Assembly: GCA_000173115.1 (NCBI GenBank)
Contig: ABVW01000001.1
Coordinates: 434,001-498,000, forward strand
DNA from: Flavobacteria bacterium MS024-3C
Lineage (GTDB): Bacteria; Bacteroidota; Bacteroidia; Flavobacteriales; Flavobacteriaceae
Direction: 5' to 3'
DNA: 64,000 nucleotides
The position numbers and the translations under genes were made by a program. This document shows positions 1 through 64,000 of the stretch, piece by piece. Each line of letters begins with the position of its first letter. Position 1 is the first letter of the stretch. The notes under the pieces are model-generated. The model searched no databases, had not been told where the DNA came from, and saw only the letters and a list, made by a program, of their open reading frames with translations.

Positions 1-49
1 ATTCACTTCAGTCTGCTGAAGAATAATAGGCCCCTTAAAAGAAGGCTAA

Positions 50-511
50 ATGACCCTAAAAACAAATAAAGTGTCAGATCAAGATACCTTAGATTTAAAC
101 AAAGATCATACAGTAGAAACGCCCCATAACAAGTATTCGGGGCGTTTTACTCTTGGGGCAAAAGAGCGCTTAAAAAGTGCCAAATCTATTGAATATTTAT
201 TTTCAGAGGGGAAGGCCATAAGCGCTTATCCGTTGCGGTTGGTTTTTATTGCCAACCCCAATGGCAGTGGTCCAATGCAGTGCGCTTTTAGTGTGTCTAA
301 AAGACACTTTAAAAAGGCAGTAGACCGCAACAGAATTAAAAGACTCCTAAGGGCTTCTTACAGGAAAATAAAGCCTGCCTTATATGAAAAACTCCCCCGC
401 CCATATATGGGCATGATCTTATTTAATGGTAAAGAAATACCATCGCAAAAAAATACAGACAAAAGTGTGGAGATCCTTTTAGAGAAATGGATAAAGAGTA
501 TATCTTTGTAG
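50..511 (+). CDS. rnpA: Ribonuclease P protein component
   Basis: Protein subunit of RNase P, which assists the catalytic RNA in removing 5' leaders from precursor tRNAs. The signature is clear: LFSEGK and PLRLV blocks at about residues 50-65, then the basic FSVSKR...RNRIKRLLR segment at 80-101. The 153-residue product is longer than the usual 115-130 because about 34 residues precede the conserved core. Apart from a GTG at 71, no start codon lies in frame between this ATG and the core, so the extension appears to be translated. A terminator-like hairpin lies inside this 5' part. The next gene follows after 16 bases, probably in the same operon. Confidence 0.93.
   Translation: MTLKTNKVSDQDTLDLNKDHTVETPHNKYSGRFTLGAKERLKSAKSIEYLFSEGKAISAYPLRLVFIANPNGSGPMQCAFSVSKRHFKKAVDRNRIKRLLRASYRKIKPALYEKLPRPYMGMILFNGKEIPSQKNTDKSVEILLEKWIKSISL
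117..148 (+). terminator. Terminator-like hairpin inside the 5' end of rnpA
   Basis: A perfect 9-bp stem (AAACGCCCC at 117-125 pairs with GGGGCGTTT at 139-147) with a 13-base loop ends in a short T run. It has the form of a Rho-independent terminator but lies within the rnpA reading frame. It may be the terminator of a gene left of the window or an attenuator of rnpA. No in-frame start exists between the hairpin and the conserved core, so rnpA mRNA has to contain it. Confidence 0.5.
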
Positions 512-527
512 GGCTATAAAAAAACCT

Positions 528-1307
528 ATGAAAGAGATTCAAACGCTTGAAAAAGCCATTCAGCCTTTGCGCGAGACTTTACAAAAACACCCCTTATACC
601 AATCTTTAAATAGCCTTAAAGATGTGGGTATATTTATGGAGCTACACGTATATGCTGTTTGGGATTTTATGTCTTTATTAAAATCACTACAACAACAACT
701 TACCTGTGTAAGTCTGCCTTGGATGGCTCCAAAAAACCCTACACTTTCAAGATTTATCAATGAAATTGTCATGGGAGAAGAGAGTGATATAGACGTCAAT
801 GGAACGCCAATTAGTCACTATCAAATGTATATAGACGCCATGAAAGAGGTGGGTGCAAATACAAATGGTATTGATCATTTTTTGAACAGTCTAAGAAGTA
901 GCGTGTCTGTATTAGAAACCATTAATCAGGCCCCTTTGCACCCTGCAGTAAAAGATTTTCTAAAGCTTACTTTTGAAACGATCGCAACTGGAAAACCACA
1001 TCTTGTTGCCGCTGCATTCACTTTTGGGAGAGAAGACCTCATTCCAGATATGTTTATAGAGATTGTAGGAAAGGCCGCTAAAAAGAATGCCACCAGTTAT
1101 CCGAGGTTTATGTACTACCTCAATAGACATATTGAAATAGATGGTGATGAACATGGCCCGCTTTCTTTAAAAATGGTCAGTGAACTCTGTGGAGAAGACG
1201 CTTTAAAATGGCAAGAGGCTGCTGAGGTAGCTCAAAAATCATTGGTCGTTAGAATTGCCTTATGGGATGCTATAGATCAAGAAATTAAGACTAACTTGGT
1301 GTCTTAA
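528..1307 (+). CDS. DUF3050 family protein (heme-oxygenase-like fold)
   Basis: A soluble 259-residue protein that I recognise as DUF3050, a family related to the all-helical heme oxygenase-like fold; its reaction is unknown. The typical N-terminal block is visible: a helix with HPLY followed by MELHVYAVWDFMSLLKSL at about residues 38-55, in which a conserved His sits where heme oxygenase-like proteins place a ligand. A second His-rich stretch (RHIEIDGDEHGP) lies near residue 200. There is no signal peptide or membrane segment. It starts 16 bases after rnpA and is followed 14 bases later by a GH130 lipoprotein. Family membership is fairly sure; function is not. Confidence 0.8.
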   Translation: MKEIQTLEKAIQPLRETLQKHPLYQSLNSLKDVGIFMELHVYAVWDFMSLLKSLQQQLTCVSLPWMAPKNPTLSRFINEIVMGEESDIDVNGTPISHYQMYIDAMKEVGANTNGIDHFLNSLRSSVSVLETINQAPLHPAVKDFLKLTFETIATGKPHLVAAAFTFGREDLIPDMFIEIVGKAAKKNATSYPRFMYYLNRHIEIDGDEHGPLSLKMVSELCGEDALKWQEAAEVAQKSLVVRIALWDAIDQEIKTNLVS

Positions 1308-1321
1308 GCAAACACCCATAC

Positions 1322-2422
1322 ATGTGTAAATATACTTTTTCATTGATCTTTTTAAGCCTTTTGATCGGTCTCTCTTCATGCAAGAAACCAATCGATCAAA
1401 AGGATACTACCACTCAAAAGAATTGGGAAATAGGGCCTTTTGTGAAACAAGATGCAGAGAACCCTATACTTGTGCCTAATTCAGAATTGGTTTTTATAGA
1501 TCCTGTAAGCGGTGAGGAAACCGCCTTTGAAGGCAGAAATGTACTCAACCCTTCTGCGGTAGTAAAAGATGGAAAAGTTCACCTCATCTACAGGGCTCAA
1601 GACCAAAAAATGACCTCTAGAATTGGATTGGCGACTAGTGAAGACGGTATTCATTTCATCAAAGAAGCGGCCCCTATTTTTTTTCCAGAAAACGACGCAA
1701 TGTTGGTCTATGAAAAAATTGGCGGGGTAGAAGATCCAAGGGTAGTTCAAGGTCCGGAAGGAAACTACTTACTAACCTATACCTCTTATGACGGAAAAAC
1801 AGCTCGCTTATGTATAGCAAGCTCTCCAGATTTAAAAGAATGGACCAAACACGGTCCTGTTCTAAAAGAGCCAAAGAATATTGACTTATGGTCAAAATCA
1901 GGGGCAATTGTTGTAGAACAGTTTGGGGTAGAAATGCGAGCTAAAAAAATAGCCGGAAAGTATTGGATGTATTTTGGAGATACAGATCTATTCATGGCTT
2001 ATTCAACGAATTTAACGGACTGGACGGTATTGGAAAATGCAGAAAACAATCAAATGGTTTCTGTACTTCACCCACGTCCTGGGTATTTTGACAGCAGGCT
2101 TGTGGAACCTGGCCCATATGCATTATGGACTAAAAACGGAATTAATTTAATTTACAATGCCAGTAATGCAGCGAATAACAATGATCCTAATTTACCTCAA
2201 TTCACTTATGCTGCTGGTCAAGCTTTATTTAGCGCCACTAAACCGTACCAGTTAATAGATAGAACCAAAGGCTACTTTATTTACCCAGATAAAGATTACG
2301 AAAAAATAGGAGAGGTAAATGAAGTTTGTTTTGTAGAGGGTATGGTTTTTTTTAAAAATAAATGGTTTTTGTATTACGGCACCGCAGACTCTAAAATTGG
2401 CGTGGCTATAGCAGAAAAGTAA
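1322..2422 (+). CDS. GH130-like glycosidase/phosphorylase lipoprotein
   Basis: A predicted exported lipoprotein: a hydrophobic N-terminus ends in the lipobox LSSC (Cys20). The rest resembles the five-bladed propeller of glycoside hydrolase family 130, whose members phosphorolyse or hydrolyse beta-mannosides. Supporting motifs are NPSAVVKDGKVHLIYRAQD (about 76-94), IGLATSEDGIHF (101-112) and GGVEDPRVV (134-142); the last contains the Asp proposed as general acid in GH130. Length (366) fits. Phosphorylases are usually cytoplasmic, so a lipid-anchored member more likely acts as a hydrolase or on surface glycans; that is inference. It is the last gene of the rnpA run and converges on the next gene. 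Confidence 0.8.
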   Translation: MCKYTFSLIFLSLLIGLSSCKKPIDQKDTTTQKNWEIGPFVKQDAENPILVPNSELVFIDPVSGEETAFEGRNVLNPSAVVKDGKVHLIYRAQDQKMTSRIGLATSEDGIHFIKEAAPIFFPENDAMLVYEKIGGVEDPRVVQGPEGNYLLTYTSYDGKTARLCIASSPDLKEWTKHGPVLKEPKNIDLWSKSGAIVVEQFGVEMRAKKIAGKYWMYFGDTDLFMAYSTNLTDWTVLENAENNQMVSVLHPRPGYFDSRLVEPGPYALWTKNGINLIYNASNAANNNDPNLPQFTYAAGQALFSATKPYQLIDRTKGYFIYPDKDYEKIGEVNEVCFVEGMVFFKNKWFLYYGTADSKIGVAIAEK

Positions 2423-2461
2423 GGAGTAATATAATTTACAGGTATAAGTTTTTCAAAAGGC

Positions 2462-2911
2462 TTATGAAAGTGGGGAGCGCTCCATATAAATATGTGGAAT
2501 GCCGTCTTCTAAATAAGTTTCTCCAAGGGCAGAAAAACCCAGATCATTATAGAAATTCAATAAATAGGTCTGGGCAGAAAGTCCAATAGCTGTGGTATTA
2601 AAATGTTTTTCAACAGCAGCTATGGAAGCTTGCATAATCGCTTTTCCAAAATCTCTTTTTCTAAAATCAGACGCAACAACAACCCGGCCAATAGCTGCTT
2701 TTTCTAAATAATCTCCTGGTTTAAAAATCCTAGTGTAGGCAACAATATTTCCTTCTACTGTTCCTAAAACATGAAGTGCTTTTTGGTCTTTCCCGTCTAT
2801 GTCTTGATACACACAATCTTGTTCCACCACAAATACTTCAGAACGAAGTTGTAGTAATCCATACAGTTGGTCTGTATTTAAAGAAGAAAAATTATACGTA
2901 TTAATTTCCAT
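2462..2911 (-). CDS. GNAT acetyltransferase, ElaA family
   Basis: A 149-residue acetyl-CoA-dependent N-acetyltransferase of the ElaA type. The N-terminal block LYGLLQLRSEVFVVEQ followed by CVYQDIDGKDQ is the ElaA hallmark, and the acetyl-CoA binding region is seen as IGRVVVASDFRKRDFGKAIM (about 75-94). The substrate is unknown. It is the last gene of a minus-strand run after rpiB and the cation transporter, 27 bases downstream of the latter. Confidence 0.85.
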   Translation of the reverse strand: MEINTYNFSSLNTDQLYGLLQLRSEVFVVEQDCVYQDIDGKDQKALHVLGTVEGNIVAYTRIFKPGDYLEKAAIGRVVVASDFRKRDFGKAIMQASIAAVEKHFNTTAIGLSAQTYLLNFYNDLGFSALGETYLEDGIPHIYMERSPLS

Positions 2912-2938
2912 AATTATGGCTTTTAAACAAAGGGCTAA

Positions 2939-3853
2939 TTAATCTTGAATAATAGTTTTTTTAGAATCCTCTTTTTCAAATTCAGGTTGTAAAGTCACGT
3001 GATTAATACCGTATTTATCTAAGAGTAAAGATTCTATTTGAACCAGCACTGTGTCGAATTCTTTGAGATTTAGATTTTTAGAAAATTCTATATGGGCTTC
3101 TAAATGAACTTCTGCCTCGTTGAGCTGCCATACATGAAGGTGGTGCAGGTTTTTTACAGGTGAAATATCAGAGACGTCGGCTTGTAAAGCCTTTAAATTA
3201 ATATAAGAGGGGGTGAAAAGCATTAAAATTCTAGTGGCATCTACAATAAGATCATAACCCATATACACCAAATAAAGCGCTATAATTAAAGTGAGTAATG
3301 GGTCTATCCAAAACAGAGAAAAATAACGCATTAATAATCCACCAATCAATACAGCCACAGAAGCCAGCATATCTGAAAATAAATGAATATATGCAGATTT
3401 CATATTCATGTTATCATTGGCGTCTTTTTTTAATAATAAGACACTAAAACCATTGGCTACTATACCTAATAATGAAAACCAAATAACTAAATCAGCCGCT
3501 ACTTCTACTGGAGAAATAAAACGTTTATAAGCTTCAATAATTAAAAATATTGCCACAATAACCAAAGAAGACGCATTGATAAATGCCGCTATAATTTCTG
3601 CCCTTTTGTAACCAAAAGTTTTACCGTAAGAAGCTTTATTTCTAGATAATTTTACTGCTATATAGCTTATTATAAGAGACAAAACATCTGAAAAATTATG
3701 AAGAGCATCTGAAAGTAATGCTAAGCTACCAGACCAAAACCCACCGACAACTTGTGAGGCTGTAATAATGATATTAAGGAAAATAGAAACAACTAAGTTT
3801 CTCCCTTTGGTGTCATTTTTTCCATGATTCTGGTGTGTAAGATGGTGTCCCAT
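2939..3853 (-). CDS. Cation diffusion facilitator (CzcD/ZitB-like zinc efflux)
   Basis: An inner-membrane proton/metal antiporter that exports zinc or related divalent metals. The 304-residue protein has about six hydrophobic segments and a cytoplasmic C-terminal domain. Metal-site motifs are visible: SDALHNFSD in the second membrane helix and HLFSD in the fifth, giving the paired His/Asp ligands of Zn-type CDF proteins. The N-terminus is His-rich (GHHLTHQNHG), and the C-terminal domain has HHLHVWQL and HLEAHIEF. It starts 5 bases after rpiB. The exact metal cannot be told from the sequence. Confidence 0.92.
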   Translation of the reverse strand: MGHHLTHQNHGKNDTKGRNLVVSIFLNIIITASQVVGGFWSGSLALLSDALHNFSDVLSLIISYIAVKLSRNKASYGKTFGYKRAEIIAAFINASSLVIVAIFLIIEAYKRFISPVEVAADLVIWFSLLGIVANGFSVLLLKKDANDNMNMKSAYIHLFSDMLASVAVLIGGLLMRYFSLFWIDPLLTLIIALYLVYMGYDLIVDATRILMLFTPSYINLKALQADVSDISPVKNLHHLHVWQLNEAEVHLEAHIEFSKNLNLKEFDTVLVQIESLLLDKYGINHVTLQPEFEKEDSKKTIIQD

Positions 3854-3858
3854 AAATA

Positions 3859-4290
3859 TTAACTACACCCAATTTTAGCTACTCTATTGGCGTGTCTTCC
3901 CCCTTCAAAAGGCGTGTCCAAATAAACTTCTACCATTTCTAAGGCTTGTGGTAATGATAAATACCTTGCTGGAAGTGATAATATATTAGCATCATTATGT
4001 TGTTTGGCTAATAAAACAATTTCTTTAGTCCAACATAAAGCCGCCCTGATATCTTGGTGTTTATTAGCCGTCATAGCTGCGCCGTTTCCACTACCACAAA
4101 TAATAATACCTAAAGCCACTTTTTTAGAAGACACTGCTTCTGCTACAGGATGAATATGGTCTGGGTAATCTACAGAGTCTGATTTATCTGTACCAAAGTT
4201 TAAAACATCATGTCCCAACGCTTTAAGAAATGCTATAATAGCAAATTTGTAATCTGTTCCTGCGTGGTCATTTCCTATAGCTATAGTCAT
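3859..4290 (-). CDS. rpiB: Ribose-5-phosphate isomerase B
   Basis: Interconverts ribose 5-phosphate and ribulose 5-phosphate in the non-oxidative pentose phosphate pathway. The 143-residue product has the RpiB landmarks: N-terminal IGNDHAGTDYK, VDYPDH, the active-site loop IICGSGNGAAMTANK with its Cys, and NDANILSLPAR. It is first in a tight minus-strand run with a cation transporter and an acetyltransferase, with only 5 bases to the next gene. Its upstream side is the long AT-rich gap. A one-mismatch promoter element (TACCTTTA on the minus strand) lies upstream. Confidence 0.95.
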   Translation of the reverse strand: MTIAIGNDHAGTDYKFAIIAFLKALGHDVLNFGTDKSDSVDYPDHIHPVAEAVSSKKVALGIIICGSGNGAAMTANKHQDIRAALCWTKEIVLLAKQHNDANILSLPARYLSLPQALEMVEVYLDTPFEGGRHANRVAKIGCS

Positions 4291-4886
4291 AAGGTATTTA
4301 ATTTTTAAATTTAGGTTAAAGGTATAAAAGCGTTTGATTGTTTTTAGGTTATAAACAATGGTTTTTTAACTTTTTACTAAACTACTTGAAAATAGTTAGT
4401 TAGAGAAATGGTGTTTTGTTGACAACTGAGGAAGAAATAATTATTTAAAAATTTGGTGTTTATTTTAAAAATCTCAGGTATAAAAAAAACAATACAACCC
4501 AGTTTAATTTTATCTTTTTTTAAAACCTACTTATCTTTAAATTTTAAGGTTTTATACACTTTAAAATAAAAAAAACAATTAAAAATTTATTGTTAATAAG
4601 GTTATACATCAATGTTAATAAACGTATTAAAATTATGATTTACATGACATTAATTAAGAGATAATAAGTTAATAAAGTAAATTATATATGTAAAAAAAAA
4701 TAACTTAAAAAAGTTATTACACTTATGAACACCCTATAATAGACATTATTTAATATTTAAAAGAAAAGAAAAAATAAATGATTATACTGTAATTGTGAAT
4801 AACTTGAAAAGTTTAATACAATGTTCTATTACATAAACAGTAGTCTTGGATTATAATTTGTAATTTTAACAAATTTTAAAAACCGA
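4291..4886. other. 596-base AT-rich divergent gap; candidate replication origin
   Basis: No gene, tRNA or tandem array is visible here. The stretch is extremely A/T-rich, with many A and T runs, and separates leftward rpiB from rightward rnr. One sequence, TGTGAATAA (4794-4802), matches the DnaA-box pattern TTATNCACA exactly on the minus strand. One-mismatch matches occur at 4349-4357 (TTATAAACA), 4552-4560 (TTATACACT) and 4723-4731 (TTATGAACA). Such near matches are expected by chance in AT-rich DNA, so an origin is only a hypothesis, helped by the parS pair 10-12 kb away. Confidence 0.3.
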
Positions 4887-7097
4887 ATGTCAAAAAAACA
4901 AAAACGTTCTAAAAACCATCAGAAAAATAATATTACCAAAGGTATTTTTACTGTTTTAGAGCAAGAATCAAATAAACCTTTTACGTATAAAGATATTGCA
5001 GAAAAGCTTCAGATATTAGATGCTGCAGATAGAAATATTTTAATAAAAAAATTAGTCTCTTTAAAAGAACAAAAACGCATTTCAGAACCAACAAGAGGGT
5101 ATTATCAAGCTTTAGCTAACGACAAAACAAAGCAATATCATGAAGGTTCGGTAGATATAACAGGAAAAGGAAATGCTTATATTATTATAGATGGCTTTGA
5201 AGAAGATGTTTTTATTCCCTTTAATAAATTAAACAAAGCTTTTCATAAAGATACCGTTCAGGTATATGTTTATCCAAGAAGAAAAGGAAAAAAATTAGAA
5301 GGAGAAATTATAAGTATTACCCATCGTTTTAAAACAACTTTTGTTGGTGTTATTGAAATACAGGATCGATTTGCTTTTGTGAAAATAGCAGATTTTAGGA
5401 TGTATACAGATTTTTTTATTTCCCAACAGGGTATAAAAGAAGCCAAACATGGAGACAAAGTTGTTGTTGAATTGACTAAATGGGAACAAAATTCTAGTTC
5501 TCCAGAAGGTAAAATAACACAAGTATTAGGCGTTCCTGGGGAGCATCAGACAGAAATACACGCTATTTTAGCTGCTTATGGTCTTCCTTATGAATTTCCT
5601 TTTGAAGTGAGTGAATTTGCTAATCAAATAGATACAAGTATTCAAGCATCTGAGATTGCTAAAAGAAGGGATATGAGAGATGTCCTTACTTTTACTATTG
5701 ATCCAAAAGACGCTAAAGATTTTGATGATGCACTTTCATTTCAAAAATTAGATAACGGTCATTTTGAAATTGGTATCCATATTGCAGATGTTTCTCATTA
5801 TTTACAAGAAGACACTGTTCTAGATGATGAGGCATTTCAAAGAGCTACTTCTGTTTATTTAGTAGATAGAGTGGTGCCTATGCTTCCAGAAGTTCTCTCT
5901 AATGAAGCTTGTTCTTTAAGACCTCATGAAGAAAAATATACTTTTTCTGCTATTTTCGAAATTAATCATCAAGCACAAATAGTCTCTGAATGGTTTGGGA
6001 GAACTGTAATAAATTCTAATGAACGTTTTGCTTATGAAGAAGCACAACACATTATAGAAACAGAATCTAATGAAATACCCGCTAATATTTCTATTAGAGA
6101 GACCGCTTATAAAGTTTCTAATGAAATTAAAGAAGCGGTACTTACTTTAGATAATTTAGCTAAAATATTACGAACAAAGCGAATGAAACAAGGCGCTATT
6201 TCTTTCGATAAGGTAGAAGTACGTTTTGCTTTAGATGAAGATTTTAATCCCACCACAGTGTTTTTTAAAGAATCTAAAGACGCAAATAAGCTCATTGAGG
6301 AATTTATGTTACTTGCTAACAAACAAGTCGCTGCATTTATTGGCAAACAAAAACCAGAAAAACCTTTTGTTTATAGGGTTCACGATGAACCAGATGAAGA
6401 TAAATTAATTGCTTTACAAGGGGTTGTATCTCGTTTTGGACATCAATTAGATTTTAAATCTAAGGTAACTATGAACCAGTCTTTAAATACTTTATTACAA
6501 AACGTAAAAGGTAAAAAGGAGCAAAATTTAGTAGACACTCTAGCAATAAGATCTATGAGTAAAGCCATATACACTACAGATAATATTGGACATTACGGTC
6601 TGGCATTTGAACATTATACCCATTTTACTTCTCCCATTAGAAGGTATCCAGATGTGATGGTACACAGGTTGCTTCAATATTATCTAGAGGGTGGTGCTAA
6701 CACTAAAAAAGAAGCCTTAGAGAAAAAGTGTAAACACAGCTCTGATATGGAAGGTTTGGCTGCTAATGCAGAGCGTGAATCTATTAAATACATGCAAATA
6801 AAGTTTATGGAAGACCACCAAGACCAAGAGTTTATTGGGGTTATTTCTGGGGTTACTGAATGGGGTATGTATGTGGAGATTATTGAAAATAAGTGTGAAG
6901 GAATGGTTAGAATTAGAGATATTAAAGGGGATTATTACGCCTTTGATCCTAAAAACTATGCCGTTGTTGGAGAAAGGAAAAAACAAGTATACACTTTAGG
7001 GGATACTGTTGTTGTGATGGTTAAAAACACTGACTTAGAAAAAAGACATTTAGATTTTTCTCTGATTGGCAAGCACTTAACTCAAGATACTTTATAG
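4887..7097 (+). CDS. rnr: Ribonuclease R
   Basis: A processive 3'-5' exoribonuclease that degrades structured RNA. The 736-residue protein shows the family order: an N-terminal winged-helix region, cold-shock OB domains (about 70-230), the RNB catalytic domain and a C-terminal S1 domain (EFIGVISGVTEWGMYVEI). The catalytic motif DPKDAKDFDD places Asp272, 278, 280 and 281 in the arrangement needed to hold Mg ions, and HIADVSHYL and HFTSPIRRYPDVMVHR are further signatures. Codon use is notably A/T-rich: 60 bases at 5041-5100 contain only 17 G or C. It stands alone after the AT-rich gap. Confidence 0.97.
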   Translation: MSKKQKRSKNHQKNNITKGIFTVLEQESNKPFTYKDIAEKLQILDAADRNILIKKLVSLKEQKRISEPTRGYYQALANDKTKQYHEGSVDITGKGNAYIIIDGFEEDVFIPFNKLNKAFHKDTVQVYVYPRRKGKKLEGEIISITHRFKTTFVGVIEIQDRFAFVKIADFRMYTDFFISQQGIKEAKHGDKVVVELTKWEQNSSSPEGKITQVLGVPGEHQTEIHAILAAYGLPYEFPFEVSEFANQIDTSIQASEIAKRRDMRDVLTFTIDPKDAKDFDDALSFQKLDNGHFEIGIHIADVSHYLQEDTVLDDEAFQRATSVYLVDRVVPMLPEVLSNEACSLRPHEEKYTFSAIFEINHQAQIVSEWFGRTVINSNERFAYEEAQHIIETESNEIPANISIRETAYKVSNEIKEAVLTLDNLAKILRTKRMKQGAISFDKVEVRFALDEDFNPTTVFFKESKDANKLIEEFMLLANKQVAAFIGKQKPEKPFVYRVHDEPDEDKLIALQGVVSRFGHQLDFKSKVTMNQSLNTLLQNVKGKKEQNLVDTLAIRSMSKAIYTTDNIGHYGLAFEHYTHFTSPIRRYPDVMVHRLLQYYLEGGANTKKEALEKKCKHSSDMEGLAANAERESIKYMQIKFMEDHQDQEFIGVISGVTEWGMYVEIIENKCEGMVRIRDIKGDYYAFDPKNYAVVGERKKQVYTLGDTVVVMVKNTDLEKRHLDFSLIGKHLTQDTL

Positions 7098-7134
7098 TAT
7101 TTTTAGTATATTAATTAAATCTTATAAGCCCACA

Positions 7135-7812
7135 ATGAAAGCTGTTTTATTTTTTTTATTTTTTAGTTGTATTGTCTTCGCTCAAGGAGAAAATATTACA
7201 TTAAATACGACCGCTTTTTCTGAACTTAAAGTATATGATGGTCTTTCTGTTACACTTAAAAAGGGGCCAAGCAATGAAATAGTAATTTCCGGTGAAGATC
7301 CTAAGAATGTTTCTATTGTGAATGAAGAAGGGGTATTAAAAATTAAAATGAAGTTTAAAAAAATGTTCAGTGGTTACAGAACATTTATTTCCCTAAACTA
7401 CTTAAGTTCTTTTATAATTTTAGATGCAAATGAAGAAGCGAGTATAAATGTGCTCGATCTTATTGAGCAAGAAAAAATTTCTCTTAAGGTGCAAGAAGGT
7501 GCTCAAATAGAAGCCTCTTTAAAAGTGGACCAACTTATAGCAAAGTCAGTTACAGGCAGTCATATTAACACTAAGGGATATGCTAAAATTCAAGATGTGT
7601 CTATCAATACAGGGGGAACTTATAATGGACAATCTTTAAAAACATCTTTTACAACTATTTCGGTTAATGCAGGAGGAACTGCTTCAATTTTTGCGTCAGA
7701 TTACGTGGGCGCTACTGTGAAAGCAGGGGGAAAAATTAAAGTCTTTGGGGACCCAAAAAAAATGGATGAAAAAACTTTTTTTGGAGGAACCATTGAGCGC
7801 GTTAAGAATTAA
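7135..7812 (+). CDS. GIN-domain (DUF2807) exported protein
   Basis: A 225-residue protein with an N-terminal signal peptide (hydrophobic core ending near FAQG) and a DUF2807/GIN domain, a right-handed beta-helix fold found in many exported Bacteroidetes proteins. The domain is suggested by FSELKVYDGLSVTLKKG, VISGEDPKNV and the repeated short Gly/Asn turns in the C-terminal half (INTGGTYNG, VNAGGTASI, VKAGGKIKV), ending FGDPKK. Its molecular function is unknown; a surface or periplasmic role is inferred. It is followed after 3 bases by the LysE-family gene. Confidence 0.85.
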   Translation: MKAVLFFLFFSCIVFAQGENITLNTTAFSELKVYDGLSVTLKKGPSNEIVISGEDPKNVSIVNEEGVLKIKMKFKKMFSGYRTFISLNYLSSFIILDANEEASINVLDLIEQEKISLKVQEGAQIEASLKVDQLIAKSVTGSHINTKGYAKIQDVSINTGGTYNGQSLKTSFTTISVNAGGTASIFASDYVGATVKAGGKIKVFGDPKKMDEKTFFGGTIERVKN

Positions 7813-7815
7813 AAG

Positions 7816-8478
7816 ATGTATTCAGATATTCAAGCGGCCATTCCTTTGGGTTTTTTTTTAAGCTTTATGATAGGGCCTGTTTTCTTTGTTCTATTAGAGA
7901 CAGCTGCCTTAAAAGGATTTAAAGCCGCCCTTGTGTTTGACCTTGGGGTTATACTAGCAGACATTATCTTTATTTCAGCGGCTTATTTTAGTAGTCTACA
8001 GCTCTTAGAAAACCTCAACAACCAGCCTGGAATATATATATTTGGCGGTTTAGTACTATTTATTTACGGGGCCACTATTGCTTTTAAAAAAGAAGTGCCT
8101 CTTTCAGAATCACCAGTTAAGGTTACAAAGAGCCATTATGTAGGTTTGTTTGTAAAGGGTTTTTTGTTGAATTTCATCAATATTGGTGTATTGGTTTTTT
8201 GGTTGGGTGTTATTATTATTATTGGCCCAAATTTAAACAATGACCCTCAGCGAATGACAGTTTTCTTTTCTACAATGATTGGGGCTTATTTTGTAACGGA
8301 TCTCGTAAAAATAATATTAGCCAAACAATTAAAAAACAAGTTAACCCCTAGAAGGGTTCATTATGTAAAAAAGGTGATAGGCGCTATTTTAATCCTTTCA
8401 GGAATTATATTGTGTGTAAAGGGTTTTTTACCTAAATCTTCACTCAATATTGATAAAGGCATTGAAATTATAGCATAA
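7816..8478 (+). CDS. LysE/RhtB-family membrane exporter
   Basis: A 220-residue integral membrane protein with about six hydrophobic segments. The opening AIPLGFFLSFMIGPVFFVLLE has the GPxxxxxxxxxxxxG-type first helix of the LysE translocator family, which exports amino acids or related small molecules; a second hallmark is the GFLLNFINIGVLVFWLG helix. The substrate cannot be told. It is probably co-transcribed with the upstream GIN-domain gene (3-base gap) and ends directly at a strong terminator. Confidence 0.85.
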   Translation: MYSDIQAAIPLGFFLSFMIGPVFFVLLETAALKGFKAALVFDLGVILADIIFISAAYFSSLQLLENLNNQPGIYIFGGLVLFIYGATIAFKKEVPLSESPVKVTKSHYVGLFVKGFLLNFINIGVLVFWLGVIIIIGPNLNNDPQRMTVFFSTMIGAYFVTDLVKIILAKQLKNKLTPRRVHYVKKVIGAILILSGIILCVKGFLPKSSLNIDKGIEIIA

Positions 8479-8504
8479 AAAAACCCATCCTAGGATGGGT
8501 TTTT
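8479..8504. terminator. Bidirectional Rho-independent terminator
   Basis: Perfect 12-bp arms AAAAACCCATCC and GGATGGGTTTTT surround a 2-base loop. A runs on one side and T runs on the other let it end the LysE gene on the plus strand and tRNA-Cys on the minus strand. Confidence 0.92.
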
Positions 8505-8511
8505 ATTCATG

Positions 8512-8582
8512 AGGCATCGAGCAGATTCGAACTGCTGTACAAGCTTTTGCAGAGCTCTGCCTAGCCACTCGGCCACGATGCC
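8512..8582 (-). tRNA. tRNA-Cys (GCA)
   Basis: On the minus strand a full cloverleaf can be folded: acceptor arms GGCATCG and CGATGCC (7 bp), anticodon stem GAGCT/AGCTT around the loop CTGCAAA giving anticodon GCA, and T arm AGCAG-TTCGAAT-CTGCT. The discriminator base is U, as expected for tRNA-Cys. The 3' CCA is not encoded. The promoter element is at 8595-8602 and the terminator at 8479-8504, so it appears to be a single-gene unit. Confidence 0.96.
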
Positions 8583-8594
8583 TTATTCAGGAGG

Positions 8595-8602
8595 CAAATG
8601 TA
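8595..8602 (-). promoter_or_regulatory. -7 promoter element of tRNA-Cys
   Basis: TACATTTG on the minus strand is an exact match to the Bacteroidetes TAnnTTTG element. It ends 12 bases before the first base of the tRNA, a sensible distance for a short leader. Confidence 0.65.
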
Positions 8603-8631
8603 GTGCTTTTTATTATTTTAATAAACCTATA

Positions 8632-8991
8632 CTAGACTCTTTTTTCTCTAAGTATTACAGAAACAGCTGCCACATCACCACCTATTGGAGGGTTTATTTT
8701 AGCTACTGATAACTCCACTTCATCTACTAAGTTAGCCTGTTTAAATATGCTGTTTATGATTCTTTGGGCTACATGTTCTAGTAATTTTGAGGGGCTTGCC
8801 ATTTCTTTTTTTACAATAGCGTTAAGCAACACATAATCTACCGTATCTTCTAATTGATCTGAAGTGGTAGATTTTTTAAGGTCTGCCCAAACTTTTAGCT
8901 GTACCAAATAATCACTTCCTATTAAGGTTTCTTCTGCCAAACAACCATGGTAGGCATATACCTTTATGTTTTTTAAATAGATCATTCCCAT
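8632..8991 (-). CDS. folB: Dihydroneopterin aldolase
   Basis: Splits dihydroneopterin to hydroxymethyl-dihydropterin and glycolaldehyde in folate synthesis. The 119-residue length is normal. FolB landmarks are LKNIKVYAYHGCLAEE near the N-terminus (substrate-binding region), the Asp-Tyr of DTVDYVLL, the SPSKLLEHVAQRI helix with its conserved Glu, and the C-terminal KINPPIGGDVAAVSV containing the catalytic-Lys block. Two starts are possible (8991 or the Met codon at 8985). A -7 element lies only 5 bases upstream of 8991, so the message may be leaderless. Confidence 0.93.
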   Translation of the reverse strand: MGMIYLKNIKVYAYHGCLAEETLIGSDYLVQLKVWADLKKSTTSDQLEDTVDYVLLNAIVKKEMASPSKLLEHVAQRIINSIFKQANLVDEVELSVAKINPPIGGDVAAVSVILREKRV

Positions 8992-8996
8992 ATTTT

Positions 8997-9004
8997 CAAA
9001 GATA
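8997..9004 (-). promoter_or_regulatory. -7 promoter element of folB
   Basis: TATCTTTG on the minus strand matches TAnnTTTG exactly. Only 5 bases separate it from the folB start, implying almost no 5' leader. Confidence 0.6.
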
Positions 9005-9048
9005 GCAGTATAGCTATAAAAACAAATGATTTATAGCGGCTAATTTCC

Positions 9049-9056
9049 TATTTTTG
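9049..9056 (+). promoter_or_regulatory. -7 promoter element of glnS
   Basis: TATTTTTG matches TAnnTTTG and lies 17 bases before the glnS ATG. No convincing -33 TTG is seen. Confidence 0.6.
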
Positions 9057-9073
9057 TCACAGAATTATTTCAC

Positions 9074-10756
9074 ATGAACGAAGCAGAAAAACCCCTCAAT
9101 TTTATTGAGCATATTATAGAAGACGACCTTGCGAATGGTTTTACAAAAGACCAACTTCGTTTTAGATTTCCCCCTGAACCAAACGGTTACTTGCATATGG
9201 GTCACGCCAGCTCTATTTGTTTAAATTTTGGCCTTGGCAATCGTTACGGCGCTCCAGTGAACCTGCGTTTTGACGACACCAATCCAGCAAAAGAAGAGCA
9301 GGAGTATGTAGACGCTATTAAAAAAGACGTCTCTTGGCTCGGATTTGAGTGGGATAAGGAGTGTTACGCCTCTGATTATTTTCAACAATTATACGATTGG
9401 GCCCTATTGCTTATTAATGAAGGTAAAGCCTATGTAGACAGCCAAACAGCAGAAGCCATAGCAACACAAAAAGGAACCCCTATTAGCGTGGGCACCAATA
9501 GCCCTTTTAGAGATAGGTCTATTGCTGAAAACATCCTTTTATTTGAAGAGATGAAAGCGGGAAAACACGAATCTGGCACCCATGTCTTAAGGGCCAAGAT
9601 AGATATGTCTGCCCCTAATATGCTAATGAGGGACCCTATTATATACCGCATACTTCACAAGACACACCACAGAACACAAAATGATTGGTGTATCTATCCA
9701 ATGTATGATTGGACCCATGGAGAAAGCGATTATTTAGAGCAGGTGTCTCACTCTTTTTGCACCTTAGAATTTGCCATGCACAGGGAATTATACGATTGGT
9801 TTTTAGATCAATTAATAGACCCTTCATTGGTAAGGCCCAAACAGAGAGAATTTGCCAGAAGAAATTTTAGCCACACAGTTGTGAGCAAGAGAAAGCTCAT
9901 GCAATTGGTAGAACAAGGTGTGGTAAGTGGTTGGGATGACCCAAGAATGCCCACTATTTCAGGGCTTAGAAGAAGGGGTTATACGCCTGAATCAATCGTT
10001 TCTTTTGCCAATACTATTGGAATTGCCAAGAGAGAAAATGTGGTAGACGTTTCTCTTTTAGACTTTACCTTAAGAGAACACCTAAATAGGGTGGCGCCAA
10101 GAGTGATGGGTGTTTTAAACCCATTAAAATTAGTCATCACGAACTACCCAGAAGGCCAAGAGGAATTTCTTGTTGCTGAAAATAATCAAGAAGATGAAAG
10201 CGCTGGAACAAGGGAGGTTCCTTTTTCTAAACACCTTTATATTGAGCAAGAAGATTTTAAAGAAGAAGGCAACAGAAAGTTCTTTAGGTTAAAACTAGGT
10301 GGAGAAGTACGCCTTAAAAATGCTTATATTATTAAAGCGGAATCTTGTACAAAGGACGATAATGGAAATATCACTGAGGTGCAATGTACTTATGATCCTT
10401 TGAGCAAAAGTGGCAGTGGCACCGAAGAGAGTTTGAGAAAAGTGAAAGGCACTCTTCATTGGGTTTCGCAGCAACACGCTTTAAAAGCCAAGGTTCGTTT
10501 ATACGATAGGCTTTTTACAGACCCTACACCAGACGCCCACAAAGACAAAGATTTTATGGATTTTATAAATCCAAACTCTTTAGAGGAAATAACGGCTTAT
10601 GTTGAACCCAGTTTAGCAGACGCTACAGAGGGAGCGCGTTTTCAATTTCAAAGAATGGGCTATTTTGTAGTGGATCAAGACAGTAGTTCTGATGAATTGG
10701 TTTTCAACAAAACGACAGGATTAAGGGATACTTGGTCTAAATTAGACGTTTCATAG
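9074..10756 (+). CDS. glnS: Glutaminyl-tRNA synthetase
   Basis: Charges tRNA-Gln with glutamine. A class I synthetase of 560 residues, normal for the family. The ATP site is seen as PPEPNGYLHMGHAS (33-46, HIGH-type motif) and the KMSKS-type loop as VSKRKL (270-275). LRFDDTNPAKEEQEYVDAI and DWCIYPMYDWTHGESD are typical of GlnS rather than GltX. The C-terminal part carries the beta-barrel anticodon-binding region. It has its own promoter element and is closed by a strong terminator, so it is probably monocistronic. Confidence 0.97.
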   Translation: MNEAEKPLNFIEHIIEDDLANGFTKDQLRFRFPPEPNGYLHMGHASSICLNFGLGNRYGAPVNLRFDDTNPAKEEQEYVDAIKKDVSWLGFEWDKECYASDYFQQLYDWALLLINEGKAYVDSQTAEAIATQKGTPISVGTNSPFRDRSIAENILLFEEMKAGKHESGTHVLRAKIDMSAPNMLMRDPIIYRILHKTHHRTQNDWCIYPMYDWTHGESDYLEQVSHSFCTLEFAMHRELYDWFLDQLIDPSLVRPKQREFARRNFSHTVVSKRKLMQLVEQGVVSGWDDPRMPTISGLRRRGYTPESIVSFANTIGIAKRENVVDVSLLDFTLREHLNRVAPRVMGVLNPLKLVITNYPEGQEEFLVAENNQEDESAGTREVPFSKHLYIEQEDFKEEGNRKFFRLKLGGEVRLKNAYIIKAESCTKDDNGNITEVQCTYDPLSKSGSGTEESLRKVKGTLHWVSQQHALKAKVRLYDRLFTDPTPDAHKDKDFMDFINPNSLEEITAYVEPSLADATEGARFQFQRMGYFVVDQDSSSDELVFNKTTGLRDTWSKLDVS

Positions 10757-10768
10757 TATATATTTCAC

Positions 10769-10803
10769 AAAAAAAAGAGGGGCCTTAAAGCCCCTCTTTT
10801 TTT
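10769..10803. terminator. Strong bidirectional terminator between glnS and the SPFH gene
   Basis: AAAAAAGAGGGGC and GCCCCTCTTTTTTT form a GC-rich stem with a 6-base loop and A/T tails on both sides. It ends glnS on the plus strand and the SPFH gene on the minus strand. Confidence 0.93.
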
Positions 10804-10821
10804 ATTTGTTCTTAAAGAAGT

Positions 10822-11775
10822 TTACCTATCTCCGTCTTCTTTCTTTTTTTGGTTGGCAGTTAATGCTTTTTGTTCTTTCATAGCCTCGCCAATCTGGTTG
10901 CTCGCTGTAAAGGAAGCCACCATATTATTGAGCATATCACTTCCTGCTTGAGGGGAGTTAGGCAGCAAAATTAAATTGGTGTTTGTTGCCTCTCCAATAG
11001 ACTGAAGGGTGTCGTAATGCTGGGTCACTACAATAAGGGCAGAGGCTTCTTGGGAATTAATCCCTACTTTATTCAGCACTTCAACAGATTCCTCAAGTCC
11101 CCTTGCAATTTCCCTTCTTTGGTCTGCGATACCTTGTCCTTGTAACCTTTTACTTTCCGCTTCTGCTTTCGCTTTTTCTACAATGAGAATTCTTGCCGCA
11201 TCTCCCTCAAATTGAGCTGCAATTTTCTCCCTTTCAGAGGCATTAATTCTATTCATAGCTTCTTTCACCTGACCATCAGGATCAATATCAGTGACTAAGG
11301 TTTTAATAATGTCGTAGCCATAGTCTAACATGGCTTCTTGTAGCTCGGATTTAACCGCTATAGCAATGTCATCTTTTTTAACAAAAACGTCGTCTAACTT
11401 CATCTTAGGGACTTCTGCGCGTACTACGTCAAAAACATAAGAAGTAATTTGATCGTGCGGATACTCCAGCTTATAAAAAGCCTCGTAAACTTTTTCTCTA
11501 ATTACGACGTACTGCACAGAAACTTTTAGTTTTACAAAAACGTCGTCTTTGGTTTTTGTCTCTACAATCACATCTAATTGTTGAATTTTTAATCCCACTC
11601 TAGCAACAATTTTATCTACAAAAGGAATTTTTAATTGAAGTCCAGATGTTCGAATAGAGTGAAAACGGCCAAAGCGCTCCATGATAGCTGCTGTCTGTTG
11701 TTTTACAGTGAAAAAGGATTTAAGAAACCCTAAAAAAAGGAGGAATCCAATGAAAATTAATACATACTGACTCAT
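10822..11775 (-). CDS. SPFH/band 7 membrane protein (stomatin/QmcA-like)
   Basis: A 317-residue membrane-anchored scaffold protein of the stomatin-prohibitin-flotillin-HflK/C superfamily. It has one N-terminal hydrophobic segment (residues 1-20), the FFTVKQQTAAIMERFGRF entry into the SPFH domain, the conserved DKIVARVGLKIQQLDV and QVKEAMNRINASEREKIAA blocks, and an Ala/Glu-rich coiled coil followed by a C-terminal oligomerisation tail. Such proteins organise membrane microdomains or control membrane proteases; the partner is unknown. A near-promoter TATCTTTT and two 16-base direct repeats lie upstream in the gap to gltX. Confidence 0.92.
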   Translation of the reverse strand: MSQYVLIFIGFLLFLGFLKSFFTVKQQTAAIMERFGRFHSIRTSGLQLKIPFVDKIVARVGLKIQQLDVIVETKTKDDVFVKLKVSVQYVVIREKVYEAFYKLEYPHDQITSYVFDVVRAEVPKMKLDDVFVKKDDIAIAVKSELQEAMLDYGYDIIKTLVTDIDPDGQVKEAMNRINASEREKIAAQFEGDAARILIVEKAKAEAESKRLQGQGIADQRREIARGLEESVEVLNKVGINSQEASALIVVTQHYDTLQSIGEATNTNLILLPNSPQAGSDMLNNMVASFTASNQIGEAMKEQKALTANQKKKEDGDR

Positions 11776-11834
11776 GTGTGGTAAGGTTTTAAATTATATT
11801 AAAAGATACAAAAAAAGCCGCTTTACAGCTAATA

Positions 11835-11871
11835 ACTACTTTTAATAGATATAAAACTGCTTTTAATAGAT
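11835..11871. repeat. Two 16-base direct repeats, 21-base period
   Basis: ACTACTTTTAATAGAT (11835-11850) and ACTGCTTTTAATAGAT (11856-11871) differ at one base and start 21 bases apart, two DNA turns. They lie in the 137-base gap between gltX and the SPFH gene, upstream of a TATCTTTT near-promoter on the minus strand. The layout suggests a tandem protein-binding site for the SPFH gene, but this is not proven. Confidence 0.45.
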
Positions 11872-11912
11872 TTTATGCAAAAAACCGCTTTAGTGCGTGA
11901 AAAAATCAAGTG

Positions 11913-13427
11913 TTATTTAGGACTGTTTAGTAGGGCTTTGATTCTTTTTACACAACTATCCTTGCCCAATACCTCCATAATGTCAAATACATGAGGTCCG
12001 CTGAGTGCGCCTACTAATGCCAAGCGAAGCGGAGGCATTACGGCGCCAAAAGAAAGCGACTGCTCAGTAATATAATTTTTTATAGTCAGTTCTAAGTTAG
12101 CGCTGCTAAAATCTGTCTGGGCTTTAATAATTTCTGTCAGCGCAGTTAAAATTTGAGGGGTGTTTTCTTTCCACTGCTTTTTAAGTGCTTTTGGGTCGTA
12201 TTCTGTTGGATCAACAAAAAAATAAGCAGATAAACCGATCAGTTCATGGGTAAAAGCAGCACGCTCTTTAACCATTTCTATGATGTTCTCTAACACTTTA
12301 TCGCTCTTGTTTTCAATAGCTGTTTTACCAAAAGAAGCCACAAGTCCTTTTTTAAATTCTGGAAGAAGAATCACCGCACTAGCCTTTTGTAGGTATTGCT
12401 GGTTGAACCATTTTGTTTTTTCAGGATCAAATCTAGCACCAGATTTTTGTACGCGCTCTAATTCAAAAGCGCCAACCAATTCTTCTAAGTTAAATAATTC
12501 CTGAGCTGTTCCTGGATTCCAGCCCAACAAAGCCAAGAAGTTTACAACGGCTTCTGGAAAATACCCAGCTTCTTTGTATCCAGTAGATTCTAGCCAAGTT
12601 AATGGAAACACAGGAAAACCACCTTTTTCCCCATCTCTTTTACTCAGCTTTCCCTTGCCGGTAGGTTTCATGATAAGAGGTAAGTGGGCAAACTCAGGCG
12701 CTTCCCAGCCAAATGCTTGGTACAATTGAATATGTAATGCAAGCGAGGGCAACCATTCTTCCCCTCTAATAACATGACTGATTTCCATCAGGTGGTCATC
12801 TACTACATTAGCTAGGTGATAGGTAGGCATTCCGTCGCTTTTAAAAAGCACCTTGTCGTCTAAAGTGTCTGTCTTAAATGAAACAGTTCCTCTAATCATA
12901 TCAGAAGTGGTAATTGTGGTGTTTTCAGGCGTTTTAAAACGAACTACAAAAGGAGTGCCCGATGCAATTTTTGAGGCGGTTTCCTCTTTCGAAAGACTTA
13001 GGCTGTTGTCTAACTTTAACCTATTGTGGGCATTGTAGATAAATGTTTTGCCTTTTGACTCATGATCGGTTCTATGAAAATCGAGTGATTCAGTGGTGTC
13101 AAACGCATAATATGCCGCGCCTTTTTCTATCAGGCTGTTTACATAATTGGCATAACTTGCTTTTCTTTCACTCTGTCTGTAAGGGCCATATTTACCCGCT
13201 TTGTTAGGGCCCTCATCGCAAGGAATTCCAGCCCAATTTAAAGCCAATTCAATATATGCTTCGGCACCTTCTACAAAACGAGTTTGGTCGGTATCTTCTA
13301 TTCTTAAAATAAAATCTCCTCCGTGTTTTTTGGCAAATAAATAATTAAAAAGTGCCGTTCTTAGTCCACCAATATGTAGCCCACCAGTTGGACTAGGCGC
13401 AAAACGCACCCTAACTTTCTTAGTCAT
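11913..13427 (-). CDS. gltX: Glutamyl-tRNA synthetase
   Basis: Charges tRNA-Glu with glutamate. The 504-residue class I synthetase starts MTKKVRVRFAPSPTGGLHIGG, giving the HIGH motif right at the N-terminus, and has the KMSKS-type loop KLSKRDG at about 260-266. RFVEGAEAYIELALNWAGI and the FHRTDHESKGK-like insert fit bacterial GltX. An upstream in-frame TTG at 13448 would add 7 residues, but it lies inside the -7 promoter element, so the ATG at 13427 is chosen. The SPFH gene follows 137 bases downstream. Confidence 0.97.
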   Translation of the reverse strand: MTKKVRVRFAPSPTGGLHIGGLRTALFNYLFAKKHGGDFILRIEDTDQTRFVEGAEAYIELALNWAGIPCDEGPNKAGKYGPYRQSERKASYANYVNSLIEKGAAYYAFDTTESLDFHRTDHESKGKTFIYNAHNRLKLDNSLSLSKEETASKIASGTPFVVRFKTPENTTITTSDMIRGTVSFKTDTLDDKVLFKSDGMPTYHLANVVDDHLMEISHVIRGEEWLPSLALHIQLYQAFGWEAPEFAHLPLIMKPTGKGKLSKRDGEKGGFPVFPLTWLESTGYKEAGYFPEAVVNFLALLGWNPGTAQELFNLEELVGAFELERVQKSGARFDPEKTKWFNQQYLQKASAVILLPEFKKGLVASFGKTAIENKSDKVLENIIEMVKERAAFTHELIGLSAYFFVDPTEYDPKALKKQWKENTPQILTALTEIIKAQTDFSSANLELTIKNYITEQSLSFGAVMPPLRLALVGALSGPHVFDIMEVLGKDSCVKRIKALLNSPK

Positions 13428-13445
13428 GTTATTTCTTTTATGGGG

Positions 13446-13453
13446 CAAAGATA
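13446..13453 (-). promoter_or_regulatory. -7 promoter element of gltX
   Basis: TATCTTTG on the minus strand is an exact TAnnTTTG match, 18 bases upstream of the gltX ATG. Its position rules out the upstream TTG as the start codon. Confidence 0.65.
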
Positions 13454-13584
13454 CTTTAAGTGCAGCAACACGCCATAATGGATTCTATTGAATTTTAATC
13501 TGAGCAGTTAGTGCGGTATATTAAAGCGCTGTTAAAAATAATCCATCCCAAAATGTGAGGCCCAAGACTTAACTAATAAGCAGC

Positions 13585-14640
13585 TTATTGAGCCTTTGCC
13601 AAAGCCTTCATTTGTTCAGGCACCCTTGGATTCATTAATTTAAACCAAAGTGGCGGCAATAAGGATATTACCATTGAGGTGGGGTATCCAAAAGGCATTT
13701 GTGGCGCTTCTTCCCTACACACTAAGGTTTGGTATTTTTTAGATGCCATATAGTGGTGGTCGCTGTGGCGGGTGAGTTCATACAAAACAATACGACCCAT
13801 AATGTGGTTGGAATTCCAAGAGTGAATGGCGCGCACAGCTTCGTATCGCCCCTGCTCATTTTTAGCCCTAAGTAATCCGTAATGTTCAATATAATTGACT
13901 GTTTCAAGAAGTATAAAGCCTACAACACCAGCGGCGAGCATCAGCAAAGCGGTGCTTGTATTTAAAACAACCCCTATGCCTGCTAAATAAACTATTTGAA
14001 ATAAAGTGTACCACAGCATGTCATTGTAAACACTCCAAAAACCGCTTCCTTTTTCTCTATTGCGTTCGCCTTGAATTTTCCATGCATTGGCATACTGTCT
14101 GCTCACACTGCTGAGCCAAAACCCATAAACAGTCTGTTGGTATTTAGCAGTTGCAGGATCTTCTTTGGTAGCTGCATAGGTGTGGTGTCCCCAATTGTGC
14201 TCCACAAAAAAATGCATATAAAAACTAGGCAAGAGCAAAGCTTTTGCGATGGTTTTCTCTAGTCCGTTTTTTCTATGCCCGAGTTCGTGGGCTACATTAA
14301 TTCCGTTGGTACCTAAAGCAACTCCCAATGAAAAAACCAAGCCAACTGTTTCAAGGGCGCTCAGATTTTCTTTGTAAAAAACAAACGCAGCCCACCCCAC
14401 CAAGGCATATACAATAGGCAGGTTTAAATACAAAAGACCGTCATATATCTTTTTAAACCTTTTAACTTCCACCACTTCTTTAGGGTCGTTTCTTGAATCT
14501 TCCTTTAAAATAATCTCCAATAAAGGGATTATGCCAAACGCATAGACCAATGCCGCAAAAGAAAACGGACCTTTTAAATATAGCGCTAAGGCTGTTGCCA
14601 TTGGAATGGTATAGGCGGCTAAGTATTTTATTGATGTCAT
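13585..14640 (-). CDS. alkB: Membrane alkane 1-monooxygenase (AlkB type)
   Basis: A di-iron membrane hydroxylase that oxidises the terminal carbon of alkanes, using electrons from a rubredoxin or ferredoxin. All four AlkB motifs are intact in the 351-residue protein: HELGH (118-122), EHNWGHH (147-153), NYIEHYG (249-255) and RHSDHHYMA (291-299). Membrane segments occur around 5-45, 70-115 and 210-250. No rubredoxin or rubredoxin reductase gene is adjacent; a 2Fe-2S flavoprotein reductase lies 27 kb away. Fatty-acid desaturases share His boxes, but NYIEHYG is specific to AlkB-like enzymes. The real substrate is not determinable. Confidence 0.93.
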   Translation of the reverse strand: MTSIKYLAAYTIPMATALALYLKGPFSFAALVYAFGIIPLLEIILKEDSRNDPKEVVEVKRFKKIYDGLLYLNLPIVYALVGWAAFVFYKENLSALETVGLVFSLGVALGTNGINVAHELGHRKNGLEKTIAKALLLPSFYMHFFVEHNWGHHTYAATKEDPATAKYQQTVYGFWLSSVSRQYANAWKIQGERNREKGSGFWSVYNDMLWYTLFQIVYLAGIGVVLNTSTALLMLAAGVVGFILLETVNYIEHYGLLRAKNEQGRYEAVRAIHSWNSNHIMGRIVLYELTRHSDHHYMASKKYQTLVCREEAPQMPFGYPTSMVISLLPPLWFKLMNPRVPEQMKALAKAQ

Positions 14641-14677
14641 TTTTTTATTTCTAAGTTACACATTTTTAGGAATCTAA

Positions 14678-15130
14678 TTGCTTATGCTTACCTTTGCCAA
14701 AAATTTATTGGTGATTGATTTTAATTTTATTGACGTTCCCCCAATTGAAAATGACACCCCTCTTTTGGATTGGCTTTTGAAAGTGGCTGAATCCGAGGGC
14801 TATAGTGTGGCTGCATTGTCTTACATTTTTTGTAACGACCAATACTTGCTGGAGCTCAATCAATCTTATCTATCACACGACACTTTCACAGACATTATTA
14901 CCTTTGATTATGTGGAGGGCACCATTATTTCAGGAGATATATTTATCTCCGTAGATCGGCTTGAAGAGAACGCGGCTATTTTTAAGGTGTCTTTTGAGGA
15001 AGAACGGCTTAGGGTAATGGCTCACGGTCTGCTGCATTTAATGGGATACAAAGACAAAAGCGCTGAAGATCAGTTAGTTATGTCTAATAAAGAAAACGAA
15101 AAAATTAAAATGTTCCACGTGGAACAATAG
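14678..15130 (+). CDS. ybeY: Endoribonuclease YbeY (rRNA maturation)
   Basis: A metal-dependent endoribonuclease acting in 16S rRNA processing and ribosome quality control. The motif AHGLLHLMGYKDK (115-127) supplies His116 and His120; the third position reads KDK, a form I recall from other Bacteroidetes. SHDTFTDIITFDY and ISGDIFISVDR are further signatures. The start is uncertain: a TACCTTTG element at 14689-14696 lies inside the frame, so translation may begin at TTG 14708 or GTG 14711. The last codons (MFHVEQ-stop) are formed by the first parS palindrome, which ends 9 bases before mnmG. Confidence 0.93.
   Translation: MLMLTFAKNLLVIDFNFIDVPPIENDTPLLDWLLKVAESEGYSVAALSYIFCNDQYLLELNQSYLSHDTFTDIITFDYVEGTIISGDIFISVDRLEENAAIFKVSFEEERLRVMAHGLLHLMGYKDKSAEDQLVMSNKENEKIKMFHVEQ
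15111..15126. other. parS: parS-like centromere site 1
   Basis: TGTTCCACGTGGAACA is a perfect 16-bp palindrome matching the conserved ParB-binding parS sequence (general form TGTTnCACGTGnAACA). It overlaps the last codons of ybeY. An identical copy lies 1.9 kb away on the other side of mnmG. Confidence 0.85.
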
Positions 15131-15135
15131 AAGCT

Positions 15136-17004
15136 ATGTTTCAAGATAAGTACGACGTTATAGTGGTAGGCGGAGGTCACGCTGGCGCGGAGGCTGCCGC
15201 AGCCGCTGCCAATATGGGCGCAAGCACTTTGCTGGTCACCATGAACCTTCAATCTATTGGCCAAATGTCTTGTAACCCTGCTATGGGGGGTATTGCAAAA
15301 GGTCAAATAGTAAGAGAAATTGACGCTCTTGGGGGTTACAGTGGTATTGTGTCTGACCTTTCTGCGATTCAGTTTAAGATGCTCAATAAATCTAAAGGGC
15401 CGGCTATGTGGAGCCCAAGAACACAAAATGATAGAATGCGTTTTGCGGAAGAATGGCGCCTTGCTTTAGAACGCACCACCAATGTAGATTTCTATCAAGA
15501 CATGGTGTCTTCTTTAATTATAGAAGGCAACACAGTTACTGGTGTTAAAACTTCTCTAGGCATTCCTATTTATGGAAAGAGTGTAGTCCTGACGAATGGT
15601 ACTTTTCTCAACGGACTTATTCACATTGGTGAACGTCAGCTAGGGGGAGGTCGCGCAGGAGAAAAAGCTTCATCTGGTATTACAGAGCAATTGGTTGCCC
15701 TTGGCTTCGAATCTGGAAGAATGAAGACCGGAACACCGCCTAGAGTAGACGGAAGGTCTTTGGATTATTCTGTAATGATACCTCAGCCGGGCGATGCCCA
15801 ACCTGAAAAATTTTCCTATACCAACACCAAGCCCCTTGCTACCCAGAGAGACTGTCATATGACACACACTTCCTCATTGGTGCATGATTTATTGAGAGAA
15901 GGTTTTGATAGGTCGCCAATGTTTAATGGGTCCATACAAAGTCTTGGGCCAAGGTATTGTCCTTCTATTGAAGATAAAATTAACAGGTTTGCAGACAAAG
16001 ACAGCCACCAGCTTTTTGTTGAACCAGAAGGATGGGATACTGTTGAGGTATATGTGAACGGATTCTCCACCTCACTTCCTGAAGAGGTACAATTTAAAGC
16101 GCTAAGATCTGTTAAAGGCTTCGAAAAGGTGAAGTTTTTTAGACCTGGATATGCTATAGAATACGATTATTTTCCACCCACACAACTCACCCACAGCCTT
16201 GAAACAAAATTGATTAGCGGCTTGTTTTTTGCAGGGCAAATTAATGGAACTACAGGATACGAAGAAGCTGCTTCACAAGGCTTAATGGCGGGTATAAATG
16301 CCGCCTTAAAAGTTCAAGAAAAAGACCCTTTTACCCTTCAAAGAGACGAGGCTTATATAGGTGTTCTTATAGATGATTTAATTACAAAAGGCACAGACGA
16401 GCCCTATAGAATGTTTACTTCTAGGGCAGAGTACAGAACCTTACTTAGACAAGACAACGCAGATTTTAGGTTAACCCCAATGGGTCACGCCATAGGCTTG
16501 GCATCTGAAGATAGGCTCAAGGCCATGGAGCTTAAAGCCTCTGCTTCTGAAAACCTAGTGTCTTTTTTTAGAGAAACTTCCGTAAAACCAGCAGAGATCA
16601 ATGACCAATTGGCTTCTGTGGGCTCTGCGCCCATTTCTCAGTCAGGAAAACTTTTTAAGGTTTTTTCTAGACCTAATGTAACTATGGATCACATGCTTTC
16701 TGTGGACAGTGTTGGGTCTTTTGTGAGTGAAAACAACTTCGCAAGAGAAGTCTTAGAACAGGCAGAAATTCAAATTAAGTATGCGGGTTATATAGAAAAA
16801 GAAAAAAACAATGCAGACAAATTGCAGCGTTTAGAGCATGTAAAAATTCCTTCTGATTTTGACTACAGCTTACTAAAGTCTTTGTCCTACGAAGCTAGGG
16901 AAAAGCTGCAAGAAATACAGCCTGTGAGTATTGCACAAGCGTCAAGAATTTCTGGAGTTTCCCCCTCAGACATTTCTGTTTTATTGGTGTTTTTAGGAAG
17001 ATAG
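15136..17004 (+). CDS. mnmG: tRNA uridine-5-carboxymethylaminomethyl modification enzyme
   Basis: FAD-dependent subunit (formerly GidA) of the MnmE-MnmG complex that modifies wobble uridine 34 in several tRNAs. The 622-residue length is standard. The N-terminal dinucleotide motif VVGGGHAGAEAA (about 10-21), NPAMGGIAKGQIVREIDALGG, the Cys-bearing KTGTPPRVDGR and GQINGTTGYEEAASQGL are all diagnostic. It begins 5 bases after ybeY and is flanked on both sides by identical parS-like palindromes. Confidence 0.98.
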   Translation: MFQDKYDVIVVGGGHAGAEAAAAAANMGASTLLVTMNLQSIGQMSCNPAMGGIAKGQIVREIDALGGYSGIVSDLSAIQFKMLNKSKGPAMWSPRTQNDRMRFAEEWRLALERTTNVDFYQDMVSSLIIEGNTVTGVKTSLGIPIYGKSVVLTNGTFLNGLIHIGERQLGGGRAGEKASSGITEQLVALGFESGRMKTGTPPRVDGRSLDYSVMIPQPGDAQPEKFSYTNTKPLATQRDCHMTHTSSLVHDLLREGFDRSPMFNGSIQSLGPRYCPSIEDKINRFADKDSHQLFVEPEGWDTVEVYVNGFSTSLPEEVQFKALRSVKGFEKVKFFRPGYAIEYDYFPPTQLTHSLETKLISGLFFAGQINGTTGYEEAASQGLMAGINAALKVQEKDPFTLQRDEAYIGVLIDDLITKGTDEPYRMFTSRAEYRTLLRQDNADFRLTPMGHAIGLASEDRLKAMELKASASENLVSFFRETSVKPAEINDQLASVGSAPISQSGKLFKVFSRPNVTMDHMLSVDSVGSFVSENNFAREVLEQAEIQIKYAGYIEKEKNNADKLQRLEHVKIPSDFDYSLLKSLSYEAREKLQEIQPVSIAQASRISGVSPSDISVLLVFLGR

Positions 17005-17012
17005 TTTTTCTT

Positions 17013-17028
17013 TGTTCCACGTGGAACA
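17013..17028. other. parS: parS-like centromere site 2
   Basis: A second exact copy of TGTTCCACGTGGAACA, in the 44-base gap between mnmG and the methyltransferase gene. Two perfect copies so close together make a chance origin very unlikely. Confidence 0.85.
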
Positions 17029-17048
17029 ATATTATTTTAGTACCCAAA

Positions 17049-17894
17049 ATGTTAGAGAATAAAGATAGGTTTCCCTTAAAAGTTTTAGACCACGTTTACA
17101 GCAAGGAAGTATTTAGTTTGTCCTATGTGCCAGGTTTAGATGTATTACAGACCACCCCTGTTCCAGCAGAAATAGCGGCCTATTATCCTGAAGATAATTA
17201 CATCTCTCATCAGAACAACCAACGCACTTTAACAGACAGATTATACAGTATTGCTAAAAATTATCAATTAAAAAAGAAGGCTGTTTTATTGGAACAACAC
17301 TGTAATGGGTCAAAGAAATTTTTAGACTTTGGCGCAGGATCCGGCGCGTTAGTTTCCTTTCTTAAAAACAGACAGTGGCATTCTTTGGGCGTGGAGCCCA
17401 ACCCAAACGCTAGATCCATTGCTTTAGAGAATAACTGTGTGCTACACCCCTCTTTAGAATCCATTCCAAAGCAAGAATTTTCTGTCATATCCCTTTGGCA
17501 TGTTTTAGAACACTTGCCTAATTATGAACACACCTTAAAAGAATTATTAGGCGCTTTGGCGCCTGGAGGCAAACTCCTTATTGCGGCACCCAATTATAAC
17601 TCTTGGGATGCAAAACACTATGGCGCCTTATGGGCTGCTTATGACGCACCCAGGCATTTGTGGCATTTTTCACAAAAAGCCATAAAGCAGTTGGCAGAAA
17701 AATACGGATTGTCTTTAGAGGAAACCAAACCAATGCTACTCGATGCTTTTTATGTGTCTCTGTTATCTGAAAGGCACGCTCAAAAAAAGGCCCCTCTGTT
17801 TAGCGCCTTTTTTAAAGGTTTTTATGCCAACCTATCAGCTATAAGAACCAAAGAGTATTCTTCTATCATTTATGTACTAAAAAAACCAGAATAA
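17049..17894 (+). CDS. Class I SAM-dependent methyltransferase
   Basis: A soluble 281-residue methyltransferase. The SAM-binding motif FLDFGAGSGA is at 91-100, followed by LGVEPNPNAR (motif II) and VISLWHVLEHLPN (motif IV). The family resembles UbiG/type 11 methyltransferases with an N-terminal extension of about 70 residues common in Flavobacteria. Substrate unknown. It follows parS site 2 and mnmG on the same strand and may be co-transcribed. A one-mismatch promoter (TATTTTAG) sits just upstream. Confidence 0.85.
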   Translation: MLENKDRFPLKVLDHVYSKEVFSLSYVPGLDVLQTTPVPAEIAAYYPEDNYISHQNNQRTLTDRLYSIAKNYQLKKKAVLLEQHCNGSKKFLDFGAGSGALVSFLKNRQWHSLGVEPNPNARSIALENNCVLHPSLESIPKQEFSVISLWHVLEHLPNYEHTLKELLGALAPGGKLLIAAPNYNSWDAKHYGALWAAYDAPRHLWHFSQKAIKQLAEKYGLSLEETKPMLLDAFYVSLLSERHAQKKAPLFSAFFKGFYANLSAIRTKEYSSIIYVLKKPE

Positions 17895-18073
17895 GCCCTT
17901 ATAAAAGCTTTAGCGCGTTTTTTTAAGCCTTCCGGCAACACAAGCTCAGGGTTTTTAAAAACAGCCTTAAATCCAGCCTATGGAGGCCGCTTTTCATTTC
18001 AAAAATCTATAGTACCCCCGCTGTTTTATAAATTAATCTTATGGCTTGTTCTAAGGGTGTTTATAAATGTAAA

Positions 18074-18481
18074 TTACCACATAGACATTTCTAAAAAGAA
18101 AAGAAGCAAGACCGCGGGCACCAAATAAATTACAATTGTCCTAGCGCCATCATAGTCTTTGGCAACTCTTTGCCCGAATAACAACATAAGCAAAGTGAGG
18201 CAACTTACCACTGCTGCATTTAGGGCTATATTAGGTTTGTTATAGTGAACAATGTCCATAATACCCCAAATACCCAACACACCACTAATGACTTCCATGA
18301 TTATAATGGTCACAAGTAAAAATGGGACAGTGTTTTTTAGAAAACTCTTTTCAAAATGACCTTTGAGCCACCCTAAGTTTCCTTTCCAATCAATGAGTTT
18401 GTCTAAAGCACTTTGTAAAAATGTAATACAAAGAAATACCAGTAGGATTAATACCGTTAAGTTGTCTTCAAAATGCAGCAT
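18074..18481 (-). CDS. DoxX-like membrane protein
   Basis: A 135-residue protein with four hydrophobic segments (about 8-25, 50-70, 85-103 and 115-133). The arrangement and the LQSALDKLIDWKGN stretch after the first helix resemble DoxX/DoxD-type small membrane proteins; function unknown. It starts 7 bases after holB and is likely translated from the same message. The 179 bases to its left, up to the methyltransferase gene, hold nothing I can identify. Confidence 0.65.
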   Translation of the reverse strand: MLHFEDNLTVLILLVFLCITFLQSALDKLIDWKGNLGWLKGHFEKSFLKNTVPFLLVTIIIMEVISGVLGIWGIMDIVHYNKPNIALNAAVVSCLTLLMLLFGQRVAKDYDGARTIVIYLVPAVLLLFFLEMSMW

Positions 18482-18488
18482 AATTATT

Positions 18489-19646
18489 TTAATTAGTAAC
18501 AGCTTTTGTCATGTGCAGTAATCGAGTGAGCGAAATAGCCAGATCAGTGAAGACCATTTTAGCGTTTCCATTTCTTTCAATTTCATAAACAGCACTTTCT
18601 AAAGCCGTGGAGATTTGTTCTATATTTCCCTCGTGTACAAAAGGGGCAAATTTCTTAAAGTCAAAATTAGAAACTTCAATTTGTGTGTGTTGCAATTGGT
18701 CCAAACCATATTCCATTAAAACCGCTTCTCTAAACAAAGACAAACAGTATAACAGGAAGTTTTTCTGTATCTCTCTGCCAGATTTTGCCACTTCTCCACT
18801 CCAATTGAGTAGTTCGTTTATAGCGCTTTTATTCCCCTTGGCTTTAAATGCGGCCCTTACCCAAAATACAAACCATTCGCCAAAACGCAATTCCTCTGAA
18901 TCTTGTCTAAATAGGTCTAATGCTTTATTGTAGTTGCCCTCTGCCATAATAGCGATCTGTTTGGCATTTTGTTCTACCGCGCCCTCCGCTAGCAAGCCTT
19001 TAATAATATCTTTTTCCTGAAGCTTTTTAAAATAGGTAATCTGACAACGAGACGTAATGGTGGCTATTAATTGTTCTTCCTCTTCTGCAATGAGAATAAA
19101 CAGGGTTTTTTCAGGGGGCTCTTCAAGAAGTTTTAAGATTTTGTTTGCCGCTGCAGTATTCATTTTTTCTATCCCCCAAATGACCATGACTTTATACCCT
19201 CCTTCATAAGATTTTAAAGAAAGTTTCTGACTGAGGTCTCTCGCTTCTTCTACAGAGATATTTCCCTGTTTTTTTTCAGTACCCATAAGCTGGTACCAGT
19301 CAAAGAGGTTGCCGTAAACCTGTGTTTGAATAAACGCCCTCCAGGGTACTGCATAATGATCACTAATGGGTTTTGTTTTAGCGAGGCCTGAAGCGGCAAC
19401 GGGGTACACAAAATGAAGGTCTGGATGGTTTAGATGGTCCATTTTTAAATGGCCCGTTCTTTTCTGTTCTTCCGTTAAATTTTCTGCGCCGCAGAGCACT
19501 TCCCTGGCCAAAGCCAATGCCATAGGCAAGGTGCCGCTTCCCTCTGCACCCACAAACAATTGTGCATGTGCCAAACGATTGCTGTCAATAGCAGTTTGCA
19601 AACGGCTTTTAATCCCTTCTTGCCCTAAAACATCAGAAAAACGCAT
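18489..19646 (-). CDS. holB: DNA polymerase III subunit delta'
   Basis: Clamp-loader subunit that helps open the sliding clamp during replication. The 385-residue protein begins MRFSDVLGQEGIKSRLQTAI and continues HAQLFVGAEGSGTLPMALALA, with a degenerate P-loop as in delta' proteins, then VMVIWGIEKMNTAAANKILKLLEEPP and TITSRCQ (sensor/SRC region). DoxX follows after 7 bases. A perfect -7 element lies 4 bases before the ATG, so this message is predicted to be leaderless. Confidence 0.93.
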   Translation of the reverse strand: MRFSDVLGQEGIKSRLQTAIDSNRLAHAQLFVGAEGSGTLPMALALAREVLCGAENLTEEQKRTGHLKMDHLNHPDLHFVYPVAASGLAKTKPISDHYAVPWRAFIQTQVYGNLFDWYQLMGTEKKQGNISVEEARDLSQKLSLKSYEGGYKVMVIWGIEKMNTAAANKILKLLEEPPEKTLFILIAEEEEQLIATITSRCQITYFKKLQEKDIIKGLLAEGAVEQNAKQIAIMAEGNYNKALDLFRQDSEELRFGEWFVFWVRAAFKAKGNKSAINELLNWSGEVAKSGREIQKNFLLYCLSLFREAVLMEYGLDQLQHTQIEVSNFDFKKFAPFVHEGNIEQISTALESAVYEIERNGNAKMVFTDLAISLTRLLHMTKAVTN

Positions 19647-19650
19647 GTTT

Positions 19651-19658
19651 CAAATATA
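19651..19658 (-). promoter_or_regulatory. -7 promoter element of holB
   Basis: TATATTTG on the minus strand, exact TAnnTTTG match, with only 4 bases before the ATG. It lies directly beyond the T run of the preceding operon's terminator. Confidence 0.6.
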
Positions 19659-19659
19659 C

Positions 19660-19686
19660 AAAAAGCCACCGCTAGCGGTGGCTTTA
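19660..19686 (-). terminator. Terminator of the blaI-M56 operon
   Basis: AAAGCCACCGC and GCGGTGGCTTT form a perfect 11-bp stem with a 2-base loop; on the minus strand it is followed by TTTTTG. It ends the M56 peptidase operon just before the holB promoter. Confidence 0.9.
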
Positions 19687-19745
19687 AAATGAAATTTAAG
19701 TGGTATTACTAAAAAAACAAGCTCCTTGTAAAGGCCGGGCTAAGC

Positions 19746-21815
19746 CTATTGCTTTTTTGTGGTAATTTCAATCACGCCATTTACTCCTTTATCTCCATAT
19801 TTTTCTTTAGCAGCTTGGCCTTTAATTACATTGATGCTTTTAATACGGTCTGGATCAATATCTTTTATATCAGCACCCTTTTCTAAGGTTTTACCATTGA
19901 CTACATAAAGCGGCTGATTTTTCCCGTCTGCAGTCCACCTATTTGCCTTTCTTTTTACGACAATTTTTGTTTCATAACCGTCTTTTTGTTCTTTTTGATT
20001 TTTGCTTGCTTTTGGATCTTTGGTTGTTTTTGGATCTTTGATTGTTTTTGTATCGCTTACCTCTTTTTTGTCAGAAATCCAAAACCCAGAAACCACTCCT
20101 TCTTCTTTTTCCTCTAACAAAGCGTCTACTTCCTCTAACAAATCGCCTACTTCCTCTTGAAATGCTGTGGCCTCAATTTTAAATTCACGGACTTCCTTTT
20201 TCATTTCTAAAGCCTCCTTTTTCATTTCTTCAACAGTCATTTTTAAAAGTTTGCGTCCTTTTTTTAGACTGTCTTTTTTCTTGAATTGAGCCATAATGGT
20301 AACCATTAAAGAGTCTTTGTCTGTGCGCCCTCTTTTTATCACGAATATAGAATCTCCAGCAGCGCTATAGCTATTTTCTGAGACCACTTCTGCGTCTTGG
20401 CCCCGGAACACAAAAACATTTTTATCGCTGCTGCCATAGACATTTTCAGTTACAATCTCGCCGTCTTCATTCATCACTACTACCCTACTGCTTTTGTATC
20501 CTTTCACTAGTTTGGGGCTGCTTTTTGCGGCTTTAAAGCCCGCCTCGGTTAATTGCTCATTTTGGTCTAAAGACACCTCAAAGATAAAGTTGCTGATTGG
20601 CTTGTTGCCACTTACAGCATAAACACCTTTATTACCAGAGGCTGTTTTAAAGCTCGCTTTAATCCCTGTAATTTCTCCTGCAGCATTTCTTTTGATGTTT
20701 TTAAAAGAAAGTTGTACACCGAATTCGTCAAAAAGTGTTTTGTAGCCTTCTTTTAATTCTTTCTCGGAAGATGTTGCCGAAATGTTTACAGAAAACTTTG
20801 AATTTGACACAACGCTTTTTTCAAAAACAGGCGGTGGTGGTGGTGGAACAGAGTAGCTTCCTTTTACAACCAACATAGAATTTGTTTTTCCTACTACAGG
20901 AGGCGGTGGCGGCGGAATGGTGTCGTAATTAATTGGCGGAGTTGGTGGTGGAGGTGGGGCTATTTGAGCCACGACTTCTGTATTAAAAGCAAATACAAAT
21001 CCTATTAAAAGCGGCGCGAGTAATATACTGGCCCATGGATTTTTTTTATTGGTTTCATTGTTGAGCATCATAATACGTTTTTTTAAAAATGAATGATAAA
21101 ATGGGTGTACCAGGCCTAAGCGGTCTAAAGGCACGGTTTGTTTGAGTAAGATATACTGATAGGCTTTTAAATCTTTGGTGGCGGCTACGGTGAGCTGGTC
21201 TGTGAGAAACTCTAAGTTTTCTACCACGCCTTTTTTATACCGCCAAAGAAAAGGGTTCCACCAAGTGAATACAAAAATGATATGTGTGAGCAGTATGTCT
21301 AATGAGTGCCACTGTTTCACATGAATTTTTTCATGGGTAAGCATGAGTTCATAAGCTTCAGACCGGTATAAATGCGTGGGAAACACTATGGCGTTTATAA
21401 ATGAAAACGGACCCTTTACCGCATTGGAGAGCAATAATTTTGGACGCTTTTTCTGAATGGTTTTGGCTTGAATAAGCAGTCTTATAAGGACAGCTAGTTT
21501 GAATAAAACCCACAATAAAACACAGGCACTTCCTGCGCCAATAAGCACCATTAAAATTTGTTCAAATGACAGTTTCTTTAGCGCAGTTTGAGCCACTGGC
21601 TCAAAAGGACCTTGAGCAATGAGTGGGTCCCAAGTAATTTGTACAATTCTTTTAATAGAAACAAATGGAAGCACTACAGAAATCAATAAACCTGAGAGCA
21701 GAAAATGCCTGTTAAAGGAGAATTGTTTTCTAGGATACAACCAAAAACGATACACCACAAAGAACAGGCCTAAAACGGCAGTGTTTTTCCAAGCAAAGTC
21801 TAAGAAAGCATCCAT
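19746..21815 (-). CDS. BlaR1-like M56 metallopeptidase with TonB-plug-like C-terminus
   Basis: A 689-residue membrane protein partner of the BlaI-type repressor encoded 2 bases upstream. The first 270 residues resemble the BlaR1/MecR1 sensor: four hydrophobic segments, the KGPFSFINAIVFP block and zinc motif HEKIH (161-165). After a further membrane segment come proline-rich stretches (about 285-335), a long region without recognised domain, a charged coiled-coil segment, and a C-terminal block resembling the TonB-receptor plug (PLYVVNGK...IKSINVIKG...GVNGVIEITTKK). The likely role is to sense an envelope signal and relieve repression by cleaving BlaI. The signal is unknown; there is no penicillin-binding domain. 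Confidence 0.87.
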   Translation of the reverse strand: MDAFLDFAWKNTAVLGLFFVVYRFWLYPRKQFSFNRHFLLSGLLISVVLPFVSIKRIVQITWDPLIAQGPFEPVAQTALKKLSFEQILMVLIGAGSACVLLWVLFKLAVLIRLLIQAKTIQKKRPKLLLSNAVKGPFSFINAIVFPTHLYRSEAYELMLTHEKIHVKQWHSLDILLTHIIFVFTWWNPFLWRYKKGVVENLEFLTDQLTVAATKDLKAYQYILLKQTVPLDRLGLVHPFYHSFLKKRIMMLNNETNKKNPWASILLAPLLIGFVFAFNTEVVAQIAPPPPPTPPINYDTIPPPPPPVVGKTNSMLVVKGSYSVPPPPPPVFEKSVVSNSKFSVNISATSSEKELKEGYKTLFDEFGVQLSFKNIKRNAAGEITGIKASFKTASGNKGVYAVSGNKPISNFIFEVSLDQNEQLTEAGFKAAKSSPKLVKGYKSSRVVVMNEDGEIVTENVYGSSDKNVFVFRGQDAEVVSENSYSAAGDSIFVIKRGRTDKDSLMVTIMAQFKKKDSLKKGRKLLKMTVEEMKKEALEMKKEVREFKIEATAFQEEVGDLLEEVDALLEEKEEGVVSGFWISDKKEVSDTKTIKDPKTTKDPKASKNQKEQKDGYETKIVVKRKANRWTADGKNQPLYVVNGKTLEKGADIKDIDPDRIKSINVIKGQAAKEKYGDKGVNGVIEITTKKQ

Positions 21816-21817
21816 GA

Positions 21818-22183
21818 TTATTTGTTTTTTTCTATGAGTTTAATGATCTCTTTTAATTCGCTAACAGAAATTTTTTCTTCCTGAGCAAATTGTGACACCA
21901 GTCGCGAATAGGAGTCGCTAAAGAAATCAGAAATGGCTTTGTCCATATAAACCGCCCGGTAAGATTCTTTGCTAATTAGCGGAAAATATTCATGTGTTTT
22001 TCCATAAGTATTGTGGTTCACATAACCCTTTTCTTCTAGATTTCGCACCATAGTAGACAAGGTGTTGTAGTGGGGCTGCTCTTCCCCACCCTGATATGCA
22101 GCCAAAATGTCTTTTACAAAGCCCTTCTTTATAGACCAAAGTATTTTCATTACTTCTTCTTCTTTGTTGGTGAGTGGTTTCAT
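21818..22183 (-). CDS. BlaI/MecI-family transcriptional repressor
   Basis: A 121-residue winged-helix repressor. LTNKEEEVMKILWSIKKGFVKDI and HYNTLSTMVRNLEEKGYVNH form the recognition domain, and the C-terminal DSYSRLVSQFA...ELKEIIKLIE helices resemble the dimerisation part. It is first in a two-gene operon with the M56 peptidase (2-base gap), the standard arrangement of a repressor and its anti-repressor protease. Its promoter overlaps two phased inverted repeats that are good candidates for its own operator. Confidence 0.93.
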   Translation of the reverse strand: MKPLTNKEEEVMKILWSIKKGFVKDILAAYQGGEEQPHYNTLSTMVRNLEEKGYVNHNTYGKTHEYFPLISKESYRAVYMDKAISDFFSDSYSRLVSQFAQEEKISVSELKEIIKLIEKNK

Positions 22184-22206
22184 ATTTGGTTGTTTTATAT
22201 TCTAAT

Positions 22207-22214
22207 CAAACTTA
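22207..22214 (-). promoter_or_regulatory. -7 promoter element of blaI-M56 operon
   Basis: TAAGTTTG on the minus strand, an exact TAnnTTTG match, 23 bases before the blaI ATG. It overlaps the edge of the first operator repeat. Confidence 0.6.
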
Positions 22215-22251
22215 TAACTAAAAAAATAGTTATACAACTTATTTTTTAGTT
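22213..22251. promoter_or_regulatory. Tandem BlaI-type operators AACT-N8-AGTT
   Basis: Two inverted repeats, AACT-N8-AGTT at 22216-22231 and again at 22236-22251, start exactly 20 bases apart (two helical turns). The first extends to TATAACTA...TAGTTATA (22213-22234). They cover the stretch between the -7 element and the expected -33 position of the blaI promoter, so bound repressor would block transcription. Assignment to BlaI is by position. Confidence 0.65.
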
Positions 22252-22312
22252 AAACGAAAACCTTGTAGTTCAATTTTTATCTTTTAGCCCTATTTAAAGG
22301 GCTTATTTTAGG

Positions 22313-22320
22313 TATATTTG
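22313..22320 (+). promoter_or_regulatory. -7 promoter element of pgk
   Basis: TATATTTG, exact TAnnTTTG match, 26 bases before the pgk ATG. A 6-bp inverted repeat (AGCCCT...AGGGCT, 22286-22303) lies just upstream and could be an operator or a weak hairpin. Confidence 0.6.
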
Positions 22321-22346
22321 TTTTTGTACAATTTTTAAAAAACCCC

Positions 22347-23543
22347 ATGAAAACACTTTCAGATTTTAATTTCAAGGACCAAGTGGCCCTGATCCGTGTA
22401 GACTTTAACGTTCCAATGAACGAGGCACAACAAGTCACAGATACCAATAGAATTACAGCAGCGAAACCAACTATAGACGCCGTTTTGGCGCAAGGAGGAA
22501 AAGCGGTCTTGATGAGTCATTTTGGACGCCCAAAAGGACAAGTAAACCCAAGTATGTCACTTTCTTTGATTGTAGACGCGGTATCTGAAGTTTTGGGCGT
22601 GCCTGTTGCTTTTAGTGAAGACTGTGTGGGAGACAAAGCCCAGGCCGCCATAGCAGCTTTGGCACCAGGAGGCGTGTTGCTTTTGGAGAATTTGAGATTT
22701 CATTCGGAAGAAGAGGCTGGAGACGAAGCTTTTGCCAAACAACTGGCTAGCTTAGGAGATATTTATGTGAATGATGCATTTGGTACAGCCCATAGGGCGC
22801 ACGCTTCCACCACTATTATAGCACAATATTTTAAAGGCGCCTGCTGTTTTGGTGCGCTATTGGCTAAGGAAATTCTAGCCATTGATAAGGTCATGAGTAG
22901 TGGAGAAAAACCAGTAACTGCCATTTTGGGAGGCTCTAAAGTGTCTTCTAAAATCACCATTATAGAGAATATTCTAGATAAGGTAGACCATTTGATTATT
23001 GGAGGAGGAATGACCTATACCTTTATTAAAGCACAAGGGGGAAGCGTTGGAAATTCTATCTGTGAAGACGACAAAATGTCCCTGGCCCTAGAAATTTTAG
23101 AGAAAGCAGCAGCTAAAGGCGTTCAGGTTCATTTGCCTGTAGATGTATTGGCTGCTGACGATTTTAATAAAGACGCCAATACTCAAGTGTCAGACGTTTT
23201 CGCTATTCCTGACGGATGGGAAGGCTTAGATGCAGGACCAAAAACCTTGACCCAATTTGCAGAAATCATTGCGCAGTCTAAGACCATTTTATGGAATGGC
23301 CCAGTAGGTGTTTTTGAAATAGAAACCTTTGCAAAAGGAACCATTGCTATTGGAGAAGCCATTGCCAAAGCAACAGCTAGAGGCGCTTTCTCTCTTGTAG
23401 GAGGAGGAGATTCTGTTGCCGCAGTAAAGGAGTTTGGTTTTGAAGATAAAGTGAGCTATGTGTCCACAGGAGGAGGCGCTATGTTGGAAAGCTTAGAAGG
23501 TAAAACACTTCCTGGGATTGCCGCTATTTTGGCAATGGCCTAA
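22347..23543 (+). CDS. pgk: Phosphoglycerate kinase
   Basis: Transfers the phosphate of 1,3-bisphosphoglycerate to ADP in glycolysis. The 398-residue protein has the N-terminal [14 protein letters not shown] signature, [22 protein letters not shown], the hinge region with GAKV-like [10 protein letters not shown], and the C-terminal [13 protein letters not shown] nucleotide-binding loop. It is divergent from the BlaI operon and is followed 21 bases later by the lytic transglycosylase gene, with which it may be co-transcribed. Confidence 0.98.
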
Positions 23544-23564
23544 GCCCAATCCATTTGTATTCAT

Positions 23565-23741
23565 ATGAAAAAACCCCATCTAGCGATATTTTTATGGACA
23601 CTTCTTGGGCCTTTATTGGCCCAAGAAGCTACTGTGCCTAAAGAAGTTTTTGTGTCTCAAGAAGTTTCTTTGTCTCTCAAGAAGCTACTGTGCCTAAAGA
23701 AGTTTTTGTGTCTCAAGAAATTCTGGCCCTTGTTGCTGTAG
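23565..23741 (+). pseudogene. Signal-peptide fragment of the lytic transglycosylase, out of frame
   Basis: This 58-codon frame opens with an ATG 21 bases after pgk and encodes a convincing signal peptide (hydrophobic core ending GPLLAQEA). It reads on as QEATVPKEVFVSQE, then runs into a nonsense Leu/Lys/Cys repeat and stops. The same QEATVPKEVFVSQE sequence reappears in the other frame as the start of the large downstream protein. The 42-bp direct repeat between them, offset by 56 bases, breaks the frame. The gene is therefore either inactivated, switchable, or mis-sequenced at this point. Confidence 0.75.
23622..23719 (+). repeat. 42-bp direct repeat that breaks a reading frame
   Basis: Bases 23622-23663 and 23678-23719 are identical over 42 positions, with a 14-base spacer, so the copies start 56 bases apart. 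As 56 is not a multiple of three, the repeat puts the signal peptide and the mature enzyme in different frames. Loss of one copy plus spacer would join them exactly. The spacer itself resembles part of the repeat, so the locus looks slippage-prone. Confidence 0.9.
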
Positions 23742-25156
23742 ACACTATTGCAAAACCTTCCTTAGAGGCGTTAGCTTTTGCAGCGGTTTTAGACTCAATT
23801 TTAAGCGCGTCTCATGTGGTTGCAGCTCCTGATATAAGCTATTCCGCTCAAGACAGTATGGCTTTTTTTAACCCGTCCACAGACAGCTTAAAAAGCCGTT
23901 TGTCGCTTCTTGATCAGGGCACTATATTAGACAGTCGTTACAACCCTTCTTTAGAGGGCGTTATTAAGATGTATTTACGCTCTAAAAGGGTTCTAATTCA
24001 AAAAATGCTACATAGAAGTGCCTATTATTTTCCGCTTTTTGAAAGGGAATTAGACGCGCTTTCCATGCCTATGGAAATTAAATATTTAGCCATTGTGGAG
24101 TCTGCTTTAAACCCAAAAGCAAGGTCCAGGGTTGGCGCTACGGGGCTCTGGCAATTTATGTACGGCACTGGTAAAATGATGGGATTAGAGGTCAATAATT
24201 ATGTAGATGAGCGCCAAGACCCTTTGAAATCTACCCAAGCAGCCTTTAAGTATTTAAAGAAATTACACGGAATGTTTGGCGATTGGAACTTGGCTTTAGC
24301 GGCGTATAATTCTGGACCAGGAAACGTTAGGAAAGCCATTAGGCGTGCAGGCGGTGTGAAAGATTTTTGGGCCATTAGAAGTTTTTTGCCAAGGGAAACA
24401 GCAGGCTATGTTCCTGCTTTGCTCACCACAATGTACTTGTTTGAATACGCAGAAAATCATGGCTTTGAGTTGCCTAAAACGGCTGCAGCTTCTTACGCCA
24501 CAGACACCATTCACCTCAAAAAAGCCATCAGTTTTTCACAACTTTCTAAGGCTTTGTCTTTACCAGAGCAAACCATTGAACAATTGAATCCGGTCTATAA
24601 ATTAGGGATTATTCCTCAGATCGAAGGAAAGCCTCAGGCGTTGAGACTCCCAAGCACCTCTACCACACTTTTTATAGAACAACAAGACAGTATTTATGCT
24701 GCAGTAGCAGCAGAAATGGCTCTTTTAAAAAAACCTTTTCCTGCCCTTCAGACCGTAGGAGCACCACTTAGATACAGGGTGCAATCTGGAGATTATTTAG
24801 GCAAAATTGCCCAGCGATATGGACTTAGGGTGTCTGACATTAAAAAATGGAATAGATTGAGCGGAAACAACTTGTCTGTAGGGCAACGGTTGACGCTTTA
24901 TCCGAAAATTTTTCCTGTGAGTGGGACCCAAAACGCATCGGCCGTAGGCCAAAAAAGCACCCAAAAAAGTGTTTCAAAGACCCCTTCAATTGCTGCGGAT
25001 CAAAAGACCTATACCGTGGCTGCGGGAGACTCGCTTTGGCTTATTGCCCAAAAGCTAAAAGGAGTCAGTGTAGACGATCTTAAAAAATGGAACGATATTT
25101 GGAACAATGAACTAAAACCTGGAACGACCTTGAAATTGTGTTCTTGTTCCCCATAA
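23690..25156 (+). CDS. MltD-like lytic transglycosylase with two LysM domains
   Basis: Cleaves peptidoglycan glycan strands in the periplasm. The readable 488-residue frame begins at a GTG inside the repeat and lacks a signal peptide; joined to the upstream fragment it would be 511 residues with one. The SLT domain contains IVESALNPKARSRVGATGLWQF with catalytic Glu137 and the AYNSGPGNVRKAI block. Two LysM peptidoglycan-binding modules follow (YRVQSGDYLGKIAQRYGL and YTVAAGDSLWLIAQKLKG). Without export the enzyme would have no substrate, so the present form is probably inactive unless the frame is restored. Confidence 0.9.
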   Translation: MPKEVFVSQEILALVAVDTIAKPSLEALAFAAVLDSILSASHVVAAPDISYSAQDSMAFFNPSTDSLKSRLSLLDQGTILDSRYNPSLEGVIKMYLRSKRVLIQKMLHRSAYYFPLFERELDALSMPMEIKYLAIVESALNPKARSRVGATGLWQFMYGTGKMMGLEVNNYVDERQDPLKSTQAAFKYLKKLHGMFGDWNLALAAYNSGPGNVRKAIRRAGGVKDFWAIRSFLPRETAGYVPALLTTMYLFEYAENHGFELPKTAAASYATDTIHLKKAISFSQLSKALSLPEQTIEQLNPVYKLGIIPQIEGKPQALRLPSTSTTLFIEQQDSIYAAVAAEMALLKKPFPALQTVGAPLRYRVQSGDYLGKIAQRYGLRVSDIKKWNRLSGNNLSVGQRLTLYPKIFPVSGTQNASAVGQKSTQKSVSKTPSIAADQKTYTVAAGDSLWLIAQKLKGVSVDDLKKWNDIWNNELKPGTTLKLCSCSP

Positions 25157-25166
25157 AACAAACCGC

Positions 25167-26156
25167 ATGAAAAATTTAGCCCCATTCTTTGTCCTTCTTT
25201 TTATAGTATCTTCTTGCAAGGAAAAGTCCAATTACAAATACCTGCCTGAATCTATTGGTCAGGTGCAGTCTATTTTGGTGGTCATGGAGGAAGATTTGTG
25301 GGAGAGTGCCGTGGGAGATTCAGTTAGAAAGGCTTTCACGAGTCCTATCAAAGGACTGGCCGTGGCGGAGCCGGCCCACCATATTCAGTATATACCCCCG
25401 TCTGTTTTTAAGGGAACGGTAAAGCAAAACAGAACAGTTTTAGCGGTGGGTTTAGACAGTTTGTCTCTTGCGCACATTAAAAAGGATGTTTACGCTAGGC
25501 CACAATTAATAGGCGTGGTAAAAGGCTTAGACCAAGCAGATCTGATGCAGCAGTTTCAAGCGAAGAAAGGAGATTTCATAACCGCTTTTAAGGCATTGGA
25601 AATAGAGCAAACCCAACAGCGGTTTAAGCGCTCATTAAACCAGGAGAAAGGCATTGAGAACTTATTGGGTGTTGGGCTAGACATTCCTTCTGCCTATAGG
25701 CTGGGGATGCATACAGAAAGCTTTGCATGGATAGATAGAGCCATTCCTTCAGGGAGTAGTAATATTATTGCATATGCCCTACCCTACAACAGCTTTAACA
25801 GCCCAGACACTTTTATTGAGGATATTGTTGCTGCCAGAGATTCTGTGGTGAAAATTCATATTCCAGGGCCAGATGTACCTGGAAAAACAACCTATATGAA
25901 AACGGAAACAGTTTTTATGCCCTATGTGACTCCTGCGGAGATTGCCGGATATAAAGGCGTGGAAATCAGGGGGATTTGGGACATACAAAACTACCCTATG
26001 GCCGGTCCTTTTGTGGCTTATATTTTAAATGACCCAGACCAGGACAGAAAAATAGTTTTGGAGGGATTTGTGTTTGCGCCCAATAAAGAAAAGAGAACGC
26101 CGCTCTTTGAATTAGAGGCTATTATTAAAACCCTCCACCCTATCCTTAAGGAATAA
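25167..26156 (+). CDS. DUF4837 family lipoprotein
   Basis: A 329-residue predicted lipoprotein: the signal ends in lipobox VSSC (Cys17). The body, starting LPESIGQVQSILVVMEEDLW and containing AVGLDS, GLDIPSAYRLG and IRGIWDIQNYPMAGPFVAY, matches the Bacteroidetes family DUF4837, of unknown function. It follows the lytic transglycosylase by 10 bases, suggesting a cell-envelope context, and ends at a terminator. Confidence 0.85.
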   Translation: MKNLAPFFVLLFIVSSCKEKSNYKYLPESIGQVQSILVVMEEDLWESAVGDSVRKAFTSPIKGLAVAEPAHHIQYIPPSVFKGTVKQNRTVLAVGLDSLSLAHIKKDVYARPQLIGVVKGLDQADLMQQFQAKKGDFITAFKALEIEQTQQRFKRSLNQEKGIENLLGVGLDIPSAYRLGMHTESFAWIDRAIPSGSSNIIAYALPYNSFNSPDTFIEDIVAARDSVVKIHIPGPDVPGKTTYMKTETVFMPYVTPAEIAGYKGVEIRGIWDIQNYPMAGPFVAYILNDPDQDRKIVLEGFVFAPNKEKRTPLFELEAIIKTLHPILKE

Positions 26157-26163
26157 AAACAAA

Positions 26164-26189
26164 AAACCCTTCCAATTTGGAGGGGTTTT
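26164..26189. terminator. Bidirectional terminator between DUF4837 gene and tatA
   Basis: AAACCCTTCCA and TGGAGGGGTTT pair over 11 bp with one G-U pair and a 4-base loop. A and T runs flank it, so it can serve both convergent genes. Confidence 0.85.
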
Positions 26190-26215
26190 GATAGGACCAA
26201 AAGGCTGAAAGGCCC

Positions 26216-26410
26216 TTATTTTTTATCTTCAATCTTAGGATCTACATCCTTGGCGTCGTCTTTTGAGGCATCTTTAAATTCTTTAATTCCGCTTCCCAAT
26301 CCACGCATTAATTCTGGAATTTTCTTTCCTCCAAAAAGGAGTAATACAACAAGAACTACCAATACAATTTGCATGGGGCCAAAGGCTAAAAAGGATATTA
26401 AACTGATCAT
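26216..26410 (-). CDS. tatA: Sec-independent translocase subunit TatA
   Basis: Pore-forming subunit of the twin-arginine pathway, which exports folded proteins. The 64-residue protein has one N-terminal membrane helix containing [21 protein letters not shown], the FGxxKxPEL hinge ([11 protein letters not shown]) and an acidic amphipathic tail. An in-frame TTG at 26416 would add two residues, but the ATG at 26410 is preferred because the promoter element TACTTTTG lies 21 bases upstream. tatC is not in the window. Confidence 0.93.
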
Positions 26411-26431
26411 AATCAATAATTTTGTGTCTTA

Positions 26432-26439
26432 CAAAAGTA
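26432..26439 (-). promoter_or_regulatory. -7 promoter element of tatA
   Basis: TACTTTTG on the minus strand, exact TAnnTTTG match, 21 bases before the tatA ATG. Confidence 0.6.
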
Positions 26440-26491
26440 CTAAAAAAGTTCTAAGATTGTATTTTTCCCTCGCAAATCGTGATACTAAATG

Positions 26492-26499
26492 TATCTTTG
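26492..26499 (+). promoter_or_regulatory. -7 promoter element of the M23 peptidase operon
   Basis: TATCTTTG, exact TAnnTTTG match, only 6 bases before the ATG at 26506. It would start the long envelope operon with an almost leaderless message. Confidence 0.6.
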
Positions 26500-26505
26500 T
26501 TGTGT

Positions 26506-27375
26506 ATGGCTAAGAAAGCAGGAAAAAAGGAGCGCTCCCAAAACAAATGGCGTTACAAATACAGGCTAGTGGTCTTAAACGAAGAAACCTTTGAAGAGAA
26601 GGTGTCTTTTAAGCTCTCTAGGTTTAATGTTTTTGTGGTAGGCACCCTTTCTGCAGTGGCTTTAATTGCGGCTACAATTGTGCTTGTGGCTTTTACGTCC
26701 CTGAGAGAGTACATTCCTGGTTACGCCTCAACAGACCTTAGAAGACAAGCGGTTTCACTTGCAGAAGTAACAGATTCTCTGAGTCAGATAATCTCTTACA
26801 ATGAAAGGTATATTGAACGCATTCGTATGGTGCTCAAGGGAGATTACGCGCCCAGCCAGATTGAGAATGACTCTTTGGACCTTCCTTTTAATTTAGATAC
26901 CACCACTATTGCACTGACTCCTATTCGCGAAGACTCTATTTTACGCGCCAGGGTAGCTTTAGAAGACCGATACAATTTATTTGAAAGCAATACCAATGCG
27001 TTGGAAACCGCCTTGTTTCCTCCAGTAAGTGGTTTAATCACCCAAGGATTTGACCCTGAAATAAAACATTACGCCTTAGATATTACTGCGGTAGAAGACG
27101 CCCCAGTAAAAGCCATTACTTCTGGTATTGTGGTCTTTTCTGAATGGACTTCAGATACGGGTTATGTGATCATGATTCAACACAGAAACGGCATGTTGTC
27201 TGTGTACAAACACAATGGTGCCTTATTAAAAAGCCAAGGCGATCAAGTTATGGCAGGTGAGGTAGTGGCCGCTGTAGGAAACACTGGAGAGTACTCTACA
27301 GGGGCGCATTTACATTTTGAATTGTGGGAGAAAGACCGGCCGGTGAACCCACTAAATTATATAGATTTTAATTAA
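26506..27375 (+). CDS. M23-family peptidase, membrane anchored
   Basis: A predicted periplasmic peptidoglycan endopeptidase of 289 residues. A basic N-terminal segment (AKKAGKKERSQNKWRYKYR) precedes one membrane helix (about 40-62), then a linker helix with coiled-coil character and a C-terminal LytM/M23 domain. Zinc-site motifs are HYALDI and GAHLHFELW, with VIMIQHRNGMLSVYKHN between them. An in-frame ATG at 26479 lies upstream of the promoter element, so 26506 is preferred. The GH3-family gene begins 3 bases after it. Confidence 0.92.
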   Translation: MAKKAGKKERSQNKWRYKYRLVVLNEETFEEKVSFKLSRFNVFVVGTLSAVALIAATIVLVAFTSLREYIPGYASTDLRRQAVSLAEVTDSLSQIISYNERYIERIRMVLKGDYAPSQIENDSLDLPFNLDTTTIALTPIREDSILRARVALEDRYNLFESNTNALETALFPPVSGLITQGFDPEIKHYALDITAVEDAPVKAITSGIVVFSEWTSDTGYVIMIQHRNGMLSVYKHNGALLKSQGDQVMAGEVVAAVGNTGEYSTGAHLHFELWEKDRPVNPLNYIDFN

Positions 27376-27378
27376 GCT

Positions 27379-28878
27379 ATGGGCCTAAAACAATTTGCAG
27401 CAAAGATATTTGCTAAATACATCGTACAACAAACCGCACAATGGGCCAACAATCCTGTGGCCACCCAGGAGGCTGTATTTAAGTCTTTGATTAAAAGCGC
27501 TGCACAGACTCAATTTGGAAAAGACCACGATTTTGCCGAGATCAAAAGCCATGGGGATTTTATTAGAAAAGTGCCCATAAGGGACTATGAAGGTTTAAAG
27601 GATTATGTTCAAAAGGTGGTTGCTGGAGAAAAAGACGTGCTTTGGCCAGGGCAGCCTGCTTACTTTGCCAAGACCTCAGGAACTACTTCTGGCGCCAAAT
27701 ATATTCCCATTACCAAAGCCTCTATTCAAGAACAGGTGAAAGCATCTAGAGATGCTATTCTGCATTATGTACACCAGAGCGGCAACAGTGATTTTGTGAC
27801 CAGAAAGATGATTTTTTTACAAGGGAGTCCTATTTTAGATACCTCTGGACACATTCCAACAGGAAGGCTTTCTGGAATTTCAGCCCATTACGTTCCGGCC
27901 TATTTGCAGCGCAATAGACTGCCTAGTTGGGAGACCAATTGTATAGAAGATTGGGAAACTAAAGTAGCCGCCGTTGTTCAGGAAACCATTGCCGCAGATA
28001 TGGGTGTGATTGCTGGAATTCCTTCTTGGGTGCAAATGTATTTTGAACGTTTGAAAGCGGCTAGTGGAATACCCGTAGGAGAGCTGTTTAAAAATTTTAA
28101 TTTATTTATTTACGGCGGGGTTAATTACGAGCCGTACAGGGCCAATTTTGAAAACCTGATTGGAAGAAAAGTAGACACCATTGAGCTTTTTCCGGCGAGT
28201 GAAGGATTTTTTGCTTACCAAGACCTCAGAGAAGAGAAAGGCATGTTATTGCTATTAAATAGCGGTATTTTTTACGAGTTTATCCCTTCAGACCAATTTT
28301 TCGAAAAGGATCCGCCAAGATTGACTATTGGCGAAGTATCTATGGGGGTAAACTATGTATTAATCCTCTCTACCAATGCAGGCTTATGGGGGTATAATAT
28401 TGGAGATACCGTACAGTTTACTTCTTTAAAACCTTACAGGTTGATAGTTTCAGGGCGCATAAAACATTTTATTTCTGCTTTTGGAGAACACGTCATTGCC
28501 AAAGAGGTGGAGTACGCCATTCAGGAAGCTATAGAAAAGACAGACGCTAGGGTCTTGGAATTTACGGTAGCCCCTCAAATTGCGCCTAGTAGCGGATTGC
28601 CTTATCACGAGTGGCTGGTGGCTTTTGAAAAAGCCCCTTCAGATTTTGATATTTTTTCTAGTATCTTAGACCAGGCTTTGCAAGACCAAAACAGCTATTA
28701 TAAAGACCTTATTGTAGGAAAGGTGCTACAAAAATTAAAAATAACGTCTCTCCCCACAGACGCCTTTACCCAGTTTATGAAAACCAAAGGAAAACTAGGT
28801 GGTCAAAACAAAGTGCAGCGCTTGGCCAACGACCGAGATATTGCAGACGCCTTATTAAAAATTAAAGACCATGTCTAA
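27379..28878 (+). CDS. GH3-family acyl-adenylating enzyme
   Basis: A 499-residue soluble protein related to plant GH3 acyl-acid amido synthetases, members of the adenylate-forming superfamily that join carboxylic acids to amino acids. The ATP/AMP-binding motif TSGTTSGAKYIPI is clear (about 101-113), as are ELFPASEGFFAY and WGYNIGDTVQFTSLKPYRLIVSGRIKHF. Bacteroidetes members are usually labelled GH3 auxin-responsive promoter family, but their substrates are unknown; auxin need not be involved. It lies 3 bases after the M23 gene and overlaps the next gene by 8 bases. Confidence 0.88.
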   Translation: MGLKQFAAKIFAKYIVQQTAQWANNPVATQEAVFKSLIKSAAQTQFGKDHDFAEIKSHGDFIRKVPIRDYEGLKDYVQKVVAGEKDVLWPGQPAYFAKTSGTTSGAKYIPITKASIQEQVKASRDAILHYVHQSGNSDFVTRKMIFLQGSPILDTSGHIPTGRLSGISAHYVPAYLQRNRLPSWETNCIEDWETKVAAVVQETIAADMGVIAGIPSWVQMYFERLKAASGIPVGELFKNFNLFIYGGVNYEPYRANFENLIGRKVDTIELFPASEGFFAYQDLREEKGMLLLLNSGIFYEFIPSDQFFEKDPPRLTIGEVSMGVNYVLILSTNAGLWGYNIGDTVQFTSLKPYRLIVSGRIKHFISAFGEHVIAKEVEYAIQEAIEKTDARVLEFTVAPQIAPSSGLPYHEWLVAFEKAPSDFDIFSSILDQALQDQNSYYKDLIVGKVLQKLKITSLPTDAFTQFMKTKGKLGGQNKVQRLANDRDIADALLKIKDHV

Positions 28879-30544
28879 TAAAAACACTAGGGCCAGAGAG
28901 TCCACAAACGCTATTGAGCGTATTTATATTACCATGAGACACCTATTTAATAGAGGCTTTTACAAGCCTATGGGGGTTTCTGGGGAAACACTAAAAAATG
29001 CTTTGCTACAGCTCAGACCTGAAATTTATGGGAGTATAGCAGAAGAAAAAGCAGAGCTCAACGGGCTCATTTATGTATTGGAACGTTTGCCAGAAGGGAT
29101 TGAGGAGTGTCGTTTTATAAACCTTACCTCAGATGAAGGTTATGGGGCGGCTCATTTTAAAGCCATTGTGCCCCCAAAAAGGCGCAGGAATTGCTTTAGA
29201 ATAGACCACGAACAAATGAATGTAGAAATTACTAGAGGGCGTTCGGATATTTACGATATTCTCACCCACCTGACGTTCTTGTTTATAGAATCACACAAGA
29301 TTTTAAAGCGTGTTTACTTAGAAGACAGTCAAAAAACGACCAGAGATTGGACCAAGTTTTCAGAGGCTATTGCCAAAGGAAAACTCACTATAGCAGAACG
29401 CGAAACCGCCTTAATTCATATGTCTAATTTTCTGGGACGTTCTTTTCTAGAAGTCTCAGACATGCATAAAAAGTTAGCGACTAAAGTACAGCCAGAGCGT
29501 TTTTTAAAAGTGATCTACTGGCTGGGTAATTTGGCTATAGAAGAAGAAACCACAGGAGAAAAACGCACCATTACTTTTAGCCCATTACTCAGAGAGCGTC
29601 TGGGGCACCATATTCATGGAGAAAGATGGGCCAATGCCATTAAAGAGTCACTCATTAAACAAGACCTTATTGGCAGGCCTTTACATATTATCAGTGCAAA
29701 TATGCACTCGGTAATGAACGCTTTGTTTGCAAGGAAAGCCTTGGGCAAAGCCTTTGAAAAAAGCACTGATTTAGACATATACGAAGCCCTCAGTGCTCCT
29801 GAAAACGAGGCCCTTAGAGCAGAGGTAACCGAATTTGCAACAGCACACGGAATGACCGCTATTCCAGACCAATCTGGGACCAATATAGACATACAAATAT
29901 TTGATCTAGCCAAAGCATTAGGACAGAGTAATTTTGTGCCCAAATTTACAGACCCCGAAAAAGCACCTGTTATTTTTGTGATGGATTACGCCTTTGGAGA
30001 GCAGGCCTATGAGACCATGGACGAATTATTAAAGCCTTATAAAGCCAATAGAAAAACACCTTTGTTTTTAGATGTTCACTCTATTTCTATCATGGGGAAA
30101 GCAGGGATTTTAGAAGGCGGAAAAGGAGATTTAATGATTCCAAATGCCCATATTTTTGAGGGATCTGCAGACAATTATCCCTTTACCAACCAGCTTTGTG
30201 CGTCAGATTTTGAAGGCCATGACCTACTGGTGTTAGAAGGCGCTATGATTTCTGTTTTAGGGACCTCGCTTCAAAACAAAGACATCCTTACTTACTTCCA
30301 TGAATCTACTTGGAATGTGATTGGTTTAGAGATGGAAGGGGTGCATTATCAAAAAGCCATTCAATCTGCTTCTAAAGTACGCAGAAGTATTCGCGAAGAC
30401 GTAGAAGTGAACTACGCGTATTACGCCTCAGACAACCCACTGGAAACGGGTAGTACTTTAGCCTCTGGAGGGCTTGGTACTACAGGGGTAAAACCTACTT
30501 ACCTCATTACAGAAAAAATACTCACCCAAATCTTAAACAATTAG
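28871..30544 (+). CDS. Conserved Bacteroidetes protein, function unknown (DUF6909-like)
   Basis: A 557-residue soluble protein that I believe belongs to DUF6909, not otherwise characterised. The N-terminal 120 residues contain DEGYGAAHFKAIVPPKRRR. The C-terminal third contains VIFVMDYAFGEQAYETMDELL, GAGILEGGKGDL-like loops and GLEMEGVHYQKAIQ; the EMEG motif and preceding Gly-rich loop recall nucleoside phosphorylases, only a weak hint. There is no signal peptide or membrane segment. It overlaps the GH3 gene by 8 bases and ends 2 bases before rfbB, so translation is probably coupled. Confidence 0.7.
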   Translation: MSNKNTRARESTNAIERIYITMRHLFNRGFYKPMGVSGETLKNALLQLRPEIYGSIAEEKAELNGLIYVLERLPEGIEECRFINLTSDEGYGAAHFKAIVPPKRRRNCFRIDHEQMNVEITRGRSDIYDILTHLTFLFIESHKILKRVYLEDSQKTTRDWTKFSEAIAKGKLTIAERETALIHMSNFLGRSFLEVSDMHKKLATKVQPERFLKVIYWLGNLAIEEETTGEKRTITFSPLLRERLGHHIHGERWANAIKESLIKQDLIGRPLHIISANMHSVMNALFARKALGKAFEKSTDLDIYEALSAPENEALRAEVTEFATAHGMTAIPDQSGTNIDIQIFDLAKALGQSNFVPKFTDPEKAPVIFVMDYAFGEQAYETMDELLKPYKANRKTPLFLDVHSISIMGKAGILEGGKGDLMIPNAHIFEGSADNYPFTNQLCASDFEGHDLLVLEGAMISVLGTSLQNKDILTYFHESTWNVIGLEMEGVHYQKAIQSASKVRRSIREDVEVNYAYYASDNPLETGSTLASGGLGTTGVKPTYLITEKILTQILNN

Positions 30545-30546
30545 TC

Positions 30547-31593
30547 ATGTCATTACTCATTACAGGTGGCGCTGGTTTTATTGGATCCCATGTGGTGCGT
30601 TTGTTTGTTCAAAAATACCCCGACTACCACATTATTAATTTAGACGCACTGACCTATGCAGGGAATTTAGAAAACCTCAAAGACATAGAGCAAAGGCCAA
30701 ATTATACCTTTGTAAAAGGCAGCATAACGGACCCCTTGCTTTTAGACCGCCTTTTTACACAACACGACATTAAAGGGGTTATTCACTTGGCGGCTGAAAG
30801 TCATGTAGACCGTTCCATTAAAGATCCTATGGCTTTTATAGACACCAATATCAAAGGCACAGCAGCGCTTTTAAATGCTTGCAAGGCCCATTGGAAATCT
30901 TTTGAGGGAAGGCGTTTTTATCAGATCTCTACCGATGAGGTGTTTGGTGCTTTAGGCCCTACGGGTTACTTTACAGAAGAAAGCCCTTATGCCCCTAATT
31001 CTCCCTATTCCGCTTCAAAAGCCAGTGCAGACCACTTGGTACGCGCCTATGGAGAAACCTATGGTTTACCCTATGTAATCTCTAATTGTTCTAACAATTA
31101 CGGGCCCAATCATTTCCCGGAAAAACTCATACCGCTTTGTATTCACAATATTCTAGAAGGTAAAGACCTGCCTATTTATGGAAATGGCCTTTACACCAGA
31201 GATTGGCTGTTTGTAAAAGACCACGCCTTGGCTATTGATCAGGTGTATCACAATGGAGAAAATGCAGCAACTTACCTCATTGGCGGGCACAATGAATATA
31301 CCAATATAGACCTTATTCGCCTGCTGTGCGACCAAATGGATGCAGCCATTGGAAATCCTCAAGGGACCTCTCAAAAGCGCATTACTTTTGTAAAAGACCG
31401 TCCCGGACACGACCTTCGGTATGCTATAGACGCTAGTAAAATTGAGCGAAGCTTGGGTTGGACCCCGGCCCATACTTTTGAAGCGGGGCTTGCGGCCACT
31501 ATAAAATGGTACTTAGAAAATCCAGATTGGTTGGCTCAGGTTACTTCTGGTGCGTATCAATCCTATTATGAAAACCAATACAAATCGGAATAG
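30547..31593 (+). CDS. rfbB: dTDP-glucose 4,6-dehydratase
   Basis: Second step of dTDP-L-rhamnose synthesis. A 348-residue extended short-chain dehydrogenase with the NAD motif GGAGFIGSH (7-15), the ISTDEVFGALG segment carrying catalytic Asp-Glu, and the YSASKAS Tyr-Lys motif. LAAESHVDRSI and CSNNYGPNHFPEKLIPL are diagnostic for RfbB. It starts 2 bases after the unknown gene and heads the rfbB-rfbA-rfbC-rfbD set. Confidence 0.97.
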   Translation: MSLLITGGAGFIGSHVVRLFVQKYPDYHIINLDALTYAGNLENLKDIEQRPNYTFVKGSITDPLLLDRLFTQHDIKGVIHLAAESHVDRSIKDPMAFIDTNIKGTAALLNACKAHWKSFEGRRFYQISTDEVFGALGPTGYFTEESPYAPNSPYSASKASADHLVRAYGETYGLPYVISNCSNNYGPNHFPEKLIPLCIHNILEGKDLPIYGNGLYTRDWLFVKDHALAIDQVYHNGENAATYLIGGHNEYTNIDLIRLLCDQMDAAIGNPQGTSQKRITFVKDRPGHDLRYAIDASKIERSLGWTPAHTFEAGLAATIKWYLENPDWLAQVTSGAYQSYYENQYKSE

Positions 31594-31661
31594 AAAGTGT
31601 TATTTTAGCCCTAGGGTTTGAGGCGCCAAATAGCGGCCTAAAACCCGTTTAAAACAATAAA

Positions 31662-32522
31662 ATGAAAGGTATTATTTTAGCAGGCGGAAGCGGAAGCAGG
31701 TTACACCCCATAACATTGGCGGTGAGCAAACAACTCATGCCTGTGTACAATAAACCCATGATCTACTACCCTATTTCTACCCTCATGTATGCGGGTATTA
31801 GAGAAATTTTAATCATTACCACCCCTACAGACGCGCCACTTTTTAAACAGTTGCTGGGAGACGGAACAGCTTTGGGCTGTCAGTTTTCTTATGCGGTGCA
31901 AGAGGCGCCAAATGGATTGGCAGAGGCTTTTATTATAGGAGAATCCTTTATTGGAAATTCAGATGTGGCTTTAATTTTAGGCGATAATATTTTTTATGGA
32001 AGCGGTTTGTCTGCCTTGCTACAAAACGCAAAAAACCCAAAAGGAGGGACTATTTTTGCCTATCCAGTTCAAGACCCACAGTCTTATGGGGTGGTCACTT
32101 TTGACCACCAACAAAAAGCCCTTTCTATAGAAGAAAAACCCCTAAATCCCAGCTCTAATTTTGCCGTACCAGGGATATATTTTTATGACGCTTCTGTGGT
32201 AAACATCGCAAAATCCATTCAACCCAGTCAGCGGGGAGAATTAGAAATAACAGACGTTAATACAGCCTATTTAAAACAGGGAAAACTCAACGTACAAAAG
32301 TTAGACACTGGAATAGCCTGGTTAGACACGGGTACTTTTGAGTCTTTGCGGCATGCGGCACAATTTGTAGAAGTCATAGAAACCAGACAAGGCTTAAGCG
32401 TAGGAGCTATTGAACTGGCGGCTTACGAAATGGGTTATATTAGTAAAGACGCTTTTATTGCCTTAGCAAAACCGCTTGAAAAAAGCGGATACGGAAAAAA
32501 TTTATTGAGAAACCTCCAATAG
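31662..32522 (+). CDS. rfbA: Glucose-1-phosphate thymidylyltransferase
   Basis: Joins glucose 1-phosphate and dTTP to give dTDP-glucose, the first step of rhamnose synthesis. The 286-residue length is standard. The N-terminal signature [20 protein letters not shown] and [11 protein letters not shown] are intact, as are [10 protein letters not shown] and [11 protein letters not shown]. It follows rfbB after 68 bases without a clear promoter. Confidence 0.98.
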
Positions 32523-32576
32523 CATCATGTATAAAAACACCACTAAAGTGACGCGAATAGTAAAATCCTTCCTGGT

Positions 32577-33119
32577 ATGTCCTATATAGAAACCCCTTTA
32601 AAGGGTTGTTTTGAGATAACGCCAAACCTTTTTAAAGACGCCCGCGGCTCCTTTTTTGAGGCTTTTAACAAAGCCCATTTCTATGCCGCTACTGGGCTGT
32701 CTTTTGAAGTGGCTCAAGAGAATCAATCTACCTCTGTAAAAGGAACGATTAGGGCGCTGCACTATCAAAAAGGGGCCTATGCTCAGGCCAAATTAGTTCG
32801 GGTATTAGCGGGTGAAATTATAGACGTGGTGGTAGATCTAAGGCCGGGTTCACCTACCTATGGAATACACCACCGCACTAAATTAAGTGCATTGAACCTC
32901 AAACAACTCTATATTCCCAAAGGTTTTGCCCATGGTTTTTCTGTGTTGACCAATACAGCTACGGTGGTCTATGCCTGTGACGCCCCTTATCAAAAAGACC
33001 AAGAAGGCGGTATTTATTTTGCAGACCCTTCATTAAATATTGACTGGGGTCTTGGAGAGCGCAGGCCCCTATTATCAGAAAAAGACCAAGCGCTTCCCTT
33101 ATTAAAAGATGTTTTTTAA
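32577..33119 (+). CDS. rfbC: dTDP-4-dehydrorhamnose 3,5-epimerase
   Basis: Third step of dTDP-L-rhamnose synthesis, a cupin enzyme of 180 residues. The family blocks are present: DARGSFFEAFNKAHF, QENQSTSVKGTIRALHYQ (with the active-site His), IDVVVDLRPGSPTYG and IPKGFAHGFSVL. The last base of its stop codon is the first base of the rfbD ATG, so the two are translationally coupled. Confidence 0.97.
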   Translation: MSYIETPLKGCFEITPNLFKDARGSFFEAFNKAHFYAATGLSFEVAQENQSTSVKGTIRALHYQKGAYAQAKLVRVLAGEIIDVVVDLRPGSPTYGIHHRTKLSALNLKQLYIPKGFAHGFSVLTNTATVVYACDAPYQKDQEGGIYFADPSLNIDWGLGERRPLLSEKDQALPLLKDVF

Positions 33120-34063
33120 TGAGCACACAAAGCCCTATGTACTCGGTTTTAGTTAGCGGTGCTTCTGGACAAGTGGGACAGTCTCTTAGGCACGTCTTAG
33201 ACACTGAAGAGACGCCTCTTTTTTCTAAAAATTCATGGGGTTTTTTAGACCGTAGCAGCTTAGATTTAAGCCAATCAGACAATCTTTCTTCCGTTATAGA
33301 AGGGCTCTTAGACAAACACGCTCCCAAGGCTTTTGTTCACGCGGCTGCTTTTACAGCAGTAGATGCTGCAGAGACCCAAAAAGAAGCGGCATTTACCATT
33401 AATGAAACAGCCACAAGGATTTTAGCAGCAGCTTGCGCCAAGAGAAACATCCTTTTTGTGTACCTCTCTACAGATTTTGTTTTTGCCGGAAAAAGCACTG
33501 ATCAAAAGCCTTTTTTGCCTTCAGACCCCATACACCCAATAGGGGTTTATGCCCAGTCAAAGGCGGCAGGAGAAAAAGCGGTACAACTTCATGGAGGACC
33601 CCACTATATTGTGAGAACTTCATGGGTTTTTAGTCCCTTTGGGAATAATTTTGTCAAGACCATGTTGCGTCTGGCAAAGGAAAGACTGCAGTTTTTATCG
33701 GAACCAAATCAGCAAACTTCAGCCAGGGTAAAACCGACTATTTCAGTAGTTTCTGACCAATTTGGCTGCCCTACTTCTGCCCTTGATTTGGCCAGAGCAC
33801 TTTTAGCACTTATTACGGTCCAATCACTTCCTTACGGGATACTTCATTTCAGTAATGCTGGACCCGTTCATTGGGCTCAGTTGGCTGGCGCTGTATTTGA
33901 ACAGAGCAATCTACCCATCACAGTAAAACCCATTAGCAGTGAAGATTTTGCAGCAGCAGCGCCTCGCCCTGCATACAGCGTACTAGAAAACACCTTAGAC
34001 CCCAAGGCGAGACATTGGAAAGAAGCCTTGGCTGAGGTGCTCAGCATACTAAAGACCGCTTAA
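33119..34063 (+). CDS. rfbD: dTDP-4-dehydrorhamnose reductase
   Basis: Last step of dTDP-L-rhamnose synthesis. The 314-residue short-chain reductase has the NADPH motif SGASGQVGQSL (about 14-24), LSTDFVFAG, and YAQSKAAGEK with the catalytic Tyr and Lys. An extra stretch of about 17 residues (around QFLSEPNQQTSARVKPT) sits before the conserved VVSDQFGCPTSALDLA block, where relatives run directly on. It overlaps rfbC by one base. Confidence 0.95.
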   Translation: MSTQSPMYSVLVSGASGQVGQSLRHVLDTEETPLFSKNSWGFLDRSSLDLSQSDNLSSVIEGLLDKHAPKAFVHAAAFTAVDAAETQKEAAFTINETATRILAAACAKRNILFVYLSTDFVFAGKSTDQKPFLPSDPIHPIGVYAQSKAAGEKAVQLHGGPHYIVRTSWVFSPFGNNFVKTMLRLAKERLQFLSEPNQQTSARVKPTISVVSDQFGCPTSALDLARALLALITVQSLPYGILHFSNAGPVHWAQLAGAVFEQSNLPITVKPISSEDFAAAAPRPAYSVLENTLDPKARHWKEALAEVLSILKTA

Positions 34064-34086
34064 TGACCTTATAAAGTTCGCCCCAT

Positions 34087-35079
34087 ATGACGCACATAAC
34101 ATTGACAAAAAAGAGAATTTTAATCACAGGAGCTGCTGGCTTTTTAGGGTCCCACCTTTGTGATTTTTTCATAGAAAAAGACTTTCATGTCATTGGCATG
34201 GACAACCTGATTACAGGAGATTTAAAAAACATTTCCCACCTGTTCTCTTTGCCTCATTTTGAATTTCACCACCATGACGTCACTACTTTTGTACACGTCC
34301 CTGGTGCTTTGGATTACATCTTGCATTTCGCTTCTCCAGCAAGTCCTATAGATTACCTTAAAATTCCCATAGAAACCCTTAAAGTGGGGGCTTTGGGCAC
34401 CCACAACTTATTAGGTCTGGCCAAGGAGAAAGGCGCCAGAATTTTAGTGGCTTCTACCTCAGAAGTGTACGGAGACCCTTTGGTACACCCACAAACAGAA
34501 GACTACAACGGAAATGTGAGCCCTGTAGGGCCAAGGGGCGTCTATGACGAGGCCAAACGCTTTATGGAATCTATTACCATGGCTTACCACCGTTTTCACG
34601 GATTAGAGACCCGTATTGTTAGAATCTTTAACACCTACGGTCCTAGAATGCGGCTCAATGATGGGAGGGTAGTCCCTGCTTTTATGGGACAGGTACTCCG
34701 AGGAGAAGACCTCACCGTATTTGGAGATGGAAGCCAGACCAGGTCGTTTTGTTATATTTCAGATCAGGTAGCAGGTATTTACAGCTTGCTCATGTCTGAT
34801 TATGCTGAGCCTGTCAATATTGGAAACCCCAATGAAACCACTATTCTAGAATTTGCTCAGGAAATTCAACGCCTCAGCGGTACGGATCAAAAAATAGTAT
34901 TTAAGCCCCTGCCTCAGGACGACCCGCTTCAGCGAAAACCAGATATTTCACTGGCTAAAAAAGTGTTGGATTGGACCCCGAAAGTATCTAGAGAAGAAGG
35001 GATTGCCAAGGTTTTTGACTATTTTAAATCATTACCTGCGGAAGAATTAAATGCTAAGGCACACAGAGATTTTAAATAA
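34087..35079 (+). CDS. UDP-glucuronate decarboxylase (UDP-xylose synthase)
   Basis: Converts UDP-glucuronic acid to UDP-xylose. The 330-residue NAD-dependent SDR protein has [16 protein letters not shown] (14-29), [10 protein letters not shown], the UXS-specific [16 protein letters not shown] with catalytic Tyr/Lys, and the C-terminal [13 protein letters not shown] block. It continues the sugar-nucleotide operon 23 bases after rfbD. A UDP-glucose dehydrogenase to supply its substrate is not in the window. Confidence 0.92.
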
Positions 35080-35140
35080 ATTGTAGGAGAAACAAAGGGT
35101 TTCTTTTACAAAGTGTATTTTTACAAAAATTTTTACCCCC

Positions 35141-36415
35141 ATGAATATTCTCATTCTAGGCGCCGGAGGGCGTGAACATACCATCGCATGGAAGCTTAAA
35201 CAAAGCAGTACGCCAACCCAGTTGTTTGTAGCTCCTGGAAATGCTGGAACGGCTTCTATAGCAACCAATTTAGCCATTGGCGTCACTGATTTTCCAGCCA
35301 TTAAGGAAGCCGTTTTGGCCCATGACATTCAAATGGTGGTAGTGGGGCCAGAAGACCCATTGGTATTAGGAGTACACGACTTTTTTTTAGCAGATTCAGC
35401 CCTGGAAAATATTCCAGTGATAGGCCCTCAGAAAGCCGCAGCAGCATTAGAAGGCAGTAAAGATTTTGCCAAGCAATTTCTCATGCGTCACGGCATTCCA
35501 ACAGCTGCTTACCAAGCTTTTACAGCTGAAAACTTGGCAGCGGGCTATGCTTTCTTAGACACACTCAAAGCGCCTTATGTATTAAAAGCAGACGGATTGG
35601 CGGCAGGAAAAGGCGTGCTTATACTAGAAGACTTGGCGACCGCTAAAAAAGAATTAAAAAGCATGCTATTAGACGCCAAGTTTGGCGCTGCGAGTACCAC
35701 AGTAGTGATAGAAGCGTTTTTAGAGGGCATTGAATTGTCTTGCTTTGTTTTAACAGACGGTAAAAACTACAAAGTACTTCCTACAGCCAAGGATTACAAA
35801 AGAATTGGCGCAGGAGATACCGGTTTAAATACCGGTGGCATGGGGGCTATTTCTCCAGTACCTTTTGCAAACGCCGCCTTTATGGATAAGATCCATAAAA
35901 GGGTTGTAGAACCTACTGTTAAGGGTCTTGAAAAGGATGGCCTGCCTTATAAAGGTTTTATTTTTATTGGTCTAATCAAAGTGGGAGAAGACCCATTTGT
36001 TATAGAATATAATGTGCGTTTGGGAGATCCAGAAACAGAGGTGGTCTTGCCTAGACTTAAAATTGATTTGGTTGCCGTATTTAATGCAGTAGCCAACCAA
36101 ACATTGGATCAAATCCAATTAGAGATTGATCCAAGAACAGCCACAACAGTGATGAGTGTTGCTGGCGGATACCCAGAGGCCTATGAAAAAGGCCATGAAA
36201 TCTCAGGCTTAGAAACACCAAGTGATTCCTTGGTTTTTCATGCAGGAACGACAATTCAAAACGGCAGCGTTGTAACCAATGGAGGAAGGGTCTTAGCCGT
36301 AACTAGTTTTGGAGACAATCACAAAGAAGCCCTTTCTAAGTCTTACCAGCGATTAAAAGGCATTTCATTTAAAGACATATATTATAGAGAAGACTTAGGT
36401 TTTGACCTAGACTAA
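35141..36415 (+). CDS. purD: Phosphoribosylamine-glycine ligase
   Basis: Second step of purine synthesis: joins glycine to phosphoribosylamine with ATP. The 424-residue ATP-grasp protein begins with ILILGAGGREHTIAWKL and has VLKADGLAAGKGVLI, the RIGAGDTGLNTGGMGAISP loop and FIEYNVRLGDPETEVVLPRL-like metal-binding block (VIEYNVRLGDPETEVV). It is 61 bases after the UXS gene; TATTTTTA there is one mismatch from a promoter element. A strong terminator follows. Confidence 0.98.
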   Translation: MNILILGAGGREHTIAWKLKQSSTPTQLFVAPGNAGTASIATNLAIGVTDFPAIKEAVLAHDIQMVVVGPEDPLVLGVHDFFLADSALENIPVIGPQKAAAALEGSKDFAKQFLMRHGIPTAAYQAFTAENLAAGYAFLDTLKAPYVLKADGLAAGKGVLILEDLATAKKELKSMLLDAKFGAASTTVVIEAFLEGIELSCFVLTDGKNYKVLPTAKDYKRIGAGDTGLNTGGMGAISPVPFANAAFMDKIHKRVVEPTVKGLEKDGLPYKGFIFIGLIKVGEDPFVIEYNVRLGDPETEVVLPRLKIDLVAVFNAVANQTLDQIQLEIDPRTATTVMSVAGGYPEAYEKGHEISGLETPSDSLVFHAGTTIQNGSVVTNGGRVLAVTSFGDNHKEALSKSYQRLKGISFKDIYYREDLGFDLD

Positions 36416-36484
36416 GTCTAATTTGGATTAAGCCCTAAACAATGAATCTGATTTTCAGGAAAGTTACATTTTCAGGAAAGCCAT

Positions 36485-36517
36485 AAAAAAAAGCCCGCTG
36501 TAAGCGGGCTTTTTTTA
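36485..36517 (+). terminator. Rho-independent terminator after purD
   Basis: AAGCCCGCT and AGCGGGCTT form a 9-bp stem with a 3-base loop, preceded by A8 and followed by T7. It can also end the converging small membrane protein gene. Confidence 0.92.
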
Positions 36518-36544
36518 TATAATTTTAGGACCAAGCCCTGAGGC

Positions 36545-36769
36545 TTATATATAAGAATGCGCAGAAACGTCTTTATTTTCTTCTCCTGAATCATTAAAGC
36601 TTTTTAGCTGAAGCATCCAATAGATCATAGCTGCAGCGCCAATGCTCATGAAGAACCAGTTTAAAGCGTTAGAAGCCCACCAGTTATCCATACTGCGTAA
36701 AGCGTCAAATGGCAAAAACAAATAATCTAAAAAAAGGCTTTCAATTGCTTTAAAAATAGAGACCATCAT
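36545..36769 (-). CDS. Small single-helix membrane protein (DUF6341-like)
   Basis: A 74-residue protein with the pattern LFLPFDALRSMDNWWASNALNWFFMSIGAAAMIYWMLQL: a short amphipathic N-terminus, one strong membrane helix (about 36-54) and a polar tail ending AHSYI. I recognise it as a small protein conserved beside purD/DUF6427 genes in Flavobacteria (DUF6341, I believe), function unknown. Some databases mislabel it as uracil phosphoribosyltransferase, which its size excludes. It has its own promoter element at 36870-36877. Confidence 0.75.
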   Translation of the reverse strand: MMVSIFKAIESLFLDYLFLPFDALRSMDNWWASNALNWFFMSIGAAAMIYWMLQLKSFNDSGEENKDVSAHSYI

Positions 36770-36869
36770 AATTTTTTATTTTATTGTGAGCCTTAAAAAC
36801 AAACCCATCATTTTTAATATTTAGCGTAACTTTATGCTTGAGAAGTGTATCACAGACCTTCTTGCGCCA

Positions 36870-36877
36870 CAAAAGTA
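36870..36877 (-). promoter_or_regulatory. -7 promoter element of the DUF6341-like gene
   Basis: TACTTTTG on the minus strand, exact TAnnTTTG match, about 100 bases upstream of the ATG, in the divergent gap to the DUF6427 gene. On the plus strand the best match for DUF6427 is TAACTTTA near 36825. Confidence 0.5.
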
Positions 36878-36889
36878 TAAAATCTTCTC

Positions 36890-37852
36890 ATGATAAGCCA
36901 CATTTTTAGTAAAACAAAGCCTGTAAATTTTTTATTGCTTTCTTTTTTATTGGCTGTTTATATTCTTTCGTTCGAGGGGTTTATAGGTATTGGACTTCAA
37001 GACAACCAGGGAATAGGGGCGTATTTCATGAAAAACCTAGGTTTTTTCTTAAAAGCCTTAGGGATTTTGGTTCCCGTACTCTTTTTAATTGACTTTATTC
37101 TTAAGAGAAACAAATTAGTACTCACCCATAGCTATACCTTATTCTTTTTTGTGGTTTTTTGTGGTTTTTTTTCCACTATTTTCATGAATACAGCGGTTTT
37201 ATTGGCCCATTTTTTTGTTCTCTTAGGCCTTAGGAGGCTGTTGAGCTTAAAGACCAAGCAACGCTCTAGAAAAAAAGTATTTGAAGCTTGTTTGTGGTTT
37301 TTAGTGGCCAGTTATTTTTACGATTGGACCTTGCTTTATTTCCTATTGTTGCCGACCGTTATATTTATATACGACAAAAATAATCCGAGGTATTGGTCAT
37401 TAATTTTATGGGCAATTTTGGTCTATGCCGCACTGCTTTGGGGCTTTGTCATTAGAAGCAATCCTGAATCCTTTTTCAAGACCCATTACCTTTTCAATTA
37501 TCAGCCCCAGGGGTTTTCTGCTAAAATAAGCCCATTAATTATGGTGTTTTACGGCAGTGGCGCTTTGGTGTTGTTGTGGAATTACAGTAGGAAAGCCAGC
37601 GCAAAAGTGGCTTCTTTGGGCCGTAAAAACAGCCTGGCCATACTGACTTTGACCGGTTTTTTAGGGGGGCTACTTTACCTTTTTTCTCCTTTTGACGATT
37701 ACAGCGCCTTGTTATTTGGTTTTTTCCCCATGGCCTTTTTGTGGAGTAATACCACGGAATTACTTCCTAAAATTTGGCAAAAAGAGTTGTTGTTATGGGG
37801 TTTTTTAAGCGCACCACTTTGGGGATTGATCGCTTATTTGGTTCAAAATTAA
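36890..37852 (+). CDS. DUF6427 polytopic membrane protein
   Basis: A 320-residue integral membrane protein with about eight to ten hydrophobic helices and no recognised catalytic motif. The opening MISHIFSKTKPVNFLLLSFL and the later SYFYDWTLLYFLLLPTVIFIYD fit the Flavobacteria family DUF6427; function unknown. A tandem GTGGTTTTTT repeat lies at about 37150-37170. The DUF4254 gene follows, with its promoter starting 6 bases after this stop. Confidence 0.78.
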   Translation: MISHIFSKTKPVNFLLLSFLLAVYILSFEGFIGIGLQDNQGIGAYFMKNLGFFLKALGILVPVLFLIDFILKRNKLVLTHSYTLFFFVVFCGFFSTIFMNTAVLLAHFFVLLGLRRLLSLKTKQRSRKKVFEACLWFLVASYFYDWTLLYFLLLPTVIFIYDKNNPRYWSLILWAILVYAALLWGFVIRSNPESFFKTHYLFNYQPQGFSAKISPLIMVFYGSGALVLLWNYSRKASAKVASLGRKNSLAILTLTGFLGGLLYLFSPFDDYSALLFGFFPMAFLWSNTTELLPKIWQKELLLWGFLSAPLWGLIAYLVQN

Positions 37853-37857
37853 ATGGG

Positions 37858-37865
37858 TACCTTTG
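37858..37865 (+). promoter_or_regulatory. Promoter of DUF4254-GT9 operon
   Basis: TACCTTTG is an exact -7 match, with a TTTG at 37837-37840 (17 bases upstream) as -33 element, so both promoter parts are present. The ATG is 17 bases downstream. Confidence 0.7.
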
Positions 37866-37882
37866 CCTAAAATCACAAGAAT

Positions 37883-38485
37883 ATGTTTGCTGCAACTGCC
37901 TGGAAAATATTTAACGAGAGCATAGAAAAATACCACCTTATAGATCGTGTAGATCAGGAATTCCACAACCCACACGACACCAAAGAAATTGCCCATTTGT
38001 TGTATAAAAAAAATTGGATAGACACTGTTCAATGGCATTTCGAAGACCTGATTAGAGATCCCGCTATAGACCCAGTAGGCGCCCTAGCGTTAAAGAGAAA
38101 GATTGACGCCAGCAACCAAGAACGCACCGATTTAGTAGAGTATATAGACAGTTATTTCTATGAGAAGTACAAGGATGTGGCTGCCACAGCCGCTGCTACC
38201 ATTAACACAGAAAGCCCTGCATGGGCGGTAGACAGACTTTCTATTTTGGCATTAAAAGTATATCATATGAGGGAAGAGGTACTTAGGGAAGACGCCAGTT
38301 CTGACCATATTGCGCAGTGCCAAGAGAAATTAGAAGTGCTGCTCACTCAAAAAGAAGACCTCTGCTTGGCCATAGACCAGTTACTCTTAGACTTTGAGCA
38401 GGGTGACAAGTATATGAAGGTATATAAGCAAATGAAAATGTACAACGACAATGAGCTTAACCCAGTTCTCAGAGCCAGCAAGTAG
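37883..38485 (+). CDS. DUF4254 family protein
   Basis: A 200-residue soluble helical protein of family DUF4254, function unknown. Family blocks seen are the N-terminal helix FNESIEKYHLIDRVDQE, LLYKKNWIDTVQWHFEDLIRDP and ALKRKIDASNQERTDLVE. In Bacteroidetes it is often next to a GT9 glycosyltransferase, as here: the GT9 gene overlaps its 3' end by 35 bases. This supports a link with lipopolysaccharide or other glycan assembly, by inference. Confidence 0.88.
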   Translation: MFAATAWKIFNESIEKYHLIDRVDQEFHNPHDTKEIAHLLYKKNWIDTVQWHFEDLIRDPAIDPVGALALKRKIDASNQERTDLVEYIDSYFYEKYKDVAATAAATINTESPAWAVDRLSILALKVYHMREEVLREDASSDHIAQCQEKLEVLLTQKEDLCLAIDQLLLDFEQGDKYMKVYKQMKMYNDNELNPVLRASK

Positions 38486-39548
38486 GCCATTAGTAGAACA
38501 GCATGTACTGGTCATACGCCTCTCTGCTATGGGCGACGTAGCCATTATGGCACCCGTCTTAAACGCGCTACTCAAACAACACCCCCAACTCTCGGTTACC
38601 TTACTCACTCTAGCGAAATGGGTACCCATATTTGCCTCCATTCCTCGATTAAAAACGGTCCCAGTAGAGACCAAAGGCATTCATAAAGGGATAATAGGCC
38701 TTTGGCGCCTCAGCCAATTTTTAAAAAAAGAAGGTTTTATAGCCATTGCAGATTTGCACGGCGTATTGCGTTCCCGTCTCTTGTGTTTTTTCTTGTCTTT
38801 AAGCGGACACAAATATGCCAGAATAGATAAAGGGAGGGCGGAGAAAAAAGCCTTAACCCGACTTGAGAATAAAATATTCAAGCCCCTTAAACACAGCAGT
38901 ATTCGCTATGGTGAGGTGTTTGCAAAATTAGGCTTCCCAATCACTCTAGACCCAAGCACTGTATTGTCCAAGCCACCAAAAAAACCAGAAACTACTGGGG
39001 CAGATCAATCCAATTTCACCACCATTGGCGTAGCCCCTTTTGCCGCTCATAAGGGCAAGCAGTATCCGCTAGACCTTATGATTCAGGCCTTAGAAATTTT
39101 TAGCCGTTTGGCGGGCAAAGACCAAAAAGAGATTCGTTTTGTGTTTTTTGGCGGTGGTCCTGTAGAAACCCCAAAAATCAAAGCCCTTTGCAAACAATTT
39201 CCCCATAGCAGTCATGGCTTGTCACTTTCTTTTGAGCAAGAGCTTCAAGTGATTGCGCACTTAGATTTTATGGTGGCTATGGATTCCGGGAATGCTCATT
39301 TAGCGGCCATGTATGCTGTGCCTACCCTCACGCTTTGGGGAAACACACACCCTTATGCTGGTTTTGCGCCTGTTTTTCAAACAGAAAAAAACCGCCTCTT
39401 ATCCGACCGGATCACCTACCCGGGACTCCCTACATCTGTCTTTGGAAAAGAAGTGCCTAAGGGATACGAAAAGGTTATGGAAAGTATAGCTCCCGCAGCC
39501 GTAGCAGAGAAAATGAGCGCGTTGTTAAGAGAAGCATTGGCCGATTAG
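38451..39548 (+). CDS. Glycosyltransferase family 9 (heptosyltransferase-like)
   Basis: A 365-residue GT-B enzyme resembling ADP-heptose:LPS heptosyltransferases. The N-terminal block HVLVIRLSAMGDVAIMAPVLNAL and the donor-binding region with FVFFGGGP, DFMVAMDSGNAHLAAMYAVPTLTLWG are diagnostic of GT9. It likely adds a sugar to the lipopolysaccharide core at the inner membrane face. Overlap with the DUF4254 gene by 35 bases suggests coupled translation. The exact sugar is unknown. Confidence 0.9.
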   Translation: MSLTQFSEPASRPLVEQHVLVIRLSAMGDVAIMAPVLNALLKQHPQLSVTLLTLAKWVPIFASIPRLKTVPVETKGIHKGIIGLWRLSQFLKKEGFIAIADLHGVLRSRLLCFFLSLSGHKYARIDKGRAEKKALTRLENKIFKPLKHSSIRYGEVFAKLGFPITLDPSTVLSKPPKKPETTGADQSNFTTIGVAPFAAHKGKQYPLDLMIQALEIFSRLAGKDQKEIRFVFFGGGPVETPKIKALCKQFPHSSHGLSLSFEQELQVIAHLDFMVAMDSGNAHLAAMYAVPTLTLWGNTHPYAGFAPVFQTEKNRLLSDRITYPGLPTSVFGKEVPKGYEKVMESIAPAAVAEKMSALLREALAD

Positions 39549-39575
39549 GCCAAAAAGTTTAGGCTTTCAGAAATT

Positions 39576-40631
39576 TTATGCCACAGCCCCCTGGCAACTG
39601 CTCCCAGCCCCAGCCGTACAGCCGTAACAATGCTGAGAAATCACTACTTCGCGCCCTTCCAATAAGGAAGTGTCGTAGTCTTTTATGTGTCGTGCTTTTG
39701 AAGCTACTTTAAGTCCCAACATTTGGTTAAAATCACAGTCGTAAAGGTAGCCGTCCCAACTCACAGAAAGGGTGTTGGTGCACATGACACCAGCGACAGC
39801 CACCGGATTATAAGCGTCTACCAAGGCATACATATAATCCTCGTAGTTTCCAGAGGCTACCAAATAGTCTAAAAAGCGTGAAATGGGCAGGTTTGTAATG
39901 GCAAATAAGGCATTGAATTGTATGCCAAAGTCCGTGTCTAAGGCTTTTTTAAAGTCTTTTTCTAAAGCTGCTTGGTCTCCTGGCAAATAGGCGCCAGAAG
40001 GGTTGTAAACCAAATCTAGTTTTAAGTCAGATCCTGGCATGCCGTACCCCACCTTATTGAGCATTTTTAAGGCTTCAATGGAGGCGTTAAACACCCCGTC
40101 TCCCCTTTGTTTGTCTGTTTTTCCCTTGGTATAATGGGGCATAGAAGAGACCACATGAATGCCGTATTTAGCAAAAAACTCAGGCAGGTCGTGGTATTTT
40201 TTATTCGCCCTAATAATGGTGAGGTTAGAACGGACAATAAAGTCTATTACGCCTGCGGCCGATGCCGCTTCTACAAACCACCTAAAATCAGGATTCATCT
40301 CAGGGGCGCCACCCGTTAGGTCTAAGGTATGGGCCCCTGTTTGGGCAATCACGTCCAAACATTGCTGCATGGTTTCCCGAGTCATGATTTCTTTTCGGTC
40401 CGGACCTGCGTCTACATGGCAGTGGGCACAGACTTGGTTGCACATATAGCCCAAATTTATCTGAAGGATCTCTAATTTTTTAGCTTTTAGCGGGAATTGT
40501 CCACTTTGCGCTATTTTGTCTTTAAATAAAGGCAGGTCCCCATCTTTAAAAGGCCCCGATTGAAGGAGGTCTAATTGTTTTTGGGTTTGCGCCAATTGGT
40601 GGCCTGCCGCTTTTAGAGATTTGGTTGCCAT
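39576..40631 (-). CDS. arsS: Arsenosugar-type radical SAM protein ArsS
   Basis: A radical SAM enzyme of the ArsS family, proposed to transfer the 5'-deoxyadenosyl group onto dimethylarsenite in arsenosugar synthesis. The 351-residue protein has the cluster motif CNQVCAHCHVDAGP (Cys64, 68, 71), LDLTGGAPEMNPDF after it, and a C-terminal DUF3641 part with MCTNTLSVSWDGYLYDCDFNQ and HCYGCTAGAGSSCQG, likely binding a second cluster. Upstream lie the associated CMD-family gene and a glutathione peroxidase gene. No arsM methyltransferase is in the window. Confidence 0.92.
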   Translation of the reverse strand: MATKSLKAAGHQLAQTQKQLDLLQSGPFKDGDLPLFKDKIAQSGQFPLKAKKLEILQINLGYMCNQVCAHCHVDAGPDRKEIMTRETMQQCLDVIAQTGAHTLDLTGGAPEMNPDFRWFVEAASAAGVIDFIVRSNLTIIRANKKYHDLPEFFAKYGIHVVSSMPHYTKGKTDKQRGDGVFNASIEALKMLNKVGYGMPGSDLKLDLVYNPSGAYLPGDQAALEKDFKKALDTDFGIQFNALFAITNLPISRFLDYLVASGNYEDYMYALVDAYNPVAVAGVMCTNTLSVSWDGYLYDCDFNQMLGLKVASKARHIKDYDTSLLEGREVVISQHCYGCTAGAGSSCQGAVA

Positions 40632-40660
40632 AGGGTTTTACAAAAGGCTGCGGGCCTTTA

Positions 40661-40996
40661 TTACATAGAGAGTTTGTTGTACTTATTCATCATTTGCACA
40701 CCGTGTACTAGGGTGGCGCCACTTTCAATTGCGGCTCCTGCGTGAACGGCTTCCATCATCTCTTCTTTGGTAATCCCTTTTTGAAGTCCATCTTTGGTGT
40801 AGGCGTCTATACAATAAGGACATTTAACCACATGAGCTACCGCTAGGGCTATGAGCGATTTTTCACGGGCAGAAAGGGCCCCTTCTTCAAAAACACTGTT
40901 GTAGTAATCAAAGAATTTCTCGCCCAATTCTGGCGCCCATTCTGAGATTTTACCAAATTTTCTAAGGTCTGCTGGGTCGTAATAATTGTTGTCCAT
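40661..40996 (-). CDS. Arsenosugar-associated peroxidase-like (CMD/AhpD) protein
   Basis: A 111-residue protein of the carboxymuconolactone decarboxylase/AhpD fold. It has the redox motif CPYC (Cys59, Cys62) within HVVKCPYCIDAYTKDGLQKG and the typical AREKSLIALAVA helix. The version that starts YYDPADLRKFGKI is the one found beside ArsS, where it is called arsenosugar biosynthesis-associated peroxidase-like. Placed 29 bases upstream of arsS in the same direction. Its precise role is unknown. Confidence 0.88.
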   Translation of the reverse strand: MDNNYYDPADLRKFGKISEWAPELGEKFFDYYNSVFEEGALSAREKSLIALAVAHVVKCPYCIDAYTKDGLQKGITKEEMMEAVHAGAAIESGATLVHGVQMMNKYNKLSM

Positions 40997-41016
40997 TGCT
41001 TTGAGATTTTATTGAC

Positions 41017-41556
41017 TTACAAATACTTGGTAATCTTGTCACTCATGGGTTTGGTGGTAGAATAAAAGTAGTCTATAAGGGCGCCGTTTTCGTCTACCAA
41101 ATATTTTTGGAAGTTCCATTTTACAGAAGAGCTCACTTTGCCATTAAGGGCTTTGTTGGTAAGCCATTTGTACAGCGGGTGTTGGCCTGGGCCTTTTACT
41201 TCTATTTTGTCTGTCATAGGGAAGGTAACCCCATAAGTGGCTGAGCAGAATTCCTTAATGTCTTCGTTGCTTCCTGGCTCTTGAGACATGAATTGGTTGC
41301 AAGGAAGGCCTATCACCACCAATTTATCTTTGTACAAGGCGCTCATTTTTTCTAAGTCTTCGTACTGTGGGGTGAACCCACATTTAGAGGCCACGTTTAC
41401 AAATAGGATTTTTTTGCCTTTGTAGGCAGAGAGGTCCATAGCGTTTCCGTCTATGTCCTGAAGGGCAATGTCGTATAAATTCATAGCAGTAGGGTTGTTT
41501 TGTGCAGAGAGCATTAGTGTTACTCCCATGCAAATAGTATAAAGTAATGTTTTCAT
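41017..41556 (-). CDS. Glutathione peroxidase-family thiol peroxidase, exported
   Basis: A 179-residue peroxidase that reduces hydroperoxides, likely with thioredoxin in bacteria. A signal peptide (residues 1-18, ending MLSAQ) suggests a periplasmic location. The active-site block NVASKCGFTPQY has Cys59 instead of selenocysteine, with GLPCNQF and VKWNFQKYLVD supplying the other conserved residues. It starts the three-gene run to arsS (20 bases to the CMD gene), so it may protect or support arsenical chemistry. Confidence 0.93.
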   Translation of the reverse strand: MKTLLYTICMGVTLMLSAQNNPTAMNLYDIALQDIDGNAMDLSAYKGKKILFVNVASKCGFTPQYEDLEKMSALYKDKLVVIGLPCNQFMSQEPGSNEDIKEFCSATYGVTFPMTDKIEVKGPGQHPLYKWLTNKALNGKVSSSVKWNFQKYLVDENGALIDYFYSTTKPMSDKITKYL

Positions 41557-41672
41557 TTTTTTTGTTTAAAGCTACTAAAAAGGGGCCAAATAGTCCCAGA
41601 ATGTTTTCTAAAAAAAAGGCCTGCATGTAGCAAGCCAATTAAATAAGGTGTATATGAATACAATAGGCGTGT

Positions 41673-42752
41673 TTAAACGTCGTCAAAATCTACGGCAATT
41701 TCTGTGCTGGTCACCATGGCTTGGCAGGAAAGTACTAGTCCGTCTGCTATCTCGCTGTCTGTGAGAATTTGATTCTTGATCATGGTGGCAGATCCCTTGG
41801 TCACTTTACAGATACAAGAGCTGCAAACCCCTCCCTGGCAAGAGTAGGGCGCGTCTATGTCTGCCTTGATTATAGCGTCTAGCAAGATGGTTTTGGCATC
41901 CATTTCTAGTGAGGCCGTCTCTCCGTCTACAGTCACTTCTACCGCTATTTTACCTACAGCCAAAGCGCCACCAGAAGCGGCTTCCCCTGAATCAGAGGTG
42001 CTTTCTGTAGCGACCGTAAACAGTTCATAGTGAATATGGTCTTTAGACAAGCCCGCTTTTTCTAAGGTTTCTGTAGCTGTTTTGATCATGCCTTCTGGAC
42101 CACAGAGGTAGGCACCATCAAATGGCGCTGTGTCTGTATTTTTGAGCACATAATTAATGGCAGCGGTGTCTATTCTTCCAAATAGCGCCTGGTCTTCTTT
42201 GGCTTGAGAGTACACCCATTGTACTTTAAACTGGGTAGGATAGGCGGTTTGTAGGGCTTCAATTTCATTAGAGAACATGACGTCCTGTGGAGATTTGTTT
42301 CCGTAAATTAGGGTGAAACTATGCTCAGGGCCACTGGCTAAGACACTTTTTGCAATAGAGAGTATGGGCGTAATTCCACTTCCTGCAGCCACGCCCAGAT
42401 GGTGGACTGCTGCCGTGGTAGGCTCGTACAAGAAACGCCCTTGAGGGGGCATCACTTCTAAGATATCGCCTTTTTGAATGTAGCGGTTCGCGTAAGGAGA
42501 AAAGGCACCGCCAGCCACTTCTTTAATTCCTACCGTCACTGAATTTTGTGGACCAGATACCACAGGGGCAGAAGAAATAGAGTAGGCCCTACGCACTTCT
42601 TTTCCGTGAATGGTGTGTTTTATAGTAATATATTGCCCCGCCTTAAAGGCAAAATTGCTTTGTAAATCAGCGGGAATTTCAAAGCTAATAGCCACCGATT
42701 GGGTGGTTAAATTATCTACTTGAGAAACGTTTAGGGGATAAAAATGGGTCAT
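41673..42752 (-). CDS. Ferredoxin-NAD(P)H reductase with 2Fe-2S domain (PaaE-like)
   Basis: A 359-residue electron-transfer flavoprotein. The FAD domain has RRAYSISSAP (54-63), followed by the NAD(P)H domain with GVAAGSGITPILSI and YLCGPEGMI. A C-terminal plant-type 2Fe-2S domain has Cys305, 310, 313 and 343 (C-x4-C-x2-C-x29-C). It resembles PaaE, reductase of phenylacetyl-CoA oxygenase, but no paa genes are nearby. It could serve another oxygenase such as the AlkB in this window. The start is the ATG 15 bases after the promoter element. Confidence 0.9.
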   Translation of the reverse strand: MTHFYPLNVSQVDNLTTQSVAISFEIPADLQSNFAFKAGQYITIKHTIHGKEVRRAYSISSAPVVSGPQNSVTVGIKEVAGGAFSPYANRYIQKGDILEVMPPQGRFLYEPTTAAVHHLGVAAGSGITPILSIAKSVLASGPEHSFTLIYGNKSPQDVMFSNEIEALQTAYPTQFKVQWVYSQAKEDQALFGRIDTAAINYVLKNTDTAPFDGAYLCGPEGMIKTATETLEKAGLSKDHIHYELFTVATESTSDSGEAASGGALAVGKIAVEVTVDGETASLEMDAKTILLDAIIKADIDAPYSCQGGVCSSCICKVTKGSATMIKNQILTDSEIADGLVLSCQAMVTSTEIAVDFDDV

Positions 42753-42767
42753 AACAAAAATTTCAAG

Positions 42768-42775
42768 CAAAATTA
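42768..42775 (-). promoter_or_regulatory. -7 promoter element of the PaaE-like reductase
   Basis: TAATTTTG on the minus strand, exact TAnnTTTG match, 15 bases before the ATG at 42752. It overlaps the alternative TTG start at 42770, which it therefore excludes. Confidence 0.6.
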
Positions 42776-42867
42776 CACATTATAAGGGGTTTAAAAAAGC
42801 AGTCGTTCATTTCTTGTAACAAAAGCGCTACATTGCCTACCAATAAAAAAAGTAATAATTTTAAAGC

Positions 42868-44340
42868 ATGATGTTACAATTTATTTCTTTAGAATGGAAG
42901 TCCTTTATTAGGGCAGCCTCCTTCCAGACCAATTTAGCCATGAAAATCCTGATGGGATTTGGTGCACTGTATTTTATGGCGGTCTTTTTAGGCCTTGGAG
43001 TGGGGGTGTTTTTTATTATTGAAGACATGGAATTGGGCGATCCTTTTGAAGTGGTCAATAGGTATATGATTTATTATTTGGCTTTTGACATGCTTTTTAG
43101 GTATTCCTTACAAAAAATGCCAGTGACTAACATTAAGCCCTTTTTGTATGTGCCACTCACCAAAAATCAGGTGGTGCGTTTTTCTTTGTTAAAGACTGTG
43201 GTGTCTTTTTTTAACTGGTCCCATGCTTTTTTCTTCTTGCCTTTTTCCATTGTGCTCATTAGCAAAGACTACCCCGCTATGGAGGTCCTGTTTTGGCACC
43301 TAGGCATGGCAGCACTTATTTATGCGAACAATTATATTAATGTACTGATCAATAATATGTCTGGGGTATTTTATGCCTTTGTAGCCACTTTTGTCGCATT
43401 GGGGGCCGCCCATTTCTTTGGCTGGTTTGACGTCACTTTATACACTGCCCCTTTCTTTGATTTGTTGGGAAGTAATCCATTGGCTTGTCTTATTCCGCTC
43501 GCTTTATTAGGTGTTTTGTCTAGGGCCGCTTTCGGGTATTTTAGAACAAATATGTACTTAGACGCCGGTCTAGCGACCAAGCAAGAAGAAGCGAGTACCC
43601 AAGAGTATGCCTTTTTAAATAGGTTTGGAAATTTAGGGACTTTTATAAAGAACGACATTCGCCTAATTCTTAGAAACAAGCGCTCTAAAATGGCCCTTTA
43701 TGGCGGGCTTTTCTTTTTATTTTATGGCCTGCTCTTTTTTACAGGCGCCATTGAAGTATATGATGGTCCAGTTTGGAAAATTTTTGCAGGGATATTTGTT
43801 TCAGGAGGCTTCTTATTCAATTTTGGCCAATTTGTGCCCAGCTGGGATTCCGCATATTATCCATTAATGATGAGTCAGAACATAAAATATCAAGACTACA
43901 TTAAAGCGAAATGGTATTTAATTGTAATAGCTACCGCTGCGAGTATGTTGCTCGCAATACCTTATTTATATTTTGGCTTGAACGCTTACCTGGCTGTATT
44001 GGTGGGCGGAATTTATAATATTGGTATTAATGGTTACTTGGTCCTTTGGGGTGGCGCTTATATTAAAACGCCTATAGATTTGGCTTCAGGAAAGAAAGCC
44101 TTTGGAGACAAACAGTCTTTCAATGCCAAGACCCTATTATTGACCGTTCCTAAAATTTTACTTCCCTTAGCCATTTACTGGGTAGTAGCACTATTTGCTT
44201 CTGAAACATTGGCTTTTGCTTCCGTAGCTTTCGCGGGGGTATTGGGGTATTTATTTAGAAATAAAGTTTTTAGTATTATAGAAAAAGTATACAAAGACGA
44301 GAAGTACAAAACCCTAGCCGCTTACAAGCAGACCCCTTAA
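42868..44340 (+). CDS. DUF5687 ABC-exporter permease
   Basis: A 490-residue membrane protein with about ten hydrophobic helices, matching the Bacteroidetes family DUF5687. Recognisable blocks are FISLEWKSFIRAASFQTN at the start, the KNQVVRFSLLKTVVSFFNW stretch and DIRLILRNKRSK in the middle. It has the look of an ABC-2-type permease and is followed by an ABC ATPase gene, its likely partner. The transported substrate is unknown. A second Met codon at 42871 could be the start. Confidence 0.82.
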   Translation: MMLQFISLEWKSFIRAASFQTNLAMKILMGFGALYFMAVFLGLGVGVFFIIEDMELGDPFEVVNRYMIYYLAFDMLFRYSLQKMPVTNIKPFLYVPLTKNQVVRFSLLKTVVSFFNWSHAFFFLPFSIVLISKDYPAMEVLFWHLGMAALIYANNYINVLINNMSGVFYAFVATFVALGAAHFFGWFDVTLYTAPFFDLLGSNPLACLIPLALLGVLSRAAFGYFRTNMYLDAGLATKQEEASTQEYAFLNRFGNLGTFIKNDIRLILRNKRSKMALYGGLFFLFYGLLFFTGAIEVYDGPVWKIFAGIFVSGGFLFNFGQFVPSWDSAYYPLMMSQNIKYQDYIKAKWYLIVIATAASMLLAIPYLYFGLNAYLAVLVGGIYNIGINGYLVLWGGAYIKTPIDLASGKKAFGDKQSFNAKTLLLTVPKILLPLAIYWVVALFASETLAFASVAFAGVLGYLFRNKVFSIIEKVYKDEKYKTLAAYKQTP

Positions 44341-44431
44341 ATAGTCATACTCCCTTCGCAAGAGGGTTTAAAAAAGCAACAAAAGACAACAGGCCTCACC
44401 GCTTTAACCAGACAATATAAACCGCTCAGAT

Positions 44432-45247
44432 ATGATCACTGTTCACGAACTTTCCAAGACCTATAAAGACCAAACGGTCTTAAACATCCCACATTTAGAC
44501 ATTCCAAAAGGTCAAAGTTTTGGCCTTGTAGGGAACAACGGAGCCGGTAAAACCACCTTCTTCAGTTTATTGTTAGACCTTATTCAGCCCAGCACAGGGC
44601 ATATAGATTCTCATGGTGTGGTGGTAAACACCTCTGAAGACTGGAAGCCTTTTACGGCAGCCTTTATTGACGAGAGTTTTTTGATTGGCTATTTAACCCC
44701 AGAAGAATATTTTTATTTTATTGGGGAACTCAGGGGCCAATCCAAGGCAGAGGTGTCTGATTTACTGTCTAATTTTGAAGATTTCTTTCATGGAGAGATC
44801 CTTGGGCAAAAGAAATACTTAAGGGACCTTTCTAAAGGGAACCAGAAAAAAGTGGGGATTGTAGCGACCTTTATAGGATCTCCAGAAGTGGTTATTTTAG
44901 ACGAGCCTTTTGCCAACCTAGATCCAACCACCCAAATTAGACTCAAAGGTATTATTAAAGATTTGGCAGCAAGCTCAGGCGTTACCGTATTGGTGTCTAG
45001 CCATGATCTAATGCATGTTACCGAGGTGTGTGAGCGTATTGTAGTCTTAGAAAAAGGACAAATAGTGAAGGATATTGTCACAGCGCCAGCGACTTTAAAA
45101 GAATTGGAAGCCTATTTCTCAGGTGCTGCACAGCGCCCAAACCTTGAAACAGAAAGTCCAGAATCTGTCCCTTCAGAAAATGCTCATTTGGAGGGAAGTA
45201 GTCCAGCAATAGCTACTGAGGGAGTCGCTGAAGAAGGAGAAAAATAA
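44432..45247 (+). CDS. ABC transporter ATP-binding protein
   Basis: The ATPase of an export-type ABC transporter, probably working with the DUF5687 permease 91 bases upstream. Walker A is GNNGAGKTT (34-42), the signature is LSKGNQKKVGI, and Walker B is VVILDEPFANLDP. After the ATPase core (about 230 residues) comes an acidic, low-complexity tail rich in Glu, Ser and Pro with no recognised domain. The gap before it holds a weak CCCTT...AAGAGGG hairpin. Confidence 0.94.
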   Translation: MITVHELSKTYKDQTVLNIPHLDIPKGQSFGLVGNNGAGKTTFFSLLLDLIQPSTGHIDSHGVVVNTSEDWKPFTAAFIDESFLIGYLTPEEYFYFIGELRGQSKAEVSDLLSNFEDFFHGEILGQKKYLRDLSKGNQKKVGIVATFIGSPEVVILDEPFANLDPTTQIRLKGIIKDLAASSGVTVLVSSHDLMHVTEVCERIVVLEKGQIVKDIVTAPATLKELEAYFSGAAQRPNLETESPESVPSENAHLEGSSPAIATEGVAEEGEK

Positions 45248-45287
45248 TTTTAGGCCCATACATACCAAAACACCGCTTTTTTAGTTT

Positions 45288-45295
45288 TAGGTTTG
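45288..45295 (+). promoter_or_regulatory. -7 promoter element of porW
   Basis: TAGGTTTG, exact TAnnTTTG match, 10 bases before the ATG; the message would have a very short leader. Confidence 0.55.
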
Positions 45296-45305
45296 TACCT
45301 GCCTT

Positions 45306-48014
45306 ATGAAAACCCAATCCGTTCATATAGAGACCTCTGTTTCTGAAGGAAACCATATCGTTGCTTTTTATAGGCGGCTGTATCGCTATGGGTTTTTGTG
45401 TTTTTTTACCTTGTTATTCTGCGGATGTTCCACTAAAAAAGACCGTTTCATCAATAGAGAATGGCACGCCCTGAATAGCAAATTCAATGTGGTTTTTAAT
45501 GGAGAAATGGCGTTTCAGCAAGCCTGGGACGGGCTTCAGGACGGTTATCAGGAAAATTTTTGGGAACCCCTCCCCATAGAGCGATTTACCCCCAAATACA
45601 CCAACCAACCAGCCTCAGTTAATGTCCAAAGCCCCTTTGCACTTGCCGAGCAGAAAGCCGCCAAGGCCATAGCCAAACACGATATGGTCATTAAAGGCGA
45701 AGAGAAAAACGATCAAATGGTTGCGGCTTACGCACTTTTAGGCAGGGCCAGGTATTACGACCAACGCTTTGTGCCCGCCTTGGAAGCCTTTAATTATATT
45801 ATTAGGCGGTATCCGGCCAGTAATAAGCTCAACGAAGTGAGGGTGTGGAAAGAGAAAACTAACCTCAGGCTAGGCAATGAGGCCATAGCGCTGGAAAATA
45901 TTAATAGGCTTTTAAAATACCGAAAATTAAAAGGCCAAATTTTGGCCGATGCCTATGCCACAAGAGCCCAAGCGCACTTAGACTTACAACAGATAGATTC
46001 TGCCAGCTGGGACCTGAAAAGAGCCCAAGCTTTTAGTAAAAAGCCCTTAAAAAAAGCCAGATACGGCTACCTCTTGGGGCAATTGTATCAGGCACAACAA
46101 AAAGAAGACTCTGCCCTGTGGGCCTATGAAAAAGTAGTGTCACTCAACCGTAGAATTTCGCCCATATTCTTGGTGCAATCCAAGCTCCAGATTTTGTTTT
46201 TAAAGGCCAAGGCAGGCAATACAGATAAGGAAGCTATTGGTGCCTTGACCAATATGGAGGACAACTGGGAATACGAAAGTTTTTTAGACCGTATTTACTT
46301 TGAAAAAAGCCAATTGTTAAAAGCCAGAAACAGGGATTCTCTGGCAGTAGTTTATGCCAATAAGTCGCTGCGAGCTACCCGCCAAGATGCTAAGAGAAAT
46401 GCAGAGAACTACCGACTTATCGCTGAGGTGAATTTCAATCAAGACCGTTTTGAAACAGCGGGTTTTTACTATGACTCCCTGTCTCAAAACCTCTCAGAAA
46501 GTAGCATTGACTATTATAGAACCGTCAAAAAGCTATCAGGCATTGAAGATTTGGTGTATTACGAAAAGCAAATTAGGGATTCTGACAGTTTGTTAAAACT
46601 CGCTACCTTGTCTCCAGTGGACCAAAAGGCTTTTGTTCAAAATATCATTAACACCGCCAAACGCAAAGATTCATTGTTGCAGCTAGACTATTTATCTCAA
46701 CAAAATAATGGACTTGAATCGGGTTTAGCGAGGCCCTACAAATCCAATAAAAACACAAACAATTCAGCCTCCAACAGCAACACAACCAATTCAGCCACCA
46801 AAGATATGGGCAGGCCATCGATTTTTTATTTTTACAATGCCACCAGCTTGTCCAGAGGGAAGCAAGTGTTTGAACAGCAGTGGGGAGACCGTGGCTTGGC
46901 AGACAATTGGCGTTGGATCATTAGCCCAAAAACCATGGCGGCGAATACCGCTCCTCAAGTGCCAGATAAAGGCAGTTTAGATAAGGCAAACAAAGGGTTA
47001 CTCACGGAGACTTCTGCTCCAAAACCCCTTAAGACAGCAGAAGAATGGGCCGCATTAGAAGCGACTTATTTGGACGGTATTCCCAAGGAAAATCAAGCCA
47101 TTGATGCCTTAAATACGCTCTGGGAAGAAGGGAATTATCAGTCGGGTAAATTGTACCTAGACTTTTTTAAAAGACCAGATCTTGCAGCGGACCGCTGGGG
47201 TACTTTGGTAGACAAACCCGCTACGCCAAAAATCCTAGTCCCCACCCTCTACGCCCTTTATATGCTTTACAGTGAAGCGGGAAACATAAACGCTGCAGTG
47301 TTGCGGGACAGGATTATTAGAAACCATCCAGACTCTGATTACGCCAAAGTGTTGCTCAACCCATCTTTAGGCACCCAAAAAGAGGCTGAATTTAACACCC
47401 GATACACGGACTTGTTGGCTTCTTTTGAAACACAAGACTTCAGCAAGGTGCTTCAAGAGAGTACGCAGTGGCTGTCTGAGTTATTAGAAGATCCTAAGGG
47501 GGCACCCATTGCCTTGGTTCAAGCAAATACCATCGGGCGCCTGTATGGCCTTTCGGCCTACAAGAGCGCCCTAAAGGATTTACAGGAAAAATATTCTAAG
47601 ACCCCTGTGGCCATACAGGCCCAAAATAGTTTGGATCATTTTGAAGCCGCACCCCCCAATGCACGCTTTGACCAATTGCCTAAAGCAGACAGACATTATG
47701 TGGCCTTACTGCACGAAAGTCCTTATGATTCCTTGGCCTGGACCACCTACCAAAAAGATTTTGAGTCGTTGTTTCCCACACTTTCCTTGAGTAGAGAAGT
47801 GTTTTCGCCAGGAAAAACATTTTACGTAATCACCAAAATAAAAGACAAGGCAGCCGCTTTAGGCTTGGCCAAACACCCCTATTTTAAAACCAAAGCGTTA
47901 AAAAACCAGGAGATTTTTGTAGTTTTAGGATCTCACTATAAAATTTTACAGCTCTATAAAAACATTGCAGGCTATCGCAAGTATTTAATGGAGTCTTTAG
48001 ATACAGATCAATAG
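45306..48014 (+). CDS. porW: Type IX secretion/gliding lipoprotein PorW (SprE)
   Basis: A 902-residue outer-membrane-associated lipoprotein of the PorW/SprE family, needed in relatives for type IX protein secretion and gliding. A long basic N-terminus precedes a hydrophobic core with lipobox FCGC (Cys41). The characteristic start of the mature protein (CSTKKDRFINREWHALNSKF...FNGEMAFQQAWD) and ENFWEPLPIERF match SprE. The body consists of many degenerate tetratricopeptide-like helices, with a Ser/Asn/Thr-rich linker at about 475-500. No other type IX genes lie in the window. Confidence 0.92.
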   Translation: MKTQSVHIETSVSEGNHIVAFYRRLYRYGFLCFFTLLFCGCSTKKDRFINREWHALNSKFNVVFNGEMAFQQAWDGLQDGYQENFWEPLPIERFTPKYTNQPASVNVQSPFALAEQKAAKAIAKHDMVIKGEEKNDQMVAAYALLGRARYYDQRFVPALEAFNYIIRRYPASNKLNEVRVWKEKTNLRLGNEAIALENINRLLKYRKLKGQILADAYATRAQAHLDLQQIDSASWDLKRAQAFSKKPLKKARYGYLLGQLYQAQQKEDSALWAYEKVVSLNRRISPIFLVQSKLQILFLKAKAGNTDKEAIGALTNMEDNWEYESFLDRIYFEKSQLLKARNRDSLAVVYANKSLRATRQDAKRNAENYRLIAEVNFNQDRFETAGFYYDSLSQNLSESSIDYYRTVKKLSGIEDLVYYEKQIRDSDSLLKLATLSPVDQKAFVQNIINTAKRKDSLLQLDYLSQQNNGLESGLARPYKSNKNTNNSASNSNTTNSATKDMGRPSIFYFYNATSLSRGKQVFEQQWGDRGLADNWRWIISPKTMAANTAPQVPDKGSLDKANKGLLTETSAPKPLKTAEEWAALEATYLDGIPKENQAIDALNTLWEEGNYQSGKLYLDFFKRPDLAADRWGTLVDKPATPKILVPTLYALYMLYSEAGNINAAVLRDRIIRNHPDSDYAKVLLNPSLGTQKEAEFNTRYTDLLASFETQDFSKVLQESTQWLSELLEDPKGAPIALVQANTIGRLYGLSAYKSALKDLQEKYSKTPVAIQAQNSLDHFEAAPPNARFDQLPKADRHYVALLHESPYDSLAWTTYQKDFESLFPTLSLSREVFSPGKTFYVITKIKDKAAALGLAKHPYFKTKALKNQEIFVVLGSHYKILQLYKNIAGYRKYLMESLDTDQ

Positions 48015-48039
48015 GGAGGGTATTAAAGAAAAAAAAGCC

Positions 48040-48462
48040 ATGTTTTCAGAAAATAAAAAAGGGCAAGATCAGGGCAGCCAACCCAATAGAATAGAAGCCA
48101 ACACCCATATTAAAGGAGATATTTCTTCTCAAGCAGACTTTAGAATAGACGGTGTGTTAGAGGGAAACCTGAGTACTACAGGAAAAGTAGTTATTGGCGC
48201 TTCAGGAAAAATTACTGGAAATGTCTCTTGTGTTCAGGCAGACATTGCTGGAGGTTTTGAAGGAGAATTAGAAGTCTCTGAATTGTTGAATTTACAAGAA
48301 ACCGCTAAAATAGAAGGCCAGATTTATACGCAAAAACTAGCCATAAGCCCAGGCGCAGTGTTTAATGCCAAGTGTAGCATGAGGCCTAAAGGGGTGTCTG
48401 CACTACATCCAGATGCAAAAACGGCAGAACAATCTGGGTCTTCCATGGCCAATAACGGCTAA
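48040..48462 (+). CDS. Bactofilin (polymer-forming cytoskeletal protein)
   Basis: A 140-residue self-polymerising protein of the bactofilin family. A disordered N-terminus is followed by the beta-helix repeats: ANTHIKGDISSQADFRIDG, GNLSTTGKVVIGASGKITG, NVSCVQADIAGGFEGELEV, then the LNLQETAKIEGQIYTQKL block. Bactofilins form membrane-associated filaments that position envelope machines. It lies between porW and atpZ on the same strand, with a 25-base gap to porW. Confidence 0.93.
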   Translation: MFSENKKGQDQGSQPNRIEANTHIKGDISSQADFRIDGVLEGNLSTTGKVVIGASGKITGNVSCVQADIAGGFEGELEVSELLNLQETAKIEGQIYTQKLAISPGAVFNAKCSMRPKGVSALHPDAKTAEQSGSSMANNG

Positions 48463-48506
48463 GTTACCCTGGTGAAAATTAATAAGACACCCTTATAAAC
48501 CGCCCC

Positions 48507-48722
48507 ATGTCTCCAGAAAAAAAACCCAATGACAACCCATTAAAGGCCTTGGCAAAAGTGTCAGGAATGGGTATTCAGATGGGTTTGACCATTTATGGGG
48601 GAAACTTATTGGGCCGTTGGTTGGATCAAAAAATGCAATGGAGTTTTTTAGAAATAAGCCTCACTTTGTTGTCTATAGCGCTAGCCATTTACGCCATGAT
48701 CAAACAAGCCAAAGCCCAATAA
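48507..48722 (+). CDS. atpZ: AtpZ/AtpI-like ATP synthase accessory protein
   Basis: A 71-residue protein with two membrane helices, matching the AtpZ/AtpI family encoded at the start of ATP synthase operons and thought to aid assembly of the c-ring or Mg/Ca uptake. The helices are at about 25-43 and 47-65, with the linking motif GNLLGRWLDQKM. It begins the atp gene run here, followed by the second small membrane protein gene and atpB. Confidence 0.88.
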   Translation: MSPEKKPNDNPLKALAKVSGMGIQMGLTIYGGNLLGRWLDQKMQWSFLEISLTLLSIALAIYAMIKQAKAQ

Positions 48723-48734
48723 AGTGTTGTCCAA

Positions 48735-48804
48735 AGCTGTAAATACCGCCAAAACATTAGGCCACTGCAGCAGCACGCTACACCCACTACAATTATTTAC
48801 AGCT
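48735..48804. repeat. 11-bp inverted repeat in the atpZ downstream gap
   Basis: AGCTGTAAATA (48735-48745) and TATTTACAGCT (48794-48804) are perfect inverted copies 48 bases apart. CTGTAAATA recurs at 49119-49127 just upstream of the atpB -33 element, and AGCTGTAAA at 50333-50341 between atpB and atpE. They could be RNA structure or protein-binding sites, or chance. Confidence 0.4.
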
Positions 48805-48811
48805 ATATTTC

Positions 48812-49111
48812 ATGAACCAGCTACTCCTTGAAGAACACCTATATTTTAACCTTATAGCCAGTACAGTGGTTGTAGGGATATGTTATTTGCTTTCTAAAAA
48901 CTCCAAAACCAAAGACTATGTGGGTTTTTTGTACCTGTTTGGGATCCCGTTAAAAGGGGTGTTTTTTTACAAATCATTTCCTTTCTTATTTTTAGAGGGG
49001 CTCTCCCTTAGCCTTCAAGAAAAAGCCAATATTCTTTTTCCTGTTTTGTTTTTTTTAGCGGCAGAGGTTTTATTTCTTTCCAAAATGCTCAAGCAATCCC
49101 CTCCTTCATAG
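48812..49111 (+). CDS. Small membrane protein in the atpI position (DUF6168-like)
   Basis: A 99-residue protein with three hydrophobic helices (about 10-28, 38-55 and 70-90). It sits between atpZ and atpB, where other bacteria carry AtpI, and I believe it belongs to Flavobacteria family DUF6168. No motif gives a function; a role in ATP synthase assembly is inferred only from position. Confidence 0.7.
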   Translation: MNQLLLEEHLYFNLIASTVVVGICYLLSKNSKTKDYVGFLYLFGIPLKGVFFYKSFPFLFLEGLSLSLQEKANILFPVLFFLAAEVLFLSKMLKQSPPS

Positions 49112-49152
49112 ATTTAATCTGTAAATAGGGTTTGTTTTTTATAGAATATGCT

Positions 49153-49160
49153 TACATTTG
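49153..49160 (+). promoter_or_regulatory. Promoter of atpB-atpG
   Basis: TACATTTG is an exact -7 element and TTTG at 49131-49134, 18 bases upstream, is a good -33 element, giving one of the best promoters in the window. It sets the atpB start at the ATG 49195. Confidence 0.75.
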
Positions 49161-49194
49161 CGCAAAATTTTTTAGCGTCTATTTTTATATTTTC

Positions 49195-50316
49195 ATGAAG
49201 AATAAAGCCACAAAATACCGCCACATCTTTGCCATATTGGTATTAGCGTTCTTGACTACTTTTGTTTCGTATGCCAATACAGACCCACAAGAGGGAGGGA
49301 TTGTTGACACTAAAAGTGAGGTGGAAGCATATATTTTACACCACATTAAAGATTCTCATGATTTTAGCCTTTTTTCATATTCAGATAGCGAAGGGGAAAG
49401 ACACCACTTTGGTTTTCCATTACCGGTCATTGTAAAAACAAGCCAGGGAATAGTCACTTTCATGTCTTCTGCTTTCCATCATGACGACAACGGGCATGTA
49501 CTGGTTGAAAAAGAGGGACTAAACTTAGTAAAACTTCACGGCAAAATATACGAATTATCTCAAGGGGCTCAGGAAGTTGCTTTTGATGAAGCGCACCACC
49601 CAATAAACGCCACACAGACCCTAGACCTTTCCATCACCAAAAGTGTTATGGGAATTTTAATGATAGGATTGTTGTTGTTGTTGGCTTTTTCTTCTTTGGC
49701 AAGACAGTACAGAACAAAACAAGTACCTACAGGTTTTGGTAGGGTATTAGAGCCATTGGTGATTTATGTAAGAGATGAAATTGCCAGACCGAATATTGGT
49801 GAGAAAAAATATAGAAAGTTTACAGGATACCTATTGACAGTGTTCTTTTTCATCTGGAGTTTAAACTTAGTGGGGCTAACCCCTTTAGGGTTTAATGTTA
49901 CGGGCCAATTGGCTGTGACTGCTGCTTTAGCGGTATTGACCTTAGTGATTTACACCGCGAGCGGGAACAAAGATTATTGGCTTCATATATTATGGATGCC
50001 AGGGGTGCCTTATTTGCTAAGACCTGTTTTGGCTATTATTGAATTGGCTGGGGCCTTAGTGATTAAACCTTTTTCTTTGTTGGTGCGTTTGTTTGCCAAC
50101 ATTTCTGCAGGACACATTGTGGTGATGAGTTTAATTGCTATTATGTTTACCCTAAGAGAAACATTAGGTGTTGTAGGGGCTACCTCTTTGTCTTTTGTCT
50201 TGTCTTTTTTCATCACATTAATAGAAGTGCTAGTAGCCTTCTTACAAGCCTATATTTTTACCATGCTCTCTGCTCTTTTTATTGGAATGGCAGTAGCAGA
50301 ACACGACCATCATTAA
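49195..50316 (+). CDS. atpB: ATP synthase subunit a
   Basis: Membrane stator subunit carrying the proton half-channels. The 373-residue form is long, because an N-terminal signal-like helix and a His/Asp-rich extracytoplasmic stretch precede the usual core, as in other Bacteroidetes. The essential Arg lies in SLLVRLFANISAGHIVVM; GYLLTVFFFIWSLNLVGLTP and the C-terminal VLVAFLQAYIFTMLSALFIG helix are typical. An in-frame ATG at 49132 lies within the promoter region, so 49195 is used. Subunits c, b, delta, alpha and gamma follow. Confidence 0.95.
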   Translation: MKNKATKYRHIFAILVLAFLTTFVSYANTDPQEGGIVDTKSEVEAYILHHIKDSHDFSLFSYSDSEGERHHFGFPLPVIVKTSQGIVTFMSSAFHHDDNGHVLVEKEGLNLVKLHGKIYELSQGAQEVAFDEAHHPINATQTLDLSITKSVMGILMIGLLLLLAFSSLARQYRTKQVPTGFGRVLEPLVIYVRDEIARPNIGEKKYRKFTGYLLTVFFFIWSLNLVGLTPLGFNVTGQLAVTAALAVLTLVIYTASGNKDYWLHILWMPGVPYLLRPVLAIIELAGALVIKPFSLLVRLFANISAGHIVVMSLIAIMFTLRETLGVVGATSLSFVLSFFITLIEVLVAFLQAYIFTMLSALFIGMAVAEHDHH

Positions 50317-50360
50317 TCAAAACAAAAACGAAAGCTGTAAAAAGCGTTTTTTTAATTTAA

Positions 50361-50564
<204 letters not shown>

Positions 50565-50583
50565 GAACTTTTGAAAAAGATTT

Positions 50584-50620
50584 CACGCGCTGCGGCGATT
50601 GGCCGTAGCGGGTGTTTTTT
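50584..50620 (+). terminator. Intra-operon hairpin between atpE and atpF
   Basis: CACGCGCTGCGGC and GCCGTAGCGGGTG pair at 12 of 13 positions around a 5-base loop and are followed by T6, the form of a Rho-independent terminator. As the atp genes must be read through, it probably ends only some transcripts, which would favour the c subunit. Confidence 0.75.
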
Positions 50621-50646
50621 AAATTAAAAAAAGCAAACCCTTTTTT

Positions 50647-51147
50647 ATGGAAACTTTATTAAACGATTTTTCACCAGGCCTATTTTTAGTGTCTTCTATC
50701 TTATTGATAGCCCTTATTTTACTGATGGTAAAATTTGCATGGAAACCTATTCTTGACGCTTTACAAGAACGTGAAGAAGGTATTCAAAATGCACTAGATA
50801 GTGCTGCACAGGCTAAAAAAGACATGGAAAGCTTAACGGCAAATAACGATCAGTTATTAAAAGAAGCTAGAGCAGAAAGAGAAGCCATGCTTAAAGAAGC
50901 CCGTGAATTAAAAGAAAAAATGATTTCTGACGCTAAGGAATTGGCTAAATCGGAAGGAGATAAAATGCTACAACAAGCGCAAGAAGCTATTGAATCTGAA
51001 AAGAAAGCGGCTGTGGCAGACATTAAGAAGCAAGTAGCTACTTTATCTGTGGCCATTGCTGAGAAAGTAATCAAAAGTGAATTATCTAACGGAGACAAGC
51101 AGCAGAAATTAGTTTCTGACGCCCTCGGTGATATGAAATTAAACTAG
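50647..51147 (+). CDS. atpF: ATP synthase subunit b
   Basis: Peripheral stalk subunit of 166 residues: one N-terminal membrane helix (about 10-30) followed by a long charged, Ala-rich coiled coil (FAWKPILDALQEREEGIQNAL...) that joins F0 to F1. The C-terminal part (VAIAEKVIKSELSNGDKQQKLVSDAL) contacts the delta subunit. It follows the intra-operon hairpin. Confidence 0.95.
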   Translation: METLLNDFSPGLFLVSSILLIALILLMVKFAWKPILDALQEREEGIQNALDSAAQAKKDMESLTANNDQLLKEARAEREAMLKEARELKEKMISDAKELAKSEGDKMLQQAQEAIESEKKAAVADIKKQVATLSVAIAEKVIKSELSNGDKQQKLVSDALGDMKLN

Positions 51148-51151
51148 CATT

Positions 51152-51688
51152 ATGACCAACTCTAGAGCTGCCATTCGTTACGCAAAAGCTTTGTTGCAAC
51201 AAGCCCAAGAGACCAATGTCTTAGAAGCGGTTGCTGCAGACATGCAAGAGATGGCTACTATTATTGGAGGCAATGAAGATTTTAAATCTTTTCTAGCCAA
51301 CCCTACATTGACTGCGACTCAAAAGCAAGCAGGATTTGAAGCGGTATTTACGGCAGTACAGCCACTGGTTGCCCATACTTTTAAGGCATTATTAGACAAC
51401 AAACGCTCGGGACTTACCTTGGCGGTTGCTGTAGCTTTTACAGACTTATATGAGCAGGCTCAAGGAAAGGCCAATGCAGTAGTGACGTCGGCTGTAGCGT
51501 TAAGCGAAAGCCTAGAAAAAGAAATTAAAGAGAAGGTAGCCAAATTAATCAATAAGGAGGTGACCATTACCAATCTAGTAGACCCAAGCCTTTTAGGTGG
51601 GTTTATCCTTAGAGTGGGAGATTTACAATACAACGCAAGTGTTGCTGCTCAATTGCAGCAGTTAGAAAGAGAATTTACAAATATCTAG
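51152..51688 (+). CDS. atpH: ATP synthase subunit delta
   Basis: Connects the peripheral stalk to the alpha3beta3 head. The 178-residue protein has the N-terminal RAAIRYAKALLQQAQE helix and the C-terminal signature VTNLVDPSLLGGFILRVGD. It starts 4 bases after atpF and ends 3 bases before atpA. Confidence 0.95.
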   Translation: MTNSRAAIRYAKALLQQAQETNVLEAVAADMQEMATIIGGNEDFKSFLANPTLTATQKQAGFEAVFTAVQPLVAHTFKALLDNKRSGLTLAVAVAFTDLYEQAQGKANAVVTSAVALSESLEKEIKEKVAKLINKEVTITNLVDPSLLGGFILRVGDLQYNASVAAQLQQLEREFTNI

Positions 51689-51691
51689 GAC

Positions 51692-53266
51692 ATGGCAGGA
51701 GTAAAAGCCGCAGAAGTATCTGCAATTTTAAAAGATCAATTAGCAGGATTTAATGCACAAGCCTCTTTGAATGAGGTGGGCACTGTATTACAAGTAGGTG
51801 ATGGTATTGCCCGCGTATACGGTTTGTCTAATGTGCAGTATGGAGAATTGGTGGAATTCGACGGGGGTGTACAAGGGATTGTATTGAACCTTGAAGAAGA
51901 CCATGTAGGGGTGGTATTATTAAGCCCATCTAGAGATATTAGAGAGGGAACTACTGTTAAACGTACCGAGCGTATTGCTTCTATTAATGTAGGAGAAGGT
52001 ATTGTAGGACGTGTGGTAGACACCTTGGGAAAACCCATAGACGGTAAAGGTCCTATTGAAGGAACGGTATACGAAATGCCATTGGAGCGTAAGGCACCAG
52101 GTGTTATTTTCCGTCAGCCAGTAACGGAACCATTACAGACCGGAATTAAAGCGATTGACGCTATGATTCCAGTAGGTAGAGGACAACGTGAATTGGTGAT
52201 TGGTGACCGTCAGACCGGTAAGACTACGGTTTGTATTGACACCATCTTAAATCAAAAAGAATTTTATGACGCTGGTGAGCCAGTGTACTGTATCTATGTG
52301 GCCATTGGTCAAAAAGCATCTACAGTAGCTGCCATTGCGCAGACATTAGAAGATAAAGGGGCTTTGGCTTACACTACTATTGTAGCAGCCAATGCGTCTG
52401 ATCCTGCACCAATGCAAGTATACGCTCCATTTGCGGGCGCTGCTATTGGAGAGTATTTCAGAGACACCGGTAGACCGGCTTTAATTATATACGACGACCT
52501 TTCTAAGCAAGCTGTTGCGTATCGTGAGGTGTCTTTATTGTTAAGACGTCCACCGGGACGTGAGGCATACCCTGGAGATGTATTCTTCTTGCACTCAAGA
52601 TTGTTAGAGCGTGCGGCTAAGGTCATTGCAGATGACGCCATTGCAAAAGACATGAACGATTTGCCAGATTCTTTAAAGCCTATCGTTAAAGGAGGTGGTT
52701 CACTAACGGCATTGCCAATTATTGAAACCCAGGCGGGAGACGTTTCTGCCTATATTCCTACCAACGTAATTTCTATTACGGATGGTCAGATATTTTTGGA
52801 GCAAGATTTATTTAACCAAGGGGTTCGTCCTGCTATTAACGTAGGTATCTCGGTATCTAGGGTAGGGGGTAACGCTCAGATTAAATCTATGAAAAAAGTA
52901 GCAGGTACGCTTAAGTTGGACCAGGCGCAGTTTAGAGAATTAGAGGCATTTGCTAAATTCGGTTCTGACCTAGATGCGGCTACTTTAAACGTGATTGAAA
53001 AAGGACGTAGAAACGTAGAGATTTTAAAGCAGGCTCAAAATGACCCTTTCACTGTAGAGGATCAGGTAGCGATTATTTATGCAGGATCTAAAAACCTTTT
53101 AAAGAAGGTACCTGTAGACCAAATCAAAGCTTTTGAAACAGCCTATATTGAGTATTTAAATGCGAAACACAGGGATGTGTTAGACCAATTAAAAGCAGGA
53201 AAATTAACAGATGAGGTGACAGACACGCTTGCAGCGGTTTGTGAGGAATTATCTGCTAAATACTAA
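51692..53266 (+). CDS. atpA: ATP synthase subunit alpha
   Basis: Non-catalytic nucleotide-binding subunit of F1, 524 residues. The P-loop GDRQTGKTT is at 171-179, with [10 protein letters not shown] near the N-terminus, [33 protein letters not shown] and the ATPase alpha/beta signature [14 protein letters not shown]. Normal length and order within the operon. The partner beta subunit is not in the window. Confidence 0.98.
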
Positions 53267-53288
53267 GCCAAACTAAGGAAAACCAGAC

Positions 53289-54146
53289 ATGGCAAACTTA
53301 AAAGAAATACGTAATAGAATAGCCTCAGTATCTTCTACCATGCAGATCACTTCTGCCATGAAGATGGTGTCTGCGGCGAAGCTAAAAAAAGCACAAGATG
53401 CTATTACGGCCATGCGTCCTTACTCAGACACCCTTACAGATTTATTACAGTCTTTGAGTGGTAGTATTGAAAGTTCAGACGCAAGCAAGTATGCAGCCGT
53501 TCGTGGGGAAGACAAAATCCTATTGGTGGCTATTACTTCTAACCGTGGTCTTTGTGGTGCTTTTAACACCAACGTCATTAAACAAGCACAGTCCTTAGCC
53601 AAAGGTGCCTACGCTGGAAAAGCAGTTTCTGTGATGGCAGTGGGCAAAAAATCTGCAGACATATTGGGGAAAGATTTTCCTTTGGTGTCCAACGAAAGCG
53701 CCATTTACGAGGACCTTACTTTCGCTAACGTCAGTGAGATTGCAGACCGTTTAATGGAAGATTTTGCTACGGAGAAGTTCGACAAAATTGTTTTGATCTA
53801 CAATAAATTTAAAAACGCAGCAACACAAATAGTTACAACAGAACAATTTTTGCCGATTGTCCCTGTGGTTGGCGCTGCGGCAGAATCTGATTATATTTTT
53901 GAACCTGGAAAGGCTGAAATTGTGAGTGAATTGGTGCCAAAAGCATTAAAAACGCAGCTTTTCAAAGGAATAAGAGATTCTTTTGCCTCTGAGCACGGCG
54001 CTAGAATGACCGCCATGCACAAGGCTACGGACAACGCTACAGACCTTAGAGATCAATTGAAATTAACGTACAATAAAGCACGTCAGGCAGCTATTACCAA
54101 TGAGATCTTAGAGATTGTTGGGGGCGCAGAGGCTTTAAACGATTAA
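53289..54146 (+). CDS. atpG: ATP synthase subunit gamma
   Basis: Central rotating shaft of F1, 285 residues. The N-terminal coiled coil NLKEIRNRIASVSSTMQITSAMKMVSAAKL, the ITSNRGLCGAFN motif and the C-terminal MHKATDNATDLRDQLKLTYNKARQAAITNEI helix are diagnostic. It is the last gene of the operon here, followed by a terminator; atpD and atpC are absent, as is usual in Flavobacteria where they form a separate operon. Confidence 0.97.
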   Translation: MANLKEIRNRIASVSSTMQITSAMKMVSAAKLKKAQDAITAMRPYSDTLTDLLQSLSGSIESSDASKYAAVRGEDKILLVAITSNRGLCGAFNTNVIKQAQSLAKGAYAGKAVSVMAVGKKSADILGKDFPLVSNESAIYEDLTFANVSEIADRLMEDFATEKFDKIVLIYNKFKNAATQIVTTEQFLPIVPVVGAAAESDYIFEPGKAEIVSELVPKALKTQLFKGIRDSFASEHGARMTAMHKATDNATDLRDQLKLTYNKARQAAITNEILEIVGGAEALND

Positions 54147-54207
54147 ATTTTTTACCCCGTCTTAAACACTTTTTTTACAGGGTATTAGCGATAAATAATA
54201 CACAAAT

Positions 54208-54232
54208 AAACCCCAGCTTGCTGGGGTTTTTG
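54208..54232 (+). terminator. Terminator of the atp operon
   Basis: AAACCCCAGC and GCTGGGGTTT form a 10-bp stem with a 2-base loop followed by T5-G. It follows atpG by about 60 bases. Confidence 0.9.
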
Positions 54233-54251
54233 TATTTTTAAACCCAACGAT

Positions 54252-55826
54252 TTGCCATTAGGCCCAAACGAACACAGCTTGTTTAAAAAATTATTTGCCC
54301 AGACCTTTGTCTATGGAATAGCGACTGTGCTGCCAAGAATGTTGTCTTTCTTGCTACTCCCGCTCTATACAAATATTTTGGCTACTGCCGGTTTTGGTGA
54401 GGTGACCGTTATTTTTTCCTGGTTTGCCCTTTTTAATGTGCTCTTGGCTTATGGGATGGAAACCGCTTTTTTTAGGTTTTACACCAACGCCCCCGACAGG
54501 CAAAAGGTAGTGTCTACTTCGCTTTGGTCTATTGTAGCGTCCACCTTTGTTTTTGTTTTAATAGCCGCCATGGCGCTGCCTTCTATGTCTTCATTCACAG
54601 ACATTAAATTGGAATACTTAGGTTATGCCATTGCTATTATGGGCTTAGACGCCCTTGTGGTGATACCCTTTGCCAAACTAAGGGCAGAAGGACGCCCTAT
54701 GAAGTATGCGCTATTAAAAACAGCCAATGTAGGACTTAATTTAGGCCTCAATATATTGTTTTTGGTGGGATTGCCCTTTTGGTCTGGCTTAGAGGGCCCT
54801 ATAGATGCTTCTGTAAATGCTTCTTTGGCTCTTGGAGCCGATGCCGCTTTGACCGGAGCCTCAACCCTTGAAAACAGCACCTCCATATGCCAATGGCTAG
54901 GGGGTTTTTACAGGCCTAATTTTGAGATTGCCTATATATTTATTGCCAATACCATAGCCTCTGCCAGTACTTTTATTTGGCTTTCTGGTCAGTACAAAGG
55001 ACTGCGTTTTGGTTTTGACACTGCCTTGTTCAAACGCATGATTCGTTACGCACTTCCTGTGATGATTGCTGGGGTGGCTTTTACCATTAATGAGGTGTTT
55101 GACAAGATTTTATTAGCCAAACTACTACCTGTATCTTTTGCAGCCAGTGAACTGGGTAAATACGCTGCTTGCTATAAATTGGCTTTGTTTATGACTCTTT
55201 TTGCCACGGCATTTAGAATGGGTATTGAGCCCTTTTTCTTTAGTCATGCCAAATCAAAAAACCCCCAACGGGCCTACGCGGTCATTACACAGTATTTTGT
55301 GATTTTTGGCAGCGTGATTTTTCTAGGGGTATTGGTGTATATAGATCTCATAAAAGTACTATTCATAAGAAATTCAAGCTATTGGGAAGCCATAGAAGTA
55401 GTGCCACTGATCTTATTAGCCAGTTTATTCTTGGGTATTTATCACAACTTATCTGTATGGTATAAGGTTACGGATCAAACCCATTACGGGGCGTATATTT
55501 CTATAGGTGGCGCCCTGATTACCCTTGTGGTCAATTTTATAGGCATTCCAATCATAGGCTACTATGCGTCTGCTATAGCAACTTTAGCTGCTTACGGGAC
55601 TATGGCCGCGGCCTCTTATATGATAGGGCGCAAAAAGTACCCCATAAATTATCCTTTGGGAAAAATAGCGGGTTATTTGAGTACAGCAGTCCTTTTAGGC
55701 GGTCTTTCCTTCTATGTATTCCCTGGTCAAATGATTTTGGGTAGTCTATTTTTAGTAGGATTCATCTTAATAACAGGTGGATTGGAGTATAAAAATTTAA
55801 AAAAATTAAGAAGCAATGAGGATTAA
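54252..55826 (+). CDS. Polysaccharide flippase (MATE/Wzx-like membrane protein)
   Basis: A lipid-linked glycan or lipid II-type flippase of the MVF/PST group with about 12-14 membrane helices. The opening [32 protein letters not shown] is typical. The 524-residue length includes an Ala-rich, poorly hydrophobic insert (around 175-215, residues [18 protein letters not shown] and on). No ATG is at the start: a TTG at 54252 or 54279 is likely used. The gene overlaps dut by 11 bases. Confidence 0.88.
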
Positions 55827-56250
55827 AATTGTCAATAAAAGCGCTCATGCGCTTCCGTCTTACGAAACTATTGCAGCGGCTGGAATGGATTTAAGGGCCC
55901 ACTTATCTGCGTCTGTTACATTGGCGCCCATGGAGCGAAAAGTAATTCCCACGGGGCTTCATATAGCCCTTCCTTCTGGTACGGAAGCTCAGGTAAGGCC
56001 CAGAAGCGGGTTGGCAGCCAAACACGGTATTACTGTCCTGAATGCACCAGGCACCATAGATGCAGATTACAGGGGAGATGTGGGGGTTATTTTGATCAAC
56101 CTTTCTGCAGATCCTTTCACCATTGAAAACGGCGACAGGATTGCGCAAATGGTCTTGGCCAAATACGAGCGAGCCCAATGGGAACTGACAGATACTCTAG
56201 AAGACAGCGAAAGAGGTGCTGGAGGGTTTGGGAGTACTGGAATTAAATAA
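55816..56250 (+). CDS. dut: dUTP diphosphatase
   Basis: Hydrolyses dUTP to dUMP, keeping uracil out of DNA. The 144-residue trimeric enzyme has all five motifs, including [44 protein letters not shown] and the C-terminal [11 protein letters not shown] arm. Its start lies within the end of the flippase gene (11-base overlap). The 159 bases up to the next gene contain only the next promoter. Confidence 0.98.
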
Positions 56251-56372
56251 ACCAGCTGCCAATGGGTAATGCCCTACTTTAAAGAGGGTCCTATTATTGT
56301 ACCCTATTACATTTAGATAAGGGGTCTTTCAATTGGTGGTGGCTGACAGCAGTAATCTTGGCACCAAAATTG

Positions 56373-56380
56373 TATCTTTG
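56373..56380 (+). promoter_or_regulatory. -7 promoter element of DUF4292-EnvC operon
   Basis: TATCTTTG, exact TAnnTTTG match, 29 bases before the ATG of the DUF4292 gene. Confidence 0.6.
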
Positions 56381-56409
56381 TATGGTATTACTTCAAAAAA
56401 ACAAAAGGC

Positions 56410-57216
56410 ATGTCCTGGAATAGCGCTCTGTATAAAAGGTTTTTCTTCTTCGCTTTAACACTTGCTTTTACGGCTTGTGGGGCAAAGAAAGGCAGTTTTG
56501 CGACCACTTCTGAAACAGGATCCCTCCGAAATTTAAGCGCAAAATCAGTCATTAAAAATCACTACGCTGCCTCAGGAGATTTTAAAACCCTAAGCGGTAA
56601 GATGAAAATTGATTATAAGAGCGGTTCCACCAGTCAGGGGATTCCGGCCACTTTTAGGATGGAACGAGACAAAACCCTTTGGATTTCAGTTTTTTTTGGG
56701 ATGGGAAAAGCGCTCATTACACCAAATAAAATAGCTTTTTATTCCAGTGTAAACAACCTCTCTTTTGAAGGAGATTTTGCTGCCCTGAGTGATTTTTTAG
56801 GAACCCCTCTAGATTTTAATATGCTCCAAGGGCTTTTATTGGGAGAAGCTGCTTTAGACCTAAAAAAGCAGCGATTTAATGTGGAGTCTACTCCTCAGGC
56901 GTATCGATTAAAACCTCAAAAAGCGCTGGCGTTGTTCAAGCTTTTTGTAGACATAGACCCTCAGAATTTTAAAGTAGCCCAAACCCAAATAAGCCAAGGG
57001 GGTTCGCAGAACAATCTTCGCATTCAATACCCTTCTTACACAGAAATGGACGGCCTGTTGCTGCCCAGCGAAATATCTGTCTCTGCACAGACCAATAAGA
57101 CAGAAACGACTGTGGGAATTAGTTATAAAAACATTAGCGTTAACCGCGCTTTGTCTTTTCCCTTTAAGATGCCTAAGGGATTAAAAACCTTAGCACTCAA
57201 GTCAGATACAGACTAA
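56410..57216 (+). CDS. DUF4292 family lipoprotein
   Basis: A 268-residue predicted lipoprotein (lipobox FTAC, then GAKKG). The pattern matches DUF4292: NLSAKSVIKNHYAASGDFKTLSGKMKIDY, LWISVFFGMGKALITPNKI, FYSSVNNLSFEGDFAALSDFLG. Such proteins resemble LolA/LolB-like lipoprotein carriers in overall beta fold, so a role in outer-membrane biogenesis is likely but unproven. It is followed after 23 bases by the EnvC-like gene. Confidence 0.87.
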   Translation: MSWNSALYKRFFFFALTLAFTACGAKKGSFATTSETGSLRNLSAKSVIKNHYAASGDFKTLSGKMKIDYKSGSTSQGIPATFRMERDKTLWISVFFGMGKALITPNKIAFYSSVNNLSFEGDFAALSDFLGTPLDFNMLQGLLLGEAALDLKKQRFNVESTPQAYRLKPQKALALFKLFVDIDPQNFKVAQTQISQGGSQNNLRIQYPSYTEMDGLLLPSEISVSAQTNKTETTVGISYKNISVNRALSFPFKMPKGLKTLALKSDTD

Positions 57217-57239
57217 ATATCAAAATAGTATTCCTTTTA

Positions 57240-58472
57240 ATGCGTCACAAGAATCCCTTTATCATTTTCTTTTTTCTTTTGTGCTACTTTTCTACGGCAC
57301 CAAATGCTTTTGGACAAACCAAGGATCAAAAAGCACTAGAGGCTAAAAAAATATCCCTTGAAAAAGAGATCAAAGACATGAACCGATTACTTTCAGTGAA
57401 GAAGAGAGAACGGGGCGCAGTCTTAGAAGATCTAGAGACCGCCAATAAAAAAATAAAGGTCCGAGAGCAGCTCATTAGACTCACCAACCAACAAGCCAAT
57501 TTACTCACCAGGCAAATCAATGCCAATCAAAAAGAAGTAAAGGACCAACAAAAGGCTTTAGCAGACCTTAAAAAGGAGTACGCGCAAATGATTCAAAAAT
57601 CTTATTTGCACACGGCCCAAGAGAACAGATTGTTGTTCTTATTGTCCTCCAAGAGTTTCTATATGGCCTATAAACGCCTACAGTATTTAAAGCAGTACCA
57701 GACATATAGAAAAAAACAGGGTGAAGGGATCGCTATTCAAACAAAGGTGCTGGAAGAAAAAATACAATCTTTAAATGCGCAGCGCAAAGCCAAAGAGGCT
57801 TTGGTGTTGTCCAACACAGCCGCCAAGAAACAACTCCTCACTGAGAAGCAAAACAAGGCCAAGGTATTACAAGACATAAGACAAAACGAAAGGAAATACA
57901 CTGCAGCCATTCGCAAGAAGCAAAAAGAAGCCAAGGCCTTGGAAAATAGAATTGAAGCATTGATTAAGGCGGCTATCGCTGCTGCGAATAAAAAAACCAA
58001 AGGGGTAAAAGGAGGCGCTAGTTTTTTACTTACCCCAGAAGCAACAAGGGTGGCGAATAATTTTACAGCCAACAAAGGGAAACTTATTTGGCCGCTAGAG
58101 AAAGGCCTACTCAAAAGAGGCTATGGTGTTTATTCAGATCCAGTATATCCAGGGATCAAGCACCAGAACAATGGGGTGACCATAGCCACAGAAAAAGGCA
58201 GCCAAGCGAGGGCAATTTTTGAAGGAGAGGTCATTGCTATTATGGCAGTACCCGGCGGAAATTTAGGGGTGCAAATCAAGCATGGAAACTTTATTAGCAC
58301 CTATTATAATTTAAAAACTTTAGGGGTTAAAAAAGGTGATTTTGTTCAAGAGAAACAATCTCTTGGTGAAATTGCCTCCAATGATAATGAAGGTCAAACC
58401 ATCTTGAAATTTTATCTATATCAGAATAGCACCAGGTTAAACCCCCAAGAATGGGTATTTAATTTGAGGTAA
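57240..58472 (+). CDS. EnvC-like murein hydrolase activator (M23 domain)
   Basis: A periplasmic coiled-coil protein with a C-terminal LytM/M23 domain that activates cell-separation amidases. After a signal peptide (ending AFGQ) the long Lys/Glu-rich coiled coil spans about residues 25-250; the M23 domain follows (GKLIWPLEKGLLKRGYG...HQNNGVTIATEKGSQARAIFEG). The zinc-binding His and Asp set of active peptidases is incomplete (NNGVTI instead of HxGxD), as expected of an activator rather than an enzyme. A terminator follows directly. Confidence 0.92.
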   Translation: MRHKNPFIIFFFLLCYFSTAPNAFGQTKDQKALEAKKISLEKEIKDMNRLLSVKKRERGAVLEDLETANKKIKVREQLIRLTNQQANLLTRQINANQKEVKDQQKALADLKKEYAQMIQKSYLHTAQENRLLFLLSSKSFYMAYKRLQYLKQYQTYRKKQGEGIAIQTKVLEEKIQSLNAQRKAKEALVLSNTAAKKQLLTEKQNKAKVLQDIRQNERKYTAAIRKKQKEAKALENRIEALIKAAIAAANKKTKGVKGGASFLLTPEATRVANNFTANKGKLIWPLEKGLLKRGYGVYSDPVYPGIKHQNNGVTIATEKGSQARAIFEGEVIAIMAVPGGNLGVQIKHGNFISTYYNLKTLGVKKGDFVQEKQSLGEIASNDNEGQTILKFYLYQNSTRLNPQEWVFNLR

Positions 58473-58505
58473 AAAAGTATTCTCATTGTATTGAGAGTAT
58501 TTTTT
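58472..58505 (+). terminator. Terminator after the EnvC gene
   Basis: AAAAAGTATTCTCA pairs with TGAGAGTATTTTT, including two G-U pairs, around a 6-base loop and ends in T6. It overlaps the EnvC stop codon. Confidence 0.75.
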
Positions 58506-58630
58506 AGTAGGGTATTCTTGTTTAATTTAGCGGTATTGAATTGGTAATTAAAGCAAGACATAATACCCAAACAACTTACCTACTAAATGCTTTACCCTCC
58601 ACCGCTCTTCTGCCGTGGAGGTTTTTTTTT
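58506..58630 (+). ncRNA. Candidate small RNA ending in a strong hairpin
   Basis: Downstream of the EnvC terminator is a second terminator, CCTCCAC...GTGGAGG followed by T9 (58596-58630), with no credible gene between the two. A short transcript of roughly 100 bases could start after 58506 and stop there. No exact promoter element was found, so this is a weak candidate. The rest of the 295-base gap holds nothing else I can support. Confidence 0.25.
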
Positions 58631-58767
58631 GCATTAATTTGGCTGCTATCTTTCATGGGCGTAGTTTTTTCTCCTTTGCGACAGCCCCTTACTTTTTTGT
58701 TTTATTTGCCCTTGGCATTTTTGTTTTTTGCAGCGATCTTTTAAAAAGGATATTGTAATTTTATCTT

Positions 58768-60195
58768 ATGAAAAAATTCCTATTCCTTCCATTGGTTATT
58801 TTAATGTGGTCTTGCGGAAACGAGCCAAGCCCTAATTCGGTTCAGGATCCTGAGCTGGAAACCACAGAAGTTGTCTTGTTTGCGCTAAATGACATGCACG
58901 GCAAAATAGACCGTTTTTCTAAAGTTAAGCCCTTTATAGATGAGGCTAAAGAGGTGAGTGATAAGGTGTTTTTTGTCAGTGGAGGAGATGTTTTTTCAGG
59001 CAATCCTATTGTAGATTTTCACCCAGAAAAAGGGAGTCCTATCATAGATGTTATGGGTGCCGTAGGCATGGATGTTTCTGTACTTGGCAACCACGAATTT
59101 GATTATGGACAAGAAGTTTTAAACAGCAGATTAGCACAGGCAACATTTCCTTTTATTTGCGCCAATGTGCAGAATACAGGGGGTGTTTTAGCTACTCCAG
59201 ATCCTTATACTATTATTGAAAAAGACGGTTTTAGCATTGCTTTTATTGGGGTAGTAGAAAATAGTTCTCGTGGAGATTTACCCCTTTCTCATCCCAAAAA
59301 CATGGACGGGTTGGCTTTCCAACAAGGTGCTGATGTGGTGGCAGGATACCGCAACAATGCCCAGGTTTTGGGGGCAGATTTAGTGGTAGCCCTGACTCAT
59401 TATGGAAAAGAAGCAGACAGAAAACTCATAGACCAGTCTTTTAATGGGAGTGAATCTTTTGTAGATTTGGTTGTTGGCGGACACAGCCACCAATTGTACA
59501 ATGAGGTGTATAGAGCAGTTCCAATGATTCAGTCTGGTGCTCATATGCAATACCTTACTAAATTGGTGTTACAGGTGGCGGACGGTAAAATTGTCAATAA
59601 AGCCTATACCTTAATAGATTTGAGTGAAGACCATCCAGAGGATTTGGCCGTTGCTAACACTATTGCGGCTTACAACAATAGGCCTGAATTCTATACCACT
59701 TTAGCTACTGCTTCTCATGATCACGACCGTGCTGAAACCGCTTGTTTTTATACGACTGCTTTATTAGAAGAAACAGGCGCAGACCTTTCTATTCAAAACT
59801 ATGGAGGGGTTAGGGCTAATTTGGCAGAAGGAAATATCAGGCCCTATGATATTTATACTATAGATCCTTTTGGCAATGGCCTTGAGACCTATAGTATGAA
59901 AGTTTCCGAACTTAAGACCTTTTTTCAGAGCCAATATTCCATGGCATATGCAGGATTGGACATTCAAAGAGAAGGAAATAATATCTTAATCAGAGCAACT
60001 GTTGGAGGCAACGTATTGGCAGACACCACCCAACTGACCATAGCAGTGAATGATTACATCAGTAATACAAACCCAGACAACTTTCAGCAATTGCTAAAAC
60101 GCTATGACTTTACTACTGCAGACTATTTAATTGCGTTTTTAAGCAAGCAGGAAACTGCTATTGAAAATGACGGCTGTGACAGGTCTTTAGACTAG
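58768..60195 (+). CDS. 5'-nucleotidase/UDP-sugar hydrolase-type lipoprotein
   Basis: A 475-residue secreted metallophosphoesterase of the 5'-nucleotidase family. The lipobox is MWSC (Cys16). The N-terminal catalytic domain has NDMHGKIDRF, SGGDVFSGNP, VLGNHEFDYG and VVGGHSH, giving the full di-metal site; the C-terminal substrate domain includes IQNYGGVRANLAEG and YTIDPFGNGL. It probably releases phosphate and nucleosides from extracellular nucleotides. Its TAG stop overlaps the stop of the converging thioesterase gene in the palindrome CTAG. Confidence 0.93.
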   Translation: MKKFLFLPLVILMWSCGNEPSPNSVQDPELETTEVVLFALNDMHGKIDRFSKVKPFIDEAKEVSDKVFFVSGGDVFSGNPIVDFHPEKGSPIIDVMGAVGMDVSVLGNHEFDYGQEVLNSRLAQATFPFICANVQNTGGVLATPDPYTIIEKDGFSIAFIGVVENSSRGDLPLSHPKNMDGLAFQQGADVVAGYRNNAQVLGADLVVALTHYGKEADRKLIDQSFNGSESFVDLVVGGHSHQLYNEVYRAVPMIQSGAHMQYLTKLVLQVADGKIVNKAYTLIDLSEDHPEDLAVANTIAAYNNRPEFYTTLATASHDHDRAETACFYTTALLEETGADLSIQNYGGVRANLAEGNIRPYDIYTIDPFGNGLETYSMKVSELKTFFQSQYSMAYAGLDIQREGNNILIRATVGGNVLADTTQLTIAVNDYISNTNPDNFQQLLKRYDFTTADYLIAFLSKQETAIENDGCDRSLD

Positions 60196-60713
60196 GCGTC
60201 TTCTCCCATAAATAAAGCCCTTAATTCTGTAGCGTCTGTAGGCTTCATTTTGCCCGCTAAGACCAAAGACAGCTGCTTTCTTCTAAGTGCTGCGGCAAAA
60301 CGTTCCTCTTCTAAAGGGGTTTCTGGTTTAAGAGGGGGTACTTCTGTAGGCTTTCCGGTGTCGTCTACCGCCACAAAAGTATAGATGGCCTCATTGGCTT
60401 TGGTCTTCTCTCCGCTAAACCTATCTTCCATCCAAACATCTATAAAGACTTCCATAGAAGTGTTAAAAGCCCTAGAAACATGCGCCTCTACAGTCACCAC
60501 ACTTCCTACAGGGACAGATCTATTGAATGCCACATGATTTACAGAAGCGGTCACCGTAATCCTTCTAGAGTGTCTTCTGGCAGCTATACTTGCGGCACGA
60601 TCCATTCTAGCGAGTAATTCTCCTCCAAAAAGATTGTTTAAGGGATTGGTTTCACTGGGTAAAACCATATCAGTCATCACGGTTCTGGATTCAGAAGGGA
60701 CTTTTGCTTTCAT
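60192..60713 (-). CDS. Acyl-CoA thioesterase, hotdog fold (YciA-like)
   Basis: Hydrolyses acyl-CoA thioesters. A 173-residue hotdog protein with the motif LPSETNPLNNLFGGELLARMDRAASIAARRHSRR near the N-terminus, which carries the Asn/Asp-like catalytic helix, and VNHVAFNRSVPVGSVVTVEAHVSR. The last 30 residues are an extension with no recognised domain. It has its own promoter and converges on the nucleotidase gene with overlapping stops. Confidence 0.93.
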   Translation of the reverse strand: MKAKVPSESRTVMTDMVLPSETNPLNNLFGGELLARMDRAASIAARRHSRRITVTASVNHVAFNRSVPVGSVVTVEAHVSRAFNTSMEVFIDVWMEDRFSGEKTKANEAIYTFVAVDDTGKPTEVPPLKPETPLEEERFAAALRRKQLSLVLAGKMKPTDATELRALFMGEDA

Positions 60714-60730
60714 AGGGTCTGATTGTTTTG

Positions 60731-60738
60731 CAAAGATA
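60731..60738 (-). promoter_or_regulatory. Promoter of the thioesterase gene
   Basis: TATCTTTG on the minus strand, exact -7 match, with a TTG 18 bases upstream as -33 element. The ATG is 17 bases downstream. Confidence 0.68.
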
Positions 60739-60770
60739 GGTTGGGATTTGGCGAAACAACCAAGAAACCC

Positions 60771-61730
60771 TTACTTTTTTAACACCAAAAGCCAAGCGTC
60801 TTTGGCAAAATGCGCTTGAACCTCTTTAAGGAAAGCCCTCGCGTCAGATTCGGCTACAAAGCTTTGGAAACTTACTTGGTGTAGGCCGTATCTGTTGGGA
60901 CCTAGATAAGTGGCTTTTTCATAGCCACTTCTTTTGAGTTGTGCAATGCGTTTAGATGCATTTTCAGGCTCCCTGAAGGCACCAGCAATGATGAAAAAAG
61001 AAGGTTTTGCCACTTCTTTTTTGGCCAAGCTTATTTCTAAAGTAGAGAGTGAAAGGGGGCTGCTATTAAAAAAAGTAGCCTCTTGAATTTTGTGTTCCAC
61101 TTCTTTGGTTGCTTCTTGAAAAGCCACTCTTTTATTTTCTGTATGAATAGTATAAGATTGGTACACACTGAGCGCTCCACTAACACCAATAAGCGCTGCG
61201 GCAGCATATCTCAATAAAACCTTTCTCCAAGGACCACCATGATTACTTCCATATTGTTGATCTAATTGAAATACTACAGGTTCAGAAGTCTGTTGGCGGG
61301 TCTTTTTTAAAGGAGCTTTAGGGACCACTTTGATTGCTTGAAGTCCAAAGGAAGCAGGCAAATAATTGTATTCATGAAAAGGGGTAAAACTTATTTTAGC
61401 TTCGCTATTTTGGGTAAAAACACCCAAGCCTTCTAATGAAAGCGCATTGCCAGAAGCCAATTCTGATTTCCACAACTGCACCTGGTCTTTTACAAGTCTC
61501 AAAGCGGCTTCGTATGTAATGGAAAGAACGGCAGCTATATGAGCCACTAATATGCCGTCTCCAACATGCAGTTGCGCATTAAATGACATGACCTTTGTTG
61601 GGGGGTAAAAAGTGTGCGTTTTTTCATGGTGGCTCGCTCCTTTTTCATGCGTTAGAACAGCGCCAAAACCAGGAATTACAACACAGTTGTATCGGAATAA
61701 TAAAGGGCTTATGTATTTCTCTAGTTGCAT
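60771..61730 (-). CDS. HU-like and SPOR domain membrane protein
   Basis: A 319-residue protein with an unusual order. Residues 1-130 resemble the HU-like CCDC81-type module of Bacteroidetes (MQLEKYISPLLFRYNCVVIPGFGAVL and DGILVAHIAAVL, KISFTPFHEYNYLPASFGL). A membrane helix follows at about 171-190, and a C-terminal SPOR domain (243-319; FFIIAGAFREPENASKRIAQL) predicts binding to denuded septal peptidoglycan. The topology would put the HU-like part in the cytoplasm and SPOR outside. Function unknown; a link between chromosome and division site is a possibility. Confidence 0.83.
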   Translation of the reverse strand: MQLEKYISPLLFRYNCVVIPGFGAVLTHEKGASHHEKTHTFYPPTKVMSFNAQLHVGDGILVAHIAAVLSITYEAALRLVKDQVQLWKSELASGNALSLEGLGVFTQNSEAKISFTPFHEYNYLPASFGLQAIKVVPKAPLKKTRQQTSEPVVFQLDQQYGSNHGGPWRKVLLRYAAAALIGVSGALSVYQSYTIHTENKRVAFQEATKEVEHKIQEATFFNSSPLSLSTLEISLAKKEVAKPSFFIIAGAFREPENASKRIAQLKRSGYEKATYLGPNRYGLHQVSFQSFVAESDARAFLKEVQAHFAKDAWLLVLKK

Positions 61731-61823
61731 GACTACAAATATGGTCTTTTTTGTCGCTTTTTAAAATCGAGCAGGCCATTTTTTATTAACATTTTAAAAG
61801 CGTACCTTATTGAAAATGGCTAT

Positions 61824-62960
61824 ATGCAACGTTCTAAGGCATTTATGATTGCAGTTTTGCGCCTTCAGGCCCTTCCGGGCGTAGGCGCAAAAACCGCACG
61901 CAAAATCATTGCTCATTACGGATCTGCCCATGCTTTTTTTGAATCTCCAAGAGACTCCAGCATTGTACTTTCCGTTAAAGAATCAAAAACACCCTCAGAT
62001 TATTTGCACGCCCTTTACCTTAAATTGGCTACTGATGAGTTTGACTTTATTTTAGCCAATAAAATTCAAACCTTTTATTTTGAAGATGCCAACTACCCTT
62101 ATTTTCTTTCTCTAGCCTCAGACGCACCGGTACTTCTCTTTGGGAAAGGCCATTTAGATACAGGGACTAAAAAAATCATCGCTGTGGTAGGCACCCGTAA
62201 AATGACGGGTATGGGCAGGGAATTCTGTGAGCAGTTTATAGAAGAAATAAAGCCTTTAGACCCTGTCATAGTGAGTGGCTTTGCTAAAGGAATAGATATT
62301 ACCATTCAGAGGGCTGCCGCTGAACAAGGCTTACAAACCATTGGGTGTTTGGCCCACGGATTTAAAAGGATTTACCCTGCCCAAAACCGTCCTTATATAA
62401 AAGATGTGATGGAGCAGGGTGGTTTTTACACGGAATTTTTTTCTGGAATGCATGCACTCCCTGGGCATTTTGTGAGTAGAAACAGGATTATTGCGGGACT
62501 ATCACAGGCCACCCTTGTGGTGGAATCTGCTAAAAAGGGAGGCGCTTTGCACACCGCCCAATTGGCCAATAGCTATGACCGCCCTGTTTTTGCAGTTCCA
62601 GGAAGAACTACAGATTTTTTTAGCGTAGGTTGTAACGATCTTATAAAGCATTTGAAAGCCCAAATGCTTACCCATTCTAGGGATTTAATCAACAGCATGA
62701 ACTGGCAAGACCAGCCAGGAATTGTATTAAATATGGGTTTAACATGTGGCACTGAATTAGAAACTAAAGATAAAGCAACAAACCACACCGCTGAGGAGTC
62801 TGTTTTGTATCAATGTCTATTTTCAAACGGTAAAATGCATGTAGACCAGTTGGCGAGCGTATTGAATTGGGAAATAAAAGTATTGTACCCTTGTTTAATG
62901 ACTTTAGAGCTCAAAGGAGGGGTGCGGCATTTACCCGGCCAATTTTATGAGGCTATTTAA
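61824..62960 (+). CDS. dprA: DNA-processing protein DprA
   Basis: Loads RecA onto incoming single-stranded DNA during natural transformation. The 378-residue protein (from this ATG) has a helix-hairpin-helix N-terminus (RLQALPGVGAKTARKIIAHYG), the Rossmann-type core VGTRKMTGMGREFCEQF and GFAKGIDITIQRAAAEQG, GFYTEFFSGMHALPGHFVSRNRIIAGLS and a C-terminal winged-helix end. A frame from 61725 would overlap the opposite gene, so 61824 is preferred; ATG 61845 is another option. Its presence alone does not prove competence. Confidence 0.94.
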   Translation: MQRSKAFMIAVLRLQALPGVGAKTARKIIAHYGSAHAFFESPRDSSIVLSVKESKTPSDYLHALYLKLATDEFDFILANKIQTFYFEDANYPYFLSLASDAPVLLFGKGHLDTGTKKIIAVVGTRKMTGMGREFCEQFIEEIKPLDPVIVSGFAKGIDITIQRAAAEQGLQTIGCLAHGFKRIYPAQNRPYIKDVMEQGGFYTEFFSGMHALPGHFVSRNRIIAGLSQATLVVESAKKGGALHTAQLANSYDRPVFAVPGRTTDFFSVGCNDLIKHLKAQMLTHSRDLINSMNWQDQPGIVLNMGLTCGTELETKDKATNHTAEESVLYQCLFSNGKMHVDQLASVLNWEIKVLYPCLMTLELKGGVRHLPGQFYEAI

Positions 62961-63030
62961 TCACATCACCCCAACCAAAAGTTTACTTTAAGGAGAAAGC
63001 AATTCCTTATTTAAAGGAACAGCTCACTTT

Positions 63031-64000
63031 TTATTTAAATGAATAGCCTATCTTTTCTCGCACCCTAGAAAGGACCCCATTGGCTACCAGTGCAGCTTTT
63101 TCTGCCCCTACAGCCAAAGCCTTGTCTATTTCTTCGGTATGGTTCATGAAATATTCAAAACGTTCTCTAGCGGGATTAAATTGCTCCAGTATTAATTCGT
63201 AAAGGGCTTGTTTGGCATGTCCAAAGCCGTAGTTACCTCCAGTATAATTATTCCTCATTGCGGCTGTTTGTTCTGGAGTGGCCAATATCTTGTATAGTGC
63301 AAATACATTGTCGGTATCTGGATCCTTAGGATCTTCCATAGGGGTAGAATCTGTTTGAATCCCCATGATTTGTTTTTTGAGTGCTTTGTCTGATTGAAAA
63401 AGATCAATAGTATTGCCTTTACTCTTACTCATTTTACCACCGTCTGTTCCTGGAACATACATGCTGGATTCTTGTACTTTTGCTTCTGGTAGCACAAAAG
63501 TATCTCCCAATTTGGCATGAAATCTTGCCGCTACATCTCTGGTCATTTCTAGGTGTTGCAACTGGTCTTTTCCTACCGGCACAAAATGTGCATCATAGGC
63601 CAAAATGTCTGCCGCCATAAGCATAGGGTACGAAAATAAACCGGCGTTCACATCTTCTAAGCGGTCTGACTTGTCCTTGAAAGAATGTGCCAAGGTGAGC
63701 CTCTGATAGGGAAAGAAACAGCTTAAATACCAAGAGAGTTCAGTGACCTGGGGCACGTCGCTCTGCCTGTAAAACACGGTCTTTTCAATATCTAATCCAA
63801 ATGCCAGCCAAGTGGCCGCAGTAGCATAAGTATTGTGCCTTAGCGTTGCGCCATCTTTTATTTGGGTCAGCGAATGCATGTCTGCAATAAATAGGAAAGA
63901 ATTATTGTTTGTGTCTTTTGCCATCTCTATTGCAGGCTGAATAGCCCCTAAAATATTACCTAAATGGGGCACGCCTGTACTTTGTACTCCTGTGAGAATT
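63031..64000 (-). CDS. trpS: Tryptophanyl-tRNA synthetase (cut by the right edge)
   Basis: Charges tRNA-Trp. The frame stays open to the window edge as ILTGVQSTGVPHLGN, so only the first few residues are missing. The ATP motif is TGVPHLGNIL (HIGH type) and the KMSKS motif is seen as GGKMSKSKGN. DMHSLTQIKDG, TELSWYLSCFFPYQRL and PVGKDQLQHLEMTRDVA are typical. About 320 of an expected 322-330 residues are present. It converges on dprA; the 70-base gap between them has no clear terminator. Confidence 0.97.
   Translation of the reverse strand, partial: ILTGVQSTGVPHLGNILGAIQPAIEMAKDTNNNSFLFIADMHSLTQIKDGATLRHNTYATAATWLAFGLDIEKTVFYRQSDVPQVTELSWYLSCFFPYQRLTLAHSFKDKSDRLEDVNAGLFSYPMLMAADILAYDAHFVPVGKDQLQHLEMTRDVAARFHAKLGDTFVLPEAKVQESSMYVPGTDGGKMSKSKGNTIDLFQSDKALKKQIMGIQTDSTPMEDPKDPDTDNVFALYKILATPEQTAAMRNNYTGGNYGFGHAKQALYELILEQFNPARERFEYFMNHTEEIDKALAVGAEKAALVANGVLSRVREKIGYSFK

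Follow-up and report, generated by a model that had tools for sequence, protein, structure and literature searches.

The window analysed here is a 64-kb stretch of DNA, bases 434001–498000 of the 549-kb contig C21, which belongs to the draft genome (1.5 Mb, 64% complete) of a marine bacterium that is uncultured. The nearest named relatives of this genome are marine Flavobacteriaceae MAGs. On the plus strand, at 23690–25156 of the window, lies the body of a lytic transglycosylase gene resembling mltD, open and without decay. Its product has an SLT domain at 125–223 (Pfam, E = 1.5e-30) and two LysM stretches (E = 8.6e-29). That is, an SLT catalytic domain is followed by LysM repeats, the domain arrangement of the MltD type. 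The top NCBIfam match is murein transglycosylase D (E = 1.3e-65), with a score of 221.5 bits that falls below the curated equivalog cut-off of 508. The protein is MltD-like, not a certified MltD equivalog; for brevity, the gene is called mltD below. None of the viral contigs searched for mltD has the gene. Three close congeners, G009, G001, and G010, encode, besides MltD, a distantly related SLT protein about 321 aa long; no second SLT protein was found in the window's own, 64% complete genome.

The signal peptide and the mature enzyme lie in different frames. The signal-peptide ORF, at 23565–23741 on the plus strand, begins with an ATG at 23565, encodes 58 residues, and ends at a TAG stop at 23739–23741. 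Its translation reads MKKPHLAIFLWTLLGPLLAQ, then the first copy of a repeat, then out-of-frame residues, and it can be aligned to the signal peptides of the three congeners, which are in frame (MKKHFAAFFLWIFLGPLVAQE and similar). The mature frame stays open until 25156 and lacks an upstream ATG. As assembled, mltD has no export signal in its own frame. The initial annotation placed a 42-base direct repeat at this junction, and it gave the coordinates, frames, and residue counts correctly. The copies, at 23622–23663 and 23678–23719 (both on the plus strand), share exactly 42 identical bases at an offset of 56, and the bases flanking them differ. Copy 1 is in the signal-peptide frame, copy 2 is in the mature-enzyme frame, and each translates as QEATVPKEVFVSQE. 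Removing 56 bases does yield a protein of 511 residues. Across the assembly, the 42-mer is found at these two sites only, even when three mismatches are allowed; thus, the match is not a chance one.

The repeat is part of a regular hexapeptide array. Tandem Repeats Finder reports one array at 23622–23719, with a period of 18 and 5.3 copies. The units encode QEATVP, KEVFVS, QEVSLS (+CT), QEATVP, KEVFVS, and QEILAL, and their lengths are 18-18-20-18-18-18. Units 4 and 5 are identical to units 1 and 2, and the first 42-base copy comprises units 1 and 2 plus CAAGAA. Only unit 3 is off length. Located at 23658–23677 on the plus strand, it consists of the hexad CAAGAAGTTTCTTTGTCT (QEVSLS) and a CT excess, making 20 bases versus 18, and it is the frame breaker. 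The excess, at 23671–23679, where TCTCTC stands for TCTC, alone upsets the 18-base register. The repeat geometry is accordingly not that of the initial annotation. What had been described as a 14-base spacer is the remainder of the third hexad plus CT. The 56-base segment, taken earlier as the repeat unit, is not a natural unit, as the offset is 3 × 18 + 2 (54 + 2), and its deletion would also take out the middle hexad QEVSLS, which is conserved in relatives as QEASLS. A 56-base tandem duplication would match over at least 56 bases; since the match ends at 42, the copied block is the pair of units, 36 bases long and in frame.

Comparison with relatives places the window's linker as the exception. 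In G009, G001, and G010, the proteins of which are 92, 91, and 86% identical, respectively, mltD is unbroken and sits in the same place, downstream of pgk. Their linkers consist of three in-frame hexads, QEISIP(IS)-QEASLS-QELSAL or close variants, and neither a duplication nor an out-of-frame state of the linker is present in any of the three. The congeners' second hexad, QEASLS, shares 15 of 18 bases with unit 3 of the window; the third hexad of the congeners is closest to the window's last unit (12 of 18). These matches suggest that the ancestor already carried the QEVSLS/QEASLS unit. A further 102 distinct relatives were compared, and in 101 the signal peptide is in frame: 100 were scored by script from an ATG start, and one, L029, was read by eye as starting at a GTG with a lipoprotein-like signal. 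No comparable repeat array was found in these 102. The sole out-of-frame relative is Maribacter halichondriae Hal144, a nanopore-only genome, and its authors raise the indel errors of long-read-only assembly as a possible artefact (PMC10942906). In that genome (L074, 4600–4800), the signal peptide and the mature part of mltD lie in different frames, close to an A5 run.

The body of mltD appears to be under selection like that of an intact gene. dN/dS to the congeners is 0.09–0.11, within the range found for the same gene between congeners. A search for decay elsewhere in mltD, by way of further breaks or a raised dN/dS, found none. The body is under purifying selection, with no sign of long-standing loss. 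The region has a mosaic relationship to its congeners. From about 24000 to 26200, a segment that includes the mltD body and the next gene, the window is about 90–95% identical to G009, versus about 80–85% in the flanks, and dS to G009 is 0.33–0.34 in this tract, versus 0.8–0.86 for pgk and the gene at 27379. Judged from these values, the tract is a putative product of recombination between species. A second such tract, closest to G001, lies near 28800–30500. The repeat was considered as a recombination junction and rejected: the G009-like tract begins downstream of the array, some 280 bases away, so the tract leaves the frame break unexplained.

The frame break is to be weighed against the small-indel background of the contig. 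Over the 369 kb of C21 covered by matches to G009 ORFs, on this one contig of the genome, three genes are clearly split by 1–2 base indels, at 254186, 264760, and 273130. At C21:254186 (L211), a 2-base excess at a run of nine Ts splits leuS, and no further leuS was found in the 64% complete assembly beyond the split fragments. At C21:264760, a TonB-dependent-receptor-like gene is broken, with one base missing versus G009, and at C21:273130 (L159), an M16-peptidase-like gene is broken in the same way. Flagged places at 137490, 283100, and 323685 were not counted, as they apparently reflect genes with different ends, not clean indels. A split leuS is incompatible with a living cell unless slippage rescues it; transcriptional slippage at a nine-base run could in principle do so. 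It follows that at least the leuS indel is probably false, and false 1–2 base indels probably remain in the assembly. Within the 64-kb window, comparison with three relatives revealed no other clear frameshift. Among the relatives, no breaks were found in G001 (short-read, 73 kb) or G010 (64 kb), and several were found in G009.

In the first 400 kb of C21, no other frame-breaking array was seen in mid-gene. Two other duplications lie there. At C21:171959–172043 (L154), a perfect 29-base tandem triplicate lies in an intergenic position downstream of a likely tRNA gene, and short repeats related to it occur at several places in the congeners. At C21:299878–299938 (L160), a near-identical 30-base duplication runs across the 3′ end of a 453-residue ORF, including its stop codon. 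The remaining duplications in these 400 kb lie at or past gene ends.

We lean somewhat towards the following explanation. The gene would encode a conserved and ordinary exported enzyme of the MltD type, the linker of which has undergone a real, recent, in-frame duplication; the 2-base excess would come on top of this, with a consensus error favored over fresh slippage. The linker, directly after the signal-peptidase site, is a short array whose 18-base units encode hexapeptides of the QE type. Units 1 and 2 would have been copied recently to the site after unit 3, adding 36 bases and keeping the frame. The frame break would be a separate event, the CT excess in unit 3, for which residual consensus error seems more likely than a real recent slippage mutation in the sequenced cells. 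The duplication itself is probably genuine and recent. The anatomy of the array, the intact frames of the relatives, the absence of decay, and the further small indels on C21 are observed; we infer both the order of events and the assignment of CT to error rather than to mutation. Consistent with this explanation are the single off-length unit among units otherwise of 18 bases, with units 4 and 5 the same as 1 and 2; the in-frame hexads of the congeners; the in-frame signal peptides of all the other relatives save the nanopore-only one; the three further frame-breaking indels on C21, one of them in the only leuS found; and the low dN/dS of the mltD body, about 0.1, like that of the intact congeners. 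Some observations point the other way. Two of the three other indels are at or beside homopolymers, whereas the window's excess affects a dinucleotide within a tandem array, itself a true mutational hotspot. In addition, leuS may be rescued by slippage, or a second leuS may exist at 64% completeness, and the window itself holds no other clear frameshift.

The strongest alternative is a real and recent loss of function, by a 2-base slip in the array or by a one-event duplication of 36 + 2 bases, after which no exported MltD would be made. We regard this as quite possible, though short of an even chance. TC repeats and tandem arrays are prone to slippage, and the identical copies and intact mltD body fit a recent mutation. 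The second SLT protein of the congeners suggests that MltD may be dispensable, with other lytic transglycosylases covering for it, but no second SLT protein was found in the window's own 64% complete genome, and the other C21 indels, including the one in leuS, form a background of probable false frameshifts. The initial annotation had offered two readings, a phase switch or a recent loss. A fresh disruption does fit the identical copies, the intact and selected body, and the unbroken relatives; an ON/OFF switch is unsupported.

Such a switch would toggle export of the transglycosylase by loss or gain of a 56-base repeat unit or of a TC pair, and we consider it very unlikely. In its favor, 56 mod 3 is 2, such that deletion of one copy restores the frame, and 42 bases of identity at a 56-base spacing would permit RecA-independent deletion. 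The step would, however, probably be close to one-way: with one copy lost, only imperfect 18-base units remain (13–15 of 18 matching), and regain would require a duplication from these, presumably a rare event. What breaks the register is two extra bases in a run of three TC units, and such a run is short by the standard of known phase-variable tracts. Neither the array expansion nor the out-of-frame state occurs in any congener, a comparable array is in none of the 102 other relatives, and the one that is out of frame is nanopore-only. C21 has other small frame-breaking indels, of which the leuS one is hard to accept as real. Literature searches turned up no paper that, judged by its title or abstract, describes such a switch in Flavobacteria or in lytic transglycosylases. 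The specific proposal that a marine flavobacterium population toggles export of a peptidoglycan-cutting enzyme via base gain or loss in the 18-base hexapeptide array right after the signal peptide is, if anything, a shade less probable still. Were it true, cell-wall remodelling would here be subject to phase variation, an unusual case. Recoding, in which ribosomes would shift within the 97-base frame overlap at 23642–23738 and make the protein despite the break, is scarcely credible, for although the required shift is −1, visual inspection of the overlap turned up no in-phase X XXY YYZ slippery heptamer, the RNA fold is no better than that of shuffles (z −0.04), and the relatives need no shift.

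The frameshifted repeat in mltD is most likely an ordinary one, reflecting a sequencing error or an isolated mutation rather than a genetic switch. Its main lesson is cautionary. In a draft genome, a lone 2-base frameshift, however striking the repeat it lies in, needs to be judged in light of the frameshift background of its contig, which here includes a broken essential gene. With MltD, the window's protein shares the SLT-to-LysM domain order and the signal peptide, and in close congeners the gene is a single one located 3′ of pgk; it differs in scoring under the NCBIfam equivalog cut-off, in a signal peptide without a lipobox, and in being out of frame in the assembly. With contingency (phase-variable) loci that have intragenic repeats, it shares a frame-setting repeat array near the 5′ end. 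The unstable tract of a contingency locus would be expected in close relatives too; in contrast, the congeners here have three in-frame hexads and no duplication, the 18-base period is frame-neutral (a multiple of three), and a single CT sets the frame. With the residual indel errors of draft and long-read assemblies, as in Hal144 (PMC10942906), the locus shares an isolated 1–2 base indel in an otherwise intact conserved gene, as in leuS on the same contig; unlike those errors, the window's excess sits in a tandem array, not in a homopolymer.
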